From: an uncultured Synechococcaceae cyanobacterium
Lineage (GTDB): Bacteria > Cyanobacteriota > Cyanobacteriia > PCC-6307 > Cyanobiaceae
Reading direction: 5' to 3'
DNA: 64,000 nt
Assembly: GCA_902634405.1 (NCBI GenBank)
Contig: CACPJY010000002.1
Coordinates: 1-64,000 of the forward strand
Within the stretch, counting starts at the first letter, position 1, and each line of letters opens with the position of its first letter. Below the pieces are notes generated by a model, which saw only the letters and a list, made by a program, of their open reading frames with translations, searched no databases and was not told the DNA's origin. Below, piece by piece: positions 1 through 64,000 of this stretch. Position numbers and translations under genes: made by a program.

Positions 1-105
1 GATGGTCTATTGCACACTTTCCTCACTATTAGAGACCGAGATCAAAAAGGCCCAGCAGAAGTTGTAGGGTCTTCACTAGATCCTTCATTTAAGGAGGAAC
101 ATTAA
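1..105 (+). CDS. csoSCA: Carboxysomal carbonic anhydrase CsoSCA, C-terminal end (partial)
   Basis: The first 34 codons form an open frame running in from outside the window and ending with TAA at 103-105. The peptide starts DGLLHTFLTIRD and ends SFKEEH. I assign it to the shell-associated beta-type carbonic anhydrase CsoSCA (CsoS3) because this gene directly precedes csoS4A in alpha-carboxysome operons; the fragment is too short to identify alone. CsoSCA converts bicarbonate to CO2 for Rubisco inside the shell. The last codons contain the AAGGAGG ribosome binding site (91-97 region) of csoS4A, so the two genes are tightly coupled. Confidence 0.8.
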   Translation, partial: DGLLHTFLTIRDRDQKGPAEVVGSSLDPSFKEEH

Positions 106-381
106 ATGTTGATTTGCAAGGTTCTCAAACCACTTGTTTCCACCAATCGAATACCTGGATTTGAGCATAAGCATCTGCAGGTTGTTTTAGATGGAACTTC
201 CCAAAAGGTTGCTGTTGATGCTGTTGGCTGTAAGCCAGATGATTGGGTGATATGTGTAGGCAGTTCAGCCGCAAGAGAAGCTGCGGGTAGTAAGTCTTAT
301 CCAAGTGACCTTACTATTGTTGGCATCATCGATCATTGGGATCCATCTTCTCCTAATACCTCTGAGAAGGGAAAAGGTTAA
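106..381 (+). CDS. csoS4A: Carboxysome shell vertex pentamer CsoS4A
   Basis: A 91-residue protein of the EutN/CcmL/CsoS4 pentamer family (BMC-P), which closes the 12 vertices of the icosahedral alpha-carboxysome shell. Visible family features are the start MLICKVLKPLVSTNRIPG, the central KVAVDAVGCKPDDWV and the end SDLTIVGIIDHWD. The ATG follows a strong AAGGAGG site inside the csoSCA tail. The stop overlaps the csoS4B start by one base (TAATG), so the two vertex proteins are probably translationally coupled. The length is about normal for the family, with a short charged C-terminal tail. Confidence 0.96.
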   Translation: MLICKVLKPLVSTNRIPGFEHKHLQVVLDGTSQKVAVDAVGCKPDDWVICVGSSAAREAAGSKSYPSDLTIVGIIDHWDPSSPNTSEKGKG

Positions 382-611
382 TGGAAATAATGCAAGTTAT
401 GGGTCGTTTGGTATGTACTCAGAGAGTTGATGGATTAGGACATATGCATTTGAGAATTTTACGTAATAACAAAGGCAAGCAATTGGTTGCTGTCGATCCT
501 GTTGGAGCAAGAGAGGGTAACTGGGTATTTACTGCAAGCGGTTCTGCAGCAAGATTTGCATGTCCAGACCCTGCAATTCAAACTGATCTGACAATAGGGG
601 GGGATTATTGA
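381..611 (+). CDS. csoS4B: Carboxysome vertex pentamer CsoS4B, 3' end frameshifted in a G tract
   Basis: Second BMC-P vertex protein, paralogous to CsoS4A (MQVMGRLVCTQRVDGLGH, VAVDPVGAREGNWVF, QTDLTI). As written, the frame stops after GGDY at residue 76. The stop comes just after a run of seven G (597-603). With six G the frame would continue to the TAG at 631-633 and give GGIIDYWTPDG, matching the family ending seen in CsoS4A (VGIIDHWD). The sequence therefore shows either a real +1 frameshift removing the last strand of the pentamer fold or a homopolymer base-call error. Every other part of the gene looks intact. Confidence 0.93.
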   Translation: MEIMQVMGRLVCTQRVDGLGHMHLRILRNNKGKQLVAVDPVGAREGNWVFTASGSAARFACPDPAIQTDLTIGGDY

Positions 612-677
612 TTATTGGACTCCAGATGGATAGTAGATCTGTGTCTGTTTTGTTAATTCTTTTATTTGCTTAAACTC

Positions 678-1292
678 ATGACCAGCTCCTCCCCACGCCA
701 AGGCACTAATACTCCAAAAAATACTCTTAACCGAGGACTAAAGAAAAATACCTCTTCTCGTCCTGAGACTTCCCAACCATCTCAAACGGTAGATGTTGTT
801 CCTCTCCCAGACACACCTAAATCGGCATCTATTACAGGAAGAAGTACTTCGACAAGTAGAAACTCTTCTGCATCTACTTCTAAAAGTAATACATCAAAAT
901 CTCGTACAAAGGGCATAACAACTCCTTCAAAAGGTCGAAATGACAGTGGCTCTAGTAATAAATTCAATGGGTCTGGGTTTGAGTCCATGGCTTCCAATAA
1001 AGGGATAGCATTAGGGATGATTGAGACAAGGGGTATGGTTCCTGCGATAGAGGCTGCGGATGCAATGACAAAAGCAGCAGAAGTATCCTTAGTTTGTAGA
1101 GAATATGTAGGTGGAGGCTATGTCACGGTTATGGTTAGAGGCGAAACAGGTGCGGTTAATGCCTCTGTCAGAGCGGGGGCTGATGCTTGTGAGCGTGTTG
1201 GTGATGGTTTAGTTGCAGCGCACATTATTGCTAGACCCCATACTGAAATAGAAGTAGCACTTAGGCCAAGTGGAGCAAAAAGACGTTTTTAA
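678..1292 (+). CDS. csoS1E: BMC-domain shell protein with long disordered N-terminus (CsoS1E-like)
   Basis: About 204 residues from the ATG at 678 (a TTG at 666 is also in frame). The C-terminal 95 residues are a CsoS1-type BMC hexamer domain (GIALGMIETRGMVPAIEAAD, GETGAVNASVRAGADAC, DGLVAAHIIARPH). The first 100 residues are Ser/Thr/Arg/Lys-rich, low in hydrophobic residues and probably disordered. A single-BMC protein with such an extension next to csoS4B fits the CsoS1E paralog of marine cyanobacteria. It would sit in the shell facets; the role of the basic tail is not known to me. Confidence 0.88.
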   Translation: MTSSSPRQGTNTPKNTLNRGLKKNTSSRPETSQPSQTVDVVPLPDTPKSASITGRSTSTSRNSSASTSKSNTSKSRTKGITTPSKGRNDSGSSNKFNGSGFESMASNKGIALGMIETRGMVPAIEAADAMTKAAEVSLVCREYVGGGYVTVMVRGETGAVNASVRAGADACERVGDGLVAAHIIARPHTEIEVALRPSGAKRRF

Positions 1293-1380
1293 ATAACATT
1301 TGGACCTTGTTCTATTAATAAACTAATAAATTAAAGCTTATATGTTATAGATTTAAAAGAAATCTAAGAATAATTTAGTT

Positions 1381-1626
1381 ATGAATAAATGGCATGAGCG
1401 TAAAAGGCCTGTTTGCCTAGAAAAAAGGTTTGAATTTAATGACTATGATTCAACTAGAAATTTTTTGGATGTTCTTGGGGATTTTAGTGAAAAGACCCAA
1501 CGCTTCCCAGACATAAGTTTTGGTAAAACTTATGTAAATATTACTATTCGACCAGAAAGTGAAGATGCAGATTTAAGTGCAGCAGATCATCTTTTTGCTA
1601 AGGAGATTGATGGATTCCTCGATTGA
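1381..1626 (+). CDS. acRAF: Alpha-carboxysome Rubisco assembly factor (pterin dehydratase-like)
   Basis: An 81-residue protein with the small pterin-4a-carbinolamine dehydratase fold ([19 protein letters not shown], then [14 protein letters not shown], then [14 protein letters not shown]). In alpha-carboxysome operons this PCD-like protein is a Rubisco assembly chaperone rather than an enzyme. Consistent with that, the canonical dehydratase active-site histidine pair is not evident. Its last codons overlap the cbbX start by 17 bases and carry the cbbX ribosome binding site, linking assembly and activase functions in one unit. Confidence 0.88.
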
Positions 1627-2521
1627 TCTTTCTTTGTCTTATGCAGATTCTGGTGTTGAGGATCTTCTTTCTGAATTAGATAATGACTTGATAGGGTTAA
1701 GACCTGTCAAGACAAGGATTAGAGAAATAGCTGCCCTTTTAGTAGTGGATCATGCAAGAAAAAAATTACAGCTTCCCAGTACCAAGCCTGGTCTCCATAT
1801 GTCTTTTACCGGGGAACCTGGTACTGGTAAAACAACTGTTGCTGAGAGAATTGCTCAAATTCTCTATAAACTTGGATATCTAAGAAAAGGCCATATTGTG
1901 ACTGTAACTCGTGATCACTTGGTTGGTCAGTATGTAGGTCAAACAGCTCCTAAAACAAGAGAAATGATTAAAAGGGCTCGAGGAGGTGTTTTGTTTATTG
2001 ATGAAGCTTATTACCTTACAAAAGATGGTAATGAAAGAGATTATGGAGTTGAAGCTGTCGAGATTTTGTTGCAGGATATGGAGTCTCAAAGAGATCAATT
2101 TGTAGTGATTTTCGCAGGGTATAAGGATCTTATGGATTCTTTTTATAGAACAAATCCAGGCTTATCTTCAAGAGTCTCTCATCATATAGATTTCCCTGAT
2201 TATACTAATAAGGAACTCATTGAGATTGCAAAGCTTTTTCTAGATAACCAGAGTTATCGCTTTAGTAATGAAGCGCTACTAGCTTTTAAAGAATATGTTA
2301 AAAGAAGAAGAGAATTGCCTTTTTTTGCTAATGCTCGCTCAATAAGGAATGCTTTAGACAGAGCTAGGCTTAGACAAGCCAATAGACTTTTTTCCCGAAT
2401 GGGCGAAGCTCTGCAACGGGATGAATTGATGACAATAGAATCGGTAGATATCCTTGCCAGCAGAGTTTTTAAAGGTCAACTGGAAAGTGATGGGAATGGT
2501 CTTCCAATTACTACTGGATAG
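1610..2521 (+). CDS. cbbX: AAA+ Rubisco activase CbbX
   Basis: A 303-residue AAA+ ATPase. From the ATG at 1610 (AAGGAGA just upstream) it shows Walker [10 protein letters not shown] near residues 68-76, Walker [10 protein letters not shown] near 132, the pore-loop stretch YVGQTA, and an AAA lid with a SRV arginine segment. This is the CbbX family, whose hexamers remove inhibitory sugar phosphates from red-type (form IA-compatible) Rubisco. An upstream in-frame ATG at 1577 adds 11 hydrophobic residues and lacks a good ribosome binding site, so I prefer 1610. It overlaps acRAF and is the last gene of the carboxysome operon here. Confidence 0.95.
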
Positions 2522-2558
2522 TGATAGCGATATAGAGAAAAGTGATCTGTTTTTACAA

Positions 2559-2819
2559 TTAATCTTCCTTAGGCTTTTCTAAATCTCTTTTTATAAGTGC
2601 CATCAAGTAGGAAGGAGCCTTGTATCGGCCAGGGAGACATCTATTTAGTGTTTCAAGGTGTCCCCAACACACGGTCTTTTCTATTTCTTTTACGCTACGA
2701 CCTTCCTGCAAAAGCCGTCTTAAGGCCTTGCAGTAGAGAGGATAGCCAGCTTCTAGTTCACCAATGGTCAGCTTAGCTGCGGTCATGCTTAGTCGCAGTG
2801 CAAGTCTTAACTTAGACAA
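2559..2819 (-). CDS. Small conserved-looking protein, function unknown
   Basis: An 86-residue basic protein convergent with cbbX. It has the readable segment TIGELEAGYPLYCKALRRLL, followed by EGRSVKEIEKTVCWGHLETL and a C-terminal stretch SYLMALIKRDLEKP. The pattern resembles short cyanobacterial proteins of the DUF3136 type, but I cannot confirm this without a search. It is helical, has no signal peptide or membrane segment, and is probably cytoplasmic. In-frame Met codons at residues 1 and 12 are alternative starts; the second would make it about 75 residues. Confidence 0.6.
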   Translation of the reverse strand: MSKLRLALRLSMTAAKLTIGELEAGYPLYCKALRRLLQEGRSVKEIEKTVCWGHLETLNRCLPGRYKAPSYLMALIKRDLEKPKED

Positions 2820-3050
2820 TCGTGGTACCTACATGCGTGATCAGTAATGCATCTTCCAGTGAAATTCGTTTCAAATTCCGTGATTTCTTTTCAGGGGTAA
2901 GCCTTTTTTTATTGCCCTGCAGTCGATTTACGGAAAACAGGACAAGATTTGCTTTAGTGAAGTTTCCTTAAATTGGGGAAAGGATCCTTTCGCTTTTTAG
3001 CTTGGCCGGCTCGAGTTTTAACCCTGTAAACAAAAAGATTTTGGCGATAT

Positions 3051-3458
3051 TTAATTCTGGTGTGCTGCCCAGGCAACACAATCGATTTCAACTAGTACTC
3101 CTTTGGGTAGTCCAGCGACTTCTACACAAGCTCTTGCAGGACTAGTACTTTCTCCAAAGGTTTTTGAATAGATTGCGTTTACCTTGTCAAAATCTTTTAG
3201 GTTTGTAAGGTAAATAGTTGTTTTAACAACTTGTGTAGGTGGAACATTGGCTGCACAAAGAACAGCTTTAAGATTTTTTAAAACTTGATTTGTTTGACTT
3301 TCTATATCACCCTCCCCAACGATGTTTCCAGTTAATGGATCAAGAGCTATTTGACCAGAGCAGAAGAGCCATTCTCCAGCAATTACTGCTTGGTTGTACG
3401 GCCCTACAGGAGCAGGAGCTGATTTTGTATTTATTGCTTTGGGTGTAGAGAAACTCAT
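3051..3458 (-). CDS. ridA: RidA family enamine/imine deaminase
   Basis: A 135-residue protein of the YjgF/YER057c/UK114 (RidA) family, which hydrolyses reactive enamine/imine intermediates from PLP enzymes. Family features are APAPVGPYNQAV near the N-terminus, FCSGQIALDPLTG, the catalytic-pocket arginine in SPARACVEVAGLPKG (about residue 108), and the end LVEIDCVAWA. The length is typical. It is transcribed toward cbbX from its own promoter region. The 285 bases upstream (3459-3743) are AT-rich and hold no gene I can support. Confidence 0.95.
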   Translation of the reverse strand: MSFSTPKAINTKSAPAPVGPYNQAVIAGEWLFCSGQIALDPLTGNIVGEGDIESQTNQVLKNLKAVLCAANVPPTQVVKTTIYLTNLKDFDKVNAIYSKTFGESTSPARACVEVAGLPKGVLVEIDCVAWAAHQN

Positions 3459-3743
3459 AGCTGTTTAATGGGGTTGATTACTCAATTATGATTCGGAGTC
3501 TAGTTATGTTGATTCTTTTAACTAATTTAAAATCCTAATTAAATATGTTCTTTTCAGAACTAGTGAGTAGAGGGATCAATATCCAATAAGAGCTAGAGAG
3601 ATTGTATTACAACTGATAAGGATCAATTAGAGACTTGAAATTGTTGTTTCATACTCTTGATATTTTTAGAATTTTTAAAAATTTTGCTTTTTAGAAGTTA
3701 TGATCTGATTCGAGTCTTATATTAGTTACAATAGTTAAAAATT

Positions 3744-4382
3744 ATGTGTGGAAGATATGAGCTTCTAACAGAATTTGAAAGCCTTCCTTCAGTTTTAAAA
3801 GAAGACCTCCCAAAAGGTTTTAAAGACAATTATGCACAACAGAAATTGATAAAGCCTACCGATCCAGTCATCGTCTTAAGGAATGAGGGGACAATATCTA
3901 CATCTTTTATGCTTTGGGGTTTTATTTCTGAGTGGGTCAAAGATCCCTTTAATTCTTCTATGCCAAGACCTTTTAATGCAAGGTCTGAAACTATTAGTAA
4001 AAAGAAATTATTTATGTCCAGTTGGAGACATAAAAGATGTCTATTACCTGCAAGTGGTTTCTTTGAGAAAGATTATCGAATTGCAAAGAAGGATTCTAAA
4101 ACTTTTTGGCTAGCTGGGATTTGGAGTAAATGGATGAATGCGGAAGGGTGTGAATTGGAAAGTTGTTGCATATTAACTACTTCTTCAAACAACCTATTAA
4201 AACCAATTCATGATCGAATGCCTGTAATAATCCCCATAGGATTTGAAGAGGATTGGCTGGCGCCTGTAAAAAGTTTGCATGAACTCATTAAACTTGAGTC
4301 AATGTTTACTCGATGGAGCTCTGACGAATGGTATTTAGCTCCTATTGAACACAATAAGAATCAACAAATGAACTTGTTTTAG
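3744..4382 (+). CDS. SOS response-associated peptidase (SRAP, YedK/HMCES type)
   Basis: A 212-residue SRAP-domain protein. It starts MCGRYE, so Cys2 becomes the N-terminal residue after Met removal and can crosslink to abasic sites in single-stranded DNA. Other family features are the NARSET motif (about 75-80), the LLPASGFFEK loop with the catalytic Glu (about 99-108), and the HDRMPVI motif with the catalytic His (about 154-160). The length is normal. It stands alone between two intergenic stretches at the left edge of the accessory region, and its role is to shield abasic sites during replication. Confidence 0.93.
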   Translation: MCGRYELLTEFESLPSVLKEDLPKGFKDNYAQQKLIKPTDPVIVLRNEGTISTSFMLWGFISEWVKDPFNSSMPRPFNARSETISKKKLFMSSWRHKRCLLPASGFFEKDYRIAKKDSKTFWLAGIWSKWMNAEGCELESCCILTTSSNNLLKPIHDRMPVIIPIGFEEDWLAPVKSLHELIKLESMFTRWSSDEWYLAPIEHNKNQQMNLF

Positions 4383-4534
4383 TGAAATTATGTTAATTCC
4401 ATTTCGTGATGTCAATTCTTTTAGAAAACTAACTTTGAACATGTCAATATCTCAAGGTAATTTCTTTATTTAAGAAAAGTACTTCCAATTAATCTTTCTA
4501 AAGTTTGATTCATGATTATACTTTAACGATCTTT
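4383..4534. other. AT-rich convergent spacer, nothing recognised
   Basis: About 150 AT-rich bases between the SRAP gene and the oppositely oriented glycosyltransferase gene. I see no gene and no clear hairpin. Confidence 0.4.
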
Positions 4535-5389
4535 TTATTCACTAAATATAGCTTGATTAGTCTGTAATCCATAGTAAGGGTAGTCTAAATATCTTAGATG
4601 AGAGCCCTTAATATTAAATTGAGATTTTGTCGAATCAACTAAATGAATATCTTTAACATCTAGTTGATTGGTCAATGCAAAGTTCCAAACAGCTCTAGTT
4701 AAAGCCCCAGGTCCAGTAAGATTAATAATAGATGCCCTTGGATTCGATTGTTTATATGAGCTAGTAAAGGGAAACATCTCGCAAATATTTTCTATAGTAG
4801 AAAGCATTATTGGATGTTCTTTTTTATATGCCATGAAGCTATGGCTAACGGATCTACCGATCGGCAGATTATTTCTAAGCTGTGTTGAATTACATTGAAT
4901 TGAAATGAGGTCTTGCGAAGATTGATGGTTTGCAAAGAAAATAGATAAGGAGGATTTTGATTGAAAATAGTTAATTAAAGGATCCGGAAGTTTTCTAGCG
5001 AGATCAATATAGAATCCGCCTCTTTCATATAAAACACAATAGCTAAATATATCTGCATCTAATACACCGAACTTTGATCTATTGTAAATCTTACTTATTT
5101 CAGTATTTCTCCAAATACCAGAATTCATATAATCTGACCGATCATTAGCATCATATAAAATAAATGTAAAATCTTGGTTTGAATGGTGGAATTCCTCTAT
5201 TCCAGAAGCAAACCCAAGCCGAAAATATTTTTCTTCCCATGTCTGGTGACAAATTCTAGGAATTATAGAGTTAAACTTATCATCAACTGAATAGTTTTTA
5301 AATGTGATAACAGGAACTAAAGGGTTTCTACTTGAGAGATATTTGTTTTTCAAAGTTCTGAGAAGTCTCTTTGGATGCTTTCCTTGCAT
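4535..5389 (-). CDS. GT32-like glycosyltransferase (capsule/LPS type)
   Basis: A 284-residue protein resembling GT32 / DXD-sugar-binding glycosyltransferases. IPRICHQTWEEKYF corresponds to the family's 'IPK-IHQ-W' start, and LDADIFSYCVLYERGGFYID to the nucleotide-sugar site. In the family the last segment usually reads GG-Y-D-D; here the residues after the first Asp are Leu-Ala, so the second Asp is missing. No signal peptide or membrane helix is evident, so it is probably a cytoplasmic enzyme that decorates surface glycans. Codon use is AT-rich like the surrounding accessory region. The sugar and the acceptor cannot be predicted. Confidence 0.72.
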   Translation of the reverse strand: MQGKHPKRLLRTLKNKYLSSRNPLVPVITFKNYSVDDKFNSIIPRICHQTWEEKYFRLGFASGIEEFHHSNQDFTFILYDANDRSDYMNSGIWRNTEISKIYNRSKFGVLDADIFSYCVLYERGGFYIDLARKLPDPLINYFQSKSSLSIFFANHQSSQDLISIQCNSTQLRNNLPIGRSVSHSFMAYKKEHPIMLSTIENICEMFPFTSSYKQSNPRASIINLTGPGALTRAVWNFALTNQLDVKDIHLVDSTKSQFNIKGSHLRYLDYPYYGLQTNQAIFSE

Positions 5390-5910
5390 TCGAAATTGAG
5401 ATCAAATCTTTTTAATCTTAACTTACTCTGAGCTTTATTAAAACAGTCTGTTTAACAGAGGGTTTTCTTTTTCTGCTGACCTAACTTCCTATAGCCTCTC
5501 CTTATATGGACCCTTCGCTTTTAGGGGAATGCCTGGCTTTACGTGTAAGTTTTGTTATCTGCGCCTTGTGGCATGCAAGCAAGGTCGACTTTTGAGAATT
5601 GATGTCAATTAGATCATGGATCTCCTTCAGATGCTTCATCCAAATCATCAATTAGTCGAGAAAAGTGAATTTTAAAGCTGTTGTACAGGTGTTAACCTTT
5701 AAGAAGTTAGCCTTGTGAGCCCTTTCTAGGTTAGAAACTTGAGCGGGTCCCCCTTCCTCTTCTAATCAGTACTCGAAAAGCTCTTTCTGTCTTTCCATAT
5801 AGGATAGGGTTTTCTAAGTGAGTAAAAGAGATATTCAAACCTACCCCTGGATTGCTCATCTTAATAATTAGCCTTGATTGATAATTTCAGCTCTCATGAT
5901 GATATATATC
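5390..5910. other. 520-base gene-free stretch, probably decayed DNA
   Basis: No frame here has coding character and I recognise no RNA gene. It separates a glycosyltransferase and the MntC-like gene, both on the minus strand. Such long gaps are unusual beside the tightly packed core genes of this window and fit gene decay in an island. Confidence 0.4.
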
Positions 5911-5928
5911 AGGGTGTAAACCCTGAAT
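5911..5928 (-). terminator. Hairpin downstream of the mntC-like gene
   Basis: TCAGGG and CCCTGA form a stem with a six-base loop immediately after the stop codon of the minus-strand substrate-binding protein gene. An AT-rich tail follows in the direction of transcription, but the T run is weak, so the terminator is plausible rather than certain. Confidence 0.45.
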
Positions 5929-5930
5929 CT

Positions 5931-6860
5931 TTATGAGTTTGGAGAAAGTCCTTTTACAATGAGCCTCACATTGTGGCGGAGTAATTCTATAAAAGTTGGA
6001 GCTGGGCCATCAGTTGTTGATAATGAATCAACGTAAAAATTACCTCCAAAATTGGCACCTGACTGCTTGGCTACTTGCCTTTGGGGCTTTGAACTAACTG
6101 TACTTTCGCAGAAGATTGTAGGAATTTCTTTTTCTTTAATCGTATTGATAAGTTTGACCATTCGCTTTGGAGTGACTTGACTTTCAGCATTCACTGGCCA
6201 TAAATAAGCTTCTTCCATTCCGTAGTCTTTTGCGAGATATGAAAAAGCTCCTTCACAGCTGACTAAAACCCTTTTGTTAGCAGGTATTTTCAATATTGCC
6301 GATCTTAACTCTTTGTCAAGTTCAATTAACTTGGCTTTGTAAAGCTTTCCATTGTTTATATAAGTAGCTTCGCCAACGGGGTCAATTTTAATAAAAGTAT
6401 TAACTAGCTTATCTACATAATATATAGCTTTTTTAGGAGACATCCATACATGTGGATTAGGCTTTCCTGCATATATATCTTCTTCAATTAATAATGGTTT
6501 TATACCTTCACTTAAAACAACTGTTGGAATATCGCCTGCTGAAATTATGAATTTTTTTGACCACAACTCAAGACCTAGCCCGTTTTCAACAATCAATTGT
6601 GCTTTGCTAGCCCTAATAATATCACTTGGGGTTGGTTGATAACCATGAATTTCAGATCCCACTTTAGTTATTGAATTAACCTCTAGCCTTTCTCCAGCTA
6701 CATTTTTGGCAATATCAGCAAGGACTGTAAAGGTCGTTAGTACAATTGGTTTTCTTATTTCAGGATCACTTTGGTTTGAATTTTTAATTGGTATTGGTGA
6801 TGCACAAGATGTTAAAAAGCAAACTAAAATTGTTAAAGTAGTTGAATGTAGTTTTTTCAT
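5931..6860 (-). CDS. mntC: Manganese-type ABC transporter substrate-binding lipoprotein (MntC-like)
   Basis: A 309-residue cluster A-I binding protein. It has a lipoprotein signal with lipobox LTSC (Cys19). Four metal ligands can be read: His72 (EIHGYQPTPSD), His137 (NPHVWMSPKKA), Glu203 (CEGAFSYLA) and Asp278 (FYVDSLS). Their spacing (65, 66, 75) equals that which I recall for Synechocystis MntC. Cys202 and Cys251 sit where MntC has its redox-active disulfide. It should capture Mn2+ (or Fe2+) in the periplasm. No permease or ATPase gene adjoins it, so it must use a transporter encoded elsewhere or be a relic. The His-rich zinc-type loop of ZnuA is absent. Confidence 0.88.
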   Translation of the reverse strand: MKKLHSTTLTILVCFLTSCASPIPIKNSNQSDPEIRKPIVLTTFTVLADIAKNVAGERLEVNSITKVGSEIHGYQPTPSDIIRASKAQLIVENGLGLELWSKKFIISAGDIPTVVLSEGIKPLLIEEDIYAGKPNPHVWMSPKKAIYYVDKLVNTFIKIDPVGEATYINNGKLYKAKLIELDKELRSAILKIPANKRVLVSCEGAFSYLAKDYGMEEAYLWPVNAESQVTPKRMVKLINTIKEKEIPTIFCESTVSSKPQRQVAKQSGANFGGNFYVDSLSTTDGPAPTFIELLRHNVRLIVKGLSPNS

Positions 6861-6995
6861 AAATTAAGAATGTGTTTTATTAATGCTTCTAATAAAACCA
6901 ACGATGGTATTAATATTATTATTTTAACTCCCTTAGTGAAGAATATATGGAAAGAAATTTACAAAATCTATTAGTTGAATTATCTCAACTTTTGC

Positions 6996-7025
6996 TCCTA
7001 CCCTTTTTCATAGAAGAGGGTAGGA
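6996..7025. repeat. Inverted repeat, possible bidirectional terminator
   Basis: TCCTACCCT and AGGGTAGGA form a perfect 9-bp stem with a 12-base loop, followed at 7037-7053 by a second small hairpin (CTTAGG/CCTAAG). They lie in a gene-free stretch immediately left of a decayed tRNA-like sequence and may mark the left edge of an old element. Confidence 0.4.
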
Positions 7026-7070
7026 CAGATTTTTACTTAGGCTCTTCCTAAGAGAAGGGGTTTATCTTAT

Positions 7071-7155
7071 TGCCCTTCAGGGACTTGAGCCCTGAACCTC
7101 TCCCTGATCTAAAGGGGCATATGGAATATGGTCGGGTCGGATTACCTGAATTCCC
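7071..7155 (-). repeat. Decayed tRNA-Thr / tRNA-Tyr 3' remnant (old attachment site)
   Basis: The plus strand reads TGCCCTTCAGGGACTTGAG and continues with a decayed acceptor, T-arm and variable region of the same tRNA-Thr found intact at 13075 and 19136, but without the D-arm. About 10 bases further, GGTCGGGTCGGATTACCTGA resembles the 3' end of tRNA-Tyr, which follows the intact tRNA-Thr at 19217. The same order and spacing in three places argues for common descent rather than chance. I read it as the attachment scar of an older integration. Confidence 0.6.
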
Positions 7156-7430
7156 TTCTAGGCGAGTTGATTTGAATGATTTCTTTGAAATATTCCGAGC
7201 TTGGAGCCGTCTGGTGAAATTCTTTTATGTAGTGAAAGTTTTAATTTGATGGCGACTGATTAGGGCATTTAGTCCATGAAAACCGTGATAGATCGGCAGG
7301 GGTAGCTTGCATGTCTTCCTATGCGAAGAGGGTCTGATGGTCTGAAATCAAAAAGCTTTGATGGTATAAGATTAATCTTGATTGGAGAAGATCGCCTCTC
7401 CTTGGAATTGTTTTCATGTGAATTGATAAA
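7156..7430. other. Non-coding stretch with a possible degenerate element-end repeat
   Basis: No gene is supported. At about 7272-7306, GTCCATGAAAACCGTGATAG and the next bases loosely match the repeat at 13291 (GTCCATCAAGGAACCCGC) and lie at a similar distance from the neighbouring tRNA remnant. The match is weak. Confidence 0.3.
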
Positions 7431-8408
7431 ATGCAGAACAGTAAGAGAATTAAGAATTTTTTTTCTTCATTTGCCTTGTTGATGATATCCAGCACGATTT
7501 GCTTATTAGGTGCAGAAATGACGTTAAGGCTTAAAAATGCACGGATGGATAATTACGATGTGGAAATGTGGCGTTATTCAAATAAATTGAAAAACAAAGT
7601 TTCTGACCCTGTTTTAGATTTTGATCACCAACTAAACAAAGAAGCGATTTTACAGAATGTAAGAATACGAATTAATAATTGGGGCTTAAGAGGCAAGAAA
7701 ATTCAATTAAGTAATAAAGACGTGAGAAGAATATTATTTCTTGGAGGATCTATAACCTTAGGCTGGGGTGTAGAAGAAGAAGATACAATGACTGCACAAT
7801 TGGGAAAAATGTTTCTGGAAAATGGATATGAAGTAGAGGTCTTAAATGCAGGGATAGGAAATTACAATACTAAAAGATATGTTTCAAGATTTCTTAATAG
7901 ACTTTCAGATCTGAGACCTAACGATATTGTTGTTCACTATTTCTTGCGAGATGCAGAAGAATTAAAACCAGCTAAAGCAAATATTCTTCTTAAGAATAGT
8001 CAATTAGCACTCACCCTCTGGCTCGCTTACAATAGAACATTTAGAAGTACGGGTGAAGAATCTATTATAGATCACTACAGAAAAGTTTATGATGTTAGAA
8101 GTGCTGGGTATATTGACATGAGAAATAATTTGAAAAGGCTCGCAGAATATTCTAAGAAAGAAGGAATCAATATATACTTATTGATGACTCCTGATATCCA
8201 TAATCTAAAAGACTACAAATTCAGCTATATTCATAAGCAGATTAAAGAAATTGCAGTAAAACAAGGGTATATTTTTATCGATAGTCTACCAAAGTTTATT
8301 GGAAGAGATTCACGAACATTGTTTGCAATGCCTGGGGACCCTCACCCAAATAAGATTGGTCATAAATTAATGGCTGAACTTATTTTCAAAGCTCTTATTA
8401 GAGAATAA
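7431..8408 (+). CDS. SGNH/GDSL-like protein paired with MBOAT acyltransferase
   Basis: A 325-residue protein with one N-terminal membrane segment (about 10-28), hence anchored and facing the periplasm. SGNH signatures are FLGGSIT with Ser107, GIGNYN (141-146, oxyanion Gly/Asn) and GDPHPN with Asp303/His305 near the end. The gene directly downstream (33-base gap) is an MBOAT acyltransferase. The combination matches the AlgI/AlgJ, PatA/PatB and DltB/DltD arrangement, in which the SGNH partner finishes O-acetyl transfer to an exported polysaccharide. It may also act as an esterase. The substrate glycan is unknown. Confidence 0.82.
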   Translation: MQNSKRIKNFFSSFALLMISSTICLLGAEMTLRLKNARMDNYDVEMWRYSNKLKNKVSDPVLDFDHQLNKEAILQNVRIRINNWGLRGKKIQLSNKDVRRILFLGGSITLGWGVEEEDTMTAQLGKMFLENGYEVEVLNAGIGNYNTKRYVSRFLNRLSDLRPNDIVVHYFLRDAEELKPAKANILLKNSQLALTLWLAYNRTFRSTGEESIIDHYRKVYDVRSAGYIDMRNNLKRLAEYSKKEGINIYLLMTPDIHNLKDYKFSYIHKQIKEIAVKQGYIFIDSLPKFIGRDSRTLFAMPGDPHPNKIGHKLMAELIFKALIRE

Positions 8409-8440
8409 ATCTATTACACTTAAAGGTCAAACTAATACTT

Positions 8441-9832
8441 ATGTTATTTAGCTCACTGCCATTCCTGCTATTCTTTTTGGTTTACTTTCTGTGCCATTTG
8501 CTTACAACAATAACATATCGAAATTATTTAATAATTATAGGAAGTAGTGTTTTCTATGCATGGTGGAGGCCTACGGATATCTGGGTACCTTTTTTGTTGA
8601 CTGGCATAGCCTATTTTGGATCTATCACTATAAATAAGTCTGAACCCAGTTATAAAAGATTATTGCTTGTACTTACTTTACTGCTTCTATATATGCCTCT
8701 TGTTATTTATAAGTATTATGGGTTCATTTTTAATGATTTATTTTCACCTATTGTTGGAATTGAGCAAAAGGCAATTGCCTTTTCGATTCCATTGGGGATC
8801 TCTTTCGTAACCTTTACAATGACATCTTATCTGGTGGATATATATATGGGTAAATACAAATCTATTCCAAGTTTGCCTACATTCCTTTCTTACACATTGT
8901 TTTTTCCTCAATTAATAGCTGGACCAATCCTACGACCTAATGAGTTGATACCACAGCTCGAAAATCCTAAAAGAGCTCAGAAGCTATCCTTCAAGTTGCC
9001 ATTGTTGATCTTTACTCTTGGTTTATGTAAGAAGATTTTATTTGCAGATTATCTTTCTTACTTCGTTGACCGTGTATTCACAGTTGACTTGACAACATCT
9101 AATGCTTGGGAGTGCTTGCTAGGAATATATGCATTTTCAGTGCAAATTTATTGTGACTTCAGTGGATATACGGATATGGCTATTGGAACTGCTCTTTTGC
9201 TTGGTATTAACCTTCCTAGTAACTTTCTCACCCCATATAATTCTTTCTCAATAGTTGAATTTTGGAGGAGATGGCATATTACCCTGTCTGATTTTCTTAG
9301 GGATTATATATATATCCCTATGGGAGGAAGTTACCATGGAGTGTTTGTTAGAAATAGGAATCTTCTTATCACAATGTTGATTGGAGGGCTTTGGCATGGT
9401 GCAAGTTTGACTTTTGTTTTCTGGGGATTTATCCATGGATTAGCACTTGTTATTGCTAAACTAAACCTGAAGACTTTCAACTTCTTTAAAAAGTTACCTG
9501 GTTTTTGTAAGGTTATACTAACTTTTAATTTCGTAACGTTTTCATGGATATTTTTCAGGTCTCAGAATTTCAATAAAGCGTTTGAAATCTTTAAAAATAT
9601 ATTTACTGGGGATTATTCTGGTTTTTCTAGTTTTCTAACTTCTAACCAAATTCCGATTTTTTTTATAATATTCTTTCTCTTAACGCATAAATTTGATTCT
9701 CACAAGAATATCTCTAATTTAATAAAGATAGCCAGACCAGAGATATTTTGGCCATGTATTGCCTCTCTTTGGTTTTTAGTCATAGGCTTTTCACAGGGAG
9801 GATCAGGAGCATTTATATACTTCGATTTTTGA
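8441..9832 (+). CDS. MBOAT family O-acyltransferase (AlgI-like)
   Basis: A 463-residue polytopic membrane protein of the membrane-bound O-acyltransferase family. Readable features are SIPLGISFVTF, QLIAGPILRP (159-166), CDFSGYTDMAIG (238-249), EFWRRWHITLS (273-283) and the catalytic His319 in IGGLWHGAS. The C-terminus SGAFIYFDF is the usual ending of AlgI homologs, so the gene is complete. It should move acyl groups (probably acetyl) across the membrane for transfer to a surface polysaccharide by its SGNH partner upstream. It lies in the region between the decayed attachment site and the first tRNA-Thr copy. Confidence 0.93.
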   Translation: MLFSSLPFLLFFLVYFLCHLLTTITYRNYLIIIGSSVFYAWWRPTDIWVPFLLTGIAYFGSITINKSEPSYKRLLLVLTLLLLYMPLVIYKYYGFIFNDLFSPIVGIEQKAIAFSIPLGISFVTFTMTSYLVDIYMGKYKSIPSLPTFLSYTLFFPQLIAGPILRPNELIPQLENPKRAQKLSFKLPLLIFTLGLCKKILFADYLSYFVDRVFTVDLTTSNAWECLLGIYAFSVQIYCDFSGYTDMAIGTALLLGINLPSNFLTPYNSFSIVEFWRRWHITLSDFLRDYIYIPMGGSYHGVFVRNRNLLITMLIGGLWHGASLTFVFWGFIHGLALVIAKLNLKTFNFFKKLPGFCKVILTFNFVTFSWIFFRSQNFNKAFEIFKNIFTGDYSGFSSFLTSNQIPIFFIIFFLLTHKFDSHKNISNLIKIARPEIFWPCIASLWFLVIGFSQGGSGAFIYFDF

Positions 9833-9846
9833 TAGGACTTCTTGCA

Positions 9847-9954
9847 ATGCCTAGTATGCCTAGGTCAAACAGCAGGCTGGATGATCTGCCCCCTGCTGTT
9901 ATTGAAAGCGAAGATGGGCTTCCTATTTATTCAAGGAACATAGCGAATGACTAA
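9847..9954 (+). CDS. Possible 35-residue small ORF before the trigger-factor-like gene
   Basis: An ATG frame (MPSMPRSNSRLDDLPPAV...) starts just after the MBOAT stop and overlaps the next ATG by 8 bases. The peptide is polar and has no recognisable family. The overlap and position suggest it could be a leader or the remnant of a longer gene; evidence for expression is weak. Confidence 0.3.
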   Translation: MPSMPRSNSRLDDLPPAVIESEDGLPIYSRNIAND

Positions 9955-10342
9955 ATCAGAACTCAAAGTCACAGTTACAGAACTTCCAGAGAATCGCATC
10001 TCAGTTGAATTAGGAGTCCCTGCACAATCCTGCAAATCAAGTTATGACAGTGCTTTGGAACGTATTGGTAGTTCTATTAGGCTTCCTGGTTTCCGTCCAG
10101 GCAAGATCCCTAAGCAGGTAGTCATTCAACAAATTGGGATCGCGAGAATCAAAGCAGCAGCACTAGAGAGCCTTGTCGACAAGGCTTGGAAAGATGCCAT
10201 TGCTCAGGAATCTATCGAACCAATTGGAGAAGCCCAGTTAAAAGAAGAGTTGCAATCTCTTGTTGATCGCTTTAACCCTAGTGAAAACCTTACATTTACT
10301 CTCGAGGCTGAGGTCGTTGCTAGAGATCTAGAGGCAGATTGA
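9947..10342 (+). CDS. Stand-alone trigger factor ribosome-binding domain
   Basis: A 131-residue protein matching only the N-terminal ribosome-binding domain of trigger factor, including the ribosome-docking loop LPGFRPGKIPKQVV (about 46-59) and the end of that domain (FTLEAEVVARD). Full trigger factor has about 430-480 residues with PPIase and C-terminal arms, both absent here. The next 180 bases do not continue them in any frame I can see. It could be a genuine one-domain protein, as I recall being annotated in picocyanobacteria, or a truncated copy. The intact ATG and clean stop favour the former. Confidence 0.8.
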   Translation: MTKSELKVTVTELPENRISVELGVPAQSCKSSYDSALERIGSSIRLPGFRPGKIPKQVVIQQIGIARIKAAALESLVDKAWKDAIAQESIEPIGEAQLKEELQSLVDRFNPSENLTFTLEAEVVARDLEAD

Positions 10343-10524
10343 TGATTAATCGCTGCTGTTTGCCCATAGGCCATAGATTGATCAACTGTGGAGATCCGAG
10401 GAGACTTTGAAACAGTTACTCGTCAAGCAACCTCCTAAATGATTTCCCAACAGAGCAAGAAGTGTACCTATCACTAATGAGTAATTACTCCTATGCGGTA
10501 TAAAGGTCTCACTCTCGAGGCCTC

Positions 10525-10821
10525 ATGATGCAATCTCAAGGTGATTTGTCAGAAGTTAGATTTCCGTTACGTCTAAAACAGTTAGCTGATAGTAAGTGGG
10601 AAAGCCTTACTAATCGTCAAAAGACTTATTTAAAAAAAATCTGGGGGATACTTACATATAAGTGGCGCTGGCAGATTGCAATGAATGTCCCATACCTTGC
10701 AATTTTTCTTTTGGATCGTACCGTTCCAGCAATACACCGCTTTGATATGGCTTTGATGGCTAGCGTGACTTCCAAATTGCCTATCCCATCATTTATTTCT
10801 TCATGGATAGGCTTAGGTTAA
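10525..10821 (+). CDS. Small membrane-associated protein, unknown
   Basis: A 98-residue protein with a charged N-terminal half (LRLKQLADSKWESLTNRQKT) and a hydrophobic segment around 52-66 (QIAMNVPYLAIFLLD) that may span or lie on the membrane, followed by an amphipathic end. An in-frame second Met at residue 2 is an alternative start. I do not recognise a family. It follows the trigger-factor-like gene on the same strand after 180 non-coding bases. Confidence 0.5.
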   Translation: MMQSQGDLSEVRFPLRLKQLADSKWESLTNRQKTYLKKIWGILTYKWRWQIAMNVPYLAIFLLDRTVPAIHRFDMALMASVTSKLPIPSFISSWIGLG

Positions 10822-10899
10822 AGATTTCTTGTTCGTTTTAGATAACTGACCTTTATCGGAAAGAAATGACGGTAGGTAAAGCCAAAGAGGATGTAAATG

Positions 10900-11334
10900 T
10901 TAAAGTCTTAATGATTCTATGAAAGCATAGATTTGAAGGGCTTTTTCATTTGAACCTTCTTTTGTTAGATGGCAATCATCAGTGAACCAACTGTCCTCAA
11001 ACTTTGTTTTGTTCAACTCAAAAAAGAATACATTAGAATGCAATTTTGATATTGTTTTCATGGCATTTCTATGTTTATTCAAAGATAACGCTAAGACTTC
11101 TTCGTAACCTTTCAACGTTGGATTGTTTCTAGCTAAAAACCTTTTTTTTTGCTTGAATTACAGGGAATAGAATAACCTTTGAATCATATGACTTAGAGTC
11201 ATTGATTATAGTATTAATATTATTTATGAACGCTATAGGTTTTCTTTTCTTAGTAAGTGAAAGTGATTTTTCTGGAGGGAATGGGAAGGCCGAATATATT
11301 TCTGTATTAGCAACTTTTGGAGGATCACCGAAAA
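10900..11334 (-). pseudogene. Broken SGNH-hydrolase gene fragment
   Basis: The 71-residue open part ends with DDCHLTKEGS, the Asp-x-x-His motif of SGNH hydrolases. On the minus strand the reading continues upstream in another frame (FGDPPKVANTEIYSAFPFPP...), ending ...LFPVIQAK, and the two halves join if one A is removed from the run of nine A (on + a T run near 11143-11151). The corrected piece covers about 145 codons and lacks the N-terminal GDS block; it is cut off where the methyltransferase gene ends at 11344. This is a truncated, frameshifted remnant. Confidence 0.65.
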
Positions 11335-11343
11335 ATCAATTAT

Positions 11344-12540
11344 TTATATCTCAGGGAAAAGTTTGACAATAGCCTCTTTCGGTACATTGCATGATAATAG
11401 ATGGTTAAATATTTCCTTTTGGCTTGACCAAGAACCAATAATAATGTGTGATAAGCCAAACTCTGATAGGGTTCTTTCTACATTTGAAGGTTTTTTTATC
11501 GGAATATTTAAAATTGACAACCCATCTTTTTTGCTGTTGCTGTCGAAAACTACTTTCACATTTGAGTTTGATAATGAAGTAAATGTAAGCAGTTGCGATG
11601 TCATTGCTCCGGCACCCCAGATGGCAACCCTCGAACCAGGCTTAATAGCGATTGATATTTCCCTTGAGATACTTTCTTTTAATTTGTCTACAGTTTTTTT
11701 GTATCTAAGTAAGCACGAGACGTTTCTATTGTAGTGGTTTATTAGAGGGTATTCAGTATTTGATTTTCTCCAAAGTGTGCCCAAAGTTGGATAATGAGGG
11801 GCGATTGAAGGTGAGTTCTCATGGATAATGTGGTCAACCTCTTCAAAGCCAGCTACATGCATCAATGATGCCAGGGTTGAGTGGGAAAAATAGTTAATGT
11901 GTTCAATGTTGAATTGGAACATATCTCGTTCATCAAAGCATTCAATGCTCGGAACTTCAATATATATAAGAGAACTTTCTTTTGTAATCTTAGATAGAGA
12001 AGTTAATAATGCAGCAGGATGCTTCATGTGTTCAACTATGTGGGATAAAATTATCAAGTCATAACATCCTTCTAGATTAATTTCCTTGTCAAAAAAACAT
12101 GTCATTATATCTACGTCATATAGTTGTTTTGCAATTGATTTATTTATTGAAGATGGTTCGATTCCAAGGACTGAGCTACCTTTTTTCTTGAATAGAGAGA
12201 GTGTATATCCCAGTGAACAACCTATATCTAGAACATTATCAAACTTTTTATCAGCGAAGAAAGATATGTATCTGAATTGCTGAATTGCCTTGTTGATTTC
12301 AGCTATAGGAAGAACTTGACCATTACTTATGTATTCGTAGTTGGACATGGTTGAGTAATAGGTAGCCAGATCTTTATCAGATAGATAGGAATCTACGTAT
12401 GACATTCCGCATTTTTTGCAGACAACTACTACCTGCTCAAAATCTTTGTTTATACCTGCTAGCGATGAAAAGCATTGATGGTTGACTGTTTGCTTTTCTT
12501 CTGATGAGCAGACAGGACATTTGCGTCTTTCGAGCATCAT
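11344..12540 (-). CDS. Sugar C-methyltransferase-like SAM enzyme with N-terminal zinc motif
   Basis: A 398-residue protein in three parts. The N-terminal zinc module has Cys8/Cys11 (CPVC) and Cys41/Cys44 (CKKC). A class I SAM methyltransferase domain follows, with motif I VLDIGCSLGYT (103-113) and IILSHIVEHMKHP. The C-terminal Rossmann-like domain (VAIWGAGAMTSQLL) is typical of the NDP-hexose C-methyltransferase group. Such enzymes methylate a carbon of an activated sugar for surface glycans. Its 3' end abuts the SGNH remnant. It is cytoplasmic; the donor sugar cannot be told from sequence alone. Confidence 0.82.
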   Translation of the reverse strand: MMLERRKCPVCSSEEKQTVNHQCFSSLAGINKDFEQVVVVCKKCGMSYVDSYLSDKDLATYYSTMSNYEYISNGQVLPIAEINKAIQQFRYISFFADKKFDNVLDIGCSLGYTLSLFKKKGSSVLGIEPSSINKSIAKQLYDVDIMTCFFDKEINLEGCYDLIILSHIVEHMKHPAALLTSLSKITKESSLIYIEVPSIECFDERDMFQFNIEHINYFSHSTLASLMHVAGFEEVDHIIHENSPSIAPHYPTLGTLWRKSNTEYPLINHYNRNVSCLLRYKKTVDKLKESISREISIAIKPGSRVAIWGAGAMTSQLLTFTSLSNSNVKVVFDSNSKKDGLSILNIPIKKPSNVERTLSEFGLSHIIIGSWSSQKEIFNHLLSCNVPKEAIVKLFPEI

Positions 12541-12673
12541 TGCTTTGTGCTGTTTGCTTCAGACAGAGATTGCTTTGAATTAAGGTTAGCCTAGATAGTC
12601 TAGATAGCCTAGAGACGTTGGTTTGGTCGAAAATTATAGGAATTTTTTCTGCTTACTTTCAATTCAATTTTTA

Positions 12674-12799
12674 GTTGGGTTTGTTTCGTCCATGAAGGAA
12701 CCCGCTTGATTCCAGTCAGGGGTCTATAAGAGGAGGATCAGATCAAGAGGTTTGTTGAGGAGTAAATTTAGTCCACAAGGTTTCTTCTTGGTCTGGCTG
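12674..12799. repeat. Element-end repeat, copy beside the dead integrase
   Basis: This stretch matches 13291-13415 along most of its length: TCCATGAAGGAACCCGCTTG against TCCATCAAGGAACCCGCTTG, then TTGATTCCAGTCAGGGGTCT, then GATCAAGA and GGTTTCTT. It is directly followed by the 5' piece of a broken integrase gene. That is the order expected if nearly all of an element was deleted, leaving its two ends joined. Confidence 0.7.
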
Positions 12800-12931
12800 G
12801 GCTGGCTTTTAGGAGAACCTTCAACAGCATTTGCCCATAAATGAGCCAAGTGTTTTGGCTTTTCGGCCTTGATATTGCTTCTTTCGAATCAGTTCTTGGG
12901 AGCCTTTGCCACTCCTTCTAATCGTTGCCAT
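12785..12931 (-). pseudogene. Tyrosine recombinase gene remnant (5' end only)
   Basis: Reading leftwards from an ATG at 12931, the peptide MATIRRSGKG, then LIRKKQYQGRKAKT, matches the first 30 residues of the intact integrase at 18994 (MATIRRSGKG, LIRKKQYKGPKAKT). It then breaks frame; the next frame holds LWANAVEGS, matching LWANAVESS of the intact protein. Nothing after about residue 50 is present. This is the stump of a second integrase gene, in the same orientation and the same position relative to a tRNA-Thr as the intact one. Confidence 0.85.
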
Positions 12932-12996
12932 TTCTCTTGAATTGCATCAGGTCAGATGCATCAACTAAGACTGATTAGGAGAGTAAAGTGGACTAA

Positions 12997-13014
12997 AAAG
13001 TGGACGTCCACTTT
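12997..13014. promoter_or_regulatory. 18-bp perfect palindrome between integrase stump and tRNA-Thr
   Basis: AAAGTGGACGTCCACTTT, preceded by a further AGTGGAC. On the minus strand it lies just after tRNA-Thr and is followed by more T, so it could be the tRNA terminator. It could equally be an arm-type or operator site of the recombinase. An identical copy is at 19059-19076. Confidence 0.5.
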
Positions 13015-13074
13015 CTGTCTTTTAGAACCTCTGGTGCCTTGAGATACTTTTCCCTGGAGGAGGTTGAGGACTAA

Positions 13075-13146
<72 letters not shown>

Positions 13147-13170
13147 ATGTAGAAGGTGGGCCGGGTTGGA

Positions 13171-13872
13171 CCCACTAGATAACCTTGCGAGACAGCTCTG
13201 TGCTTGATGCTTAGCCAACTTAGAGCAAATATTGAGTGAGACCAAATCTTTTTTAGGGAGTGCTGCGATCTGTTCTTAGTCCACTTTTAGGTGGGTTTCG
13301 TCCATCAAGGAACCCGCTTGATTCCAATCAGGGGTCTATACAGGGAGAACGGATCAAGACGCCTATTGAAGATAGGCAATTGAGTCATACAGGTTTCTTA
13401 TTTGTCGAGCTGGACGTTAAACGCAGCCACATAGCTTTTTCTTAAAGCGTTTAATTCAGACATAGCCTCGTAGTAGGCGTAGACCGATAATCCGAGATAG
13501 CGACGGATTCATGCTGCCAGTCATGGGTACTGGTGATCGAAGTAAACGAGATGCTGTCTGTTCGACAGGTCAAAGACTTTGCTTTCTTTCAGGGTTGGGG
13601 ACTCCCTATTTCTTTTGCGTATCCGAGCTCGGTGAAGCCTGCATGGCAGCATCTCTTAGATAAATCAAAAGCGCTTCAAACAGGAATGTTTGTAAGGGGA
13701 CTTTTTTTACCTTTCTTATTCCAAACCGGCTGGTGAATACCTTTGTTTAACAGTTGGATTCAAAGTCATGTTCGAAGAGGTTACAACTGCGAGAATAAAT
13801 TCACTAAAGAAGAATTAAATTCTCTCTGCATCTTGAAATGACTAATCAATCCTTCCTAATAGAAAGAAAACA
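13171..13872. other. 700-base gene-poor left end of the element
   Basis: Begins just after the tRNA-Tyr tip. It contains the element-end repeat (13291-13415). The only frames present (61 and 67 codons) have no recognisable product, and one runs through the repeat, whose other copy carries a stop. A GC-richer stretch at about 13460-13560 could encode a small RNA, but I see no decisive structure. Confidence 0.45.
13291..13415. repeat. Element-end repeat, copy in the intact element
   Basis: Direct repeat partner of 12674-12799. It lies about 120 bases inside the element from the tRNA-Tyr tip. It contains TCCATCAAGGAACCCGCTTG and TTGATTCCAATCAGGGGTCT. Its recurrence beside each attachment scar suggests a functional terminus rather than cargo. 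Confidence 0.7.
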
Positions 13873-14556
13873 ATGAAATTCCGTGCTAATCGATTTTCAA
13901 TGGTAATGATTCCATTACTCTCATATCTATCAGTAATTATTTCTCATCCATTAGTTCCTTTTAGAACAGTTGTTGGTTTAGGGTTAATCTCTGCTTCTTC
14001 AGTGAAGGCACAAAGTTCGAATTCGTTTTTAGAAAGTGGAAATGCCAAAGCAGGTCGTGGTGATTTCCAAGGAGCCATTAATGACTGGAGTGAGGCCATA
14101 AGACTTAATCCGCGTGAGGTTGACGCCTACTACAATCGTGGCACCGTTAGACGTCGTTTAGGTGATAACAATGGAGCTATTGATGATTTCACTAATGCAA
14201 TAAAGCTTGATCCGAAGAGTGATGATGCCTACTACAACCGTGGCAACGCAAAGAGAGCTTTGAAAGATTTTACAGGTGCAACTCTTGACTACCAGCGTGC
14301 AATATTGAGAAATCCCAGGCATTTCGGGGCCTATTACAACAGGGCCATTTCTAAGAAATATCTAGGTCTTTTAGAAAGTGCGATATCTGATTACACCAAA
14401 GCAATAGAAATCAAACCTCAACATGCGTCTGCATATAGAGATAGAGCTCGTTTAAAAGGACAATTAGGCGATGAGCAAGGTGCCTGCGAAGACATGCGAA
14501 AGTTTGTATCGCTAGGAGGAAGTATGCCTCCAGAAATACAAAATCTATGTTCTTAG
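13873..14556 (+). CDS. Secreted tetratricopeptide-repeat protein
   Basis: 227 residues. A hydrophobic N-terminus (to about 47, ending SSVKAQS) looks like a signal peptide with a type I cleavage site. Then come about five 34-residue TPR units, of which three share a recognisable core (VDAYYNRGTVRRRLGD, DDAYYNRGNAKRAL, FGAYYNRAISKKYL). The final unit ends with two Cys residues (GACEDMRK and NLCS) that could pair. It is probably a periplasmic or surface scaffold. It is the first cargo gene of the tRNA-bounded element. Confidence 0.85.
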   Translation: MKFRANRFSMVMIPLLSYLSVIISHPLVPFRTVVGLGLISASSVKAQSSNSFLESGNAKAGRGDFQGAINDWSEAIRLNPREVDAYYNRGTVRRRLGDNNGAIDDFTNAIKLDPKSDDAYYNRGNAKRALKDFTGATLDYQRAILRNPRHFGAYYNRAISKKYLGLLESAISDYTKAIEIKPQHASAYRDRARLKGQLGDEQGACEDMRKFVSLGGSMPPEIQNLCS

Positions 14557-14579
14557 TGAGTCGTCTATTAGAGCTGAAA

Positions 14580-14675
14580 ATGTTGAGCATTGATGATGAA
14601 GGGAGCTTGATTACCACCTTAATGAGAGGAAGAAAAGAACAGGTTTGGGGTAAGCAAAAAGAGGAAGATGAATGA
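14580..14675 (+). CDS. Tiny ORF, 31 residues, coupled to the next
   Basis: Starts 24 bases after the TPR gene stop (MLSIDDEGSLITTLMRG...) and ends in TGA overlapping the next ATG as ATGA. It is polar and has no family I know. The overlap with the next small frame is its main support. Confidence 0.35.
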   Translation: MLSIDDEGSLITTLMRGRKEQVWGKQKEEDE

Positions 14676-14803
14676 CTGATACAGATAGAGACGTTGATGA
14701 CGACTCCTATGACGAAGTGGAGGAACACCTCAGGGAACAAGATCCCGACGAAGAAGATCGTGCTTACTTTCCACCTGAAGAGTCACAACCTCCGCATTAC
14801 TGA
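14672..14803 (+). CDS. Acidic 43-residue small protein
   Basis: Begins ATG ACT GAT at 14672 after an AGAGGAAG ribosome binding site and overlaps the preceding tiny frame by four bases. About two fifths of its residues are Asp or Glu (TDTDRDVDDDSYDEVEEHL), and it ends EESQPPHY. Such acidity suggests a soluble binding or mimic protein, but no function can be assigned. It lies downstream of the TPR gene in the same direction. Confidence 0.5.
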   Translation: MTDTDRDVDDDSYDEVEEHLREQDPDEEDRAYFPPEESQPPHY

Positions 14804-14974
14804 AGTGACATAGAAGGCTCATGCTCTCTTCCTTGAATCTCAACTTTTCTTTATACATTTAGAAAAATTCCTATTGTAATTAATAGTAATTTATTATTTG
14901 AATATCTTTATTAAGGTATATAATCGAAAAAGAAATCACATGTATCATTAGAGCAATAATATTAAAATAACAAT

Positions 14975-15319
14975 ATGACAACGAATTATCACCGGTTCTT
15001 CAAGGTATTAGCGAAGAGCTCTTTTTATTCTATTTTAGCAACTTGTATTATTTTTCTTGGTACTAATCCAGCCCAATCAAATCAAAATCTCAAGAGGGTC
15101 TTTGCGCGGAATTTCATGAGGAATTGCATGAATAGTTATTACAAGCGGTCTTCTCAGATGGCTATATCAGAAGCTGAGTTCAAGAGACTTTGCCAATGTA
15201 ATGTTGACATCTTGCTCACAAAGAGTTCTCAAGAATTGATAGAGCTGGACAAGTCTAAAGATCCATCAGCATTGGAAGAGGTGTCGAAATATTGCCTGAC
15301 TAAAGAATTCGGCCTCTAA
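14975..15319 (+). CDS. Secreted small Cys-containing protein, unknown
   Basis: 114 residues. A signal peptide (hydrophobic 15-30, then NPAQSNQ) is followed by a charged mature part with four Cys residues (MRNCMNSY, RLCQCNVD, KYCLTKE), compatible with two disulfides in the periplasm. It has no known family to me. A similarly built secreted protein with different sequence is at 55175-55522. It lies in the element cargo between the acidic small protein and a membrane protein. Confidence 0.6.
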   Translation: MTTNYHRFFKVLAKSSFYSILATCIIFLGTNPAQSNQNLKRVFARNFMRNCMNSYYKRSSQMAISEAEFKRLCQCNVDILLTKSSQELIELDKSKDPSALEEVSKYCLTKEFGL

Positions 15320-15408
15320 GCTATAGAGACTTAATTATTTCTAATTTATGAAATGACCTTTTATTTTTGTTTATACTAGAATAGGAATGATTAATTAATT
15401 CGATTCTC

Positions 15409-16023
15409 ATGGAGTGGTTATCTAAAGAGAACTCCAGGAAAAGAATTCTAAATGATATTGGCATTAGGAAGTGGCTGTTATCTATCACTCATTGGTTTCC
15501 ACCAGTGTTTATATTCTATGCATTATCCAGAAGAACTTTACTGCCTCTTCTATTCATGCCTTTGGGAACTTTCTCTTTAGGACTATATAAGGGATTTTTT
15601 GCAATAAACTTGGGAAGTGGTGGAATCAATGAACTAATCAATATTGTAATCGCATCAATATGGGCTTCGATTGGCATTAATGTACAGAGAAATATTGCAC
15701 TAAGAGAATTAGAAATAAGAAATATAGCTCCAAAAGAATATTCTAAAAAGAAGATTTACGAGCAAAGGCATGGAGATAAAGAGTGGAGACAATGGTGCTG
15801 GGCGATAGGGCACTATGTCCCAATGCTATGGGCTTATTATTCAATTTCGAGAAGATCATTGTGGCCAATTAGTCTTGTTTTGTGTGGATATATATTTCTA
15901 AAGTTATTTACTACTGGTATTAATTTAGACCCCAGACTAGAAAACTATTTGATTATAATCCTAATCCCTATATTTAGTGGCATCGGAATTGGTATTACTA
16001 GAAGAAGAGCACGGTTAAATTAG
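15409..16023 (+). CDS. Membrane protein with internal duplication, unknown
   Basis: 204 residues built from two related halves. RKWLLSITHWFPP followed by ALSRRTLLP in the first half (about 20-50) matches RQWCWAIGHYVPM followed by SISRRSLWP in the second (about 126-155). Each half has two predicted membrane helices. The repeated 'H-W/Y-P ... SRR-L-P' pattern suggests a small domain that was duplicated and fused. No family is recognised. It sits in the element cargo; the ATG is 89 bases after the preceding gene. Confidence 0.6.
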   Translation: MEWLSKENSRKRILNDIGIRKWLLSITHWFPPVFIFYALSRRTLLPLLFMPLGTFSLGLYKGFFAINLGSGGINELINIVIASIWASIGINVQRNIALRELEIRNIAPKEYSKKKIYEQRHGDKEWRQWCWAIGHYVPMLWAYYSISRRSLWPISLVLCGYIFLKLFTTGINLDPRLENYLIIILIPIFSGIGIGITRRRARLN

Positions 16024-16090
16024 ATTAAATCAATTGATCATTATTTCTAATCACTTGTGAAATAAATTTCTCCTTATAAGAAAGAAAGGT

Positions 16091-16630
16091 CTATAGGCTT
16101 TGCTCACATTTATCGAATTGTTTGAGGAATTTTTTGATTGAAGATGTGTACAATTTATACTCATAAGTACGATAACCTCCATTGTAGTCATTAGCTTTTT
16201 CTCTAACCCATATTGTTCGATAAGGCTCCCATTCGGATTTATCAATGTGCGTCCCTGGCCAAGTATATGTTGTTTTTTTAATTATTTCACCCTTATCAAA
16301 GCGGATACTAAGCTCAGAACCTATTCCAAATAGAAGATCTCCGTCCCGATCAAATCCATAACCTTTCTGAGTGATTCTGAGATTGGAAAATCCACTATCA
16401 ATTAAGCATTCAGCCTCTTCAGTAAATGAATCATAAGTGCGTTTAATAGAGAATTTCACCGGAGAAGTTCTATCATTACCAATAAATTTCTCTTCTCCAA
16501 TTTTATGAGTAGACCATATCTTTTCTTTGGGTGCAGCTTTTACAGGCCAATGATTGGATCCGATAAATCCTAATACAAGAAAGAAAAATAAAAGTTTTTT
16601 CTTTCCGCTCATTAGAGAAATTCTATCCAC
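16091..16630 (-). CDS. Secreted protein of unknown function
   Basis: 179 residues (or 173 from the Met at 16612, directly before KKKLLFFFLVLGF). A signal peptide ends at VKAAPK. The mature part is beta-rich with many aromatic and charged residues (TYTWPGTHIDKSEWEP) and two Cys (about 75 and 176) that could pair. It is the only cargo gene opposite in direction to its neighbours apart from the integrase. I recognise no family. Confidence 0.6.
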   Translation of the reverse strand: MDRISLMSGKKKLLFFFLVLGFIGSNHWPVKAAPKEKIWSTHKIGEEKFIGNDRTSPVKFSIKRTYDSFTEEAECLIDSGFSNLRITQKGYGFDRDGDLLFGIGSELSIRFDKGEIIKKTTYTWPGTHIDKSEWEPYRTIWVREKANDYNGGYRTYEYKLYTSSIKKFLKQFDKCEQSL

Positions 16631-16706
16631 TTGATTAGCTTAATACCTTTAGTTTATTTTTAATCCCTCCACGGGACATCTTAATAATTTCCTCTCTCAG
16701 CACCTC

Positions 16707-16741
16707 AGACTGCTATATCTAAGAAAGAATTCTAAAAACTC
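16707..16741 (+). repeat. Duplicated 5' leader of the micropeptide genes, copy 1
   Basis: CTGCTATATCTAAGAAAG then TTCTAAAAACTC directly before the ATG at 16742. The same leader, with few changes, precedes the second micropeptide at 17087-17121. The leader is as well conserved as the coding part, so it probably carries the ribosome binding site or a regulatory signal. Confidence 0.7.
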
Positions 16742-16909
16742 ATGGACAAAAAAACCCTTATTCGTCTTGCTCAACCTGCTGCTACTTTTGCACTTGCCCT
16801 ATCAATAATTTCCATACCACTTATCGCACATGCAGGAATTGAGAGTGCCATTCGTTATCATACTGAGGGTACCGCATTAAGGGTCTATCACTTGAATTCC
16901 TGTAATTAA
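16742..16909 (+). CDS. Secreted micropeptide, family member 1 (55 residues)
   Basis: MDKKTLIRLAQPAATF begins a classic signal peptide ending LIAHA. The mature part would be about 23 residues (GIESAIRYHTEGTALRVY... ending SCN), with a single Cys. It is paralogous to the peptide at 17122 in start, signal and length. The two genes share their leader sequence. It may be a secreted signalling or antimicrobial peptide, but nothing in the sequence proves it. Confidence 0.65.
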   Translation: MDKKTLIRLAQPAATFALALSIISIPLIAHAGIESAIRYHTEGTALRVYHLNSCN

Positions 16910-17028
16910 TCATCCTCTTATTTGATACTTAAGGAGATAACTTTGCTCAAAACTTTTCCTTAGCACCAAAATTAGATAGGTGTCACTTCATCGCAAGTAA
17001 TGGCACCAAAAATAAGTTCATTTCATGC

Positions 17029-17064
17029 TTTTTCCATGTATTTTTCCATGTATTTTTCCATGTA
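17029..17064. repeat. Three perfect 12-base tandem repeats
   Basis: TTTTTCCATGTA three times in a row without change, in the spacer between the two micropeptide genes. Perfect short repeats of this kind can vary in number by slippage. Confidence 0.85.
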
Positions 17065-17086
17065 ACGCTTTCCTTAGCACCATTGG

Positions 17087-17121
17087 AGACTGCTATATCT
17101 AAGAAAGTCTTCTAAAAACTC
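17087..17121 (+). repeat. Duplicated 5' leader of the micropeptide genes, copy 2
   Basis: Matches 16707-16741: CTGCTATATCTAAGAAAG then TTCTAAAAACTC, ending at the ATG at 17122. Confidence 0.7.
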
Positions 17122-17283
17122 ATGGACAAAGAAACCCTTATCAGGTTGGCAACTCCTGCCTCTATTTTTGTATTAGCACTTTCGATATTTAGTGTCCCGC
17201 TAATTAGTAAGGCAGAATTTGGTAGTTATTACGATGGGACTCCACGTTATCCAATCCATATCAAATGCGTTGGTGGTTGTTAA
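17122..17283 (+). CDS. Secreted micropeptide, family member 2 (53 residues)
   Basis: MDKETLIRLATPASIF starts a signal peptide ending LISKA. The predicted mature peptide of about 22 residues (EFGSYYDGTPRYPIH... CVGGC) has two Cys that could form a ring. It is a tandem paralog of the gene at 16742 with a shared leader. The mature parts differ far more than the signal parts, a pattern seen in peptide families under diversifying selection. Confidence 0.65.
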   Translation: MDKETLIRLATPASIFVLALSIFSVPLISKAEFGSYYDGTPRYPIHIKCVGGC

Positions 17284-17353
17284 TTAATACTTTTTTCAGG
17301 ACACTTAGTGGCACCAACTTTTGCCTAATTAGTTGATTTATCGTTGATATACG

Positions 17354-17390
17354 AGGAAGTGTCGCCTTTTGGCGCTTGATGGCACTTCCT
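17354..17390. repeat. Large hairpin in the cargo spacer
   Basis: AGGAAGTG and CACTTCCT form the outer stem, with an inner CGCC-TTTT-GGCG hairpin. There is no T run directly after it. It could be a structured RNA, a recombination site or a processed leader. Several GGCACC/GTCACC motifs recur from 16965 to 17395. Confidence 0.5.
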
Positions 17391-17588
17391 GTCACCTCAA
17401 AAAAGCGGAGAGGGTTGCCTTCGGTTTGGGTTCATCTGAGCAGGTCAGAGAAGATAGGAGAACAATGCCTACTACACGACCTGATTTTGTGATAACTTAA
17501 AAGCATTTGTATCACTATTAAAAAGTATTTGGCGTGTAATACATATTGCGATGGTGTGATTAGGTTGTGATAACTACTTGGCAAATAA

Positions 17589-17816
17589 ATGAAAACTTCC
17601 AACTTTTTAGTTGTTGCTGCTCTTTCTGTTAGTGGATTTATAGGTTTTGCACCTTTTGCTAACGCTGGTCCTTATTCACCTGGTTATTACCAAAACGATA
17701 GTCCTTATTCACCTGGATATGTTCAGCAAGATAGTCCCTATTCTCCTGGATATGTCCAAGATGACAGTCCCTATTCTCCTGGGTATGTACAGGACAAGTC
17801 GGTTTTCGGTTTGTAA
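17589..17816 (+). CDS. Secreted protein with four 11-residue SPYSPGYVQ repeats
   Basis: 75 residues. Signal peptide 1-26 (FAPFANA), then four tandem 11-residue units (27-70): GPYSPGYYQND, SPYSPGYVQQD, SPYSPGYVQDD, SPYSPGYVQDK. Then comes the short tail SVFGL. The mature part is almost all repeat and rich in Pro, Tyr, Ser and Gly, like structural wall or adhesive proteins. It is encoded between TGTGATAA-type motifs (17495, 17567, 17845, 17855) that could be operators. No known family is apparent. Confidence 0.75.
   Translation: MKTSNFLVVAALSVSGFIGFAPFANAGPYSPGYYQNDSPYSPGYVQQDSPYSPGYVQDDSPYSPGYVQDKSVFGL
17667..17798 (+). repeat. Four 33-base coding tandem repeats
   Basis: Each unit encodes one 11-residue SPYSPGY-type repeat. 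Synonymous differences between units (CCTTATTCACCTGG against CCCTATTCTCCTGG) show that the protein repeat, not just the DNA, is conserved. Confidence 0.85.
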
Positions 17817-18013
17817 GTCTGATAACTCTGTACCCCGACTGTGATAATGGTGTGATAATTATCTCTTCTTTTTAGTGCTTCAAATAACTTGCTATAACTG
17901 ACTTCTAAAAAAGGTTTGTATTACACATCTAAAAGGTCTGTATTAATTTCTGAATTCAGTCCAAAAATCTCACAGATTTGAAAGCTGGTTTAAGGATATA
18001 GAAGAAAGACTCA

Positions 18014-18994
18014 TCACCCCCCATACCCCAAGGAGTAATGGCTATAGCGCATCAACATTCTTAGATCTTTATGACCACTAACTTCTGATATCTCTAGAGC
18101 ATTCATACCTTCAGTCCACATCTTGCTAATGGCGATGTGGCGCAGATCATGGAATCTAAGTTGATTTAAACCAACAGTTTTTCTGGCTCGATCAAACCCA
18201 TGCCGAGCACAACCATGGCTCAAAGGAATGACTTGTCGGTGCTCTTTTGGGAATTGTTTGAGGAGTTCAACTGCTTGTGGTGATAGTGGGACTAAGCGCT
18301 CACTTCGTTGTAAGCCTTGAGCTGCACAATCTTTTCTTGTTAGGCGAACAAGATTTCGATCAAGATCCAGGTCATCCCATTTGATCGAGAGAAGTTCAGA
18401 ACGTCGCATTCCAGTAACTAAGGCTAATTGTGTTAATCGCAGATGGTTTTGATTTTTAGATTGGGCTAATTGCTGCAGTAAATCCTGTTCTTGTTTCTTG
18501 GTGAGGTGAGGAATTCTGGCGTCATTGGTGCCCCGAACTTTCAGTTCTCGTGCGGGATTGGATTGGATCAGGCAACCTTGTTCATCTTTGGCCCAATCCA
18601 GCAGAACTCGCAAGATCCTGAGTTCTCTCATGATCGTGTTGGGCTTTACTTTTAGCAGGCGTTCATCTCGCCACAGAGCAAAATGCCGGATGGAAAGTTC
18701 ACTGAGATCAACTCCTCCGATCCAGCTGTTGGCCATTGCTCTTAATGGATATTGCTCGTTATGTCCACTGCGATGTTCTTGCAGTGGCCCAACAATGAAT
18801 AGATCGATTGCTTCTTTGAGAGTTTGCGGTGGCGGTTGATCTAATTGGGCTGGTCTTTTAAGAGAACTTTCAACAGCATTTGCCCATAACAAAGCTTGGT
18901 TTTTAGAACTAAATGTTTTGGCTTTTGGTCCTTTATATTGCTTCTTTCGAATTAAGGCTTGCCAGCCTTTCCCGCTCCTTCTAATCGTTGCCAT
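18014..18994 (-). CDS. Tyrosine recombinase (integrase) of the tRNA-Thr element
   Basis: 326 residues. An N-terminal arm-binding-like part (MATIRRSGKGWQALIRKKQY) is followed by a SAM-like core-binding domain (about 60-150) and a catalytic domain. Catalytic residues read as Arg197 (GMRRSELL), a Lys near 221 (LTRKD), His282/Arg285 (FHDLRH), His308 (SGHKD) and Tyr317 (MRYSHY). All five are present, so it should be active. It starts 142 bases from tRNA-Thr, at the right end of a segment bounded by two identical tRNA-Thr genes, matching tRNA-targeting integrative elements of picocyanobacteria (tycheposons). A broken relative is at 12785-12931. Confidence 0.95.
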   Translation of the reverse strand: MATIRRSGKGWQALIRKKQYKGPKAKTFSSKNQALLWANAVESSLKRPAQLDQPPPQTLKEAIDLFIVGPLQEHRSGHNEQYPLRAMANSWIGGVDLSELSIRHFALWRDERLLKVKPNTIMRELRILRVLLDWAKDEQGCLIQSNPARELKVRGTNDARIPHLTKKQEQDLLQQLAQSKNQNHLRLTQLALVTGMRRSELLSIKWDDLDLDRNLVRLTRKDCAAQGLQRSERLVPLSPQAVELLKQFPKEHRQVIPLSHGCARHGFDRARKTVGLNQLRFHDLRHIAISKMWTEGMNALEISEVSGHKDLRMLMRYSHYSLGYGG

Positions 18995-19058
18995 TTCTTG
19001 AATTGCATCAGGTCAGATGCATCAAGCAAGAGTGATCAGCAGAGCAAAAGTGGACTAA

Positions 19059-19076
19059 AAAGTGGACGTCCACTTT
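19059..19076. promoter_or_regulatory. 18-bp palindrome upstream of the intact integrase
   Basis: AAAGTGGACGTCCACTTT with an extra AGTGGAC at 19049-19055, between integrase start and tRNA-Thr. It is a candidate recombinase arm site or operator, or the tRNA-Thr terminator (on the minus strand it is followed by T). Confidence 0.5.
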
Positions 19077-19135
19077 CTATCTTTTAGAACCTCTGGTGCC
19101 TTGAGATCCCTTCGCTTGGTCGAGGCCTGGGCTAA

Positions 19136-19207
<72 letters not shown>

Positions 19208-19216
19208 TTGTGGAGG

Positions 19217-19298
19217 TGGGCCGGGTTGGATTTGAACCAACGTAGGCAGAGCCAGCGGATTTACAGTCCGCCCCCATTAACCACTCGGGCACCGACCC
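19217..19298 (-). tRNA. tRNA-Tyr (GTA)
   Basis: 82 bases on the minus strand: acceptor GGGTCGG/CCGGCCC, A73, anticodon GTA in CTGTAAA, a long variable arm as expected for bacterial tRNA-Tyr, T-arm GTTGGTTCAAATCCAAC. CCA not encoded. Its 3' tip (19217-19230) is duplicated at 13157-13170. Confidence 0.97.
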
Positions 19299-19406
19299 CG
19301 AACCACGAACTGACATTACCAGCTTGTGGTACTTTTTTTGCGAGATTATTGGGAAGTTCTTGTGAGAGTAGATACGATCCAAACGAGTTACTGATTTCTT
19401 AGGGCC

Positions 19407-19844
19407 ATGGATTTATTGTTGATTAACGGCCCAAACCTAAATCTACTGGGACAGCGCGAACCAGGGTTTTATGGGCTGAACACTCTTACTGAGATTGAGA
19501 AAGATCTCCAACATAAGGCCAAAGTTGATGGGATTAATCTTGATTGTTTTCAAAGTAATTTTGAGGGAGCTCTTGTAGATCGAATACAAATCAGCATAGG
19601 TAAAGTGGATGGAATCCTTATTAATGCTGGGGCCTATACACATACTTCTATAGCTATAAGAGACGCTTTGGTCGCAACTAAGATCCCTTATGTTGAATTG
19701 CATTTAAGTAATATTTATGCACGGGAAGACTTCAGACAAACTTCCTACCTTGCTCAAGGTGCAGTAGGAGTAGTAACTGGTTTCGGGAATAATAGTTACT
19801 CGCTTGCTTTAGATGGTTTAGTAGCTTATTTACGTAAGTGTTGA
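19407..19844 (+). CDS. aroQ: Type II 3-dehydroquinate dehydratase
   Basis: 145 residues, shikimate pathway step 3, a dodecameric cytoplasmic enzyme. Family motifs: [13 protein letters not shown] (7-19), catalytic Tyr22 (FYG), LINAGAYTH (71-79, Asn73 and His79), ELHLSN (97-102, His99) and the lid/substrate Arg in YAREDFR. The length is normal. It is the first core gene right of the tRNA-bounded element and is followed closely by miaE. Confidence 0.97.
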
Positions 19845-19854
19845 TGCAAACCTT

Positions 19855-20469
19855 ATGACATATAGCGTTGCCCAGGAAAAATCTACAGCAAGTATTAAAT
19901 GGCTAGCATCCACTTCTAGTAATTCTTGGTTAGCTCAGGCAATTGATCATCCTTTAGAGATCTTGATAGACCATGCGCATTGTGAGCGCAAAGCAGCAGG
20001 ATCAGCTGTGCAACTGATGTTTCGTTATCTTTGTGAACCTGGCCTGGCAGAGGTTCTTAGTCCCTTGGCTAGAGAAGAACTCGAGCATTTTGAGCAGGTT
20101 TTATCTCTGATCAAGGCAAGGGGTGGCTACCTCACGCCATTGCAAGCCCCTCCTTATGGGGCTGAGTTATCTAGAAAAATCAGGAAAGAAGAGCCTGAAC
20201 GAATGTTGGATAGTTTTTTAGTTGCTGGTTTGATTGAGGCGAGAAGTCATGAACGAATGTCATTACTATCGATTCATGGCCCTGATAAAGATTTCCGTAA
20301 ATTATATGAAGATCTTCTCTCAAGTGAAGCTAGGCACTTCGGTCTCTACTGGATGCTGTGTGAAGAGAGGTATGAACGAGAAGTGATAGTTGATCGTTTA
20401 AGTCAATTAGCAATCTATGAGGCGGAGATTTTGGGGCAATTGCACCCAGAACCCAGGATGCATAGTTGA
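19855..20469 (+). CDS. miaE: tRNA-(ms2io6A37) hydroxylase MiaE
   Basis: 204 residues of the ferritin-like di-iron MiaE family, which hydroxylates the isopentenyl group of ms2i6A37 in tRNA. Iron ligands are visible as HCERKAAGSA (first Glu), EELEHFEQ (ExxH), LIEARSHERM (ExxxH) and SSEARHFGLY (ExxH). The ATG lies 8 bases after the aroQ stop, so the two are probably co-transcribed. The length is normal for the cyanobacterial form. Confidence 0.93.
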   Translation: MTYSVAQEKSTASIKWLASTSSNSWLAQAIDHPLEILIDHAHCERKAAGSAVQLMFRYLCEPGLAEVLSPLAREELEHFEQVLSLIKARGGYLTPLQAPPYGAELSRKIRKEEPERMLDSFLVAGLIEARSHERMSLLSIHGPDKDFRKLYEDLLSSEARHFGLYWMLCEERYEREVIVDRLSQLAIYEAEILGQLHPEPRMHS

Positions 20470-20530
20470 ATGTTTTTAGATGTTGATTCTCACCATTTAA
20501 TTAACCTTTTGTTTCATAGAGGGACTGCTT

Positions 20531-21280
20531 TTGATTTCTAACAATGGCTTTATAGGTGTTACATGCGTAGGAGTAGGGCCTGGAGACCCTTCTCTTTTGA
20601 CTTTGGCTGCAATTAAGGCGATTGAGGAAGCAAGTTTGGTTGCTTACCCTGTAGCTAAGAAGGGAGTAAATGGGATTGCATTCAAAATTGCTTCTCAATG
20701 GATAAATAAGGATCAAAAACTTTTACCACTTCTCTTTCCAATGGTGCCTGATCTTCAACCTAGGGAAGAGTCGTGGCAAAGTGCTGCTGATCAGATTTTT
20801 TGTGCAGTTTCAAATGGTCAAAGTGTTGTTTTTCTTTCACAAGGAGACGTTTCTCTTTTCTCTACTACTTCTTACCTTCTATTAGCCTTAAAAGCAAAAT
20901 ACCCGAACTGTCCAGTTCGAATTATCCCTGGAGTGACTGCGTTTGCAGCAGCAGCAGCAAAGGGGAAATGGCCTTTGTGCTTGCATGATGATCAACTTTT
21001 AATAGTGCCGACACCCAATACGATTAGTGAATTTGAGACTCTTTTACATGATGCTAGGCACTTGAGACGTGTTTTAGCTTTATTAAAACTCGGACATCGT
21101 TGGCCCTGGATCAGGGAAGTGCTTAAAGACAAAGGACTTTTGAAAGAAACATTATTTGCTGAGAAGTTGGGGTGGTCAGATCAAGAAGTAAAGCCAGCAA
21201 TAGAAGTTACCAGTGAGCCGAAATCTTATTTCTCCCTACTATTGATACGTCAAAGTTGGCCAGAGGATATTCCAAAATGA
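20531..21280 (+). CDS. cobI: Precorrin-2 C20-methyltransferase
   Basis: 249 residues of the tetrapyrrole methylase fold, cobalamin ring synthesis. Motifs: VGVGPGDPSLLTLAAIKAIE at the N-terminus, VVFLSQGDVSLFSTTSYLL (about 97-115), and the SAM-contact segment IIPGVTAFAAAAA. The start appears to be TTG at 20531; no better ATG precedes the glycine-rich loop. The gene overlaps the convergent dus gene by 31 bases. Confidence 0.93.
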   Translation: MISNNGFIGVTCVGVGPGDPSLLTLAAIKAIEEASLVAYPVAKKGVNGIAFKIASQWINKDQKLLPLLFPMVPDLQPREESWQSAADQIFCAVSNGQSVVFLSQGDVSLFSTTSYLLLALKAKYPNCPVRIIPGVTAFAAAAAKGKWPLCLHDDQLLIVPTPNTISEFETLLHDARHLRRVLALLKLGHRWPWIREVLKDKGLLKETLFAEKLGWSDQEVKPAIEVTSEPKSYFSLLLIRQSWPEDIPK

Positions 21281-22299
21281 TTATTTAGTTGTTCTATTTG
21301 ATCATCAAGTAATGATAGAGCTTCTGATGGTGTTTGGGCGCTCATAAGCTTCTGACGCAATTCATTAGCTCCAGGGAAACCATTACAAGTCCAGTTCATA
21401 TGTTTTCGTGCAACGAGAAGTCCATGCGTTCCTCGTGAATCCAATAGAGCAATGAGATGTTCTTTCGCAAGGCTTACTTTTTTAAGAGGGGTGGGAGGAA
21501 CGATCTTTTGACCTCTAAGTGCAGCGTCTATTTCTCCTACTAGCCAAGGTGAGCCAAGACTGCCTCTCCCAATCATTACTCCATCAGCTTGTGTGATCAT
21601 TAGACATTTTAGTGCTTCTTGAGGGTTAGTGATGTCTCCATTAGCGATTACAGGAATCTGAATAGCTTCTTTTATTCTTCTAATTGCATTCCAGTCCGCA
21701 GAACCTGAAAATCCTTGTTTTCGAGTTCTTCCATGCACTGTTAATAGTTGTGCGCCTGCCATTTGCAGTCGCCGGGAGAAGGATATTGGGTTAGCAGATT
21801 TTTCACACCAACCTAACCGCATCTTTACAGATACAGGAATCTTGACGGCATTAACTACTTCTTGTACAACTTCCTCTGCAAGTTCAGGCTTTTTTAGTAA
21901 TCCACTCCCACCTCCTTTTTTAGAAACTTTACGGACAGGACAACCCATGTTGATGTCTATCAAGAATGCACCTGCATCTTCTGCTTTCTTTGCAGCCTCT
22001 GCTAGGGATTTTGGACGATAGTCAAAGAGTTGAACTCCTATGGGGCCTTTTTCTTTTCTAAGTTCTTCAACTTTGGATCGACCATGACCTAGCTCTAAGC
22101 TTGTTGCGTTAATCATTTCTGTGAACAGCAAAGCCTCGGGCGCCCATCTTCGAATCAGACCTCTAAATATTTGATCGCTAACCCCAGCCAATGGTGATTG
22201 CAATACTCTTGAATTCAACGACCTTGCAGAGCCTCTTCCTGGAAGAATGATCGGAGGAATAGTTTTTTTCTGCGACCAATGCGATAGTGCTAATGCCAT
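21250..22299 (-). CDS. dus: tRNA-dihydrouridine synthase
   Basis: 349 residues from the Met at 22299 (an upstream Met at 22335 is possible). An FMN TIM-barrel enzyme reducing uridines in tRNA D-loops. Motifs: SPLAGVSDQIFRGL, MINATSLELG, INMGCPVRKVSKKGGGSGLL (catalytic Cys in the GCP loop), VKMRLGW, LLTVHGRTRKQGFSG, IPVIANGDI and DGVMIGRGSLGSPWL. It runs convergent to cobI with overlapping 3' ends and divergent from the DUF1823 gene. Confidence 0.95.
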   Translation of the reverse strand: MALALSHWSQKKTIPPIILPGRGSARSLNSRVLQSPLAGVSDQIFRGLIRRWAPEALLFTEMINATSLELGHGRSKVEELRKEKGPIGVQLFDYRPKSLAEAAKKAEDAGAFLIDINMGCPVRKVSKKGGGSGLLKKPELAEEVVQEVVNAVKIPVSVKMRLGWCEKSANPISFSRRLQMAGAQLLTVHGRTRKQGFSGSADWNAIRRIKEAIQIPVIANGDITNPQEALKCLMITQADGVMIGRGSLGSPWLVGEIDAALRGQKIVPPTPLKKVSLAKEHLIALLDSRGTHGLLVARKHMNWTCNGFPGANELRQKLMSAQTPSEALSLLDDQIEQLNNHFGISSGQL

Positions 22300-22317
22300 G
22301 TTTAAGCTAATAGAAAT

Positions 22318-22797
22318 TTGGCAGAATCTGACCATTCATCAAATTTATGGCCTCTTAGCAGGACCTTGTTTAAGGGAATTCTTGATGATCGTATCAGCGA
22401 TAGCTTTGTATGCCGGCTTGTTTGGGAACGCCTCGGCTACGAGCAAGATGAATTAAATCAATGTTGTTGGATAGCTAGTGATTCTACTCCGAGGATTTGG
22501 TCGGACTCCTTCTTTGAGGCGCCACAGGTAATTGCGCATAGAAAGGCTTCGATTTCATTAACACGCTCTATCCCAAAGGAGTATAAGCAATTGCTCAAAA
22601 CTCAGATGGGTTTTCACGGTTATAAAATAGGGGAAATCTTCCCAAGGCGAGCAAGGCGAGCCACTGCCGTTAATTGGTTATTAGCTTGGTTGGCGCAAAG
22701 AGGTGAAGACACTCCTGGGCAAGGACTTATTCCGCCTTTGTTAGATCCTCCTGAAGACCCCACAAAAGGGCATCCAGGGGATTTAGATGTTGAATAA
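22318..22797 (+). CDS. DUF1823 family protein
   Basis: 159 residues matching a cyanobacterial/plastid family of unknown function. Recognisable are LVWERLGYEQ near 34-43, and the C-terminal block GFHGYKIGEIFPRR followed by RRATAVNWLLAW. The start seems to be TTG at 22318, overlapping the divergent dus promoter area. It is soluble and basic, with no signal peptide. Confidence 0.85.
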   Translation: MAESDHSSNLWPLSRTLFKGILDDRISDSFVCRLVWERLGYEQDELNQCCWIASDSTPRIWSDSFFEAPQVIAHRKASISLTRSIPKEYKQLLKTQMGFHGYKIGEIFPRRARRATAVNWLLAWLAQRGEDTPGQGLIPPLLDPPEDPTKGHPGDLDVE

Positions 22798-22891
22798 CTA
22801 GTTTTTACTAGATTGTGATTTTGATATGCAAAAAATAGCCATCAATAGGAAAATTATGTAGGGTCAATAGTGATAAATAAGGATTTAGGGA

Positions 22892-24265
22892 TTGGTGCGT
22901 CCGGTCGTTGCCATTATCGGTCGCCCCAACGTTGGCAAGTCCACGTTGGTTAACCGTCTATGTCGAAGTAGGGAGGCAATTGTTCATGATCAACCAGGTG
23001 TAACTAGAGATAGAACCTATCAAGATGGTTTTTGGTGTGACAGAGAATTCAAAGTCGTTGATACAGGGGGGTTGGTGTTTGATGACGATAGTGAGTTTCT
23101 CCCTGAAATCAGAGAACAAGCAAATCTTGCTCTTGAAGAGGCTTCAGTAGCACTTGTAATTGTTGATGGCCAACAGGGAATTACGGCTGCTGATGAAGCT
23201 ATTGCTGAATGGTTGAGGAGTCAGCCTTGTAAAACGGTTGTAGCAGTGAACAAATGTGAGTCCCCAGAACAGGGTATGGCGATGGCTGCAGAGTTTTGGA
23301 GGCTTGGGCTTGGAGAGCCTTATCCAATCTCCGCAATTCATGGAGTGGGAACTGGTGACTTGTTAGATGAAGTCCTAACCCTTCTTCCGCCAAAAGAGTT
23401 AGAAGAAGAAGAAATGGAGCCGATCCAACTTGCCATTGTTGGAAGACCGAATGTTGGTAAGTCAAGTTTGTTAAATTCTATTTGTGGTTTTACACGAGCA
23501 ATTGTTAGCCCTATTAGGGGAACGACTAGAGACACTATTGATACCAAGATTGAACGATCAGGCCAAATCTGGAAACTTATTGATACAGCTGGTATAAGAC
23601 GGCGTAGAAGTGTGAGTTATGGACCTGAATTTTTTGGTATCAATCGAACATTTAAGGCAATTCAGCGTAGTGATGTTTGTATTCTTGTAATTGATGCACT
23701 AGATGGTGTCACTGAGCAAGATCAACGACTTGCTGGAAGAATTGAAGAGGAAGGTCGCGCATGTGTGATTGTTGTTAATAAGTGGGATGCAGTGGACAAA
23801 GATAGTCACACGATGTCTCATATGGAGAAGGAATTTCGTTCAAAGCTTTATTTTTTAGATTGGTCGACGATGCTGTTTACATCAGCAATTACAGGTCAAA
23901 GAGTAGACAGTATTTTTGCTATCTCTGCTCTGGCAGTTGAACAGCACCGTCGTCGTGTTAGCACCTCTGTTGTTAATGAGGTTATTAGAGAGGCTTTAAG
24001 TTGGCGTAGTCCTCCTACTTCAAGAGGAGGACGGCAAGGACGTCTTTATTACGGCACCCAGGTCGCCAATCGACCTCCAAGTTTCACTCTTTTTGTTAAT
24101 GATCCAAAGCTTTTTGGTGATACTTATAGGAGATATCTCGAAAAGCAGATTCGCCAGGGATTAGGTTTTGAAGGTACCCCAGTTAGGTTGTTTTGGCGTG
24201 GGAAGCAGCAGCGTGATGCTGAAAGAGATTTGGCCCGAGAAAAAACTCATAGGTCTGACCAATGA
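22892..24265 (+). CDS. der: Ribosome-assembly GTPase Der (EngA)
   Basis: 457 residues with two consecutive Era-like G domains and a KH-like C-terminal domain, a 50S assembly factor. G1 loops are GRPNVGKST (about 10-18) and GRPNVGKSS (about 184-192); NKCE and NKWD give base specificity; DTGG and DTAG are the G3 motifs. Start TTG at 22892 or GTG at 22895. The stop overlaps the next ATG as ATGA, coupling it to the EcfT-like gene. Confidence 0.97.
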
Positions 24266-25176
24266 ATTGGTTGAGCCAGGTGCCAATTGGTCAATTTGTT
24301 TCTGGGAATAACAGTTGGTTAGTGCGACATGATCCAAGGTTGAAGTTTGTATGGGTATTAATGTTTTTACTTACACCAGTATTAGCAGGCTCAGTTTGGA
24401 GACTTGGTTTAGTAATAGCTCTTTTTGTGATTACTTTTGTCAGTGAAATGCCTAAACGGGTTTGGTTGCGATCTTTTGTTTTAGCTTTTGTTTTTGCAAT
24501 TATAGTTGGATTGTTTTCACTATTTCTCCCAACTGGTGAGGTTAGTGCAACATTAAATATTCGGAATATTAGCGAGTTGCCGGGAGCTACTTTAGAAATT
24601 AAACCTTGGGAGATATTCAAAGTTGGACCTTTGGATTTTGGTCCATTCAGTCTAGGCCTTTGGATTATTAGTCGTGAATCCGTAGAATTAGCGGTAAAGA
24701 CATCAACTTTGATATTCACTGTAGTCCACAGTGTTAATTTGATGCTATTAACTACTCCTCCAGAAGAACTTGTTTGGGCGCTCGGTTGGTTTATGAGACC
24801 CCTTGGTTTATTTGGTATAGCAGTTGATCGATTGAGTTTTCAAATGCTGCTAGCTTTGCGCTTTATACCATTAGTGCAGGAGGAGCTTCAGAATCTTATA
24901 CGCTCAGTCTCAATAAGAGCAGTAGATATTAGAAAACTTGGTTTTAAAACATTTTTCGGCTTGGTTTTATCAATAGGAGAGCGCCTTTTGGCTAATATTT
25001 TATTAAGAGCTGAACAGGGTGCTGAAGCTTTTGTTGTTAGGGGAGGAAGGTTATTACCACCTGATCAGATGAGACCAAAACCTATTTCCCCTAAACGGAC
25101 TTTATGGGCACATTTTTTATCGGGAAGCTTACTTTTGTTTGTTTTAAGTTTGCGTGGGAAGTACGGTGATCTCTAG
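24262..25176 (+). CDS. EcfT/CbiQ-type transmembrane transporter protein
   Basis: 304 residues, five to six membrane helices, a CbiQ/EcfT family component that couples ECF-transporter ATPases to substrate-binding subunits. Visible features are [13 protein letters not shown] near residue 23, the cytoplasmic coupling region around [10 protein letters not shown] and [16 protein letters not shown]. There is no adjacent ATPase or S-component, as is usual for stand-alone cyanobacterial copies, so the cargo (a vitamin or metal) is open. Four-base overlap with der. Confidence 0.88.
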
Positions 25177-25190
25177 ATGGTTTTAGCAAT

Positions 25191-25457
25191 GTGAGTGCAG
25201 AACGATATTTAAATCACCCAACATTTGGAATGCTCTACCTTGTATCTCCTGCCGGGGAAGGTAGGGATGTGTATGCGACTTTATATGCGCAAAGAATGTA
25301 TTTCTTGGTTACCCAACAGCCTCGTGGTGCTCAATTTGAAGTAATTCCATATCAGGACGCAAGGCATCATGCAGAAGTACACCTTTCAAGATGTCAACGA
25401 AGTGGTTCAACTGATGAGGATCACTGGAGAGTCTTGTTTCAACAAACCTTTATTTGA
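25191..25457 (+). CDS. pipX: PII-interacting protein PipX
   Basis: 88 residues, start GTG at 25191. The N-terminal Tudor-like part (RYLNHPTFGMLYLVSPAGEG, then VYATLYAQRMYFLV) and a helical C-terminus are typical of PipX, which swaps between PII and the nitrogen regulator NtcA depending on 2-oxoglutarate. The pipY gene begins within its 3' end, the known pipX-pipY arrangement of cyanobacteria. It follows the EcfT-like gene by 14 bases. Confidence 0.95.
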   Translation: MSAERYLNHPTFGMLYLVSPAGEGRDVYATLYAQRMYFLVTQQPRGAQFEVIPYQDARHHAEVHLSRCQRSGSTDEDHWRVLFQQTFI

Positions 25458-26142
25458 ATTAATTTTGACTCTCTTCTCTAGATGGCAGAATTTTTCTGAT
25501 CAGATTCCTTCAGGAACAAACCTTTTGGCAGTTAGTAAGGGTTACAACTCATCTTTAATTCGTGAGCTATACCAATACGGGCAAAGAGACTTTGGTGAGA
25601 GTCGTCTTCAAGAGGCTTCTGCGAAGTTTGATGAACTATATGATTTAAAAGATATTTGCTGGCATTTTATTGGGCGTCTTCAGAAAAACAAAGTAAGGGC
25701 TGTTGTTAAATCATTTTCGGTAATTCATTCTGTTGATTCACTTTTATTAGCTAAACGTATATCAAGGATCGCGGAGGAGGAGCAGAGAATAATCAAGATA
25801 ATGATCCAGGTTAAGTTTAGAGAGGATGTGAATAAAGGTGGGTTTGACCCAGAAAACCTAAAACAGGTTGTCCCCCAATTGTTGGACTTGTCTTCGATTG
25901 AATTTTGTGGATTGATGACTATGTCTCCTCTAATGCTTCCTCTAGAGAGCAGAAAAGAACTCTTTCAAGAATGTAGAAATTTAGCTAATAGTTTTGGTTT
26001 AAAAGAATGTTCAATGGGAATGAGCTCTGATTGGATCCAAGCCCTAGAAGCAGGTTCTACTTGGCTGAGGTTGGGGTCTGGCCTATTTGGCCCTGGTTGC
26101 AAAGATTTCGAAATGTCCAAAGATTTAACCAAACCCTTTTGA
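25414..26142 (+). CDS. pipY: PLP homeostasis protein PipY (YggS family)
   Basis: About 242 residues from the ATG at 25414, which overlaps pipX by 44 bases; an earlier ATG at 25369 is also in frame. A YggS/COG0325 single-domain PLP protein: TNLLAVSKGYN with the PLP Lys, YGQRDFGESRLQEA, WHFIGRLQKNK, GLMTMSP, and the phosphate-binding SMGMSSDW. It buffers pyridoxal phosphate and is tied to PipX in nitrogen and stress signalling. Confidence 0.93.
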   Translation: MRITGESCFNKPLFELILTLFSRWQNFSDQIPSGTNLLAVSKGYNSSLIRELYQYGQRDFGESRLQEASAKFDELYDLKDICWHFIGRLQKNKVRAVVKSFSVIHSVDSLLLAKRISRIAEEEQRIIKIMIQVKFREDVNKGGFDPENLKQVVPQLLDLSSIEFCGLMTMSPLMLPLESRKELFQECRNLANSFGLKECSMGMSSDWIQALEAGSTWLRLGSGLFGPGCKDFEMSKDLTKPF

Positions 26143-26266
26143 GTGCCTTGCATGTGAGCTCTTTGGACGCTATTTAGGTATCAAGTTAAGTAGTTTCCTA
26201 TTCGGAGACTCTTCTATTTCGGTTTAAATCCGATTCAATTCCACGTCATCTTGAGAGGATCCTAAG

Positions 26267-26842
26267 TTGTCTCTTATCTCCCGCCTTCGCTCTGTAGTCG
26301 CTGGTGACGACTATTTAGATAGTGATTATGACGACCTTGATTATGAACCAGGTGAGCATTATGAGGAAGGAGATGGTAGACCTGTTGATAATGACAGTAG
26401 CTTGGCTCCAATGTCAGCGACCTCTCCTTTTGGCCTAGGCGAAGGTCTTACTGGCTCCAAAGTTGTAGGGATGCCAGGAATCTCCGCTACCACTTCAGAG
26501 GTCAACCTTATGGAGCCTAGAAGTTTTGATGAGATGCCTAGAGCTATTCAGGCACTTAGAGAACGTAAAACAGTGATCTTGAATCTAACTATGATGGAGC
26601 CTGATCAGGCTCAAAGGGCTGTTGACTTTGTTGCTGGGGGAACGTTTGCTATTGATGGCCATCAGGAAAGGGTTGGAGAAAGTATCTTTTTGTTTGCACC
26701 TAGCTGTGTGACAGTGATCAATTCAAGCCAAGATGAAGTTTCTCCATCTACTCCTTTAAATAAGGAAACTGAAAACTTGCCCACTGAACAGCCTCAGGCT
26801 CCTGCACCTGCGTGGGAAGATCAGAGTATCGCTGCGATTTAG
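26267..26842 (+). CDS. sepF: Cell division protein SepF
   Basis: 191 residues, start TTG at 26267. The N-terminal membrane-binding helix ([11 protein letters not shown]) is followed by an acidic linker ([16 protein letters not shown]) and the conserved SepF core [54 protein letters not shown]. SepF anchors FtsZ filaments at the membrane. The linker of about 80 residues is within the usual cyanobacterial range. proC follows after 5 bases. Confidence 0.96.
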
Positions 26843-26847
26843 CTCTT

Positions 26848-27681
26848 TTGACTTCATATAGGTTTTCTCTAGGTGTTATAGGTCTGGGTCGTATGGCTCA
26901 GGCCCTTTTATTGCCATTATTGGAAAGAGGTGATTTCTCTTCAGGAGATGTTTTTGCTGTCGTTGGTCAAAGGTCATCTATAGAGAATCTTGGTAAAACA
27001 TTTCCTCAAGGTCTCGATTTGGCTGCATCTCAAGAAGAGAAAGCATCAGTTGTTTGGGATTCCACTATTCAGTTGCTGGCGATTAAGCCTCAACATTTAC
27101 AGATGGTTTCGTCAAGGGCTCCTCAGCCTTCAATCCTAGGCAATGATCGTCCAGTTCTTGTTTCTGTTCTTGCAGGGGTGTCTCTTGCAACCTTAGAGAA
27201 ATCTTTCCCAGGACGTCTATGTGTACGCGCTGTTCCAAATACTCCTGCTCTTGTAGGGCAGGGCCTTACGGGACTCTCTTGGGGGAGTGGAATTTCTGTG
27301 GCTCAAAAAAACTCTGTGAGGAGTCTTTTTGAGCCAGTTAGTGAGGTTTTAGAACTTCCAGAATCGCAGTTAGATGCTTTTTTAGCTTTAACCTCTTCAG
27401 GCCCCGCATATATAGCTTTGATGGCAGAAGCTCTTGCGGATGGAGCAGTTGCTGCAGGTTTGAGCAGATCTTTAGCGAGTCACTTAGCTCACCGAACTCT
27501 TGCTGGTACAGCAGCTTTATTAAAGGAGAAGGAACTTCACCCAGGTCAATTGAAAGATATGGTTGCTTCCCCAGCAGGAACAACAATAGAAGCTTTAAGG
27601 GTCTTGGAAAAAAAAAGTGTTCGATCAGCATTTATAGAAGCAGTTATTGTTGCCGCTGAAAGAAGCAAAAATATGTCTTGA
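26848..27681 (+). CDS. proC: Pyrroline-5-carboxylate reductase
   Basis: About 277 residues from the TTG at 26848. The longer frame from 26812 would overlap sepF and adds no homology. The Rossmann start LGVIGLGRMAQALLLPLL, LLAIKPQHL, VSVLAGVSL, RAVPNTPALVGQGLTGL and the C-terminal substrate loop SSGPAYIALMAEALADGA, plus KDMVASPAGTT, are family marks. Final step of proline synthesis. It is convergent with the GT4 gene with one base between stop codons. Confidence 0.96.
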   Translation: MTSYRFSLGVIGLGRMAQALLLPLLERGDFSSGDVFAVVGQRSSIENLGKTFPQGLDLAASQEEKASVVWDSTIQLLAIKPQHLQMVSSRAPQPSILGNDRPVLVSVLAGVSLATLEKSFPGRLCVRAVPNTPALVGQGLTGLSWGSGISVAQKNSVRSLFEPVSEVLELPESQLDAFLALTSSGPAYIALMAEALADGAVAAGLSRSLASHLAHRTLAGTAALLKEKELHPGQLKDMVASPAGTTIEALRVLEKKSVRSAFIEAVIVAAERSKNMS

Positions 27682-27682
27682 G

Positions 27683-28861
27683 TTATGCTGCGATTGAATA
27701 ATCGCTTATCAAATCTTCGTATAAAGATTCTAAGGAGTCAATATTTCTACTCAGGGTATAGCGTTCGAGAACTCTTTCTCTAGCTCGCTTCCCTAATTCT
27801 AACGAGAGGAAAGGATGGTCCCTTAGCAGTGGCAGGATTGTCCTTAGTTGGGTTGTTACTCCTTGAGTGCTAAGGGTTATACCTGCTCCATTGTCAATAA
27901 CCTCTCCATCAGCCCCTGCATCAGTGGCTACGCAAGCTGTACCTGTTGACATCGCTTCTAATAAGGCGAGGGAAAGTCCCTCTACAAGACTAGGAAGAAT
28001 AAAGACCTCAGAACTTTGAAGTAGCGCAACCTTTGTATCGAGATCAGACTCATAACCCCACCAAAGGATATCCTTCAATTTGTTTCCCTCAGTGCTGTTT
28101 TGAAGAGTTAGTTTTAGAGGGCCATCTCCAACTATTACCAGTTGGCAGTCTTTAGGTTCTACTAATCTCCAAGCTCTTAAAAGAGATTCCAAGTTTTTTT
28201 CAGTAGAGATGCGGCCCATATAAAGGAAAACTCTTTTTGGACCAAGTTTTTCCTTTACTTTTTTAAAGGCGGGACTTTTAGTTTGAGTATTTGCCGGTGC
28301 CCAAAGTTGATGATCTACACCGTTGGGTATTACTGAAAGACGATCTTGTCTTACTCCTAGCCTTGTAAGTAGCTCTGCTTGTAAATCAGAAAAAACAATT
28401 ACTTTGTCATAACGAGAGAGAGCAGGGGCATATAGCTGATAGGTGAGTTGTTGTGTTCCAGCAGTTAGGTTTCTAATACTTGCATCAAATGGAGGGTGGA
28501 ATGTAGCAATTAGAGGAATTCCAAGTTGTTGACAAAGGTCTGGCAGCCTGAAGTCGATGGGAGATAGGGTTAGGCTTGCATGTACAAGATCTGGCTTAAG
28601 TCTTTGGAGTGCGTCTTTGAGTTCCCTTTGTGCGCCGGGAAAAGGGATTGTATATACCTGAGATCTAAGAAGGTAAGGAAGGCTTACTTCTGGCTGCTTC
28701 TTAATTGCGGTGACTCGTTTTTCTTCTGGATTTCTAGGCTTGTCAAAATGAATGAAACTAGTCTTGTGTCCTCTTCCTCTAAGAGCCTTAATTGTGCTTA
28801 GGCCATATGAAACATTGCCGCAGAACGGTGTCTTTTTGCCTAGCCAGGCAATGTGCGCCAA
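27683..28861 (-). CDS. GT4 family glycosyltransferase
   Basis: 392 residues with the GT-B fold. The N-terminal acceptor domain includes CGNVSYGLSTIKALRGRGH; the C-terminal donor domain includes VIPNGVD, FLYMGRISTEKNLESLLRAW, LVIVGDGP and the E-x7-E signature PSLVEGLSLALLEAMSTG. Members related to SqdX (sulfolipid synthesis) and to polysaccharide enzymes look like this; the sequence alone does not settle which. The next gene on the strand is an MFS transporter. Confidence 0.9.
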   Translation of the reverse strand: MAHIAWLGKKTPFCGNVSYGLSTIKALRGRGHKTSFIHFDKPRNPEEKRVTAIKKQPEVSLPYLLRSQVYTIPFPGAQRELKDALQRLKPDLVHASLTLSPIDFRLPDLCQQLGIPLIATFHPPFDASIRNLTAGTQQLTYQLYAPALSRYDKVIVFSDLQAELLTRLGVRQDRLSVIPNGVDHQLWAPANTQTKSPAFKKVKEKLGPKRVFLYMGRISTEKNLESLLRAWRLVEPKDCQLVIVGDGPLKLTLQNSTEGNKLKDILWWGYESDLDTKVALLQSSEVFILPSLVEGLSLALLEAMSTGTACVATDAGADGEVIDNGAGITLSTQGVTTQLRTILPLLRDHPFLSLELGKRARERVLERYTLSRNIDSLESLYEDLISDYSIAA

Positions 28862-28890
28862 CAGCTGAAATCATTATCTGACTAGACAAG

Positions 28891-30273
28891 TTAGCAGCGA
28901 CTCCATGGTCTTTCTAATAAAGTTGCCATAAGAGCAATTAAAGCCAATATCCATAAAACAGGTTTTAGCCCATAGGTCGTTACTAAAGTCCCTGCTAGGA
29001 CTAGAGGAAGACTTAGAGAAATATTTATTAGATTGTTTTGAAGGCCAAATACTTTGCCCCGTTTATTTTCTGGTGTGTCTTCTTGGAGAGTGGTTTGAGC
29101 AGGTATAGCGACTAAGGCAGATCCAATTCCTAGAATTGCGCAGAAAAATAACGTAAAGCCCAGAGACCCTTTTAGCTGTCCAAGTAAAATCAAGGTCAAG
29201 CTAATTGTGCTCAGACCGGCTGCAGTTAATAATCTTCTGCTAAACTTGTGCCCAATTTGTGCCATAAACAAAGCTCCAAAGGCCATGCCAATCCCACTCA
29301 TTGCTAGTAACGTTCCAAAACTTGTTGGCCCTAATTCTTTTATATAAGAAGCAAGACTTATTGCTAAAACATATAAAGCTGCTAAAAGGCTGTAAAGCAA
29401 TACTAGGTGAAACATTGCACCCCTTACTGTTCTTTTTTCCTTGATAATTGCTAAGCCTTCGCCAATCTCATTCCATACAGTTTCAGAAGTATTTGACTTA
29501 ATAGGTGCTTCTTTCCTAATTCTGCTGATAATAATTGCCGCTATTCCGTAGCAAAAGGGCAATAGAAGAAATTCGCCACCTCCGAAACCTAAGGTTTGGC
29601 CGAAATTTTTAAGGAGTCTTAAAATAGGATCTCCCAGTGCAAAACCAACAATTGTTGCTCCCATGCTGGTCGCTTGGTAAAGCGAATTTGCGGCTAGTAA
29701 ATGCTCGTTAGGAACAAGAAGAGGAATGGAAGCTTGTTCGGCAGGTGCAAAAAATTGGGTAAGCACCGATTCTAAAAAAGTCATTCCAAGTAACGCCCAA
29801 TAGCCCCAGCTGACACCTGCCCAGTCAGGCCCCCTTAAAAGACATATCGGAGTAAATATAACGAGGATCCCTCTAAGTGCGTTTGAAGCAACCATTACCC
29901 GTCGTTTAGGCCAACGGTCTGCCCATACTCCAGCAATTGTCCCTAAGAACATAGCCGGGATGGTGTTTGCTACATAAACACCTGTTGCTAAAAGCGTGAT
30001 CATTTGCGCACGAGTTTGCAAGTCCATGCGCATAACTGCTGCAACCTCATTCAAAGTGTTATTGCCAGAAGGTGTATTACTCACCCAATACTGGGCAATC
30101 AAATACACCATCAGAACTATGTAGAACTTGTCGGCAAGTTGTGAAAAAATTTGGCCAATCCACAATCTTCGAAAATCCTTTATTTGTAAGACAGCAACTA
30201 AACCTCTTTTCCCCTCTGGGTTTTGCCCTGTAGGGAATGTGGGATCTGGATTTTTTACGGTTAGCGCGTTCAA
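28891..30273 (-). CDS. Major facilitator superfamily transporter
   Basis: 460 residues, about 12 membrane helices. The N-terminal GLVAVLQIKDFRRLWIGQIF, the loop GVWADRWPKRRVMVASN and QEDTPENKRGKVFGLQNN are hallmarks of the MFS_3 / enterobactin-exporter-like subgroup. Probably an efflux carrier; substrate unknown. It is 29 bases upstream of the GT4 gene in the same direction. Confidence 0.92.
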   Translation of the reverse strand: MNALTVKNPDPTFPTGQNPEGKRGLVAVLQIKDFRRLWIGQIFSQLADKFYIVLMVYLIAQYWVSNTPSGNNTLNEVAAVMRMDLQTRAQMITLLATGVYVANTIPAMFLGTIAGVWADRWPKRRVMVASNALRGILVIFTPICLLRGPDWAGVSWGYWALLGMTFLESVLTQFFAPAEQASIPLLVPNEHLLAANSLYQATSMGATIVGFALGDPILRLLKNFGQTLGFGGGEFLLLPFCYGIAAIIISRIRKEAPIKSNTSETVWNEIGEGLAIIKEKRTVRGAMFHLVLLYSLLAALYVLAISLASYIKELGPTSFGTLLAMSGIGMAFGALFMAQIGHKFSRRLLTAAGLSTISLTLILLGQLKGSLGFTLFFCAILGIGSALVAIPAQTTLQEDTPENKRGKVFGLQNNLINISLSLPLVLAGTLVTTYGLKPVLWILALIALMATLLERPWSRC

Positions 30274-30310
30274 GAGTTTTTGAGTGCTAAGAATAAGATT
30301 GATTGATTCA

Positions 30311-31105
30311 TTAGCTTGATTTGGTGATTAGAGGATCTTTCAACATCTTGAGAGAATATAAACTCCGCGAAAGATGTGTTTTTGTCCAGTAGTCGACAAC
30401 GTCTAGAAGCTTTATCCATACTTCTTTTGGACCCATTAATTCTCCATTTTGTTTAATGGGTAATTCTGGTCTAAGTAGTCTTTGAAGAAGAGCAAGTTCA
30501 GAAGGGTTTAGTTCAATAGTCGCATTAGTTTTAGGGCCTATTGCGAAGCCCTCTTCTGGAATTAAGCTACAACGCCAATCCCAATTTCCTATAGGTGGAT
30601 CAAGTGGTGCGTCAGTTTTGCAACATTTTTGAATAGGCAGTCCATATCCTCCAAGAGCTAAAAGATGAATACTGGCTTGAACACAAGTTGCAACTGCTAT
30701 CAAGGGTGATTCTTTGTATGTTATACATTTTTTTTCTAGACGATCAAAATGTATTAAAATTGTGTGAAGGAAACCTGGGATTGGATCATTTAGGGATACT
30801 AATCTTAAACTCAACTCGGATATTGTTTGGGCTGCTGAAAGAGTTTCAAGCTTTTGCCCAAGTTGATTAAAACTACGAACAATTTTCAATTGACTAATTC
30901 TTTGAAGTCCATGACGCCCAGAAATTTGCACCTCTAAAAAATTAAGTGGCAGAGCTGCTGAAAGATTGCTTTTGGGTCGTCTTGCTCCAGGTACTGAAAG
31001 TCTTGTCAATCCTTCTTCATTACTAAGCAATGTAAGTAATCGATCGTATTCACCTAGCGGGCCTATCTTTAAAGGGAGGCCTCTTATGGTTCTTGTCTTA
31101 CTCAT
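30311..31105 (-). CDS. recO: DNA repair protein RecO
   Basis: 264 residues. The N-terminal OB fold (GLPLKIGPLGEYDRLLTLLS, EEGLTRLSVPGARRPKS) and a helical C-terminal domain match RecO, which loads RecA with RecF/RecR onto SSB-coated DNA. The zinc-knuckle Cys residues of other RecO proteins are only partly kept (QKCCKTDAPLD). It overlaps deoC by four bases (ATGA). Confidence 0.94.
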   Translation of the reverse strand: MSKTRTIRGLPLKIGPLGEYDRLLTLLSNEEGLTRLSVPGARRPKSNLSAALPLNFLEVQISGRHGLQRISQLKIVRSFNQLGQKLETLSAAQTISELSLRLVSLNDPIPGFLHTILIHFDRLEKKCITYKESPLIAVATCVQASIHLLALGGYGLPIQKCCKTDAPLDPPIGNWDWRCSLIPEEGFAIGPKTNATIELNPSELALLQRLLRPELPIKQNGELMGPKEVWIKLLDVVDYWTKTHLSRSLYSLKMLKDPLITKSS

Positions 31106-31785
31106 TTTTCTATTTTTCTAAGCTCTCTTATTAGTTCGGGTCCACTACTTGTTCCTAAGTGATGAGCACCAGCTTCCATCAAATTTTCTACCTGCACGAG
31201 ACTGTGGATTCCTCCCACAACCTTGATCGAACAACGCCCTCTGATGAATTTTGAAAGGATTTGAATTTCTTCATTGGTTGATTGAGGTCCAAAACCATTA
31301 TTGTTTTGAAGGCTTATTACGCCACAGTCCAAAGATGCCTCTATTGCTAGCTCTAGTTCCTTTTGCTTCAGTTTTCCTAAGTTGAGTATTACTCGAACAG
31401 GAATGCCAATTGAGCAGATTGCTTCTAGCTCTTCACTGAAAAAGTTTAGATTTCCATTTAGTAAAGAGTTGAAATTGGGGACCACCTCCAGCTCTTCAGC
31501 ACCATGCTCGGCTGCCCATTCGGCCTCTGTTCTTTTTTGAGTGGTAGGAATTGCTCCGAAGGGAAACCCAATAACTGAAATTAACTTTGTATCCTTATTC
31601 TTCCCTAAATGCTCTCTGACAAGAGATAGGTTTGTTGGAAATGTACAGAGGCCCCCAAATTTAAAATGTATTGCTTCTAATGATTTCTCGACAATCTTAT
31701 GATTATTAATTAAGGGGTCTAGCAATGCTTGGTGGATGAGACGAGGAAGTTCCTCTGAATTTATTTTCTTAACTCTACTTTTCAT
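31102..31785 (-). CDS. deoC: Deoxyribose-phosphate aldolase
   Basis: 227 residues, a class I TIM-barrel aldolase that splits 2-deoxyribose-5-phosphate. The N-terminal LIHQALLDPL replaces the usual DHT-L start, and SVIGFPFGAIPTTQKRTEAE, AEELEVVPNF, RVILNLGKL and the Schiff-base Lys in SIKVVGGIHS are visible. It overlaps hpf upstream (11 bases) and recO downstream, forming an hpf-deoC-recO unit. The family Lys/Asp set looks intact except for variation at the N-terminus. Confidence 0.92.
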   Translation of the reverse strand: MKSRVKKINSEELPRLIHQALLDPLINNHKIVEKSLEAIHFKFGGLCTFPTNLSLVREHLGKNKDTKLISVIGFPFGAIPTTQKRTEAEWAAEHGAEELEVVPNFNSLLNGNLNFFSEELEAICSIGIPVRVILNLGKLKQKELELAIEASLDCGVISLQNNNGFGPQSTNEEIQILSKFIRGRCSIKVVGGIHSLVQVENLMEAGAHHLGTSSGPELIRELRKIEK

Positions 31786-32368
31786 TTTTATCTAAGATGA
31801 CTCCATAACCTCCATGATTACGCTTGTAAATTACCTGTAACTCACCACTTTTCTTTTCACGAAATAAATAAAAATCATGATCTATTAGATCAAGTTGTTC
31901 ACGAGCTTCCTCTAATGTCATAGGAGGCATTGTGAAATATTTTTTCCTTATTCCAGGACTTGGTAAATGTACTTCCTTTCCTTCAAGAAGAGAATCATTG
32001 ATAGGGGGATTATTTAAATCAAAATCTTTTGGAGGATTTAGAGAATCTTTGTTGTTTGTAATGTTGTGGTGGTCAGTATTTCTTTCTTTGAAACGACGTA
32101 GTTGTCTAGAGAGTTTGCTTGCTACTAGATCAATGCTTGCGTATAGGCTTTCACTTCGCTCTTGTGCACGAATGATGGTTCCATTCGCAAAAACTGTAAC
32201 CTCAGCGGTTTGGACCGGGACACTAGGATTTCGAGCAACTGAGAGATGGACATCAGTTTCAATTACCATTTCATGAAAGTGGTGGACAGCACGCTTGATC
32301 TTGGATTCTGTGTATTCACGGAGGGCAGGTGTTAGTTCAAGGTTTCGGCAATGGATCAGGAGCTTCAT
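31775..32368 (-). CDS. hpf: Long-form ribosome hibernation promoting factor (LrtA type)
   Basis: 197 residues: an N-terminal HPF/YfiA domain (LELTPALREYTESKIKRA, VHLSVARNPS) binding the 30S decoding region, a variable linker (about 105-135) and the C-terminal dimerisation domain (KYFTMPPMTLEEAREQLD, DFYLFREKKSGELQVIYKR) that makes 100S ribosomes. Cyanobacterial LrtA is known as a dark/light-regulated transcript. Its start overlaps that of the divergent lipB by 18 bases. Confidence 0.96.
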   Translation of the reverse strand: MKLLIHCRNLELTPALREYTESKIKRAVHHFHEMVIETDVHLSVARNPSVPVQTAEVTVFANGTIIRAQERSESLYASIDLVASKLSRQLRRFKERNTDHHNITNNKDSLNPPKDFDLNNPPINDSLLEGKEVHLPSPGIRKKYFTMPPMTLEEAREQLDLIDHDFYLFREKKSGELQVIYKRNHGGYGVILDKNEK

Positions 32369-33088
32369 TTGACCTCTACTATTTTTGTTGATATCGGCAA
32401 GTTAGTTACTTCCGATGAATTGGCAAACAGTGAAGTTTGTTTTCTTTTTGAGCCAATGGCAAATGTCCCTTTCAGCAGGGCATGGTCTTGGCAGAAACAA
32501 TGGCAAGATCGCCTTTTGAGCAGAAGGGATTCATCTCAAGCAGTTTGGCTTTTAGAGCATTCAACTTGTTACACCCTTGGTAGAGGGGCAAGTGAATCCA
32601 ATCTTCTTTTTGATCCTAGTGATTCTTCATACTCCTTGTACCGAATTGATAGAGGTGGAGAAGTTACTCACCATTTACCAGGACAACTGGTTGTTTACCC
32701 AATTCTTGATCTCAGGCGCTATAAAACAGATTTGAATTGGTACCTTCGTGAACTAGAACAAGTAATAATTGATGTACTGGATGGATTGGGACTCAAGGGT
32801 AAGCGATTACCTGGTATTACAGGGGTTTGGATTGATGACTTCAAGGTCGCATCAATAGGTATTGGTTGTCGACGCTGGATTACTCAACATGGCTTTTCAC
32901 TAAATATTGATTGTGGTCTCAGTGGTTTCGATTGTGTTATTCCTTGCGGCTTAACAGATCATAAAGTTGGTAGGTTGAATAAGTGGATTCCGGACCTTAC
33001 TGTCAAGGATGTAAAGCCCTTAGTGAAGAAGGCTTTGAGTAATCACTTTGATTTGAGTTTTGATTCAAATTATTCATTGGAAATGTAA
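32351..33088 (+). CDS. lipB: Octanoyltransferase LipB
   Basis: 245 residues from the ATG at 32351. The catalytic core is RGGEVTHHLPGQLVVYPILD, GITGVWIDDFKVASIGIG (Lys) and VIPCGL (Cys). It transfers octanoyl from ACP to lipoyl domains. A later start at the Met of FEPMANVPFS would give about 209 residues, nearer the family norm. The overlap with the divergent hpf start makes the shorter form plausible. pdhC, encoded 2.6 kb downstream, is one substrate. Confidence 0.93.
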   Translation: MDQELHLTSTIFVDIGKLVTSDELANSEVCFLFEPMANVPFSRAWSWQKQWQDRLLSRRDSSQAVWLLEHSTCYTLGRGASESNLLFDPSDSSYSLYRIDRGGEVTHHLPGQLVVYPILDLRRYKTDLNWYLRELEQVIIDVLDGLGLKGKRLPGITGVWIDDFKVASIGIGCRRWITQHGFSLNIDCGLSGFDCVIPCGLTDHKVGRLNKWIPDLTVKDVKPLVKKALSNHFDLSFDSNYSLEM

Positions 33089-33160
33089 TTAATCAGTAGT
33101 TGAGCTATGAAAATAGTTTGAGTGCTGAACAAAAAACCTCTTTTATAAATCATTTCAATT

Positions 33161-35119
33161 ATGAAAAATCATCAGAGAGCAATAGCTAAGGCTGTTTGGC
33201 AGCCTCATGAATTTGAGAAGAGGTGTCTTGCTAGGCATGCATATGTTGCAGGTCTTGATCGTGTAGATCAAATTTGGCCTTGGTTAGCTGAGAACTATGG
33301 AGACTTGACAGCTGTCGAGGCTCCTCATGCATCTGATCCAGAAAAGTTTTCTTATGCAGATCTATTTGAGGCAATTAACAATTCTGCTAGTGCTTTTAGT
33401 CATTTAGGGATTCAAGCTGGCGATGTAGTAGCACTTTTTTCTGAGAACAGTCCAAGATGGTTAATCACGGATCAAGGCCTTATGAGGGCAGGTGGTGTAG
33501 ACGCCGTACGAGGCGCTTCTGCTCCTGCCGAGGAGCTTAAATACATTCTTATGGATTCTGAGGCGGTTGGACTGGTTATTCAGTCAGGGGACCTTTGGGA
33601 GAGACTTGCTTTAAGTGATAACCAAAAAAATCGTTTGAAATTTGTGATTCAACTAGAAGGTCCTGCTGAAAAAGGTTTAATCCCTTGGAATGAATTCTTA
33701 GCGATTGGCAAAAACAATGGAGTTGATCAAACATCTACCTCTAAAAGCTCTTCTAATGCAAATCAAATAACGGCAACCATCCTTTATACCTCAGGTACAA
33801 CTGGAGAACCCAAAGGTGTTCCCCTTACTCACGCAAATTTGCTCCATCAAATTAGGTACTTGGCTTGCATTGCATATCCGCCACCAGGGGCTCCAGTCCT
33901 TTCAGTTCTGCCAATTTGGCATGCATATGAGAGAAGTGCTGAGTACTATTTTTTTTCATGCGCCTGTACTCAGACATACACAACTATCAAACATCTGAAG
34001 CGAGATATACCAAGAGTTAGGCCAGTAGTGATGGTAACTGTCCCACGCTTATGGGAAGCAGTAAAAGAAGGTTTTGAGGATGCACTTAAGGGGATGTCGT
34101 CACGACAGCAGAACCTTATAAGATTCTTTTTGGCTAATAGTGGTGCTCATAAAAAGGCTTTTCGAAAGGCAAGAAACTTGCTTCAGACACCTGTTTATTT
34201 CCCTCAAAGAATTTTTGCTGGTTTTGAGGGCTTTATAAGGTGGCCATTGCATCTTCTTGCAGCTTTTTTGCTATGGCCCAAAGTCTTAAAGCAGCTAACT
34301 GGAGGCAGACTTAAATATCCAATTAATGGCGGTGGCGCAATCGCACTTCATGTAGATGAGTTTTTTGAGTCTCTTGGTGTTGAGATGCTTGTTGGATATG
34401 GACTTACTGAAACAAGTCCAGTCGTGAGTTGCCGTAGGCCATGGCGCAATATAAGAGGGAGCTCTGGATCTCCTTTACCTGGCACGGAATTTCGAATTGT
34501 TGATCAAGACTCTGGTGCTCCCATTGGCTTTCGTAGAAGAGGCCTTGTATTTGTAAAAGGGCCTCAAGTGATGTCTGGTTATAAAGGTAAGCCTGAAGCT
34601 TCGGCAAAAGTTCTTGACTCAGAGGGATGGTTTGATACTGGTGACTTAGGAATGTTGTTGCCAGATGGGTCTCTTGTTTTAACTGGAAGAGCGAAAGACA
34701 CAATAGTCCTAAGTAGTGGAGAAAATATTGAGCCAGGACCTCTTGAGGAGGCTTTATTGGCCAGTCCTTTGATAAATCAAGTTATGTTGGTTGGTCAAGA
34801 TAAGAAGCAGTTGGGAGCTCTTGTGGTTCTTAATGCAGAGGCTGTGATTAAGTGGGCGATTAAGAATAAATTAATAATTGATGAGAAATATGATTTAACT
34901 CCTCCTGGAAAATTAAGTCTCAGAAGACTTCTTCGTAGTGAATTAAATTTTCTGCTCCAACAACGTTCTGGATCGAGAAGTGATGAAAGGCTTATAGGAA
35001 TTGCCTTGGTTCACCCATTTTCAATAGAGAATGGACTTCTTACGCAGACTCTCAAACAAAGAAGGGAAAGGATCTCTCTTCGAGATAGAGACTATATAGC
35101 TGAAATTTATGGTGATTGA
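33161..35119 (+). CDS. Acyl-ACP synthetase / long-chain AMP-ligase
   Basis: 652 residues of the ANL adenylating superfamily. P-loop ATILYTSGTTGEPKGVPLTH (about 206-225), VSVLPIWHAYER-like motif A4, GYGLTETSPVVS (A5), GWFDTGDLG (A7) and TGRAKDTIVLSSGENIEP (A8) are in order. Cyanobacteria usually have one such gene, used to reactivate free fatty acids as acyl-ACP. The length and the insert around 320-390 fit that type (Aas). Confidence 0.94.
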   Translation: MKNHQRAIAKAVWQPHEFEKRCLARHAYVAGLDRVDQIWPWLAENYGDLTAVEAPHASDPEKFSYADLFEAINNSASAFSHLGIQAGDVVALFSENSPRWLITDQGLMRAGGVDAVRGASAPAEELKYILMDSEAVGLVIQSGDLWERLALSDNQKNRLKFVIQLEGPAEKGLIPWNEFLAIGKNNGVDQTSTSKSSSNANQITATILYTSGTTGEPKGVPLTHANLLHQIRYLACIAYPPPGAPVLSVLPIWHAYERSAEYYFFSCACTQTYTTIKHLKRDIPRVRPVVMVTVPRLWEAVKEGFEDALKGMSSRQQNLIRFFLANSGAHKKAFRKARNLLQTPVYFPQRIFAGFEGFIRWPLHLLAAFLLWPKVLKQLTGGRLKYPINGGGAIALHVDEFFESLGVEMLVGYGLTETSPVVSCRRPWRNIRGSSGSPLPGTEFRIVDQDSGAPIGFRRRGLVFVKGPQVMSGYKGKPEASAKVLDSEGWFDTGDLGMLLPDGSLVLTGRAKDTIVLSSGENIEPGPLEEALLASPLINQVMLVGQDKKQLGALVVLNAEAVIKWAIKNKLIIDEKYDLTPPGKLSLRRLLRSELNFLLQQRSGSRSDERLIGIALVHPFSIENGLLTQTLKQRRERISLRDRDYIAEIYGD

Positions 35120-35190
35120 GTTTTCAACTGGATTTATTTGGTTGACCTAGTGGCCTCATGCTGAGACGCTGGCTTTGTTAAAGAGGTTTT

Positions 35191-35634
35191 ATGTCTGGCG
35201 AAACAAACTTGACGATCAAGCGGTCAATAACAGTTAGAGCTGTTGTCACTCCTGCTTGGAAAGATGATGCCGAGAGGGAAATTAGTAGTGCAATATCAAC
35301 TACTGATCAGCAACTATCGCAATTGGAGCAAGAAGGGCAGCAATTGGTTGATGAGGTTAGGAGGCAAAGCTCTAATCCGTTGGACCCTCGTGTTCAGGAA
35401 CAGGTTGGACAATTACAGCAACAAGTTGCTGTTAAAAGAGCTGAGTTAGAGGAACAGAAGCGCAATTTGCTTCAACAACAGGCTCAGGTTAGAGATCTTG
35501 AGATGGAACAAATTGTGGAACAAGGTCAGATTGAGAGTTTTTGCGATTTGAAAGTAGGAGATAATCTTGTTAGCAAGATGCAAGTTTCAGTCGTGGTAAG
35601 GGATGGGGTGGTTCAGGCAATTGAACAAGGTTGA
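35191..35634 (+). CDS. YlqD family protein
   Basis: 147 residues: a short beta start (NLTIKRSITVRAVVTPAW), a long coiled coil (about 40-112, rich in Gln/Glu, e.g. QLSQLEQEGQQLVDEVRRQ), then a beta end (SFCDLKVGDNLVSKM). This layout matches the YlqD family of unknown function. Cytoplasmic, probably oligomeric. It sits between acyl-ACP synthetase and pdhC. Confidence 0.88.
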   Translation: MSGETNLTIKRSITVRAVVTPAWKDDAEREISSAISTTDQQLSQLEQEGQQLVDEVRRQSSNPLDPRVQEQVGQLQQQVAVKRAELEEQKRNLLQQQAQVRDLEMEQIVEQGQIESFCDLKVGDNLVSKMQVSVVVRDGVVQAIEQG

Positions 35635-35700
35635 GTTTCTTGTGCGAGTTGGTCCGTTCAGTATTTAAAATCTCTATTAGTAGCTCATCTGGAGACAGCC

Positions 35701-37092
35701 TTGGCAACTCACGACATCTTTATGCCTGCGCTTAGCTCCACTATGACGGAGGGCAAAATAGTTGAGTGGTTAAAGAAACCTGGTGAAAAGGTTGGCCGAG
35801 GTGAGTCGGTTTTGGTTGTTGAATCTGATAAAGCTGATATGGATGTGGAATCATTCCATGAGGGCTATTTAGCAGTTGTATTAATGCCCGAAGGGAGTTC
35901 CGCGCCGGTTGGAGAAACTATTGGCTTGATTGTTGAGAGTGAAGAAGAGATCGCTGCTGCTCAAGCAAAAGCACCAAGTCCTTCACAGATCGATTCCCCT
36001 TCTCCAAAAGGTTCAAAGTCTGGAACGATTGAGAATCAAAAATCTTTAACCAAGACTCCATCAGTTGATGTGGGAAGTTTGGATTCTGATCAATTAGCTA
36101 ATGAAACTAAGCAGTCAGAAGCAGTTAAGCCTTCTGGTCAAATTGTTAATACAGGCAGAATCATTGCTTCGCCTAGGGCAAAAAAACTTGCAACTCAGTT
36201 GGGTGTTGATCTAGCAATGGTTCGTGGGACAGGGCCACATGGTCGTATCCAGGCAGAGGATGTACAAAGTGCCAAAGGACAGCCCACTAGTGTTCCTTGG
36301 ATAGCAGAAAGTAATGCACCTGTATCTATAGGGATAAGTGCTACTGATTTAAAAGCTTCTCCAAATAATGCTTCAAAAAAGACGAAACCTTCTTTAATTG
36401 GCACCAGTTTTGGATCTCCTGGTGAAAGTGTTTCATTTAATACCCTTCAGCAAGCTGTGAATCGAAATATGGAGGCAAGCTTGCAAGTGCCAACTTTCAG
36501 AGTTGGGTATTCAATTGTTACTGATGCATTCGACTCTTTTTATAAGAAAGTAAAACCAAATGGTGTCACAATGACGGCCCTATTAGTGAAGGCAGTAGCT
36601 ATTACTCTTGCTCGTCATCCACAAGTAAATGTTGCCTGTAGTAATGCTGATATGACGTACCCCTCTAGCATTAATGTCTCTGTTGCAGTAGCAATGGAAG
36701 ATGGGGGGTTGATTACACCTGTTTTAAAAAATGCTGATCAATTGGATCTTTTTGAGTTGTCTAGACAATGGGGTGATTTAGTATCCAGAGCACGAAATAA
36801 GCAGCTTCAACCTGATGAATACACAACTGGAACTTTCACACTTTCCAATTTAGGAATGTACGGAGTTGATCGTTTTGATGCGATTTTGCCTCCTGGCACT
36901 GGAGCAATACTTGCCGTCGCAGCTTCGAGACCTGTTGTTGCAGCTTCTAAGGATGGTTCTATTTCAGTTAAGCGTCAAATGCAGGTCAACCTCACAGCTG
37001 ATCATCGTGTGATCTATGGAGCAGACGGTGCTGCATTCTTGAGGGATCTTGCGGATCTAATTGAAAATAGGACAGAAGACCTATCTTCTTGA
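35701..37092 (+). CDS. pdhC: Pyruvate dehydrogenase E2, dihydrolipoamide acetyltransferase
   Basis: 463 residues, TTG start at 35701. A single lipoyl domain with the lipoyl Lys44 in VVESDKADMDVESF, a Pro/Ser-rich linker, an E1/E3-binding domain (IIASPRAKKLATQLGVDLAM near 153-172, TGPHGRIQAEDV), and a catalytic domain with the HRxxxGxD motif DHRVIYGADGAAFL near the C-terminus. A normal cyanobacterial E2; it forms acetyl-CoA for fatty acid synthesis. Confidence 0.96.
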   Translation: MATHDIFMPALSSTMTEGKIVEWLKKPGEKVGRGESVLVVESDKADMDVESFHEGYLAVVLMPEGSSAPVGETIGLIVESEEEIAAAQAKAPSPSQIDSPSPKGSKSGTIENQKSLTKTPSVDVGSLDSDQLANETKQSEAVKPSGQIVNTGRIIASPRAKKLATQLGVDLAMVRGTGPHGRIQAEDVQSAKGQPTSVPWIAESNAPVSIGISATDLKASPNNASKKTKPSLIGTSFGSPGESVSFNTLQQAVNRNMEASLQVPTFRVGYSIVTDAFDSFYKKVKPNGVTMTALLVKAVAITLARHPQVNVACSNADMTYPSSINVSVAVAMEDGGLITPVLKNADQLDLFELSRQWGDLVSRARNKQLQPDEYTTGTFTLSNLGMYGVDRFDAILPPGTGAILAVAASRPVVAASKDGSISVKRQMQVNLTADHRVIYGADGAAFLRDLADLIENRTEDLSS

Positions 37093-37136
37093 AAAGACTA
37101 AACCCCTTGACTTGCTTTTAAGAGCAACTCGTTTGA

Positions 37137-38267
37137 GTGACCAATCCTAGAGATCTGTTACTTAGTTCATATGATTATGAACTTCATGATGATTACATTG
37201 CTCAAAGTCCGTCAGAGCCAAGACACGCAGCTCGTTTGTTTGTTGTCCCCCCTCTGCTATCTGATTCCAGCCTTTCTAGACATCTAAAAGTATGGGATTT
37301 GCAAAAGGAATTGCGTTCAGGGGATTTATTAGTAGTTAATGACACGCGTGTACTCAAAGCACGCTTGCGTATTCGTTTGTCTAGTGGACGAACTGCTGAA
37401 TTGTTTTTACTTGAGCCGAGAGGGAAGGGGGTTTGGTTGTGCCTGGCTAATCCGGCAAAGCAACTTCATCCGGGTGATCAAATTTTTTTAGAAGCTTTTG
37501 GAAAAGAACCTTTTCCGTTGAAAGTCCTTTCAATTGACTCCTCTACGGGAGGCCGTTTAGTTGAATTCTCGCCCGATTATTCAAATGCGGAGATGATCGA
37601 AGACTTATTAGATTTTTATGGTGAGGTTCCTCTTCCCCCCTATATAGAAAAACTTGAAGAGAATGACGCAGAGCGTTACCAAACTCGTTTTGCGGTTAAA
37701 CCAGGGGCAGTGGCTGCCCCAACTGCAGGACTGCATTTAAGTGATGAATTGTTGAGAGCTCTAGAAAGTCGAGGAGTTAAACGTTCAACTATTACATTGC
37801 ATGTTGGTCTTGGTACTTTTAGACCACTTAAAAATGAGGATTTATCGAATTTGACACTACATAGTGAGTGGGTAGAAGTTACGGAGAAGTTGATTCAGGA
37901 TGTGAATGAATGTCGTGCTAATGGTGGTCGCGTAATTGCTATAGGAACGACAACTGTTAGGGCTCTTGAGAGTTCGGCTTCTCTTGGGAAGGGAGCTCTT
38001 AAACCATTTAGTGGGCCGATTGACCTAGTGATTAAACCAGGTTTCAAGTTTTATGTAGTAGATGGTTTGTTGACTAATTTTCATTTGCCTAAAAGCTCAC
38101 TGTTGTTATTGGTAAGTGCACTCATTGGAAGAGAACGTCTACTGGCGCTCTATGCAGATGCAATTAAGCGTCAGTACCGTTTTTACTCTTATGGTGATGC
38201 GATGTTGATTTTGCCAGAATCAGTGCTTGTTGGGTCTAGGCCAAAAAAGATTACGGGCTTTGAATGA
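37137..38267 (+). CDS. queA: S-adenosylmethionine:tRNA ribosyltransferase-isomerase
   Basis: 376 residues, start GTG at 37137. QueA converts 7-aminomethyl-7-deazaguanine in tRNA to epoxyqueuosine. Visible: [44 protein letters not shown], the SAM/ribosyl segment [32 protein letters not shown] and [20 protein letters not shown]. Overlaps the convergent cysK by 17 bases. Confidence 0.97.
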
Positions 38268-39228
38268 TTCCGGTTGGGACACTCTCGAACATGACAGAAG
38301 AGAGATAGCGCTCAGCAAGATCTGGAAGGACAACTACAATTGTTTTTCCTGCAAACTCTTCTTGTTCAGCTAGGCGAACAGCCGCTGCAGCTGCTGCACC
38401 ACAAGAAATCCCGCCTAAGATTCCTTCTTCTTGAGCCAATCTAAGGGCCATTTCTACAGACTCTTCGTTTGAGACTTGCTCAACTTTGTCGACCAAAGAA
38501 AGATCAAGATTTTTGGGGATAAAACCAGCTCCTATACCCTGAATTTTGTGTGGCCCAGGCTTTATCTCCTCCCCTTTCATGGTTTGTGTGATAACAGGGC
38601 TATGACTTGGCTCGACAGCCACTGAAAGGATGGACTTTTTTTTCTCTTGCTTGATATACCGCGAGATACCAGTAATTGTTCCACCAGTACCTACACCTGC
38701 AACAAGAACATCAATGGAACCATCGGAGTCATTCCATATTTCTGGACCTGTTGTTTTGAAGTGTATTTCTGGATTCGCTGGATTATCAAACTGTCCAGGC
38801 ATGAAGTATTTACTGGGATCACTTTCTGCAATTTCTTTCGCTTTGGCTATTGCTCCTGGCATTCCTTTGGAAGCTTCAGTAAGTATCAGTTCTGCCCCTA
38901 AAACTGCCATGACTCTACGTCGCTCGATAGACATAGATTCGGGCATTGTCAGCACTAGTTTGTAACCACGAGCAGCTGCAGTAAAAGCAAGTGCAATTCC
39001 TGTATTGCCAGATGTTGGTTCAACTATTGTTTGTCCTTTTTTTAGGGAACCTTTTTTTTCAGCATCCCAAATCATATTTGCCCCAATTCTGCATTTCACG
39101 CTGTAGGCGGGGTTTCTCCCTTCAATCTTTGCAAGAACTGTTGCTTTGGTGTTTTTTGTGATTGAGTTGAGCCTTACCAACGGAGTATTTCCGATTGCAA
39201 GACTGTTGTCTTCGTAGAGTGGGGACAT
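38251..39228 (-). CDS. cysK: Cysteine synthase
   Basis: 325 residues, an O-acetylserine sulfhydrylase of the fold-II PLP family. [33 protein letters not shown] (PLP Lys in SVKCR), [13 protein letters not shown], the phosphate loop [15 protein letters not shown], and [11 protein letters not shown]. Its neighbours upstream are two trans-sulfuration PLP enzymes on the same strand, so the cluster covers Cys to homocysteine interconversion. Confidence 0.96.
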
Positions 39229-39315
39229 ACTTACAAGAGAATCGACTTAATCATTAGCTCGAAATTCAGAACCTTGCAGGATGCTGCTGTGATTCAGTGA
39301 CGATTGACTCCAAAA

Positions 39316-40794
39316 TCAGTGTTCAATTTCGAGTGCGAGCCTGAATTTTTGCCAAAGAGTTTCATGGTCTTCCAGCCCTACAGAAACTCTTATTAAATGA
39401 GAAGGGACGCCACATCTGTGTGCCCAATCAAGTTCGTCATAATGTGCAAGCATTACATATGGGCAAACCAATGTGAAGTTTGTACCTAAGCTTGGTCCTT
39501 TACAGGTTTTCAGATTGTCATAAAACTTTTTTGCATGTTCTAGGCCTTCTTTTAACTCAAACGAAAAGAGACAGCCAGATCCACCTCCAGGGCGCATGAT
39601 TTTCTTAAAGTTTTGACATTGTCCTGGATGAAGAATTCTTGCCACTGAAGGATGACTCTCAAGGCGTTTTGCAAGGTTTAGACAAGCATTGTTTAGTTTT
39701 GGGATTCTTTCAATTACATCTCTACTTGCTTCTTCAAGTGCTATTGCATCCGAATCTGCTAACGGGGCTAGAATCTCTTTTATTCCAGTGGTTAAGCTTT
39801 CTTTCCATTTGGAATTGGGGTTGATTACTAAAGAACCAGCAAGAACGTCTCCACTGCCAGCAAAGCTTTTTGTTAGTGAGCTAAAAACTATATCTGAATA
39901 CTTAAGTGCATCTATATTCAAAGCGGAACCAATTGTGTCATCAGCAATTACTGGGATGTCTCTTTCATGGGCAAGTTTTGAGATATTTGGCAAATCTATG
40001 CATTGGAGCATTGGATTACTGGGAAGTTCAACAACAATTGCAGAGGGCTCTTTTTCATGAAGTGCTTTTTCTACAATGTCTATATCTGTAGATAGGAGGA
40101 GATTGCTACCTTCAAAAATCCTTTGGGGTAGTTTTAGAACATCAACATAGGGAAAACCAAGCTGAAGAATTTGTCTTCCTGGATTGATTTTTGTAATGGC
40201 ACGTAAGGCATTGTTGAAGGCAGCCATTCCAGATGGATGAAGTTGAATCAATTCAGCAGAACATCCATAGATTTTTGAGAGCCTTTGAACAAGTTTGTTT
40301 TTTGATTCTTTTGCTGTTTTGTTTGTTGGGCGAGTCTCTATCCCAAGGGCAATGGAGGCTTCTCGAGACGATGCCCCAAGCCCTACATGTTGCCAAAAAG
40401 ATTTAGCCGGTCCTGAGGCTAAATCATCCGTAAGGAGACAATGAAGTCCTAGAACTTGAAAAACAGCTGTTACTCCATTTTTTTCTACTTGATCACAGTA
40501 TTTCCTGGCTTCTTCGGCCGATGTATTTGTAGGATATGGCCACGCATTTGTGAATCTTGAAGAATGAATATCAAGCGCATGTTTCGAGACTTTATCCACT
40601 AGAGGGTTTAATCCAAAACGGGGGTATACAGCCTTTAGTTTTTTAAGACAACTTGGATCTCTTTCCTCATAGTTCATTATGTCTTGCCATCTAGGGAGCG
40701 CTACCGAAACAGCGTGGGGACTGTCTGGCAAGGCATGACCAAGATCTCTAGCATCCCAGCAAGGATTTTCAATTAGGTCACGTGGTGAGCTCAC
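39316..40794 (-). CDS. metB: Cys/Met metabolism PLP enzyme with long N-terminus (MetB-like)
   Basis: 492 residues. The C-terminal 330 residues are the gamma-family PLP fold (IQLHPSGMAAFNNALRAI, VVELPSNPMLQCIDLPNI, PLP Lys in VFSSLTKSFAGSGDVLAG, SGCLFSFEL). The first 150 residues are an extension not found in short bacterial MetB. Picocyanobacterial genes at this place are annotated cystathionine gamma-synthase, which I adopt with reserve. The start overlaps the preceding gene as ATGA, so the two are translationally coupled. Confidence 0.82.
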   Translation of the reverse strand: MSSPRDLIENPCWDARDLGHALPDSPHAVSVALPRWQDIMNYEERDPSCLKKLKAVYPRFGLNPLVDKVSKHALDIHSSRFTNAWPYPTNTSAEEARKYCDQVEKNGVTAVFQVLGLHCLLTDDLASGPAKSFWQHVGLGASSREASIALGIETRPTNKTAKESKNKLVQRLSKIYGCSAELIQLHPSGMAAFNNALRAITKINPGRQILQLGFPYVDVLKLPQRIFEGSNLLLSTDIDIVEKALHEKEPSAIVVELPSNPMLQCIDLPNISKLAHERDIPVIADDTIGSALNIDALKYSDIVFSSLTKSFAGSGDVLAGSLVINPNSKWKESLTTGIKEILAPLADSDAIALEEASRDVIERIPKLNNACLNLAKRLESHPSVARILHPGQCQNFKKIMRPGGGSGCLFSFELKEGLEHAKKFYDNLKTCKGPSLGTNFTLVCPYVMLAHYDELDWAHRCGVPSHLIRVSVGLEDHETLWQKFRLALEIEH

Positions 40795-41960
40795 TTAAGT
40801 AGATCTAAGGCCTTTTCAAGGTCTATTTGAAGGTCATTTAGATCTTCACAGCCAATAGAAAATCTGACTAATCCATCATGTATCCCTAAATGCTGTTTTG
40901 TTTGTACGTCTACGGAGGCATGTGTCATTGTCGCAGGGTGACATACAAGACTTTCAACACCACCTAGGCTCTCAGCCATTGTGAAATATTCAAGGTTTTT
41001 GCAGAAGGCGTAGGCATCTGCTCGATCGCAATTAATACTTGTAGTCACAATCGCACCCCCTTTTTTCATTTGTTTTATAGCAATTTCTTTTTGTGGGTGA
41101 TCGGGGTGAAATGGATATCGAACAGAATTTATTTTCGGATGCTTACTTAATTGATTTGCTATAGATGAGGCATTGCTTGTTTGGCGATCTAGTCGAAGAG
41201 GGAGAGTCTTAATTCCTCGAGTAATAAGCCAGCAATCAAATGGAGATGGATGTAAGCCTAGAGATTTCTGCGCAAAGATCATCTTGTTGTGCCAGGCTTC
41301 GTCTGACGTACACACAGCTCCACCAAGTGCATCTGAGTGCCCATTGATGTATTTGGTGGTACTGGTTAGAGAGATGGTCGCCCCAAGCTCAAGAGGTCGC
41401 TGAATCATTGCTGTGGCAAATGTATTGTCAACAACTACTGGAATTCCTTCAGTTTGCGCTACATCGCAGATAGCTTGGATATCAATTACTTTAAGTAGAG
41501 GGTTGGTAGGACTTTCTATCCAAATCATTTGTGGTTTAAGTTTTCGTATTTTTTCAAGGGATATTTCATTTGTAAAATCAGTCCACGCAGTTTTTAATCC
41601 GAATTTTTTGAAGACCTGCTCAAATAGGCGCACAGTGCAACCATATAGATTTTCTTCGCATAGCACTAAATCACCGCATTTAAGGCTAGAAGCGATTGCA
41701 GTAATTGCACTGACGCCAGAGGCAAATACTGTTGAGTATTTGCAGTCTTCTATTGAAGACAGAGAAGACTCAAGAATCCTAAAGTTTGGATTTCCAGAAC
41801 GTGTGTAATCGAATCCTTCAGGATTCCCATGAGCAAAAGTTGAACTTGTGAAAATTGGAGGCATTACCGCACCAGTTTCGCTGGCGTAGGTTTTACCGGG
41901 ATGAATTACTCGGGTACTTAAACCAGGAGGATTCTCTTGATAGGAATTTTCTTTGATCAA
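40791..41960 (-). CDS. Cystathionine gamma-synthase/beta-lyase family enzyme
   Basis: 389 residues of the trans-sulfuration PLP family in its standard length. Marks: STRVIHPGK at the start, YTRSGNPNFRILESSLSSIE, the pyridine-binding VVVDNTFATAMIQRPLELGA, PLP Lys in SLTSTTKYINGHSDALGG, and MAESLGGVESLVCHPATMTH. This group includes gamma-synthase, beta-lyase and gamma-lyase; sequence alone does not settle which. It is first in the metabolic unit with the MetB-like gene and cysK. Confidence 0.9.
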   Translation of the reverse strand: MIKENSYQENPPGLSTRVIHPGKTYASETGAVMPPIFTSSTFAHGNPEGFDYTRSGNPNFRILESSLSSIEDCKYSTVFASGVSAITAIASSLKCGDLVLCEENLYGCTVRLFEQVFKKFGLKTAWTDFTNEISLEKIRKLKPQMIWIESPTNPLLKVIDIQAICDVAQTEGIPVVVDNTFATAMIQRPLELGATISLTSTTKYINGHSDALGGAVCTSDEAWHNKMIFAQKSLGLHPSPFDCWLITRGIKTLPLRLDRQTSNASSIANQLSKHPKINSVRYPFHPDHPQKEIAIKQMKKGGAIVTTSINCDRADAYAFCKNLEYFTMAESLGGVESLVCHPATMTHASVDVQTKQHLGIHDGLVRFSIGCEDLNDLQIDLEKALDLLK

Positions 41961-42579
41961 GATTGAATGGGCTTTTCTAAAGGCTAAGAACTGAAGAGTT
42001 AACAGATAACTTATTTTGCCATTCTTATTAGATTCCTTGCTTGATCTTCATTCAAATTAGATATGATTGCTAATATTTTTTTGGATAAAGGCCTTTATTC
42101 AAGCCATTTAAGGAAAAAATCCTATTTATTCTTAGAGTTACAGGTAGCAATACGTCCACTCTGAAGCCAGCTACTTTCTATCTGGAATAAATAAACTCTT
42201 GCTATTCCTTGCAAGTGAGAAAGTTTGGTTAATGCTTGTACGTTTTGAGAAGGCAGGCTCAACGGAGTTTTCTGGGTATTCGTTCTTTTGACCATCTTGT
42301 GAAGATGAGTAATCTTTGGAATTCATTGTTTTTAGAGCTTCATGCACTGAAATAGTCCTATAGCCAAAGCTTGAATTGTTCAAGCTTTGGCTTTTAAAAT
42401 GGTGTGTGAGGAAGAAGAGCTGCATCCTTCATACACTTACTTTGTTCATGTAAAAAGTGTTCCCCATATCGATGTTTTTATAGTTATGTATCTGTTGGGT
42501 GAAATATTTTGGTTTTTAAAAGATTGATTAATCTTAGTAAAGAACACAAGGACGTTTTGATAGACATTTGGAATCCCTA
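41961..42579. other. 620-base gene-poor stretch
   Basis: Between the trans-sulfuration operon and the UV-repair gene. An 84-codon minus frame (42171-42425) exists but runs through a perfect hairpin at 42362-42392 and has no recognisable product. I see no RNA gene. It marks the start of the accessory block that reaches to rpsD. Confidence 0.4.
42362..42392 (+). terminator. 14-bp perfect hairpin with short T tail
   Basis: AGCCAAAGCTTGAA pairs fully with TTCAAGCTTTGGCT around a TTG loop and is followed on the plus strand by TTTTAAAA. No supported plus-strand gene lies directly upstream, so it may terminate an unseen transcript or be an isolated inverted repeat. Confidence 0.5.
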
Positions 42580-42996
42580 TTATTTACTTGGGACGTTGGT
42601 CCATCGATACCAGTTTGGTTTTTTCTCAATCTTTTGTTTTATGCGCTCTCTAACAATTTCTAAATCTTTATCGTTAGGCTTCCAATCTCTGTAAAAGTCT
42701 TTTGGCCACTGCTCTTTTTTAAACTTCCTGTTAGGATCAGGATTCATTCCTCTTCGCTTCATCTCATCAATAAGTTTTATATATCGTTTGTGTAAATACT
42801 TCCCTTTATTATAAAAGAACTTTACGTGCCCACTATTTAAAGTGAACTCTCTCGGTAAGGTGTTTTTAGTTAAGGACCATTTTGATGAATTCAATGAGCG
42901 TCTTAGAGCGCTACCTACCATGAAGATCTCTCTATATTCAGCGATTAAGTGTTGATCAGATAATTCAACTGGCTCGATTAAATTGATTCGTGTCAT
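42580..42996 (-). CDS. T4 endonuclease V-like pyrimidine-dimer DNA glycosylase
   Basis: 138 residues, the same length as phage T4 DenV. The start MTRINLIEPVELSDQHLIAE aligns with T4 endonuclease V. The N-terminal Thr2 (nucleophile after Met removal), Arg3, Gln15, His16, Arg22 and catalytic Glu23 are all present, as are GHVKFFYNKGKYL and the C-terminal KKPNWYRW. It cuts UV-induced cyclobutane dimers in double-stranded DNA. The Arg26 region of T4 differs here. Origin from a cyanophage is likely. Confidence 0.92.
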   Translation of the reverse strand: MTRINLIEPVELSDQHLIAEYREIFMVGSALRRSLNSSKWSLTKNTLPREFTLNSGHVKFFYNKGKYLHKRYIKLIDEMKRRGMNPDPNRKFKKEQWPKDFYRDWKPNDKDLEIVRERIKQKIEKKPNWYRWTNVPSK

Positions 42997-43176
42997 TTAT
43001 ATTTTTGAGGACTTAAAAAAACACAAATCTTGTCAATTCATTTTGTCTAAACCCCGAATTCAAAATCGTTTCCATTTGTTTTGTGCTGAACAGTTTGGAT
43101 CCTTTGAGTGTTCTTTTCATCTAATTCATGGAAAGTCTTTTTTCGAAATCACCTTGGGAAACATATATGAGTAGGA

Positions 43177-43275
43177 ATGGAACGAAAAGGTTATAGCTAT
43201 TATCGCCCACCTTCTGTAGGCATTGATCTTGTTTTTTCATCCCAAGCTGTTTGGACTTTCTATAAAAAAGCCTAA
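43177..43275 (+). CDS. Possible 32-residue small protein
   Basis: MERKGYSYYRPPSVGIDLVF followed by a short aromatic end, with a stop inside the terminator hairpin of the opposite gene. The composition (Tyr, Pro, Phe) is not random-looking, but the ribosome binding site is weak and no homolog is known to me. Confidence 0.35.
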   Translation: MERKGYSYYRPPSVGIDLVFSSQAVWTFYKKA

Positions 43276-43310
43276 GCGACAGAGAGGTGCAAAACCTTTC
43301 TGCCGCTTAG
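43263..43310 (-). terminator. Strong rho-independent terminator of the histone-like gene
   Basis: On the minus strand CTAAGCGGCAGAAAGGT pairs, with small bulges, with ACCTCTCTGTCGCTTAG and is followed by GCTTTTTT. It lies 37 bases after the stop of the basic histone-like protein gene. Confidence 0.85.
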
Positions 43311-43346
43311 ATAGCTTAGCTGAAAAAGATAAGATGTCTTATTTAG

Positions 43347-43841
43347 TTATTTAGCGGCTGCTGCAGCAACAGGAGCCCTTCTGGCACGTCTAGCACGCCG
43401 TGGTGTTACCGCTTTAGAGGGAACAGCTTTTGCCGCAGTTTTTTTAGCAACGACTTTTTTTACTACTTTTTTTGCTGTAGCAACTTTTCTGGTGGCTTTT
43501 ACTTTTGTTGACTTAGCAACTTTTTTAGCGGGAGCCTTTTTTGTTGTTGCACCCTTTCTGTTGCGGTGAGAAAGGATTAAAGCCCATTCTTCAGCACTAA
43601 TATTCGCTGGTTTGTTGCCATGCACTTCAGATTGCTTGGCGGCCTTTTCGATGTCTTTAATTAGGTTCTTCCAGGAAGTGGCAAACCTTTTGTCAGATTG
43701 CGACTTAGCACCACTCTCTACAAGGGTTTCTACAACGCCTTGCGCTGTGACCTTTTTGCGACGTCGATTGAAAATCTCTTTTTGTAGTTGAGCGATCATG
43801 GCATCTGCCTTGGCGCTCACTTTTATGGTTAGTTGAGACAT
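43347..43841 (-). CDS. Basic DNA-binding-like protein with histone-H1-type tail
   Basis: 164 residues. The N-terminal half (1-90) is a folded-looking domain (MSQLTIKVSAKADAMIAQLQ, VTAQGVVETLVESGAK, NISAEEWALILSHRN). The C-terminal 65 residues are Lys/Ala/Val/Arg repeats (KKAPAKKVAKSTKVKAT, KKVVKKVVAKKTAAK) ending RRARRARRAP, as in bacterial histone-H1-like proteins. Such tails bind DNA or RNA. A nucleoid or regulatory role is likely but not shown. A strong terminator follows. Confidence 0.75.
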   Translation of the reverse strand: MSQLTIKVSAKADAMIAQLQKEIFNRRRKKVTAQGVVETLVESGAKSQSDKRFATSWKNLIKDIEKAAKQSEVHGNKPANISAEEWALILSHRNRKGATTKKAPAKKVAKSTKVKATRKVATAKKVVKKVVAKKTAAKAVPSKAVTPRRARRARRAPVAAAAAK

Positions 43842-44180
43842 TGGCTCATTAATTGCTACCTCTATACATCTAGCATATTGGTAGTATTTTGCCCATTAAT
43901 CGACTACTTACACAGAGGTATTTTGTCGTATACCTAGAGGCTTCTCATATGCTTGTCATGGAGCTTGCAGCTGAATTCCCTTGCTGCAACTAAGTTGACT
44001 AGTCCTTGAACGAATCTGCAACCAGAGTTTTATCTCCTTGATCGTTATGTTTGCGTGATGGCATCACTTTGTGATTGATGTCTTTAGTTCTTTGAAAAAT
44101 GTGAATCTACAATTCTTTAGCGAACAATGATTGGCATCTATGCGAGAAGGACCCGCTAGTATTGGAAGGCTTTAATATCT
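43842..44180. other. 340-base spacer without supported gene
   Basis: Divergent spacer between the histone-like gene and the DCC-family gene. It has a small inverted repeat TTGCAGC/GCTGCAA at about 43966-43990. No RNA gene is recognised. Confidence 0.4.
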
Positions 44181-44561
44181 TTGATGGGTTCCAACCTTGT
44201 TTTTATTTATGACGGACAATGCCCGTTTTGCAACCAGTTTGCTGAATTATTAGAACTCAAAAGCAATCTTCCTGGCCTGCAAGTTAAAAATGCAAGAGAA
44301 TATCCAGATGAGTTGCCTGATGGGTATGACATGGATATTAAAGGAGCAATCTTACGGACAGATAGCAAGACTTTCACTGGTGCAGAAGCGATTTTTTGGA
44401 TTTGTTCCGAAATAAAGAACCCTTCAGATGAACTGTTGAGAGTACTTAGATTTGTCTTTATATCCAATAAACGAACCCACATCATTTTCCCGCTGCTTAT
44501 ATGGGCCAGACGATTCACTCTTTTCTTGAAAGGGGTTCCAAGAAAGTTGGTTAAACCTTAG
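44181..44561 (+). CDS. DCC family thiol-disulfide oxidoreductase-like protein (DUF393)
   Basis: 126 residues. The N-terminal FIYDGQCPFCNQFAELLELK is the DxxCxxC signature of the DUF393/DCC family, with a thioredoxin-like fold. GAEAIFWICSEI and a C-terminal hydrophobic stretch (THIIFPLLIWARRFTLFL) also match. Predicted redox function; partner unknown. Confidence 0.88.
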   Translation: MMGSNLVFIYDGQCPFCNQFAELLELKSNLPGLQVKNAREYPDELPDGYDMDIKGAILRTDSKTFTGAEAIFWICSEIKNPSDELLRVLRFVFISNKRTHIIFPLLIWARRFTLFLKGVPRKLVKP

Positions 44562-44820
44562 ACATTGCATGAGTTGATTGAGGACTGGGATTTTGTAGCT
44601 GCATGAGCTTTTATGGTCCTTCTTAAGCCTGTCCATTCGACCCTAAAACCTATCTATTAAAGACAAAGACACTCCTGGTTTCTGTTTCTGCAGTATTTAC
44701 TTTCTGCTCCAGAATTCATGTTTTTTGCAGGTGATTTGGGTAAAGCCGCCAAAATTTCTTTTGCATAGGGTCTGGAAATTTGACATTTGAGATGAGTTTC
44801 CCTCCCAATCTCCAAGAAAT
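44562..44820. other. Spacer with no supported gene
   Basis: About 260 bases between the DCC gene and the duplicated rpsD end. Only short unsupported frames are present. Confidence 0.4.
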
Positions 44821-44932
44821 AACCCCTGACTAAGCAGGGGTTGGAGGAAAGTTGGAGTAGTAGTATTGAGATTCGCCGAGACTCGTTGCAATAACTGAGC
44901 CGTCAGACCTTACGTGAGTAGGGCTCAACCCT
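44821..44932 (-). repeat. Duplicated rpsD 3' end plus terminator (left copy)
   Basis: Read on the minus strand, codons for VEPYSRKV and a TGA stop match the last residues of the intact ribosomal protein S4 (VEYYSRKV). They are followed by the same 3' sequence (GGCGAATCTCAAT, CTCCAACTTT) and the same hairpin (ACCCCTGC/CAGGGGT). It is a direct repeat of 50964-51076. A third scrap, GGTTGGAGCAAAGTTGGAGT, is at 44965-44984. The two copies bracket the zinc cluster. Confidence 0.88.
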
Positions 44933-45013
44933 CAGTGATAGCAAGAGCTTTCAGCTAAATGCCGGGTTGGAGCAAAGTTGGAGTAGGAGGACGGTTTTGC
45001 AGCTGTATGCAAT

Positions 45014-46105
45014 TTATGAAAATCCTTTAGGGGCTGTTTTAGTACGAATTTTAAAATTCCAAATAGTAATCCTCCCTTTTGAATTAACCGCTGCCAGAGC
45101 GCAGTCATCAGGCCGCCAGGAAATAGCACTTACTTTGTCACCTGTGGTTGCACCACCAAGTACATCACCATGACCATTCTTCTGGAGAAGCCAAACAAAA
45201 ACCGAACCATCTCTGGATCCAGAAGCTAGTAAGGCTCCTCGATGGGAGAAAGCCAGGCTAGAAATCGGTTCAGTATGAAATTCCAATACTCCTGGAGCCG
45301 TTCCTTCAGGACCATTACCTTCAAAACTCCAAACTGTGACTACATCACTTCCGCTAGTAGCGAGAACGGAACCAGTTTGGTCAAAAGCGAGGTGGCTTGG
45401 TTTACCAGGATACCCAGTCATTTCGGCATCTTGTGCAGTTGATCTACGCCAAAAATGAACAGAATTATCCTGACTGCCGCAGGCTATAACGTCTCCGTCG
45501 GGACTAAGTACCAGCGACACGAGTGAGCCTTGCCATTCAAGTTTTTGGTTGACATGGTCATCACAAACATCAAAAAAAGTTACTCGGCCATAGCAAGCAG
45601 TCGCTAATTCATTCGAATTTGACCAAGCTATCGCGCTGACAGTACTTGGATGTGCCTCTGACCTCCATTTTTCTAGACCATCAGCGTCAAATACATAGAC
45701 GTATCGCGAAAAAACTACAGCTAGAAAACGACCATCTGGCGACCATTTGAGGTGTTCAACCCATCCTTTGCCAAGTTTTAAAACTTTCGTTGACTCACCT
45801 TTTTTTGCGTCCCAGATCAAGACTTGCCCATCTTGACCAGCAGTAGCAAAAATATATCCCTCTGGCTGGATAGATAACGCTAGTAATCCACCTTCATGGA
45901 TATCCTTTCGTTGCCAAAGATGATTGCCTGACTTCCCTTCAAAGGCATATAGCCCGCCTGCGGCATCACCAACTACAAAGGCCTCACCATTCAGTGCCCA
46001 ACCGCAAACAATGGCATAATCATCGACTTCAGCGCTCCACCCCTCGTGGAGCATACCCTTTGGACCAAAGGCCTCTATACCAGACACTTGTCGAATTCCC
46101 GACAC
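45014..46105 (-). CDS. WD40 repeat protein of the zinc cluster
   Basis: 363 residues forming about seven WD40 blades; blade ends are visible as DGQVLIWDAK, DNSVHFWRR, DGSVFVWLL and GRITIWNFK. No catalytic or membrane part is present. It overlaps the CobW-type GTPase gene by 31 bases (a later Met at residue 18 would avoid this), so it is probably translated with it. The context implies a role in metal (zinc) handling as a protein-binding scaffold; the partner is unknown. Confidence 0.88.
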   Translation of the reverse strand: MSGIRQVSGIEAFGPKGMLHEGWSAEVDDYAIVCGWALNGEAFVVGDAAGGLYAFEGKSGNHLWQRKDIHEGGLLALSIQPEGYIFATAGQDGQVLIWDAKKGESTKVLKLGKGWVEHLKWSPDGRFLAVVFSRYVYVFDADGLEKWRSEAHPSTVSAIAWSNSNELATACYGRVTFFDVCDDHVNQKLEWQGSLVSLVLSPDGDVIACGSQDNSVHFWRRSTAQDAEMTGYPGKPSHLAFDQTGSVLATSGSDVVTVWSFEGNGPEGTAPGVLEFHTEPISSLAFSHRGALLASGSRDGSVFVWLLQKNGHGDVLGGATTGDKVSAISWRPDDCALAAVNSKGRITIWNFKIRTKTAPKGFS

Positions 46106-47457
46106 ATTTCTTCTTCATCAAGATTTCGACCTATAAACACGAGTTGATTGCGGCGAGGTTCATTACCCCATTCTTTATCTGGCTGAGCCGTAAAGAGCAT
46201 GTGTACACCTTGAAAAACCATTCGACGAGAATCGCCCGCATAACTAATAAACCCCTTTGTCCTAAAAATATCTACACCTTTTTCTGAGAGGAGACGCCCT
46301 AACCACTTATTGAGTTTTTCTGGATCGACATCGCCTAATCGTTCGATAGCAATTGAGCCCACTTCATCATCATGTTCATGTTCTGCCACCCAAATCCGCT
46401 CGTTGTCAGGTTGAATCACAGACTCGTTTTTGCCATCACTCTTGGTTTTAGTGATTGAACTATCAACACGAGCTACTTGTATATCAAATTCCTCGGCAGT
46501 GTGCTGAGTGAACAGCCCAATCTGTTGAGCGTTATCAAGTTCTAAAAAGAAAGTTTTACGGCCCTCAGATTGAAGCTGAAGGCTTACATGTTTCCCAATT
46601 GGTACTGTGCTGCCTGGATGCAGAAGTTCCGCGGAGTCAGCATATAGTCGGACACACGATTCTGCACCAGCATTAAGAGCTGCCTCGTCAACCTCCTGAT
46701 TCTCCATGACGACGAGTGACATAGAGGGATCAGGCCCTTCTTCCAAACTAATTTGATAACGACCTTGTTCAAGAGAAAAGACACCTGTCCATTCAAATGG
46801 ATATTCTGGCTCAAGGAAAGTTGGACGACGTTTTAAAACCTGATCTAGATCAAAAGCACTCAGGTTTAGAACAGTATCAATGGGCACCTCTGCTTGCTTA
46901 CTACGCACAACACGTGCCATACGGTTCATACCGCGAAGTCGTGATTCAAGAAGATCCAGAGATTCATCTGAAACTAAGTCTGTTTTATTTAGGACAAGGA
47001 CATCTGCAAAGGCGACCTGCTCAGAACTTTCATCACTGCGACCGAGTTGCTGATCAATATGAGCCGCATCAACGAGCGTGACAATTCCGTCGAGAGAGAA
47101 TTCATTGCGGATTTCATCATCCATAAAAAATGTCTGAGCAACAGGTCCAGGATCAGCAAGTCCTGTTGTCTCGACTAACACATAATCGAACTTATCTCGT
47201 CGCTTCATAAGGTTACCCAATACGCGAATTAGATCTCCACGAACAGTGCAGCAAATGCAACCATTGGACATTTCAAAGACCTCTTCGTCAGCATTAATTA
47301 CCAGCCCCTGATCAATACCTACTTCACCATATTCATTCTCTATTACGGCGATTCGTTTGCCATGCTCTTCACTCAAAATCTTGTTAAGAAGAGTCGTTTT
47401 CCCAGAGCCTAGAAAACCAGTAAGGATTGTAACTGGCACTTTTTGATCGATAGTCAT
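46075..47457 (-). CDS. COG0523/CobW-type metal chaperone GTPase with inserted domain
   Basis: 460 residues. The G domain has Walker A GFLGSGKTTLL (14-24), the metal motif GCICC (66-70), NKTD (157-160) and ETTGLADP. The CobW_C domain is at about 366-455, after a His/Asp-rich linker (AEHEHDDE). Between them, residues 218-330 form an extra domain (PFEWTGVFSLEQGRYQISLE to FTQHTAEEFDIQV) also found in the ZnuA encoded next door. Such GTPases deliver zinc to client proteins under scarcity. Gene neighbours and the Zur-like site support zinc. Confidence 0.92.
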   Translation of the reverse strand: MTIDQKVPVTILTGFLGSGKTTLLNKILSEEHGKRIAVIENEYGEVGIDQGLVINADEEVFEMSNGCICCTVRGDLIRVLGNLMKRRDKFDYVLVETTGLADPGPVAQTFFMDDEIRNEFSLDGIVTLVDAAHIDQQLGRSDESSEQVAFADVLVLNKTDLVSDESLDLLESRLRGMNRMARVVRSKQAEVPIDTVLNLSAFDLDQVLKRRPTFLEPEYPFEWTGVFSLEQGRYQISLEEGPDPSMSLVVMENQEVDEAALNAGAESCVRLYADSAELLHPGSTVPIGKHVSLQLQSEGRKTFFLELDNAQQIGLFTQHTAEEFDIQVARVDSSITKTKSDGKNESVIQPDNERIWVAEHEHDDEVGSIAIERLGDVDPEKLNKWLGRLLSEKGVDIFRTKGFISYAGDSRRMVFQGVHMLFTAQPDKEWGNEPRRNQLVFIGRNLDEEEMCREFDKCLV

Positions 47458-47458
47458 T

Positions 47459-47785
47459 TTACTTTGTTAATTGATGAGTACAATGAGAGTCCTCTAAGGA
47501 CATATTTATTAACCAATTTTTATCGATACCAAGTAGCTCAAGAGACTTTGATTCAAAATCATCAAGTTCAAAGTAATTGTAAGGAATAGTTAATCGTAAG
47601 GTTAATTTACCTTTTTCTTTTGAAATGGAGTGATTGGAAAACTCAAGTTGCTCAATATTTTTACTAAAATTACTTGAGATAGTAAGTTTTAAGATCTTTT
47701 TAAAACTCCATGGAGATTTATCCATGAAACTTGCTTGATCTTCCCAGTATTTTTTATAGGAATGGAATCCTTTTTTTATGTTCAT
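47459..47785 (-). CDS. Small protein of unknown function in the zinc cluster
   Basis: 108 residues, one base before the CobW gene and on the same strand, so probably co-translated with it. It is polar, with a beta-rich middle (KLTLRLTIPYNYFELDDF) and ends DSHCTHQLTK, where Cys and two His could bind a metal. No family is recognised. In-frame Met at the start is preceded by TGA-rich spacer. Confidence 0.6.
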   Translation of the reverse strand: MNIKKGFHSYKKYWEDQASFMDKSPWSFKKILKLTISSNFSKNIEQLEFSNHSISKEKGKLTLRLTIPYNYFELDDFESKSLELLGIDKNWLINMSLEDSHCTHQLTK

Positions 47786-47834
47786 TGATCACTTCATGTA
47801 AGGTTAATTAAAGGTTGAAGTTAGTATTAGCAAG

Positions 47835-49301
47835 TCAAAGCTTGGTTAACGAATCAAGCCTATTCGCAAGTTGATTTCCTGTACCCTTATTGCATGAACC
47901 ACCCAAAGAATTAACAATTGTACAAGTGTTATGAACAGCGACAGAAATAGTATTTCCTGTTGGCATTAAACCATCAACATAAATTTGTTGTTTTGCTATA
48001 GGGGTAGAAGTCTGTCGACTCAAGTTTTTTAATAATTTCGAAGGAGGTTTTTGCTCGGCAAATAAGACTTTCACATTTTCTTCTTTTAGCTCGCCTAATA
48101 CTCTGGAAATTGTCTGTGGTCTAAGGCTCGATGAATGACCCAGAAAATCTAATAAGCTAATAGTTTTCAAACCAAAAGCATCCCCGTAGTATTCCATAGC
48201 TTTGTGCTTAGAAACTATAGTCCTTTGATTAGAAGGAATTGTCGCTATTTGTTTTTGTGTCCATTGATCTAAATCTTCTAAAATAGAATTAACAGATTTA
48301 GATCTTTCACTTAAAATCTTCCTGTTTTCTCTATCAAACAATGAAATGTTCTTTTTGATGCTTTTAGAAATAATATTTCCCATCTTGATAATGTTATGAG
48401 GATCATGCCAGATATGAGGATCTGCTCCTCCATGGTCATGGTGATGATGATCACCGCTTTCGTCTGGAACTTGGGCTATCGGTTCAATATCATCGCCTGA
48501 AACATCTTTAAAGAAATGCTCATCGGCTTCAAACTCAAAGGGCATATGCTCAGTAAAGAATACATATTTACCAGCTTTTTTAATTTCTACATTGAATTTT
48601 GTGCTTTCTTTCCTCTCATTAAATGTGAGAATATATGCTTTTTCCTGTACAACAAGTTGGTCATTATTGCGTTTAAATTCTGATTTTTTGGATTCTAATA
48701 ATTCTTCAGCAAGTTTTTCTGATGCCTCAATATCACCAGACTTGAGAATGACCATTTTCATAGCAGGATCGGCATAGTCTCCATCGACTTTTGCAAAAGA
48801 CCATGTGTAGGTTCCTGGTGAAAGCTCAAAGACACCAGCCCATTCAAAAGCTGCTTCTCCATGACCTTTGTCGTGGTCGTCATGATCGTCATGCTTCGCA
48901 GATGAGTGATCATCGTGATGGTCATCAATCTCTATTGCACTTACACCGACAACAGTAGTTCTGGGATTGTCCTGCCATTTTTTTATTGCAGGAGTCATCT
49001 CTTGACCAAGAGTAAAAACTTGACTTGCATTATTTAGAGCTTGAGCCTGTCGAGGAGAAAATTTGACATCATGAACGTCTACTTTTCTGCCAATCAAACA
49101 CTTAACTTGCTTGGAAGGTGGAGCAATTGCCTTGACCAAGTCACATACCAGCGGCTCTATGGCAACTATTGATTTCTCCTTGGCTTGTACTCCTTGAGTC
49201 GTTCCAGATAAAAAAACCGCTCCTGCTATAAGAGAGCTTTGTAAAATAGACCTACTATGGAAAGAACTTCTTTTGCTTGAAGGGTTTAAACGGCCTGGCA
49301 T
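47835..49301 (-). CDS. znuA: Zinc ABC transporter substrate-binding protein ZnuA with extra domain
   Basis: 488 residues, far longer than the usual 310. A signal peptide ends near GVQA (40). N-terminal lobe: IVAIEPLVCDLVKAI, with His77 in VDVHDVKFSP as a metal ligand. A His/Asp-rich stretch (127-147) precedes an inserted domain (152-262, AFEWAGVFELSPGTYTWSF to TEHMPFEFEAD). A second His run (DHHHHDH, 284-290) precedes DPHIWHDPHN. His366 (SKHKAMEYYGDAFGL) and Asp443 (YVDGL) continue the ligand set. Periplasmic zinc capture. The inserted domain is homologous to that in the CobW protein. Confidence 0.93.
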   Translation of the reverse strand: MPGRLNPSSKRSSFHSRSILQSSLIAGAVFLSGTTQGVQAKEKSIVAIEPLVCDLVKAIAPPSKQVKCLIGRKVDVHDVKFSPRQAQALNNASQVFTLGQEMTPAIKKWQDNPRTTVVGVSAIEIDDHHDDHSSAKHDDHDDHDKGHGEAAFEWAGVFELSPGTYTWSFAKVDGDYADPAMKMVILKSGDIEASEKLAEELLESKKSEFKRNNDQLVVQEKAYILTFNERKESTKFNVEIKKAGKYVFFTEHMPFEFEADEHFFKDVSGDDIEPIAQVPDESGDHHHHDHGGADPHIWHDPHNIIKMGNIISKSIKKNISLFDRENRKILSERSKSVNSILEDLDQWTQKQIATIPSNQRTIVSKHKAMEYYGDAFGLKTISLLDFLGHSSSLRPQTISRVLGELKEENVKVLFAEQKPPSKLLKNLSRQTSTPIAKQQIYVDGLMPTGNTISVAVHNTCTIVNSLGGSCNKGTGNQLANRLDSLTKL

Positions 49302-49326
49302 GTAAAAGATAATGAAGCAATAACAG

Positions 49327-49345
49327 AATGATAATCGTTTTCATT
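49327..49345. promoter_or_regulatory. Zur/Fur-type operator between znuA and znuC
   Basis: AATGATAATCGTTTTCATT: the outer arms AATGA/TCATT are perfect and the whole is near-palindromic. It sits between the divergent znuA and znuC starts, where a zinc repressor would control both directions. The sequence resembles cyanobacterial Zur boxes. Confidence 0.7.
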
Positions 49346-49391
49346 TTCACTGGTGGCCTTGTTGCTATTTTGTCAGCAAATGCCCTAATTC

Positions 49392-50096
49392 ATGGCCTGT
49401 TTAGTTGCTGAAAATTTGTCATATTCCTATTCGCCCAAAGGTCAAGTCGCTTTGGATCATGTCTCATTTGAGATCACCACAGGAACGATGACAGCACTTG
49501 TCGGCCCAAATGGTGCTGGCAAGTCCACATTGTTAGGTCTGCTCAAAGGGCACCGCAAGCCTGCAAAAGGGGAAATCACTATTGATGGGAATCCTTTGAT
49601 GAATGGTCAATCCCAAGTCGCTTTAATGCCTCAGAGAAGTAGGTTGAACTGGAATTTTCCAATCACCGTTGAAGGATTGGTTGCTTTAGGCCGAGTGAAT
49701 TATTCAAGATCAACATGTTGTGAATTAGAAGCTGCCCTTCAACGAGTCGGAATATCTTCTTTAGCAAAAAGGAGGCTTGATTCTTTATCTGGCGGACAAC
49801 AACAAAGAGCATTGCTTGCAAAAACTTTAATGAAGCCAGCAAAAATATTTCTTCTTGATGAACCATGTTCTTCATTGGATCCTCCCGCGAGAGAAGACTT
49901 TTTATTGATTATGCGTCAGATAGCTGATGCTGGAGCATCAGTTTTTATTAGTAGTCATGATTGGGGTGCATCTCTAAACGCGTATGACAAGGTTGTTGCT
50001 CTTGATAAAACTATTTTAGCTTCTGGTACTCCTGAATTAGTGAAAGAAAAACTCGATTCAATTAGCTGTATGCATGGTAGCTATTGCGGTGGTTAA
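49392..50096 (+). CDS. znuC: Zinc ABC transporter ATP-binding protein
   Basis: 234 residues. Walker A VGPNGAGKSTLLGLL (about 37-51), the signature LSGGQQQRALLAK, Walker B IFLLDEPCSSLD and the switch His in SSHDWG. ZnuC/MntB type. It starts in the 90-base divergent region with the Zur-like box and overlaps the permease gene by 23 bases. Confidence 0.95.
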   Translation: MACLVAENLSYSYSPKGQVALDHVSFEITTGTMTALVGPNGAGKSTLLGLLKGHRKPAKGEITIDGNPLMNGQSQVALMPQRSRLNWNFPITVEGLVALGRVNYSRSTCCELEAALQRVGISSLAKRRLDSLSGGQQQRALLAKTLMKPAKIFLLDEPCSSLDPPAREDFLLIMRQIADAGASVFISSHDWGASLNAYDKVVALDKTILASGTPELVKEKLDSISCMHGSYCGG

Positions 50097-50889
50097 TTTT
50101 CATCAAATTCAGGAAACTTGGTGGGTAACTCCTTTTTGCGTAATCCTCTTCACAGGAATACTTTGTCCAGCCATGGGTACTTTATTGATTACCCATAAGC
50201 GTCTTCTGCAAGTTAACTTAATCTCTCATTGTGTACTGCCAGGGTTGGCTCTGGCAGTAGCACTTGGTGTTAGTCCTTCTCTAGGAGGCGTTTTTAGTGG
50301 CTTATTGGGAGCCCTTGCAGCAGAAGGCTTGACGAATAAGAAAAATGAAAATTATGAAGCAATAATGAATACAATTCTTGCTGGTTCCCTTGGGCTTGGT
50401 GTTCTCCTTATTCCTCTTCTAGGAATTAGGATTGATTTAGAATCTGTTTTATTTGGGGATTTATTAACTGCAAATTTGGGCGACTTATTAAGAACTATAA
50501 TTTCTTTTTTAGCATTTATTTGTTTGATACTTTTTGGTTATGAAAAACTTGTACATATTGGATTAGACCCTGAAGGGGCTGCTGAAAGTGGCATAAAAGT
50601 ATCTTATTTAAATTTAGCTCTTGGCCTTACAACTGCACTTGTTATTGTTAGTTCAATGTCTGCTATTGGAGTCATTCTTGTAATTGCTTTGCTTTCTACT
50701 CCCGCCTTATTAGGTCTGCAACAAGCACCATCTTTATGGGTTGCTATGGTTAGATCTTCAATCTTTGGAATTATATTATCAGCTTTAGGTTTTTTGCTCG
50801 CGATTGTTTTCAATTTGTCCCCAGGTCCCCTTGTAGCTGTTTTATGCATTCTCTTAATAGCATTGTTGCCTAGCAAAAGAAATAATTGA
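50074..50889 (+). CDS. znuB: Zinc ABC transporter permease
   Basis: 271 residues with eight or nine membrane helices of the ABC-3 family. TLLITHKRLLQVNLISHCVL and the LPGLALAVALG segment, and SSMSAIGVILVIALLSTPA in the C-terminal half, match ZnuB/MntA permeases. The start lies inside znuC (23-base overlap), consistent with coupling. Together with ZnuA and ZnuC it forms a complete importer. Confidence 0.94.
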   Translation: MVAIAVVNFHQIQETWWVTPFCVILFTGILCPAMGTLLITHKRLLQVNLISHCVLPGLALAVALGVSPSLGGVFSGLLGALAAEGLTNKKNENYEAIMNTILAGSLGLGVLLIPLLGIRIDLESVLFGDLLTANLGDLLRTIISFLAFICLILFGYEKLVHIGLDPEGAAESGIKVSYLNLALGLTTALVIVSSMSAIGVILVIALLSTPALLGLQQAPSLWVAMVRSSIFGIILSALGFLLAIVFNLSPGPLVAVLCILLIALLPSKRNN

Positions 50890-50963
50890 TATATCTTGTG
50901 TAATGGGAACTATCGAGTTGTTCGCTTGTTTTTAAATTAAAAAGCAGATCTTTATGCATGAAA

Positions 50964-50987
50964 AACCCCTGACAAAGCAGGGGTTTG
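50964..50987 (-). terminator. rpsD terminator
   Basis: On the minus strand AAACCCCTGC-TTTG-CAGGGGTTTTTC-like hairpin with a T run, about 60 bases after the rpsD stop. The same hairpin occurs in the left repeat at 44821. Confidence 0.8.
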
Positions 50988-51076
50988 GAACAAAGTTGGA
51001 GTAATAGCATTGAGATTCGCCGAGAACCTAGTCTATAACTCAGGTGTCAGACTTTACGTGAGTAGTACTCAACCAC
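50964..51076 (-). repeat. Native rpsD 3' end plus terminator (right copy of the repeat)
   Basis: Direct repeat of 44821-44932 covering the last codons of rpsD, the 3' untranslated stretch and the terminator hairpin. This is the complete copy attached to the intact gene. Confidence 0.88.
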
Positions 51077-51655
51077 TAATAGCTCATTGATTTCTAATGC
51101 GACCCACTCGCGCTCGCATTTTCCTGTGACCTTTGCCGACATTTTGGGTTTATCTAGTTCCAAATGTGGTGGAACGTTTGCAAGCCCAGGGAATTCGAGA
51201 TTTCCTTCGGCAAGTTTTTTGCTGCCTTTTCGCTCTCGAACTGCAATCAAATCCCCAGATTTACATTGGTAACTTGCAATGTCTAAGACCCGACCATTAA
51301 CTGTCACATGGCCATGATTGACTAGCTGCCTAGCTCCTGGAACAGTTGGGCCAAAGCCAAGCCTGAAGCAGACATTGTCTAATCTGTTCTCTAAAAGCTT
51401 TAGAAGATTTGTTCCGGTTGATCCTTCTTGAGCTCTGGCTTTTTTTACATATCGAACAAGTTGTCTTTCAGAGATCCCATAATTGAATCGCAGCTTTTGT
51501 TTTTCTTCTAGACGGATCGCGTATTCTGAGCGCTTGCGACGGGCTTGGCCGTGCTGACCTGGCGGATGCGACCGTTTAGTGGCCTTCCGAGTGAGACCTG
51601 GGAGGTCTCCCAAGCGCCGCGTGATCCTCAGTCGAGGACCGCGGTATCGAGACAT
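51047..51655 (-). CDS. rpsD: 30S ribosomal protein S4
   Basis: 202 residues. Starts [40 protein letters not shown], an S4 RNA-binding domain ([33 protein letters not shown]), and ends [10 protein letters not shown] primary 16S rRNA binder that nucleates 30S assembly. The end of this gene is duplicated 6 kb away. Confidence 0.98.
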
Positions 51656-51756
51656 AAGACAGAATTAGTTAAAGTTAATCGTACAGTAGTTACTTAGTCC
51701 TTAAACAGAGTTCGAGGGCATAAGGTATCTATGTACAAGTCTGACACTCTATCTCT

Positions 51757-51996
51757 TTGCCTTTACCTGTGTTAAATCGGATCTTTAGCAAGCTACTTAT
51801 ATCTTTAATTCTCTTTTATCGAGAGTGGATTTCCCCTTTAATCGGGCCTCGTTGTCGCTTTATTCCAAGTTGTAGTAGTTACGGGTTAGAAGCCATTGCG
51901 CGTCACGGGCCTTGGAGAGGCGGTTGGTTAACCCTTAAAAGGCTCTCACGCTGTCACCCTTTTACTGCTTGTGGTTGTGACCCAGTTCCTGATTAA
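51757..51996 (+). CDS. yidD: Membrane protein insertion efficiency factor YidD
   Basis: 79 residues, start TTG. Motifs [17 protein letters not shown]-like ([19 protein letters not shown]), [11 protein letters not shown] and GCDPVPD with conserved Cys pattern. It aids YidC-dependent insertion at the inner membrane. Divergent from rpsD; overlaps the next gene by one base (TAATG). Confidence 0.95.
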
Positions 51997-52301
51997 TGCC
52001 TTTGTATTCTCTTGTGATTTATAGCCGAAGGGGTTGTTGCTTATGTGAGGGTTTAGAGAGTCGTTTAAGACGTTTGCAACTTCATCAAATGTCACCTGCT
52101 CTTGAATTAGTAGTTGTAGATATAGATGCAGAGAGCACCCCTTCAGAGGTTCGGTGTAGATATGACTTACAGGTGCCAGTACTTGTTATTAGGAAGGATA
52201 AAAGCCTTCAAGAGTGGGCCTTACCGCGAGTCTCTCCTCGATTAAAGCAGGACGCACTTGCTATTTGGTTACAAGGGGCTTGTATGAAAGTAATTGAGTG
52301 A
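51996..52301 (+). CDS. Glutaredoxin-like protein (DUF836)
   Basis: 101 residues with a thioredoxin fold: LVIYSRRGCCLCEGLESRL with a CxxC at the N-terminus (GCCLCEG), then VVDIDAESTPSEVRCRYDLQ and VPVLVI with the cis-Pro. A putative redox protein of unknown target. It overlaps yidD by one base. Confidence 0.9.
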   Translation: MPLYSLVIYSRRGCCLCEGLESRLRRLQLHQMSPALELVVVDIDAESTPSEVRCRYDLQVPVLVIRKDKSLQEWALPRVSPRLKQDALAIWLQGACMKVIE

Positions 52302-52334
52302 ATACACCTCTTTTTCTAGAAGAGTCTGAATCGA

Positions 52335-53858
52335 ATGTTCAACACTTTTCATTCATTAATTAACGAGGTTGGATTGAAGGCCCCTGCCGGGTTGCCTAAC
52401 CCATTGATTACTTCAATAACTTGTGATTCGCGATCTGTGAAGCCTGGGAGTTTGTTTATTGGCCTCCAAGGAGAGAATGTTGATGGAGGCCTTTTCTGGC
52501 CAGAGGCACTTGCAAATGGAGCTGTTGCAGTTGTCATTAGCAAGAACACTGCAGATTTGAGGCAACCATCTACATCAGATTGTGTCTTAGTTGTATCTAT
52601 TCCTATTTCAGAATTATTTGGGCGAATTGCTGCCTCCTTTTATGGGAACCCTTCTTCCAAAATCAGTCTGATAGGAGTTACAGGCACTAATGGAAAAACG
52701 ACAACAGCCCACCTTATAGAGCATCTCAGCTCAAAAATGGGTATTTCAACAGCACTTTTTGGGACATTGTTTAAGCGTTGGCCAGGGCGAAAAATCAATG
52801 CGGTTCATACAACTGATTTTGCGAATAGTCTTCAGTCTCAGCTCGCTGCAGCTGTGAGTGGAGGAGTTCAACTTGCTGCAATGGAAGTCAGCTCTCATTC
52901 TTTAGACCAAAATCGTGTAAGTGGTTGTCGTTTTAAAGGGGCAGTTTTCACTAACCTCACACAAGATCATTTGGATTACCACTCATCTATGGTTGGTTAT
53001 TTTGATGCAAAGGCTAAATTATTTGACGTTCAACTTTTGGAACAGGGCCCAAATAGAGCAGTTGTGAACGTCGATGACCCATGGGGAAAGATTCTTGCTC
53101 AAAAAATAGGGGATATGTGCTGGCGGAGCTCCCTCTCGAGTCAGACGCTTGAAGACGGTAAAGCAGAACTGGGAATTACTCGTGTAGAGATATTTGAAAA
53201 TAGAGTTACAGGACTCCTATGGAGTCCAAAAGGTAAAGGTGAATTTTCTTCTCCTTTACTTGGGAGATTCAATTTGATGAATCTTCTTCAGGCAGTCGGT
53301 GTTTTGCTTCAACAGGGTTTCCCTCTAGAGGGTCTTTTAGAAGCTATTAGTGATTTTCCTGGTGTGCCAGGAAGGATGGAGAAAGTAGAACTCCCTGAAC
53401 TTGACCGATCATCCTCTCCAACTGTTTTAGTGGATTACGCTCATACTCCTAATGGTTTAGAGAGTGCACTCGCTGCGGTTAGACCTTTTGCAAATGGTGA
53501 AATAATCTGTGTTTTTGGATGTGGAGGTGATCGAGACCGAAGCAAACGTCCTTTGATGGGAGCCATCGCAGCAAAATATGCCAATCGAGTTGTAGTTACA
53601 TCTGACAATCCAAGAACAGAAGACCCTTCTAAAATTCTTAAGGATATTTTGACTGGTGTTCCACGCGAAACGAGTGTTTTGGTTGAATTGGATCGAGCAA
53701 CTGCAATTGCCGCTGCCATTGATCAAGCAGGACCAAAAGACTTAATCCTTGTTGCCGGGAAAGGGCATGAGGACTATCAGATACTTGGAGATGAAAAAGT
53801 GTATTTCGACGATAAAGAAGAGGTATTGAAGGCTCTTAAACAACGCACTGATAGTTGA
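52335..53858 (+). CDS. murE: UDP-MurNAc-tripeptide synthetase (diaminopimelate-adding)
   Basis: 507 residues. Three Mur ligase domains: N-terminal UDP binding ([18 protein letters not shown]), central ATPase [14 protein letters not shown] with HTTDFANS and [12 protein letters not shown], and the C-terminal [26 protein letters not shown] and [10 protein letters not shown] (DNPR motif typical for meso-Dap). Peptidoglycan stem peptide synthesis, cytoplasmic. Confidence 0.97.
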
Positions 53859-53870
53859 GTTAATCAAGAG

Positions 53871-55070
53871 TTATTTTCCGGACTTCTGTATAAAATTTAT
53901 TCCTTCTAAAAGTTTATCAATGTCATTTTCATTACTGGATATATGAAGGCAAGCTCTAAGGCAAATTGGTTCGTCAAGATCTCTTATCCAAATTCCTTTC
54001 TTCCCAAGATCCTTTACCACTTTTTTTGGGTGGGGACCTTCGGGAATATAGAAGCTAACTAGCCCACTAGGAGGAGGACCTGTTAATAGAGGTTCGATCG
54101 ACTCGAGATTCTGAAGATTGATCCAGAGCTTAGAGCTCAATTCACGAATTCTTGCCAGCCTTTTTGTGATGCTACCTTCTTCTTCAAGAAGTTCTATAGA
54201 GCATCTAAGACCTGCTAGCAATGGGATACAGGATGTCGCAACCTCGAATTTCCGACTGTCCTTATGAAAAGTTGTTGGACTGATCTCTTTGAAAGAGCCT
54301 TCATGTTGAAGACCTCTCCATCCTATTAAAGTAGGACTAGATTCTGCTAAAACTCTCTCTGAAAGGACAACTCCCCCTAAACCTTCTGGGCCACATGCCC
54401 ATTTGTGACCGGTGAAGGCGTAGATATCTGCACTTTCTGCGGCTGTTTTAATAGGGATTTGACCAAAACTTTGTGCAGCATCTACTAGTAGGAAAGGGCG
54501 TTTAGGATGCGAGGACAGAATCTCTGCGATGCTATCAATAGGTAGTAGTTGCCCTGTATTCCAAAGGATATGTGAAATTACAACTAGGCGAGTATTAGGA
54601 GTTAGATGTTTTTTGAGAGTATCTAGAAGAGAGGTTACGGTTTTATCCTGTTCATCAATTCCCTTCTTCAATTTTGATACAGGGAGTTGGTCAATAGCAA
54701 GATTTTTTCGTCTTGATAGCTCATGGCATGCTGCTATTACACCAGGATGTTCACAATCACTTATTAACAAGCGATCATTCTCCTTTAGAGGTAGTCCCCA
54801 TAGAGGTAATACACACCCACTAGTTACGTTTTCTGTGAGACAGATTCGCCCAGGGCTTACACCTGACATCTCGGCTAATTTTTGACGTGTTTTTTGTATT
54901 TCGCTAGCTATATATGGCCAAACATCATTTGAGAAGGGCCCAAGCTCTTGTATTGTTTGCCAACTAGCTTTGATTCTTTCTAGCGAAGGAGAGGGTAGGG
55001 GACCTTGACCTCCATAATTGAAATACGCTTTGTTTTTAAGGGCAGGCAGTAGGTGGCGTAGAGCAGGCAT
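53871..55070 (-). CDS. Class V aminotransferase fold enzyme, C-DES-like cysteine/cystine lyase
   Basis: 399 residues of the NifS-like PLP fold. AYFNYGGQGPLPSPSLERI, ENVTSGCVLPLWG, the aspartate in FLLVDAAQSFGQIPI, the PLP Lys in AFTGHKWACGPEGLGGV. These resemble Synechocystis L-cysteine/cystine C-S lyase rather than IscS/SufS (no catalytic-Cys loop seen). It may supply sulfur for FeS assembly. Convergent with murE. Confidence 0.87.
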   Translation of the reverse strand: MPALRHLLPALKNKAYFNYGGQGPLPSPSLERIKASWQTIQELGPFSNDVWPYIASEIQKTRQKLAEMSGVSPGRICLTENVTSGCVLPLWGLPLKENDRLLISDCEHPGVIAACHELSRRKNLAIDQLPVSKLKKGIDEQDKTVTSLLDTLKKHLTPNTRLVVISHILWNTGQLLPIDSIAEILSSHPKRPFLLVDAAQSFGQIPIKTAAESADIYAFTGHKWACGPEGLGGVVLSERVLAESSPTLIGWRGLQHEGSFKEISPTTFHKDSRKFEVATSCIPLLAGLRCSIELLEEEGSITKRLARIRELSSKLWINLQNLESIEPLLTGPPPSGLVSFYIPEGPHPKKVVKDLGKKGIWIRDLDEPICLRACLHISSNENDIDKLLEGINFIQKSGK

Positions 55071-55174
55071 TTTAATTTTTAATAGAGAGACTTTAGAATT
55101 GATTCAAGGGTTTATTTGTATATTTTTTCTATAAAAGCAAATCCATATAAATAAGATAAAGATGCTTTTCTTAT

Positions 55175-55522
55175 TTAATTACACATACCATAAGCACCTG
55201 TTTTATCGAGGTATTTCACAGCCTCTTCTTTAATAATTGACTTTTTTTCTTCTAAACAGCTTAATAGTGAAGAACGAAGTTTTGTAGAAGCCTCTTCCTC
55301 AGAAATACCATGTTCCTTTGAAGACATAATGATTTGCCCAACACACTCATAAAATTCTCTAAGTTGGTATAGAGGATCTTCTCTCTCATTTAGACGTTTT
55401 TGTACTTGTAGTTCACAATATTCACGTAAATTAAACTTATTAGTTGTATTAGATTTGACTTCGAAACTAGAAGTTATCATAATTAGCATAGCAATGATTG
55501 TAAGTAGTAATTTGTTTTTCAT
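55175..55522 (-). CDS. Small secreted protein of unknown function
   Basis: 115 residues. A signal peptide (about 5-24, ending EVKSN) is followed by a charged helical mature part with four Cys (REYCELQV, FYECVGQI, LSCLEEK, YGMCN), which suggests two disulfides in the periplasm. It has the same general build as the secreted protein at 14975 but little sequence in common. No known family. Confidence 0.55.
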   Translation of the reverse strand: MKNKLLLTIIAMLIMITSSFEVKSNTTNKFNLREYCELQVQKRLNEREDPLYQLREFYECVGQIIMSSKEHGISEEEASTKLRSSLLSCLEEKKSIIKEEAVKYLDKTGAYGMCN

Positions 55523-55841
55523 AAACTCATAGCAGGTTTCTATTGGTTTGACTTGAAAAATCGATTTTAGGAGGATGATATCAATTCGTATAAATTATAT
55601 CTCTGTCCGAGTATAGCCGTTTGGATATCAGCATTTCTAACTACTCTTGATAATGTTCTGTGAAGAGTTATAAATCAATTTTTTAGTATTCGATTCATTA
55701 ATAGCTTTTTATTGGACTCTGTTTTGCAAAAACCTTTTCTAGCCCTATTAACTATTATACCCTTTCGCATTTTTAGGCTAAGAGGACTTGCTTCTTTTTT
55801 AATTGGAGGGATGCTTTACTTAAAATCAGAAATCCCATTCA
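55523..55841. other. 320-base spacer, nothing recognised
   Basis: AT-rich divergent region between the secreted protein and the HTH-like protein. No gene or clear RNA. Confidence 0.4.
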
Positions 55842-56123
55842 ATGAGATTATCTAAAACAGAGTCATTTGCAGAAGCAAAGAACTGTTGGTTCTCTACTTC
55901 AGAACTTCTGGAGTATTTAGGTATTTCCAACTCTGAGCTTCAAGATCAGTTGAGCTTGTTTGTAAAAGGTGTCCATTACAAATTGCAGAATCCAGGCGAC
56001 CCTTCAAGTCAAACCCTCTGGAGAATTGACCTCATAGATAAGTTGTTATGCCTTCCAATCCCACCGTTAGAGAGAGAGGCGATGCTGAATGCAATTAACA
56101 ATCGGATTGTTTGTAGAGATTGA
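55842..56123 (+). CDS. Small protein with possible winged-helix/HTH start
   Basis: 93 residues. The N-terminal WFSTSELLEYLGISNSELQD looks like the 'W-T/S-ELLE-LGIS' helix-turn-helix start of small cyanobacterial DNA-binding proteins. The remainder (HYKLQNPGDPSSQTLWRID) is polar. No homolog is certain. It might regulate the nearby sugar genes, but this is a guess. Confidence 0.55.
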   Translation: MRLSKTESFAEAKNCWFSTSELLEYLGISNSELQDQLSLFVKGVHYKLQNPGDPSSQTLWRIDLIDKLLCLPIPPLEREAMLNAINNRIVCRD

Positions 56124-56257
56124 CTTCTTTATATCTTGCCATCGATTAGATCTTGTTTTTTACCTTCAGTAAAATTCATTTTACAATTAAACTTTTGATT
56201 TATAGAACTATTATGTTTTTATATAGGTGGTCATAGTGATTTTGCAGACTTGAGGTT

Positions 56258-57232
56258 ATGAGCTTAATTAGCCATTCAGACCGTATATATGTTTCTGGGC
56301 ATCTAGGTATGGCTGGATCAGCAATTATTCGAGCGTTAAGATCTAAGGGTTACCAAAATCTTTTAACTGTTGATAGAGCAGAACTAGATCTTTTAGATTC
56401 TGCAGCAGTTAAGAGATGGATTTCAAGTAATCAACCAAATGTTGTAGTTATTGCTGCAGGAAAAGTAGGAGGAATTAGTGCTAATTGTAATTATCCCGCT
56501 AAATTTATTTTGGAGAATTTAAAGATCCAACTTAATTTAATTGAGAATTCTTTTCTGTCAGGTGTTAGAAGACTTCTTTTCTTGGGAAGTAGCTGCATGT
56601 ACCCAAAATTAACAAATCAACCTATAAAAGAAGAAGCACTCATGTCATCCAAGCTTGAATTAACAAATGAATCTTATGCTATTGCCAAAATTACAGGGCT
56701 GAAAATATGTGAAGCCCTTAGGAAACAATATAATTTTGACGCTATTGGCTTAATACCTACAAATCTATATGGTCCAGGAGATAATTATCATAAGACAGAT
56801 AGCCATGTTATTCCGGGATTGATTAGAAGATTCCACGAAGCAAAGAATGCTGGTTTGCCGGATGTGAAATGTTGGGGTAGTGGGAAACCTTTAAGGGAGT
56901 TTTTATATTCAGATGATTTCGGATTTGCTTGTCTCTTTGCTCTTGAAAATTGGGATCCTTCTTCTAAGTACGCCCCAAAGGATCTTGTTGGTCAACAATT
57001 AAATTATTTGAATGTTGGAACAGAGGAGGAAATATCGATTAATCAACTGGCCAAACTAATCGCTAAAAAAGTTGGATATTCGGGAAATATTATTTGGGAT
57101 TTAAATCAGCCTGACGGAATGCTTCGAAAGAAATTAGATCTTACAAGGTTTAATTCATTAGGTTGGGAATCCACTACTTCTCTTGAAAATGGGTTAACAA
57201 AAACTATAGATTTGTTTCTAGAAAAAATATAA
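56258..57232 (+). CDS. GDP-fucose synthase-like SDR (Fcl/ColC type)
   Basis: 324 residues, extended SDR. Motif VSGHLGMAGSAIIRAL (NAD(P) loop), AAGKVGGISANCNYPAKF, GSSCMYPKL, and the catalytic YAIAKITGL. This is the GDP-4-keto-6-deoxymannose epimerase/reductase family, whose ColC relatives finish GDP-colitose. In this cluster it may act after the ColD-like 3-dehydratase. The insert and length are normal for the family. Confidence 0.9.
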   Translation: MSLISHSDRIYVSGHLGMAGSAIIRALRSKGYQNLLTVDRAELDLLDSAAVKRWISSNQPNVVVIAAGKVGGISANCNYPAKFILENLKIQLNLIENSFLSGVRRLLFLGSSCMYPKLTNQPIKEEALMSSKLELTNESYAIAKITGLKICEALRKQYNFDAIGLIPTNLYGPGDNYHKTDSHVIPGLIRRFHEAKNAGLPDVKCWGSGKPLREFLYSDDFGFACLFALENWDPSSKYAPKDLVGQQLNYLNVGTEEEISINQLAKLIAKKVGYSGNIIWDLNQPDGMLRKKLDLTRFNSLGWESTTSLENGLTKTIDLFLEKI

Positions 57233-57286
57233 ATATTCTTGTCGAAAACTTTATTTATTATTTGACCATTATAGTAGTAAGATTTT

Positions 57287-57967
57287 CTATTTTAATTGAC
57301 TTCTTAATCTGTTTAACCTTTCAGGAACACCTATATCTATAACTGGTGGAGGTATTTCTACTATCCTTTTTGGATCGATGTCTTCGCTAAAAAGATGCTG
57401 GTCTAAATCTAAATGTGCATTGTTTCGAAGTGACTCTATCCAAATATTTGAAGCCATGAATAGACCAGTGTTCAAAAGACTTTTCGAACCATTACCTTTT
57501 AAATGTGTTAAGAAGTAATCATCTCTATTTGAATCTGGATCTGAGCAGAAAATTACAGGTTTATCTTTGAGAACTTTTTTTTCTGCCTCTTTTAAATATT
57601 TGATGTTTAATGAAGGCAATAAAGTGTCTCCATTAGCCACATAATAGTATGATTCATTTTGCGAGCCGAGAGAATCTAAGAAGTTTAATATTGCACCTGT
57701 TCTGCCTGAACGATTAACCTCAAAGTGTATCTCAACATTGTAATCTCCTACTTCTTCTTTTCTCCAGGACATGAAAAGATCTTTTTGTTCACATATAAGG
57801 ACTATAAATAAATCAAAAAAATGATGTTTTGAATATTCTTGTATTAGTAAAGTGAGGAATGATTTATTGTTAACTTCAACTAAAGGCTTTGGTCTTTTTT
57901 CACTATTTTTTAGTCTTGTACCCAACCCTCCGGCAAGTATTAAAAGAGTATTTTTAGCACTTTTCAT
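57287..57967 (-). CDS. Nucleotidyltransferase, HddC-like
   Basis: 226 residues from the Met at 57967, which overlaps the preceding gene as ATGA (an upstream Met at 58012 is less likely). NTP-transferase fold: LLILAGGLGTRLKNSEKRPK, GRTGAILNFLD, VANGDTLLP. Resembles HddC, which joins GMP to D-glycero-alpha-D-manno-heptose-1-phosphate, and related sugar-1-phosphate transferases. The presence of GmhA and GmhB nearby supports heptose. Confidence 0.8.
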   Translation of the reverse strand: MKSAKNTLLILAGGLGTRLKNSEKRPKPLVEVNNKSFLTLLIQEYSKHHFFDLFIVLICEQKDLFMSWRKEEVGDYNVEIHFEVNRSGRTGAILNFLDSLGSQNESYYYVANGDTLLPSLNIKYLKEAEKKVLKDKPVIFCSDPDSNRDDYFLTHLKGNGSKSLLNTGLFMASNIWIESLRNNAHLDLDQHLFSEDIDPKRIVEIPPPVIDIGVPERLNRLRSQLK

Positions 57968-58980
57968 CTTTTTAAAAAAGAATGTCCGGAGATCCTTATT
58001 TGATCTCGCCAATAGTTCAGGAGGTCGGCCATTGTTTCTTCAAATGTATAAACAGGTGACCATCCAGTAAGGGATTTGAATTTTTCAGTACAGGGTATTT
58101 GAAGATCAGCATCTATAGGCCTAATCCTAGATGGATCTATCTTATACTCAATATCATTTCTGTTACTCAAGTTGATCAGCTTTTCTAAAATATCTTTTAC
58201 AGTTGTTGTGTAGCTACCTCCGATATTAAAGTATCCTCCAGGGGCTATATCTTTTGAATTAACTAATAGGTAATATGCTCGAACTGCATCTCTTACATCT
58301 GCAATTGTGCGAACTGATTCAAGATTACCTACACTAATTATTGGGTCAATGAAATCAGCTTCAATCAGTGCAATTTGCTTAGCAAATGTTGACTCCATAA
58401 AAACGTCACCTCTCCTAGGGCCAGTGTGAGTAAACATTCTGGTTGTTTGAACATTTAGGCAATAAGCCTCTGCGTAGTATCTCCCAATAAGATCAGCTCC
58501 ACATTTTGATATTGCATACGGAGATGCAGGGTGAAATAGAGTGTCTTCTTTGATAGGAATTTGTTTAGAATTAACTCTTCCAAATACCTCAGAAGATGAA
58601 CAGTTATGTACGATTGAATTCTTTGAATATTTGAGTGCATTGGCAAGTATATTTTCAGTTCCCAAAATATTTGCTATATAAGTTGATGAGGCACCTTTAA
58701 AGCTCGTTGCTGGATAGCTTTGCGCAGCTAAGTGGAATATAAAGTCAAATTTATTTTTAAAAAATATAGCTTCCAATGCAGCAAAATCGGTTATGTCAGC
58801 ATAATGCAAATGAATACGTTTTCCATTGTCTATTTCTTTAATGTGCCGAGTGATATTATTTAATGGACTTCTCCACCTTAGAACCCCATGGATTTCCCAA
58901 TCTGTATTATCTACTAAGTAATCAAGTAGATGTGAGCCAACCATACCAGTAATACCTGTTATTAATGCTGATTTAACCAT
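57964..58980 (-). CDS. GDP-mannose 4,6-dehydratase-like SDR
   Basis: 338 residues from the Met of MVKSALITGITGMVGSHLLD at 58980 (an earlier Met exists at 58998 and 59025). Motifs: LHYADITDF, FHLAAQSYPATSF, CSSSEVFG and YAISKCGAD (catalytic Tyr-Lys). GMD-type dehydratases form GDP-4-keto-6-deoxymannose; relatives act on GDP-manno-heptose (DmhA). Either is compatible here. It is in an operon with the HddC-like gene. Confidence 0.88.
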   Translation of the reverse strand: MVKSALITGITGMVGSHLLDYLVDNTDWEIHGVLRWRSPLNNITRHIKEIDNGKRIHLHYADITDFAALEAIFFKNKFDFIFHLAAQSYPATSFKGASSTYIANILGTENILANALKYSKNSIVHNCSSSEVFGRVNSKQIPIKEDTLFHPASPYAISKCGADLIGRYYAEAYCLNVQTTRMFTHTGPRRGDVFMESTFAKQIALIEADFIDPIISVGNLESVRTIADVRDAVRAYYLLVNSKDIAPGGYFNIGGSYTTTVKDILEKLINLSNRNDIEYKIDPSRIRPIDADLQIPCTEKFKSLTGWSPVYTFEETMADLLNYWRDQIRISGHSFLKR

Positions 58981-59119
58981 TTGCGAATTATTTAACATGT
59001 AATGGAATGAATTTTTATTATACACTAAATAAGTTTAGAACATATTGCAATTTTCTTATAGCACTCAGTCTAAGAATAATAATAGCATTTAGAATAATAG
59101 TTTGTCAAAACCAGCATCT

Positions 59120-60433
59120 CTAATTTAATCGAATATCTATAAATCTTTTTATGTATTTTATTACTCTATCAACATTTTCTATTGTTATTGATTGATGGCA
59201 TGGTAAGGCAAAGCCTTCTCGGGAAATTTCTCTTGATATGGGTAGAGGGTACTTAGAGATATTTGGATGTTTTCTCATGACAGGCTGTTTAGTGAAGTCT
59301 CCTGCAAGAAATGGTCTCGTCTCGATTTGATTTTCTTGTAAGTAATCTCTTAGGTTGGATCTTTGTCCCTTAAGTTTTCCTTTAAGTATTACAGGAAAGC
59401 CAAACCATGATGACTTTGCACCCTTTCTAGGTTTTATTATTGAGAATAAATTGGCATTTTGACTAAAATATCTGATGTATTCTTCGGCTGCTATTTGTCT
59501 TGAATGTATATAACTATCAAGCCTCTTTAATTCTTCTATACCCATAGCTGCTTGTGGTTCGCTTAGCCTAAGATTATATCCACAATGCGCAAATAAAAAG
59601 GTGGGATCTATGTCACTATTTTGTTTGAAAACTTCTGAATCTTTAGGGAAGTGTCTTGTCCAACCATGTGACCTAATTGAGCCTGCTACCTGATAGTCTT
59701 CATGATCAGAGAAGCAGGTCAAGCCACCTTCTAATGTGCATATATGGTGAGAGAAATAACTGCTAAAGGTAGATACTCTCCCAAATGTTCCTGCTTTTTG
59801 GCCATTCCATTCAGCGCCCATACTTTCGCAAACATCCTCAATTAGAGTAAGATCATATTGTCGGCTGATATCCAATATCGCATCCATATCTGCAGGACAA
59901 CCATAGGTATGGATTAACATAATTGCTTTCGGTGATTCCTTTTCGCATATTTGATTAAGTCTGTCTGCATCTATATTATAATCTAATTCATTTGCATCGC
60001 AGAAGATAGGAATTAATCCGTATTGAATAAGTGGAAAAACTGTTGTTGACCAAGCTAGGGAAGGTACAACAACCTTATCTCCTTTTCTCAGTATTTTTTT
60101 TTCAATAAGTGTAGCAATAGCAAGAAGATTTGAGGAGGAACCTGAATTATTTGATAGTACATAATATGGCATTTTTAAATACGAGGAATATGCATTTTCG
60201 TATTCTTCAACTATTTTACCCATCGTAACTTTATCTTTTAAAAGTGCTTCGAGGCACGCATATGTAGATTCAGGATTTAGTGTTGATGAATGTAGTTTGA
60301 TAATGTTACTTTGGTTCTCTTCTGCACGCTTTTGCTTTAGGTTATATAAATTTATTATTTCATCTTTTAGGTTCTTTAATCTGATTTCAAACTCCTCCCC
60401 GAAATCAGATTCTAGTTTGAAATATTTCATCAA
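59120..60433 (-). CDS. ColD-like PLP 3-dehydratase (DegT/DnrJ fold)
   Basis: 437 residues. Aminotransferase fold I, but the PLP lysine position is His229 (YFSHHICTLEGG), followed by SIRSHGWTR. This is the active site of ColD, a PLP- and glutamate-dependent GDP-4-keto-6-deoxymannose 3-dehydratase that removes O3, not an aminotransferase. It would lead to a 3,6-dideoxy sugar such as colitose or a heptose analog. An N-terminal extension of about 50 residues precedes the fold. Neighbouring GMD-like and Fcl-like genes complete the path. Confidence 0.88.
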   Translation of the reverse strand: MMKYFKLESDFGEEFEIRLKNLKDEIINLYNLKQKRAEENQSNIIKLHSSTLNPESTYACLEALLKDKVTMGKIVEEYENAYSSYLKMPYYVLSNNSGSSSNLLAIATLIEKKILRKGDKVVVPSLAWSTTVFPLIQYGLIPIFCDANELDYNIDADRLNQICEKESPKAIMLIHTYGCPADMDAILDISRQYDLTLIEDVCESMGAEWNGQKAGTFGRVSTFSSYFSHHICTLEGGLTCFSDHEDYQVAGSIRSHGWTRHFPKDSEVFKQNSDIDPTFLFAHCGYNLRLSEPQAAMGIEELKRLDSYIHSRQIAAEEYIRYFSQNANLFSIIKPRKGAKSSWFGFPVILKGKLKGQRSNLRDYLQENQIETRPFLAGDFTKQPVMRKHPNISKYPLPISREISREGFALPCHQSITIENVDRVIKYIKRFIDIRLN

Positions 60434-60599
60434 TTGAGCCTAGCTTTTGATTCTATTTTTAGTTAGACTGACTTAACTTTTGCATATTATCGGGAGTTCT
60501 TAAGCTTGTCAAATCTAAGTCAATCAGATCTAGGACTTCTTTCTTCTCTTTAGCCTTTGGCAACCACACAACCAAGCACTAAGCACTTAGAGCAATTTG

Positions 60600-61163
60600 A
60601 TGTCTTCCAAGAACGAGATTTCTGATCAGACACGACTTTTACTTTTAGATAGAGACGGTACCATCAATAAAGATGACAATGGATACAGTTATAGAGTGGA
60701 ATCATGTGTTTTGTTTGATGATGTTTTACCTTTCTTTCGGAAATTAAAAAGTTCAATAACTGTTGTAGTTGTTACAAATCAGTCGGGTGTCTCACGATCT
60801 TATTTTACCCTGGAAATGATGCATAAGTTTAATAGAAAAATTAGTGGCTTAATTCTCGATGCTGGTTCTCATTTAGGTATTTCTAATTTTTATTATTGCC
60901 CCCACCACCCTAATGATCTATGTGACTGTAGGAAGCCAAAACCAGGTCTTATTCTTAGTGCTTTAAGAGATTACAATGTTACTCCATCTCAGGCAATTCT
61001 AATAGGAGATAAGCTATCGGATTGCGAGGCGGCTTCTGCAGCCAATATCCCTTCATTCTTATTAGATAGATCTAACCCTGTAGGCCTTTCTCACTCTAAT
61101 GATCATGATTTCACTATTATCAATTCATTGGTAGACAAGCGAATTGAGTTCTTGTTTACGTAA
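60600..61163 (+). CDS. gmhB: D-glycero-D-manno-heptose-1,7-bisphosphate 7-phosphatase GmhB
   Basis: 187 residues, HAD fold: LLLDRDGTINKDDNGY (nucleophile Asp, acid/base Asp), VVTNQSGVSRSYF, the zinc-finger loop CPHHPNDLCDCRKPKPG, IGDKLSDCEAA. Removes the 7-phosphate of heptose bisphosphate. ATG at 60600, one codon after an in-frame TTG. It overlaps gmhA (opposite strand) by 8 bases. The kinase HddA/HldE is not in the window. Confidence 0.93.
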   Translation: MSSKNEISDQTRLLLLDRDGTINKDDNGYSYRVESCVLFDDVLPFFRKLKSSITVVVVTNQSGVSRSYFTLEMMHKFNRKISGLILDAGSHLGISNFYYCPHHPNDLCDCRKPKPGLILSALRDYNVTPSQAILIGDKLSDCEAASAANIPSFLLDRSNPVGLSHSNDHDFTIINSLVDKRIEFLFT

Positions 61164-61791
61164 TAACATTATCTTCTAAAATCTCGCATAGCATATGAAT
61201 AAAGAATGTATGTGCTTGTTGGACTGATGCGGTAGACCTATAGGGCCATTTTATGATGATATTGTGTTTGCTTTTAATGGAGCATTTTTCAGAGGTTAGA
61301 AGTATCCAATTCATTCTCAGACTATTTGCAGTTTCTATTGCAGATACAATATTTTCACTTGCCCCACTTGTAGAAATCGCAACAAGCAGATCCTTGGGCT
61401 TTGCTACGGCTTCGATTTCTCTACTAATAGCTTGACTGTATTTATAGTCATTAGAATATGCTGTTATAACTGCCAGGTTTGACCCAAGTGTGGATGATGC
61501 AATAGGATTTCTATTCTTTGAGAACCTAACTACTAGTTCAGCAGTTAAATGTTGCGCATCACATAGTGAGCCACCATTACCGCAGGTGAACACTATCCCC
61601 CCATTCCCCAAGCATCTATTTATTTCATTCACTGTTTGATTGAATTGTAATTTAAATGAATTGCTTTTCATATATTCGAATGTCTTTTGGTGATTTTCTA
61701 TTGCGTTGTCGTATACAGCTTCATAGCTATCTGTAGTTGATTGGTTTCTCGGAGAATCACTAGGCTTGCTTATCTTGCTATTTTCTTGCAT
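61156..61791 (-). CDS. gmhA: Sedoheptulose-7-phosphate isomerase (GmhA)
   Basis: 211 residues, SIS domain. CLGNGGIVFTCGNGGSLCDA, AQHLTAELVVRF (catalytic Glu), LVAISTSGASENIVSAI and TFFIHMLCEIL. Converts sedoheptulose-7-P to D-glycero-D-manno-heptose-7-P, the start of GDP- or ADP-heptose synthesis. The N-terminal tail (about 25 residues, Ser/Asn rich) is longer than usual. Confidence 0.92.
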   Translation of the reverse strand: MQENSKISKPSDSPRNQSTTDSYEAVYDNAIENHQKTFEYMKSNSFKLQFNQTVNEINRCLGNGGIVFTCGNGGSLCDAQHLTAELVVRFSKNRNPIASSTLGSNLAVITAYSNDYKYSQAISREIEAVAKPKDLLVAISTSGASENIVSAIETANSLRMNWILLTSEKCSIKSKHNIIIKWPYRSTASVQQAHTFFIHMLCEILEDNVIT

Positions 61792-62293
61792 CGGAACTTC
61801 TCTTAATTAAAAGGCTTTCTACTCCTTTTTTAGCAAATTATCAACACAGATGGAATATTGGTTTGCTTTATCTCTTCTCTAAGAGCAAAGGAAATCATCC
61901 CGAATCCTCCCAATATTTTCTACAACTGAATATAACGGTCTATTTATTGATCTTCTGAATTTAGAAGATCAGAAAATAGTTTTTATTAATTTCTTTTCTA
62001 GCTATTTAGGTTAAGCCAATTCAGTATCCCTTTTAATAGTTCAACTTAACATCCTTGTCCATTTTAACCTGCTTACTTCAATTAAAACCTTCATTCTCAT
62101 AGTACTTTTACTCTTCCTTTTTTTTAATTCTCACTTTAGTTTCCTATTTATTAGTTGACTGAGCTGTTTTCCGCTGTTCAATCCTTTACTTTTGAATGTA
62201 TCGATTAACTTGCAATTTTATTTTTTGAACTTATTATCTACCTGGATACGCTTTAAACAGCATCCCTTTATCTTTATCTTTAATTTTTTTCTA
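61792..62293. other. 500-base AT-rich spacer
   Basis: No supported gene. An upstream in-frame ATG at 62192 would add 34 Phe/Leu-rich residues to the next protein, but the homogenous AT-rich sequence looks non-coding. Confidence 0.4.
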
Positions 62294-62611
62294 ATGGCTT
62301 TGTATACGTGGCTTAGCACCACGCCAAGAACGCCTCTTCTTAGTACCTTTTCTGCTGTCTTTGACGAACTTGGCCTGGTGGTTCTTCAAGATGCTTCAGG
62401 AGAGCAGCAGCTCTATGCAGAAGAATCCCTAGGGAGAGGGCTTCCCCACTCTTCGAAAGTTAATGTTCTTGTTTCATGGACATCCGCATCTCGCTCCGAA
62501 TGTCAGATTGAGGTAAGAAGTTCAGAGCCAATGTTAAAGAAGGGAACCAGGTGTGAGCAGATAGCAAATGCTTTACGAGATGTTGCTCCAGTTAGTGTTT
62601 CTGTAAAATAA
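62294..62611 (+). CDS. Conserved-looking small protein of unknown function
   Basis: 105 residues from the ATG at 62294 (MALYTWLSTTPRTPLLSTFS). A compact alpha/beta sequence with LGLVVLQDASGEQQLYAE, KVNVLVSWTSASRSECQIEV and a C-terminal REV-like end (QIANALRDVAPVSVSVK). No known family. A Met 34 residues earlier exists but its segment looks non-native. No signal peptide in the short form. Confidence 0.6.
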   Translation: MALYTWLSTTPRTPLLSTFSAVFDELGLVVLQDASGEQQLYAEESLGRGLPHSSKVNVLVSWTSASRSECQIEVRSSEPMLKKGTRCEQIANALRDVAPVSVSVK

Positions 62612-62702
62612 TATTTTTGTATATAAAAAAATTACTCTCTTGTGTATTTGAGATGGATTAGAATTTGCAAATTATTAGAATCCCATAATTTTATTTAAAT
62701 TG

Positions 62703-63377
62703 ATGAAATCTTCTGTAGATCAGAAAATTATTCGAAAAGCTCTATTGTCTGCAGCTAGGAAAATGAATGATTCTGGAATTAACCAGGGCACATCAGGAAA
62801 CCTCTCTGTTCGAATATCTGGTGGAATGTTAATCACCCCCAGTTCTGTTCCCTACAAGGATATGGTTGAGGATGATTTGATAGCATTAGATTTTAGTGGA
62901 AAATTACTTAAAACTTATACTGGTGGAAAGTTACTAAAACCCTCTTCAGAATGGCAACTCCATGCTGATATTTTATCTAATAGGGCCGACGTAGATGTTG
63001 TTTTGCACTGTCATTCAATATATGCAACCGCGTTAGCTTGTCACAAGAGATCTATCCCTAGCTTTCACTATATGATTGCTGTTGCCGGTGGTGATGATAT
63101 TAAATGTGCTAATTATGCAACATTTGGAACATCTGAGCTTTCTAGAAATGCTGTTAAAGCTCTTAAAGGGCGCAAGGCATGCTTGTTAGAACATCATGGT
63201 CAAGTTTCATTAGGGAAAACTCCAATTGATGCTTTAAATCTTGCTATAGAAGTTGAGACCCTTGCACACATATATTTAGTGTCTTGTCAATTAGGTTGTC
63301 CACCAGAGTTAGGCTCTGTTGAGATGCAAAATGTTTTATCTAAATTCACACTATTGAATTATAAAAAAGATAATTGA
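62703..63377 (+). CDS. Class II aldolase/adducin family protein
   Basis: 224 residues. Zinc ligands in HCHSIYATAL (His-x-His) and a distal His in EHHGQVSLG. SGNLSVRI and TPSSVPYKDM are the phosphate loop, and Glu in PSSEWQLHADI is the catalytic region. FucA/AraD/MtnB type; candidate for L-fuculose- or related sugar-phosphate cleavage. It stands at the right end of the sugar block, next to a desaturase on the opposite strand. Confidence 0.88.
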   Translation: MKSSVDQKIIRKALLSAARKMNDSGINQGTSGNLSVRISGGMLITPSSVPYKDMVEDDLIALDFSGKLLKTYTGGKLLKPSSEWQLHADILSNRADVDVVLHCHSIYATALACHKRSIPSFHYMIAVAGGDDIKCANYATFGTSELSRNAVKALKGRKACLLEHHGQVSLGKTPIDALNLAIEVETLAHIYLVSCQLGCPPELGSVEMQNVLSKFTLLNYKKDN

Positions 63378-63414
63378 GCTAAATATAAGGACAATAAATT
63401 GCTTATTTCTTATC

Positions 63415-63978
63415 CTAGCCCATTGCTTTTGCTCCTTTAATAGTAGTAAGACTTTCTGATTTTGAGTCCCATAATATGTAATCAAAACAATTTGGAATGT
63501 CTCCTAAACCTAAAACCTTAACTTCATTTAGGAGGTCTATATTTTTGTAATGACACTCTCTTAATTTGTAGTTAGGAATTCTTTCACAAAGATGATGAAT
63601 GCTATGAAAGGAGATATCTGCAAAAAACCAATTCAACCATCTAGGTATATCAAGATTACTGCTTCCTTCTACAGCAGCTTTCACATAGTTCCAGTTATTG
63701 CTGCCATGAGCATATGAATTATTGAAGTTATGTTGAACAAAGAATACACATATAAAGATTGCAGCTGATATAGTCATGACAATACTGTATGAACTCCAGA
63801 AAACTCCTGTACCTAACCACTTACTCATTAATAACCAACTTAGGATAACGAGAAAGTTGTTAGCGGTTAGGTCCAAAAATTCACCAGAAGTATACCAATA
63901 ATTTGATTTGTGTGATTTTATTCTCTCCACAATCCCTCGACTTTTCTCTACTGTTTTACTCTCTTCATTCTCAATCAT
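63415..63978 (-). CDS. Fatty acid desaturase, C-terminal part (partial)
   Basis: 187 residues with the second half of a membrane desaturase: VQHNFNNSYAH and SFHSIHHLCERIPNYKL (the HxxHH iron box). The first His box (HD-x-x-H) and about 150 residues before it are missing. The Met at 63978 lies 22 bases from the window edge and the frame stays open to the edge, so the gene probably continues beyond it. Confidence 0.75.
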   Translation of the reverse strand: MIENEESKTVEKSRGIVERIKSHKSNYWYTSGEFLDLTANNFLVILSWLLMSKWLGTGVFWSSYSIVMTISAAIFICVFFVQHNFNNSYAHGSNNWNYVKAAVEGSSNLDIPRWLNWFFADISFHSIHHLCERIPNYKLRECHYKNIDLLNEVKVLGLGDIPNCFDYILWDSKSESLTTIKGAKAMG

Positions 63979-64000
63979 ATTTTTAATAAATAGATATATA

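Follow-up and report, generated by a model that had tools for sequence, protein, structure and literature searches.

A putative one-gene mobile cassette encoding a predicted secreted repeat protein in a relative of Prochlorococcus

The window analyzed here, a 64,000-nucleotide stretch of an uncultured Synechococcaceae cyanobacterium (GCA_902634405.1, contig CACPJY010000002.1, positions 1 to 64,000), contains a small open reading frame of 75 codons, whose product reads MKTSNFLVVAALSVSGFIGFAPFANA followed by GPYSPGYYQNDSPYSPGYVQQDSPYSPGYVQDDSPYSPGYVQDKSVFGL. The first-pass annotation had described this gene as encoding a signal peptide followed by four 11-residue SPYSPGYVQ-type units differing at synonymous positions, and that observation was confirmed. 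Tandem Repeats Finder gave a 33-bp period with 3.9 copies and 82% matches at 17661-17788, the highest-scoring array in the window. Units 2-4 are near-perfect; whereas unit 1 (NAGPYSPGYYQ) is degenerate, and its first two residues probably belong to the signal peptide, the A-x-A cleavage site having been judged by eye without a predictor. Synonymous divergence exceeded non-synonymous divergence, with pS 0.62 versus pN 0.13 over all unit pairs and 0.67 versus 0.06 for units 2-4, although the sites are few and the pairs are not independent. The mature part is 49 aa and 5.4 kDa, with a pI of about 4.05, 9 Tyr, 8 Pro, 8 Ser and no Cys. The gene lies in a mobile element, as had been claimed, but there are two nested elements, an insertion of about 480 bp within a tRNA-Thr element of about 6.06 kb. 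The features of both are collected in Table 1.

Table 1. Features of the cassette and of the surrounding tRNA-Thr element (window coordinates)
Position	Strand	Feature	Basis
17464-17946	+	Miniature integrase-less cassette; insertion proper 17467-17946, AAT ambiguous at the junctions	Joined flanks match uninterrupted sites in genomes G010 and G209; ends shared with cassettes in other genomes
17464-17484	+	Left core, AATGCCTACTACACGACCTGA, like the last 21 bp of argJ of other Prochlorococcus	Same core at argJ 3' ends and at cassette borders in many genomes
17488-17573	+	Left arm with three direct repeats: TGTGATAA at 17488, TGTGATTA at 17555, TGTGATAA at 17566 (+25, +92, +103 from core start)	Same offsets in other cassettes; +26, +94, +105 in the integrase-bearing G192 and G248 elements
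17589-17816	+	Cargo gene: 75-aa predicted secreted SPYSPGYVQ repeat protein	Translation, repeat analysis, substitution counts
17589-17666	+	Signal peptide coding part (26 codons), shared with the G013, G310, G092, G119 and, more weakly, G377 cargo genes	Leader scores far above shuffles; DNA alignment
17661-17792	+	Four 33-bp (11-codon) repeat units	Repeat analysis, substitution counts
17818-17858	+	Right arm repeats: TCTGATAA at 17818, TGTGATAA at 17840, TGTGATAA at 17851 (spacing 22 and 11)	Same spacing in other cassettes and in the two integrase elements
17915-17946	+	Right terminus TTTGTATTACACATCTAAAAGGTCTGTATTAA	Found in 10 of 400 family genomes; reversed control 0
13074-13147	-	tRNA-Thr copy at the left border of the outer element	
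18014-18994	-	Tyrosine integrase of the outer tRNA-Thr element (different type from the argJ integrases)	Phage_integrase E 7.6e-27; phrog_1 E 3.5e-56
19136-19207	-	tRNA-Thr copy at the right border of the outer element	

To ask whether the protein has relatives, we searched databases and 400 genomes of the same family (designated here by G numbers; G013, G377 and G072 are identified in named records as Prochlorococcus single-cell genomes AG-409-L18, AG-402-N10 and AG-363-P19). No Pfam or NCBIfam model reached its cut-off, PHROGs gave no match, and searches of phage records and IMG/VR viral contigs yielded nothing convincing. Among the family genomes there was one strong relative, in G310 (E 4e-15), with six NPMGQGYIQDH-type units behind the same leader, and a weak one in G221 with two GYVQD units behind another leader. 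The 11-residue unit (x-[SNA]-P-x-x-x-G-Y-[VI]-Q) recurs in these two genomes, and the view that the protein stands alone is not supported. In a shuffle test the mature parts of the window and G310 proteins were clearly related (131 versus 31 +/- 6 for shuffled sequences). The mature parts of G013, G092, G119 and G051 formed a second class, and G377, with DPDLNWKA repeats, stood apart. In contrast, the leaders were similar in most pairs, and the window leader scored above nearly all shuffles against each of the others. Thus, one leader type precedes at least three mature types.

The interpretation offered by the first-pass annotation was only partly supported. The predicted export signal, selection on the protein repeat, the mobile-element context and the absence of a recognized family all held; surface modification or defence against phage or grazers was not examined, and the cassette itself, the more surprising feature, had been missed. 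AlphaFold gave no confident fold with three sequences (mean pLDDT 48), and therefore no fold search was run. We have no direct evidence on function; our best guess, held only tentatively, is a short, disordered Tyr/Pro-rich envelope or surface peptide whose export is known by prediction only. Alternatively, the cargo peptides might be bacteriocin-like secreted antagonists or immunity factors rather than envelope components, as a constant leader with unrelated mature parts and mobile carriage would fit rapidly varied effectors. We consider this doubtful, as no modification, transport or immunity gene accompanies the gene in the cassette and there is no match to known families.

DNA upstream of the gene was 77-87% identical in G013, G377, G310, G092 and G119. 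In the window, G013, G377 and G092 this block begins with about the last 21 bp of argJ. In G013, G310 and G377 argJ itself lies directly upstream; whereas in the window and G092 only the 21-bp core is left. The argJ gene of the window's own genome lies on another contig, has a different 3' end, and is only 54% identical as protein to that of G013, while the cassette block is 87% identical as DNA, as expected for horizontal transfer. We first considered that the conserved upstream block was simply a promoter, but this was dropped as the sole explanation once the right end and arm spacing described below proved to be shared with integrase elements. A promoter scan gave nothing above chance and nothing upstream of the gene. 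The possibility that the argJ segment was a random capture scar was also dropped, because the same core recurs at many cassette borders.

A second conserved block lies 3' of the gene and ends with the right terminus at 17946. The ten genomes containing this terminus carry it mostly in cassettes near argJ, some in tandem arrays, and usually with zero or one gene. It also bounds cassettes with unrelated genes in G072, G227 and G051, and one of 215 bp without a gene, directly behind argJ and with both arms, in G056 (locus L049, 3901-4115). Over the 125-nt right arms the window was identical to G013 at 112, to G377 at 111 and to G072 at 112 positions, although G072 carries an unrelated gene. When the flanks of the window insertion were joined across 17466/17947, they aligned without a break to G010 (92% over 72 bp) and G209 (82% over 88 bp), demonstrating that the 480 bp is a clean insertion. 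These empty sites are homologous intergenic segments, which were not shown to lie in the same tRNA-Thr element, and as the sample holds one genome per species, polymorphism within a species was not seen. No viral contig holding the right end, the left block or the arm pattern was found.

Both arms carry three short direct repeats of the TGTGATAA type. In the window, G013 and G377 these lie at the left offsets given in Table 1 and at -129, -107 and -96 from the right end. The other cassettes follow the same layout with small shifts; some sites are missing or degenerate in G056, G072, G227 and G092, and the left offsets for G119 depend on the start chosen for it. To identify candidate helpers we examined the integrases next to argJ. 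Divergent tyrosine integrases of one type (represented by locus L032; phrog_1, E 9e-30) lie directly 3' of argJ in six genomes, G028, G353, G349, G192, G312 and G248. Two of these elements, in G192 (6.7 kb) and G248 (7.5 kb), have the same repeat word, nearly the same left-arm geometry and the same 22/11 spacing on the right; other argJ elements have a similar layout with other repeat words. A search of 350 genomes with the right-arm spacing pattern alone, using neither argJ nor the gene, returned eight genomes, comprising six cassettes and these two elements, with none for the control. No argJ-type integrase was found in the window's own genome, which is 78% complete, and the two elements with the matching repeat word are in larger, Synechococcus-like genomes, not in the nearest relatives.

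These results bear on whether an ordinary chromosomal gene that sat behind argJ was carried, with its own conserved promoter and a scrap of argJ, into the tRNA-Thr element by homologous or illegitimate recombination, with no site-specific cassette involved. The position of the gene directly behind argJ in G013, G310 and G377 is consistent with this, and the upstream block could also hold a promoter. However, the right end is equally conserved and bounds unrelated genes, the arm spacing is shared with integrase elements, the empty site shows a clean insertion, and the argJ match stops at the 21-bp core in the window and G092; we therefore regard this explanation as very unlikely.

Several cores can follow one another behind argJ, as in G013, G028 and the single-contig genome G051, which has four cassettes; cassettes are in tandem in G013 and G051. 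Most hold one gene, encoding small exported proteins, membrane proteins or an outer-membrane-barrel-like protein. The G310 cassette is also bounded by a core on both sides. In G028 (locus L046, 124-17695) two full-size elements lie in tandem behind argJ, each with an L032-type integrase, and the second also carries a small serine recombinase and what look like type I restriction-modification genes. Because the cassettes are small, with one gene or none, and occur in tandem arrays, we asked whether they might be integron gene cassettes or transposon-derived MITEs. Neither the RYYYAAC nor the GTTRRRY attC motif was present on either strand of the cassette, and by eye the first 60 bases and the reverse complement of the last 60 did not align as inverted repeats; the ends are instead asymmetric, with core plus arm sites like phage-type att sites, and no IntI is implicated. 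Both identities were rejected as highly improbable, although the cassettes work like integron cassettes in being single genes in arrays behind a fixed platform with the recombinase supplied in trans.

The closest known elements are cis-mobilizable elements (CIMEs; PMC5704250), which are flanked by att sites of a tyrosine integrase, have no recombination genes of their own, and are found at the 3' end of a conserved gene in tandem with related elements. The window cassette retains both ends, with the geometry of the integrase elements, and contains only one ORF of 45 aa or more and no integrase or transfer gene; mobilization by a related element's integrase was not assayed. The cassettes differ from CIMEs in being about 0.2-1.3 kb with zero or one gene, close to minimal size, instead of decayed kilobase-scale islands, and in recurring in the same compact form in many genomes and also at secondary sites. 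The cassette could be a dead relic, a decayed CIME derived from a full-size argJ element that lost its integrase and was left with arms and one gene, no longer mobile. The lack of a helper in the same genome, the integrase remnants near argJ in G013 and a right core in the window that is not argJ-like fit this view. It nevertheless seems unlikely, given the same compact form, size and arm geometry in about ten genomes from several genera, the secondary-site insertions in the window and G092, and the existence of an empty site.

We conclude, with fairly high confidence, that the repeat-protein gene is the single cargo of a miniature, integrase-less integrative cassette. The sequences themselves demonstrate the insertion, the target without it, the ends shared with cassettes elsewhere, the argJ 3'-end core, and arm repeats whose spacing matches full-size argJ elements encoding a tyrosine integrase. 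The mechanism, in contrast, is deduced: we propose that an argJ-type integrase supplied by another element binds the arm repeats and inserts the cassette at argJ, the primary site, or, as here, at a secondary site sharing AAT, so that one-gene cassettes spread between picocyanobacteria; neither excision, circles nor transfer was observed. We also infer that the cargo may be expressed from the position where the full-size element reads its integrase gene, as the cargo ATG is at +126 in the window and the int ATG is at +136 and +148 in the two G028 elements; expression was not measured. Since several cassettes keep the left arm and signal peptide but have unrelated mature parts, the mature part seems to be swapped or quickly replaced behind a constant export module. 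A bolder possibility, which we hold only tentatively, is that picocyanobacteria run an integron-like cassette system without integrons, in which the argJ 3' end is a landing platform where argJ-type integrases stack and exchange one-gene mini-cassettes, including a class with a constant att-arm plus signal-peptide module in front of interchangeable mature parts, so that a repertoire of secreted peptides would be reshuffled by site-specific recombination.

The cassette offers a concrete carrier for single-gene transfer in Prochlorococcus, an extremely abundant ocean phototroph whose gene gain through islands is only partly explained. Its ends are short and recognizable, so that large sets of single-cell genomes and metagenomes can be scanned for cassettes and their cargo, and the constant leader with variable mature parts suggests that exported peptides are a favoured cargo, a testable lead on how these cells vary their envelope. 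In the open literature searched, no paper treated argJ together with an attachment site and integrase, although a description of argJ-sited elements in the original tycheposon paper cannot be excluded. Tycheposons, which are tyrosine-recombinase elements of picocyanobacteria, are described as 4-200 kb at tRNA genes (Hackl et al. 2023, cited through PMC10872708 and PMC10187409). The cassette, at 0.48 kb, has no recombinase, and its core is an argJ 3' end, not a tRNA. A further picocyanobacterial integrase element (PMC10187409) shares divergent tyrosine integrases poorly seen by Pfam, and the small serine recombinase and restriction-modification genes of a G028 argJ element are a further point of likeness; that family is reported beside tRNA-Phe or tRNA-Cys, the integrases described here are beside argJ, and the two were not compared in sequence.

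The outer element, with its tRNA-Thr borders and own integrase, does resemble a tycheposon. About 360 bp including tRNA-Thr and the 5' end of an integrase gene are duplicated at both of its ends (12806-13164 and 18855-19225), and a remnant of a second integrase lies beyond the left tRNA, suggesting that two tRNA-Thr elements integrated in tandem and the left one decayed. The constant-leader, variable-tail logic of the cassette genes was seen elsewhere as well. Two tiny proteins encoded at 16742-16909 and 17122-17283 (+) share a leader (MDKETLIRLA.PA...ALALSI) but have unrelated tails; a 140-bp direct repeat at 72% covers them, and G209 and G010 hold further copies with again other tails. In genomes of one genus of the sample (g35; loci L007-L018), another leader family (MKGLKRVVLGSAVGGLLGAAAFFAVDG) precedes several different short mature parts, sometimes in several copies per genome.
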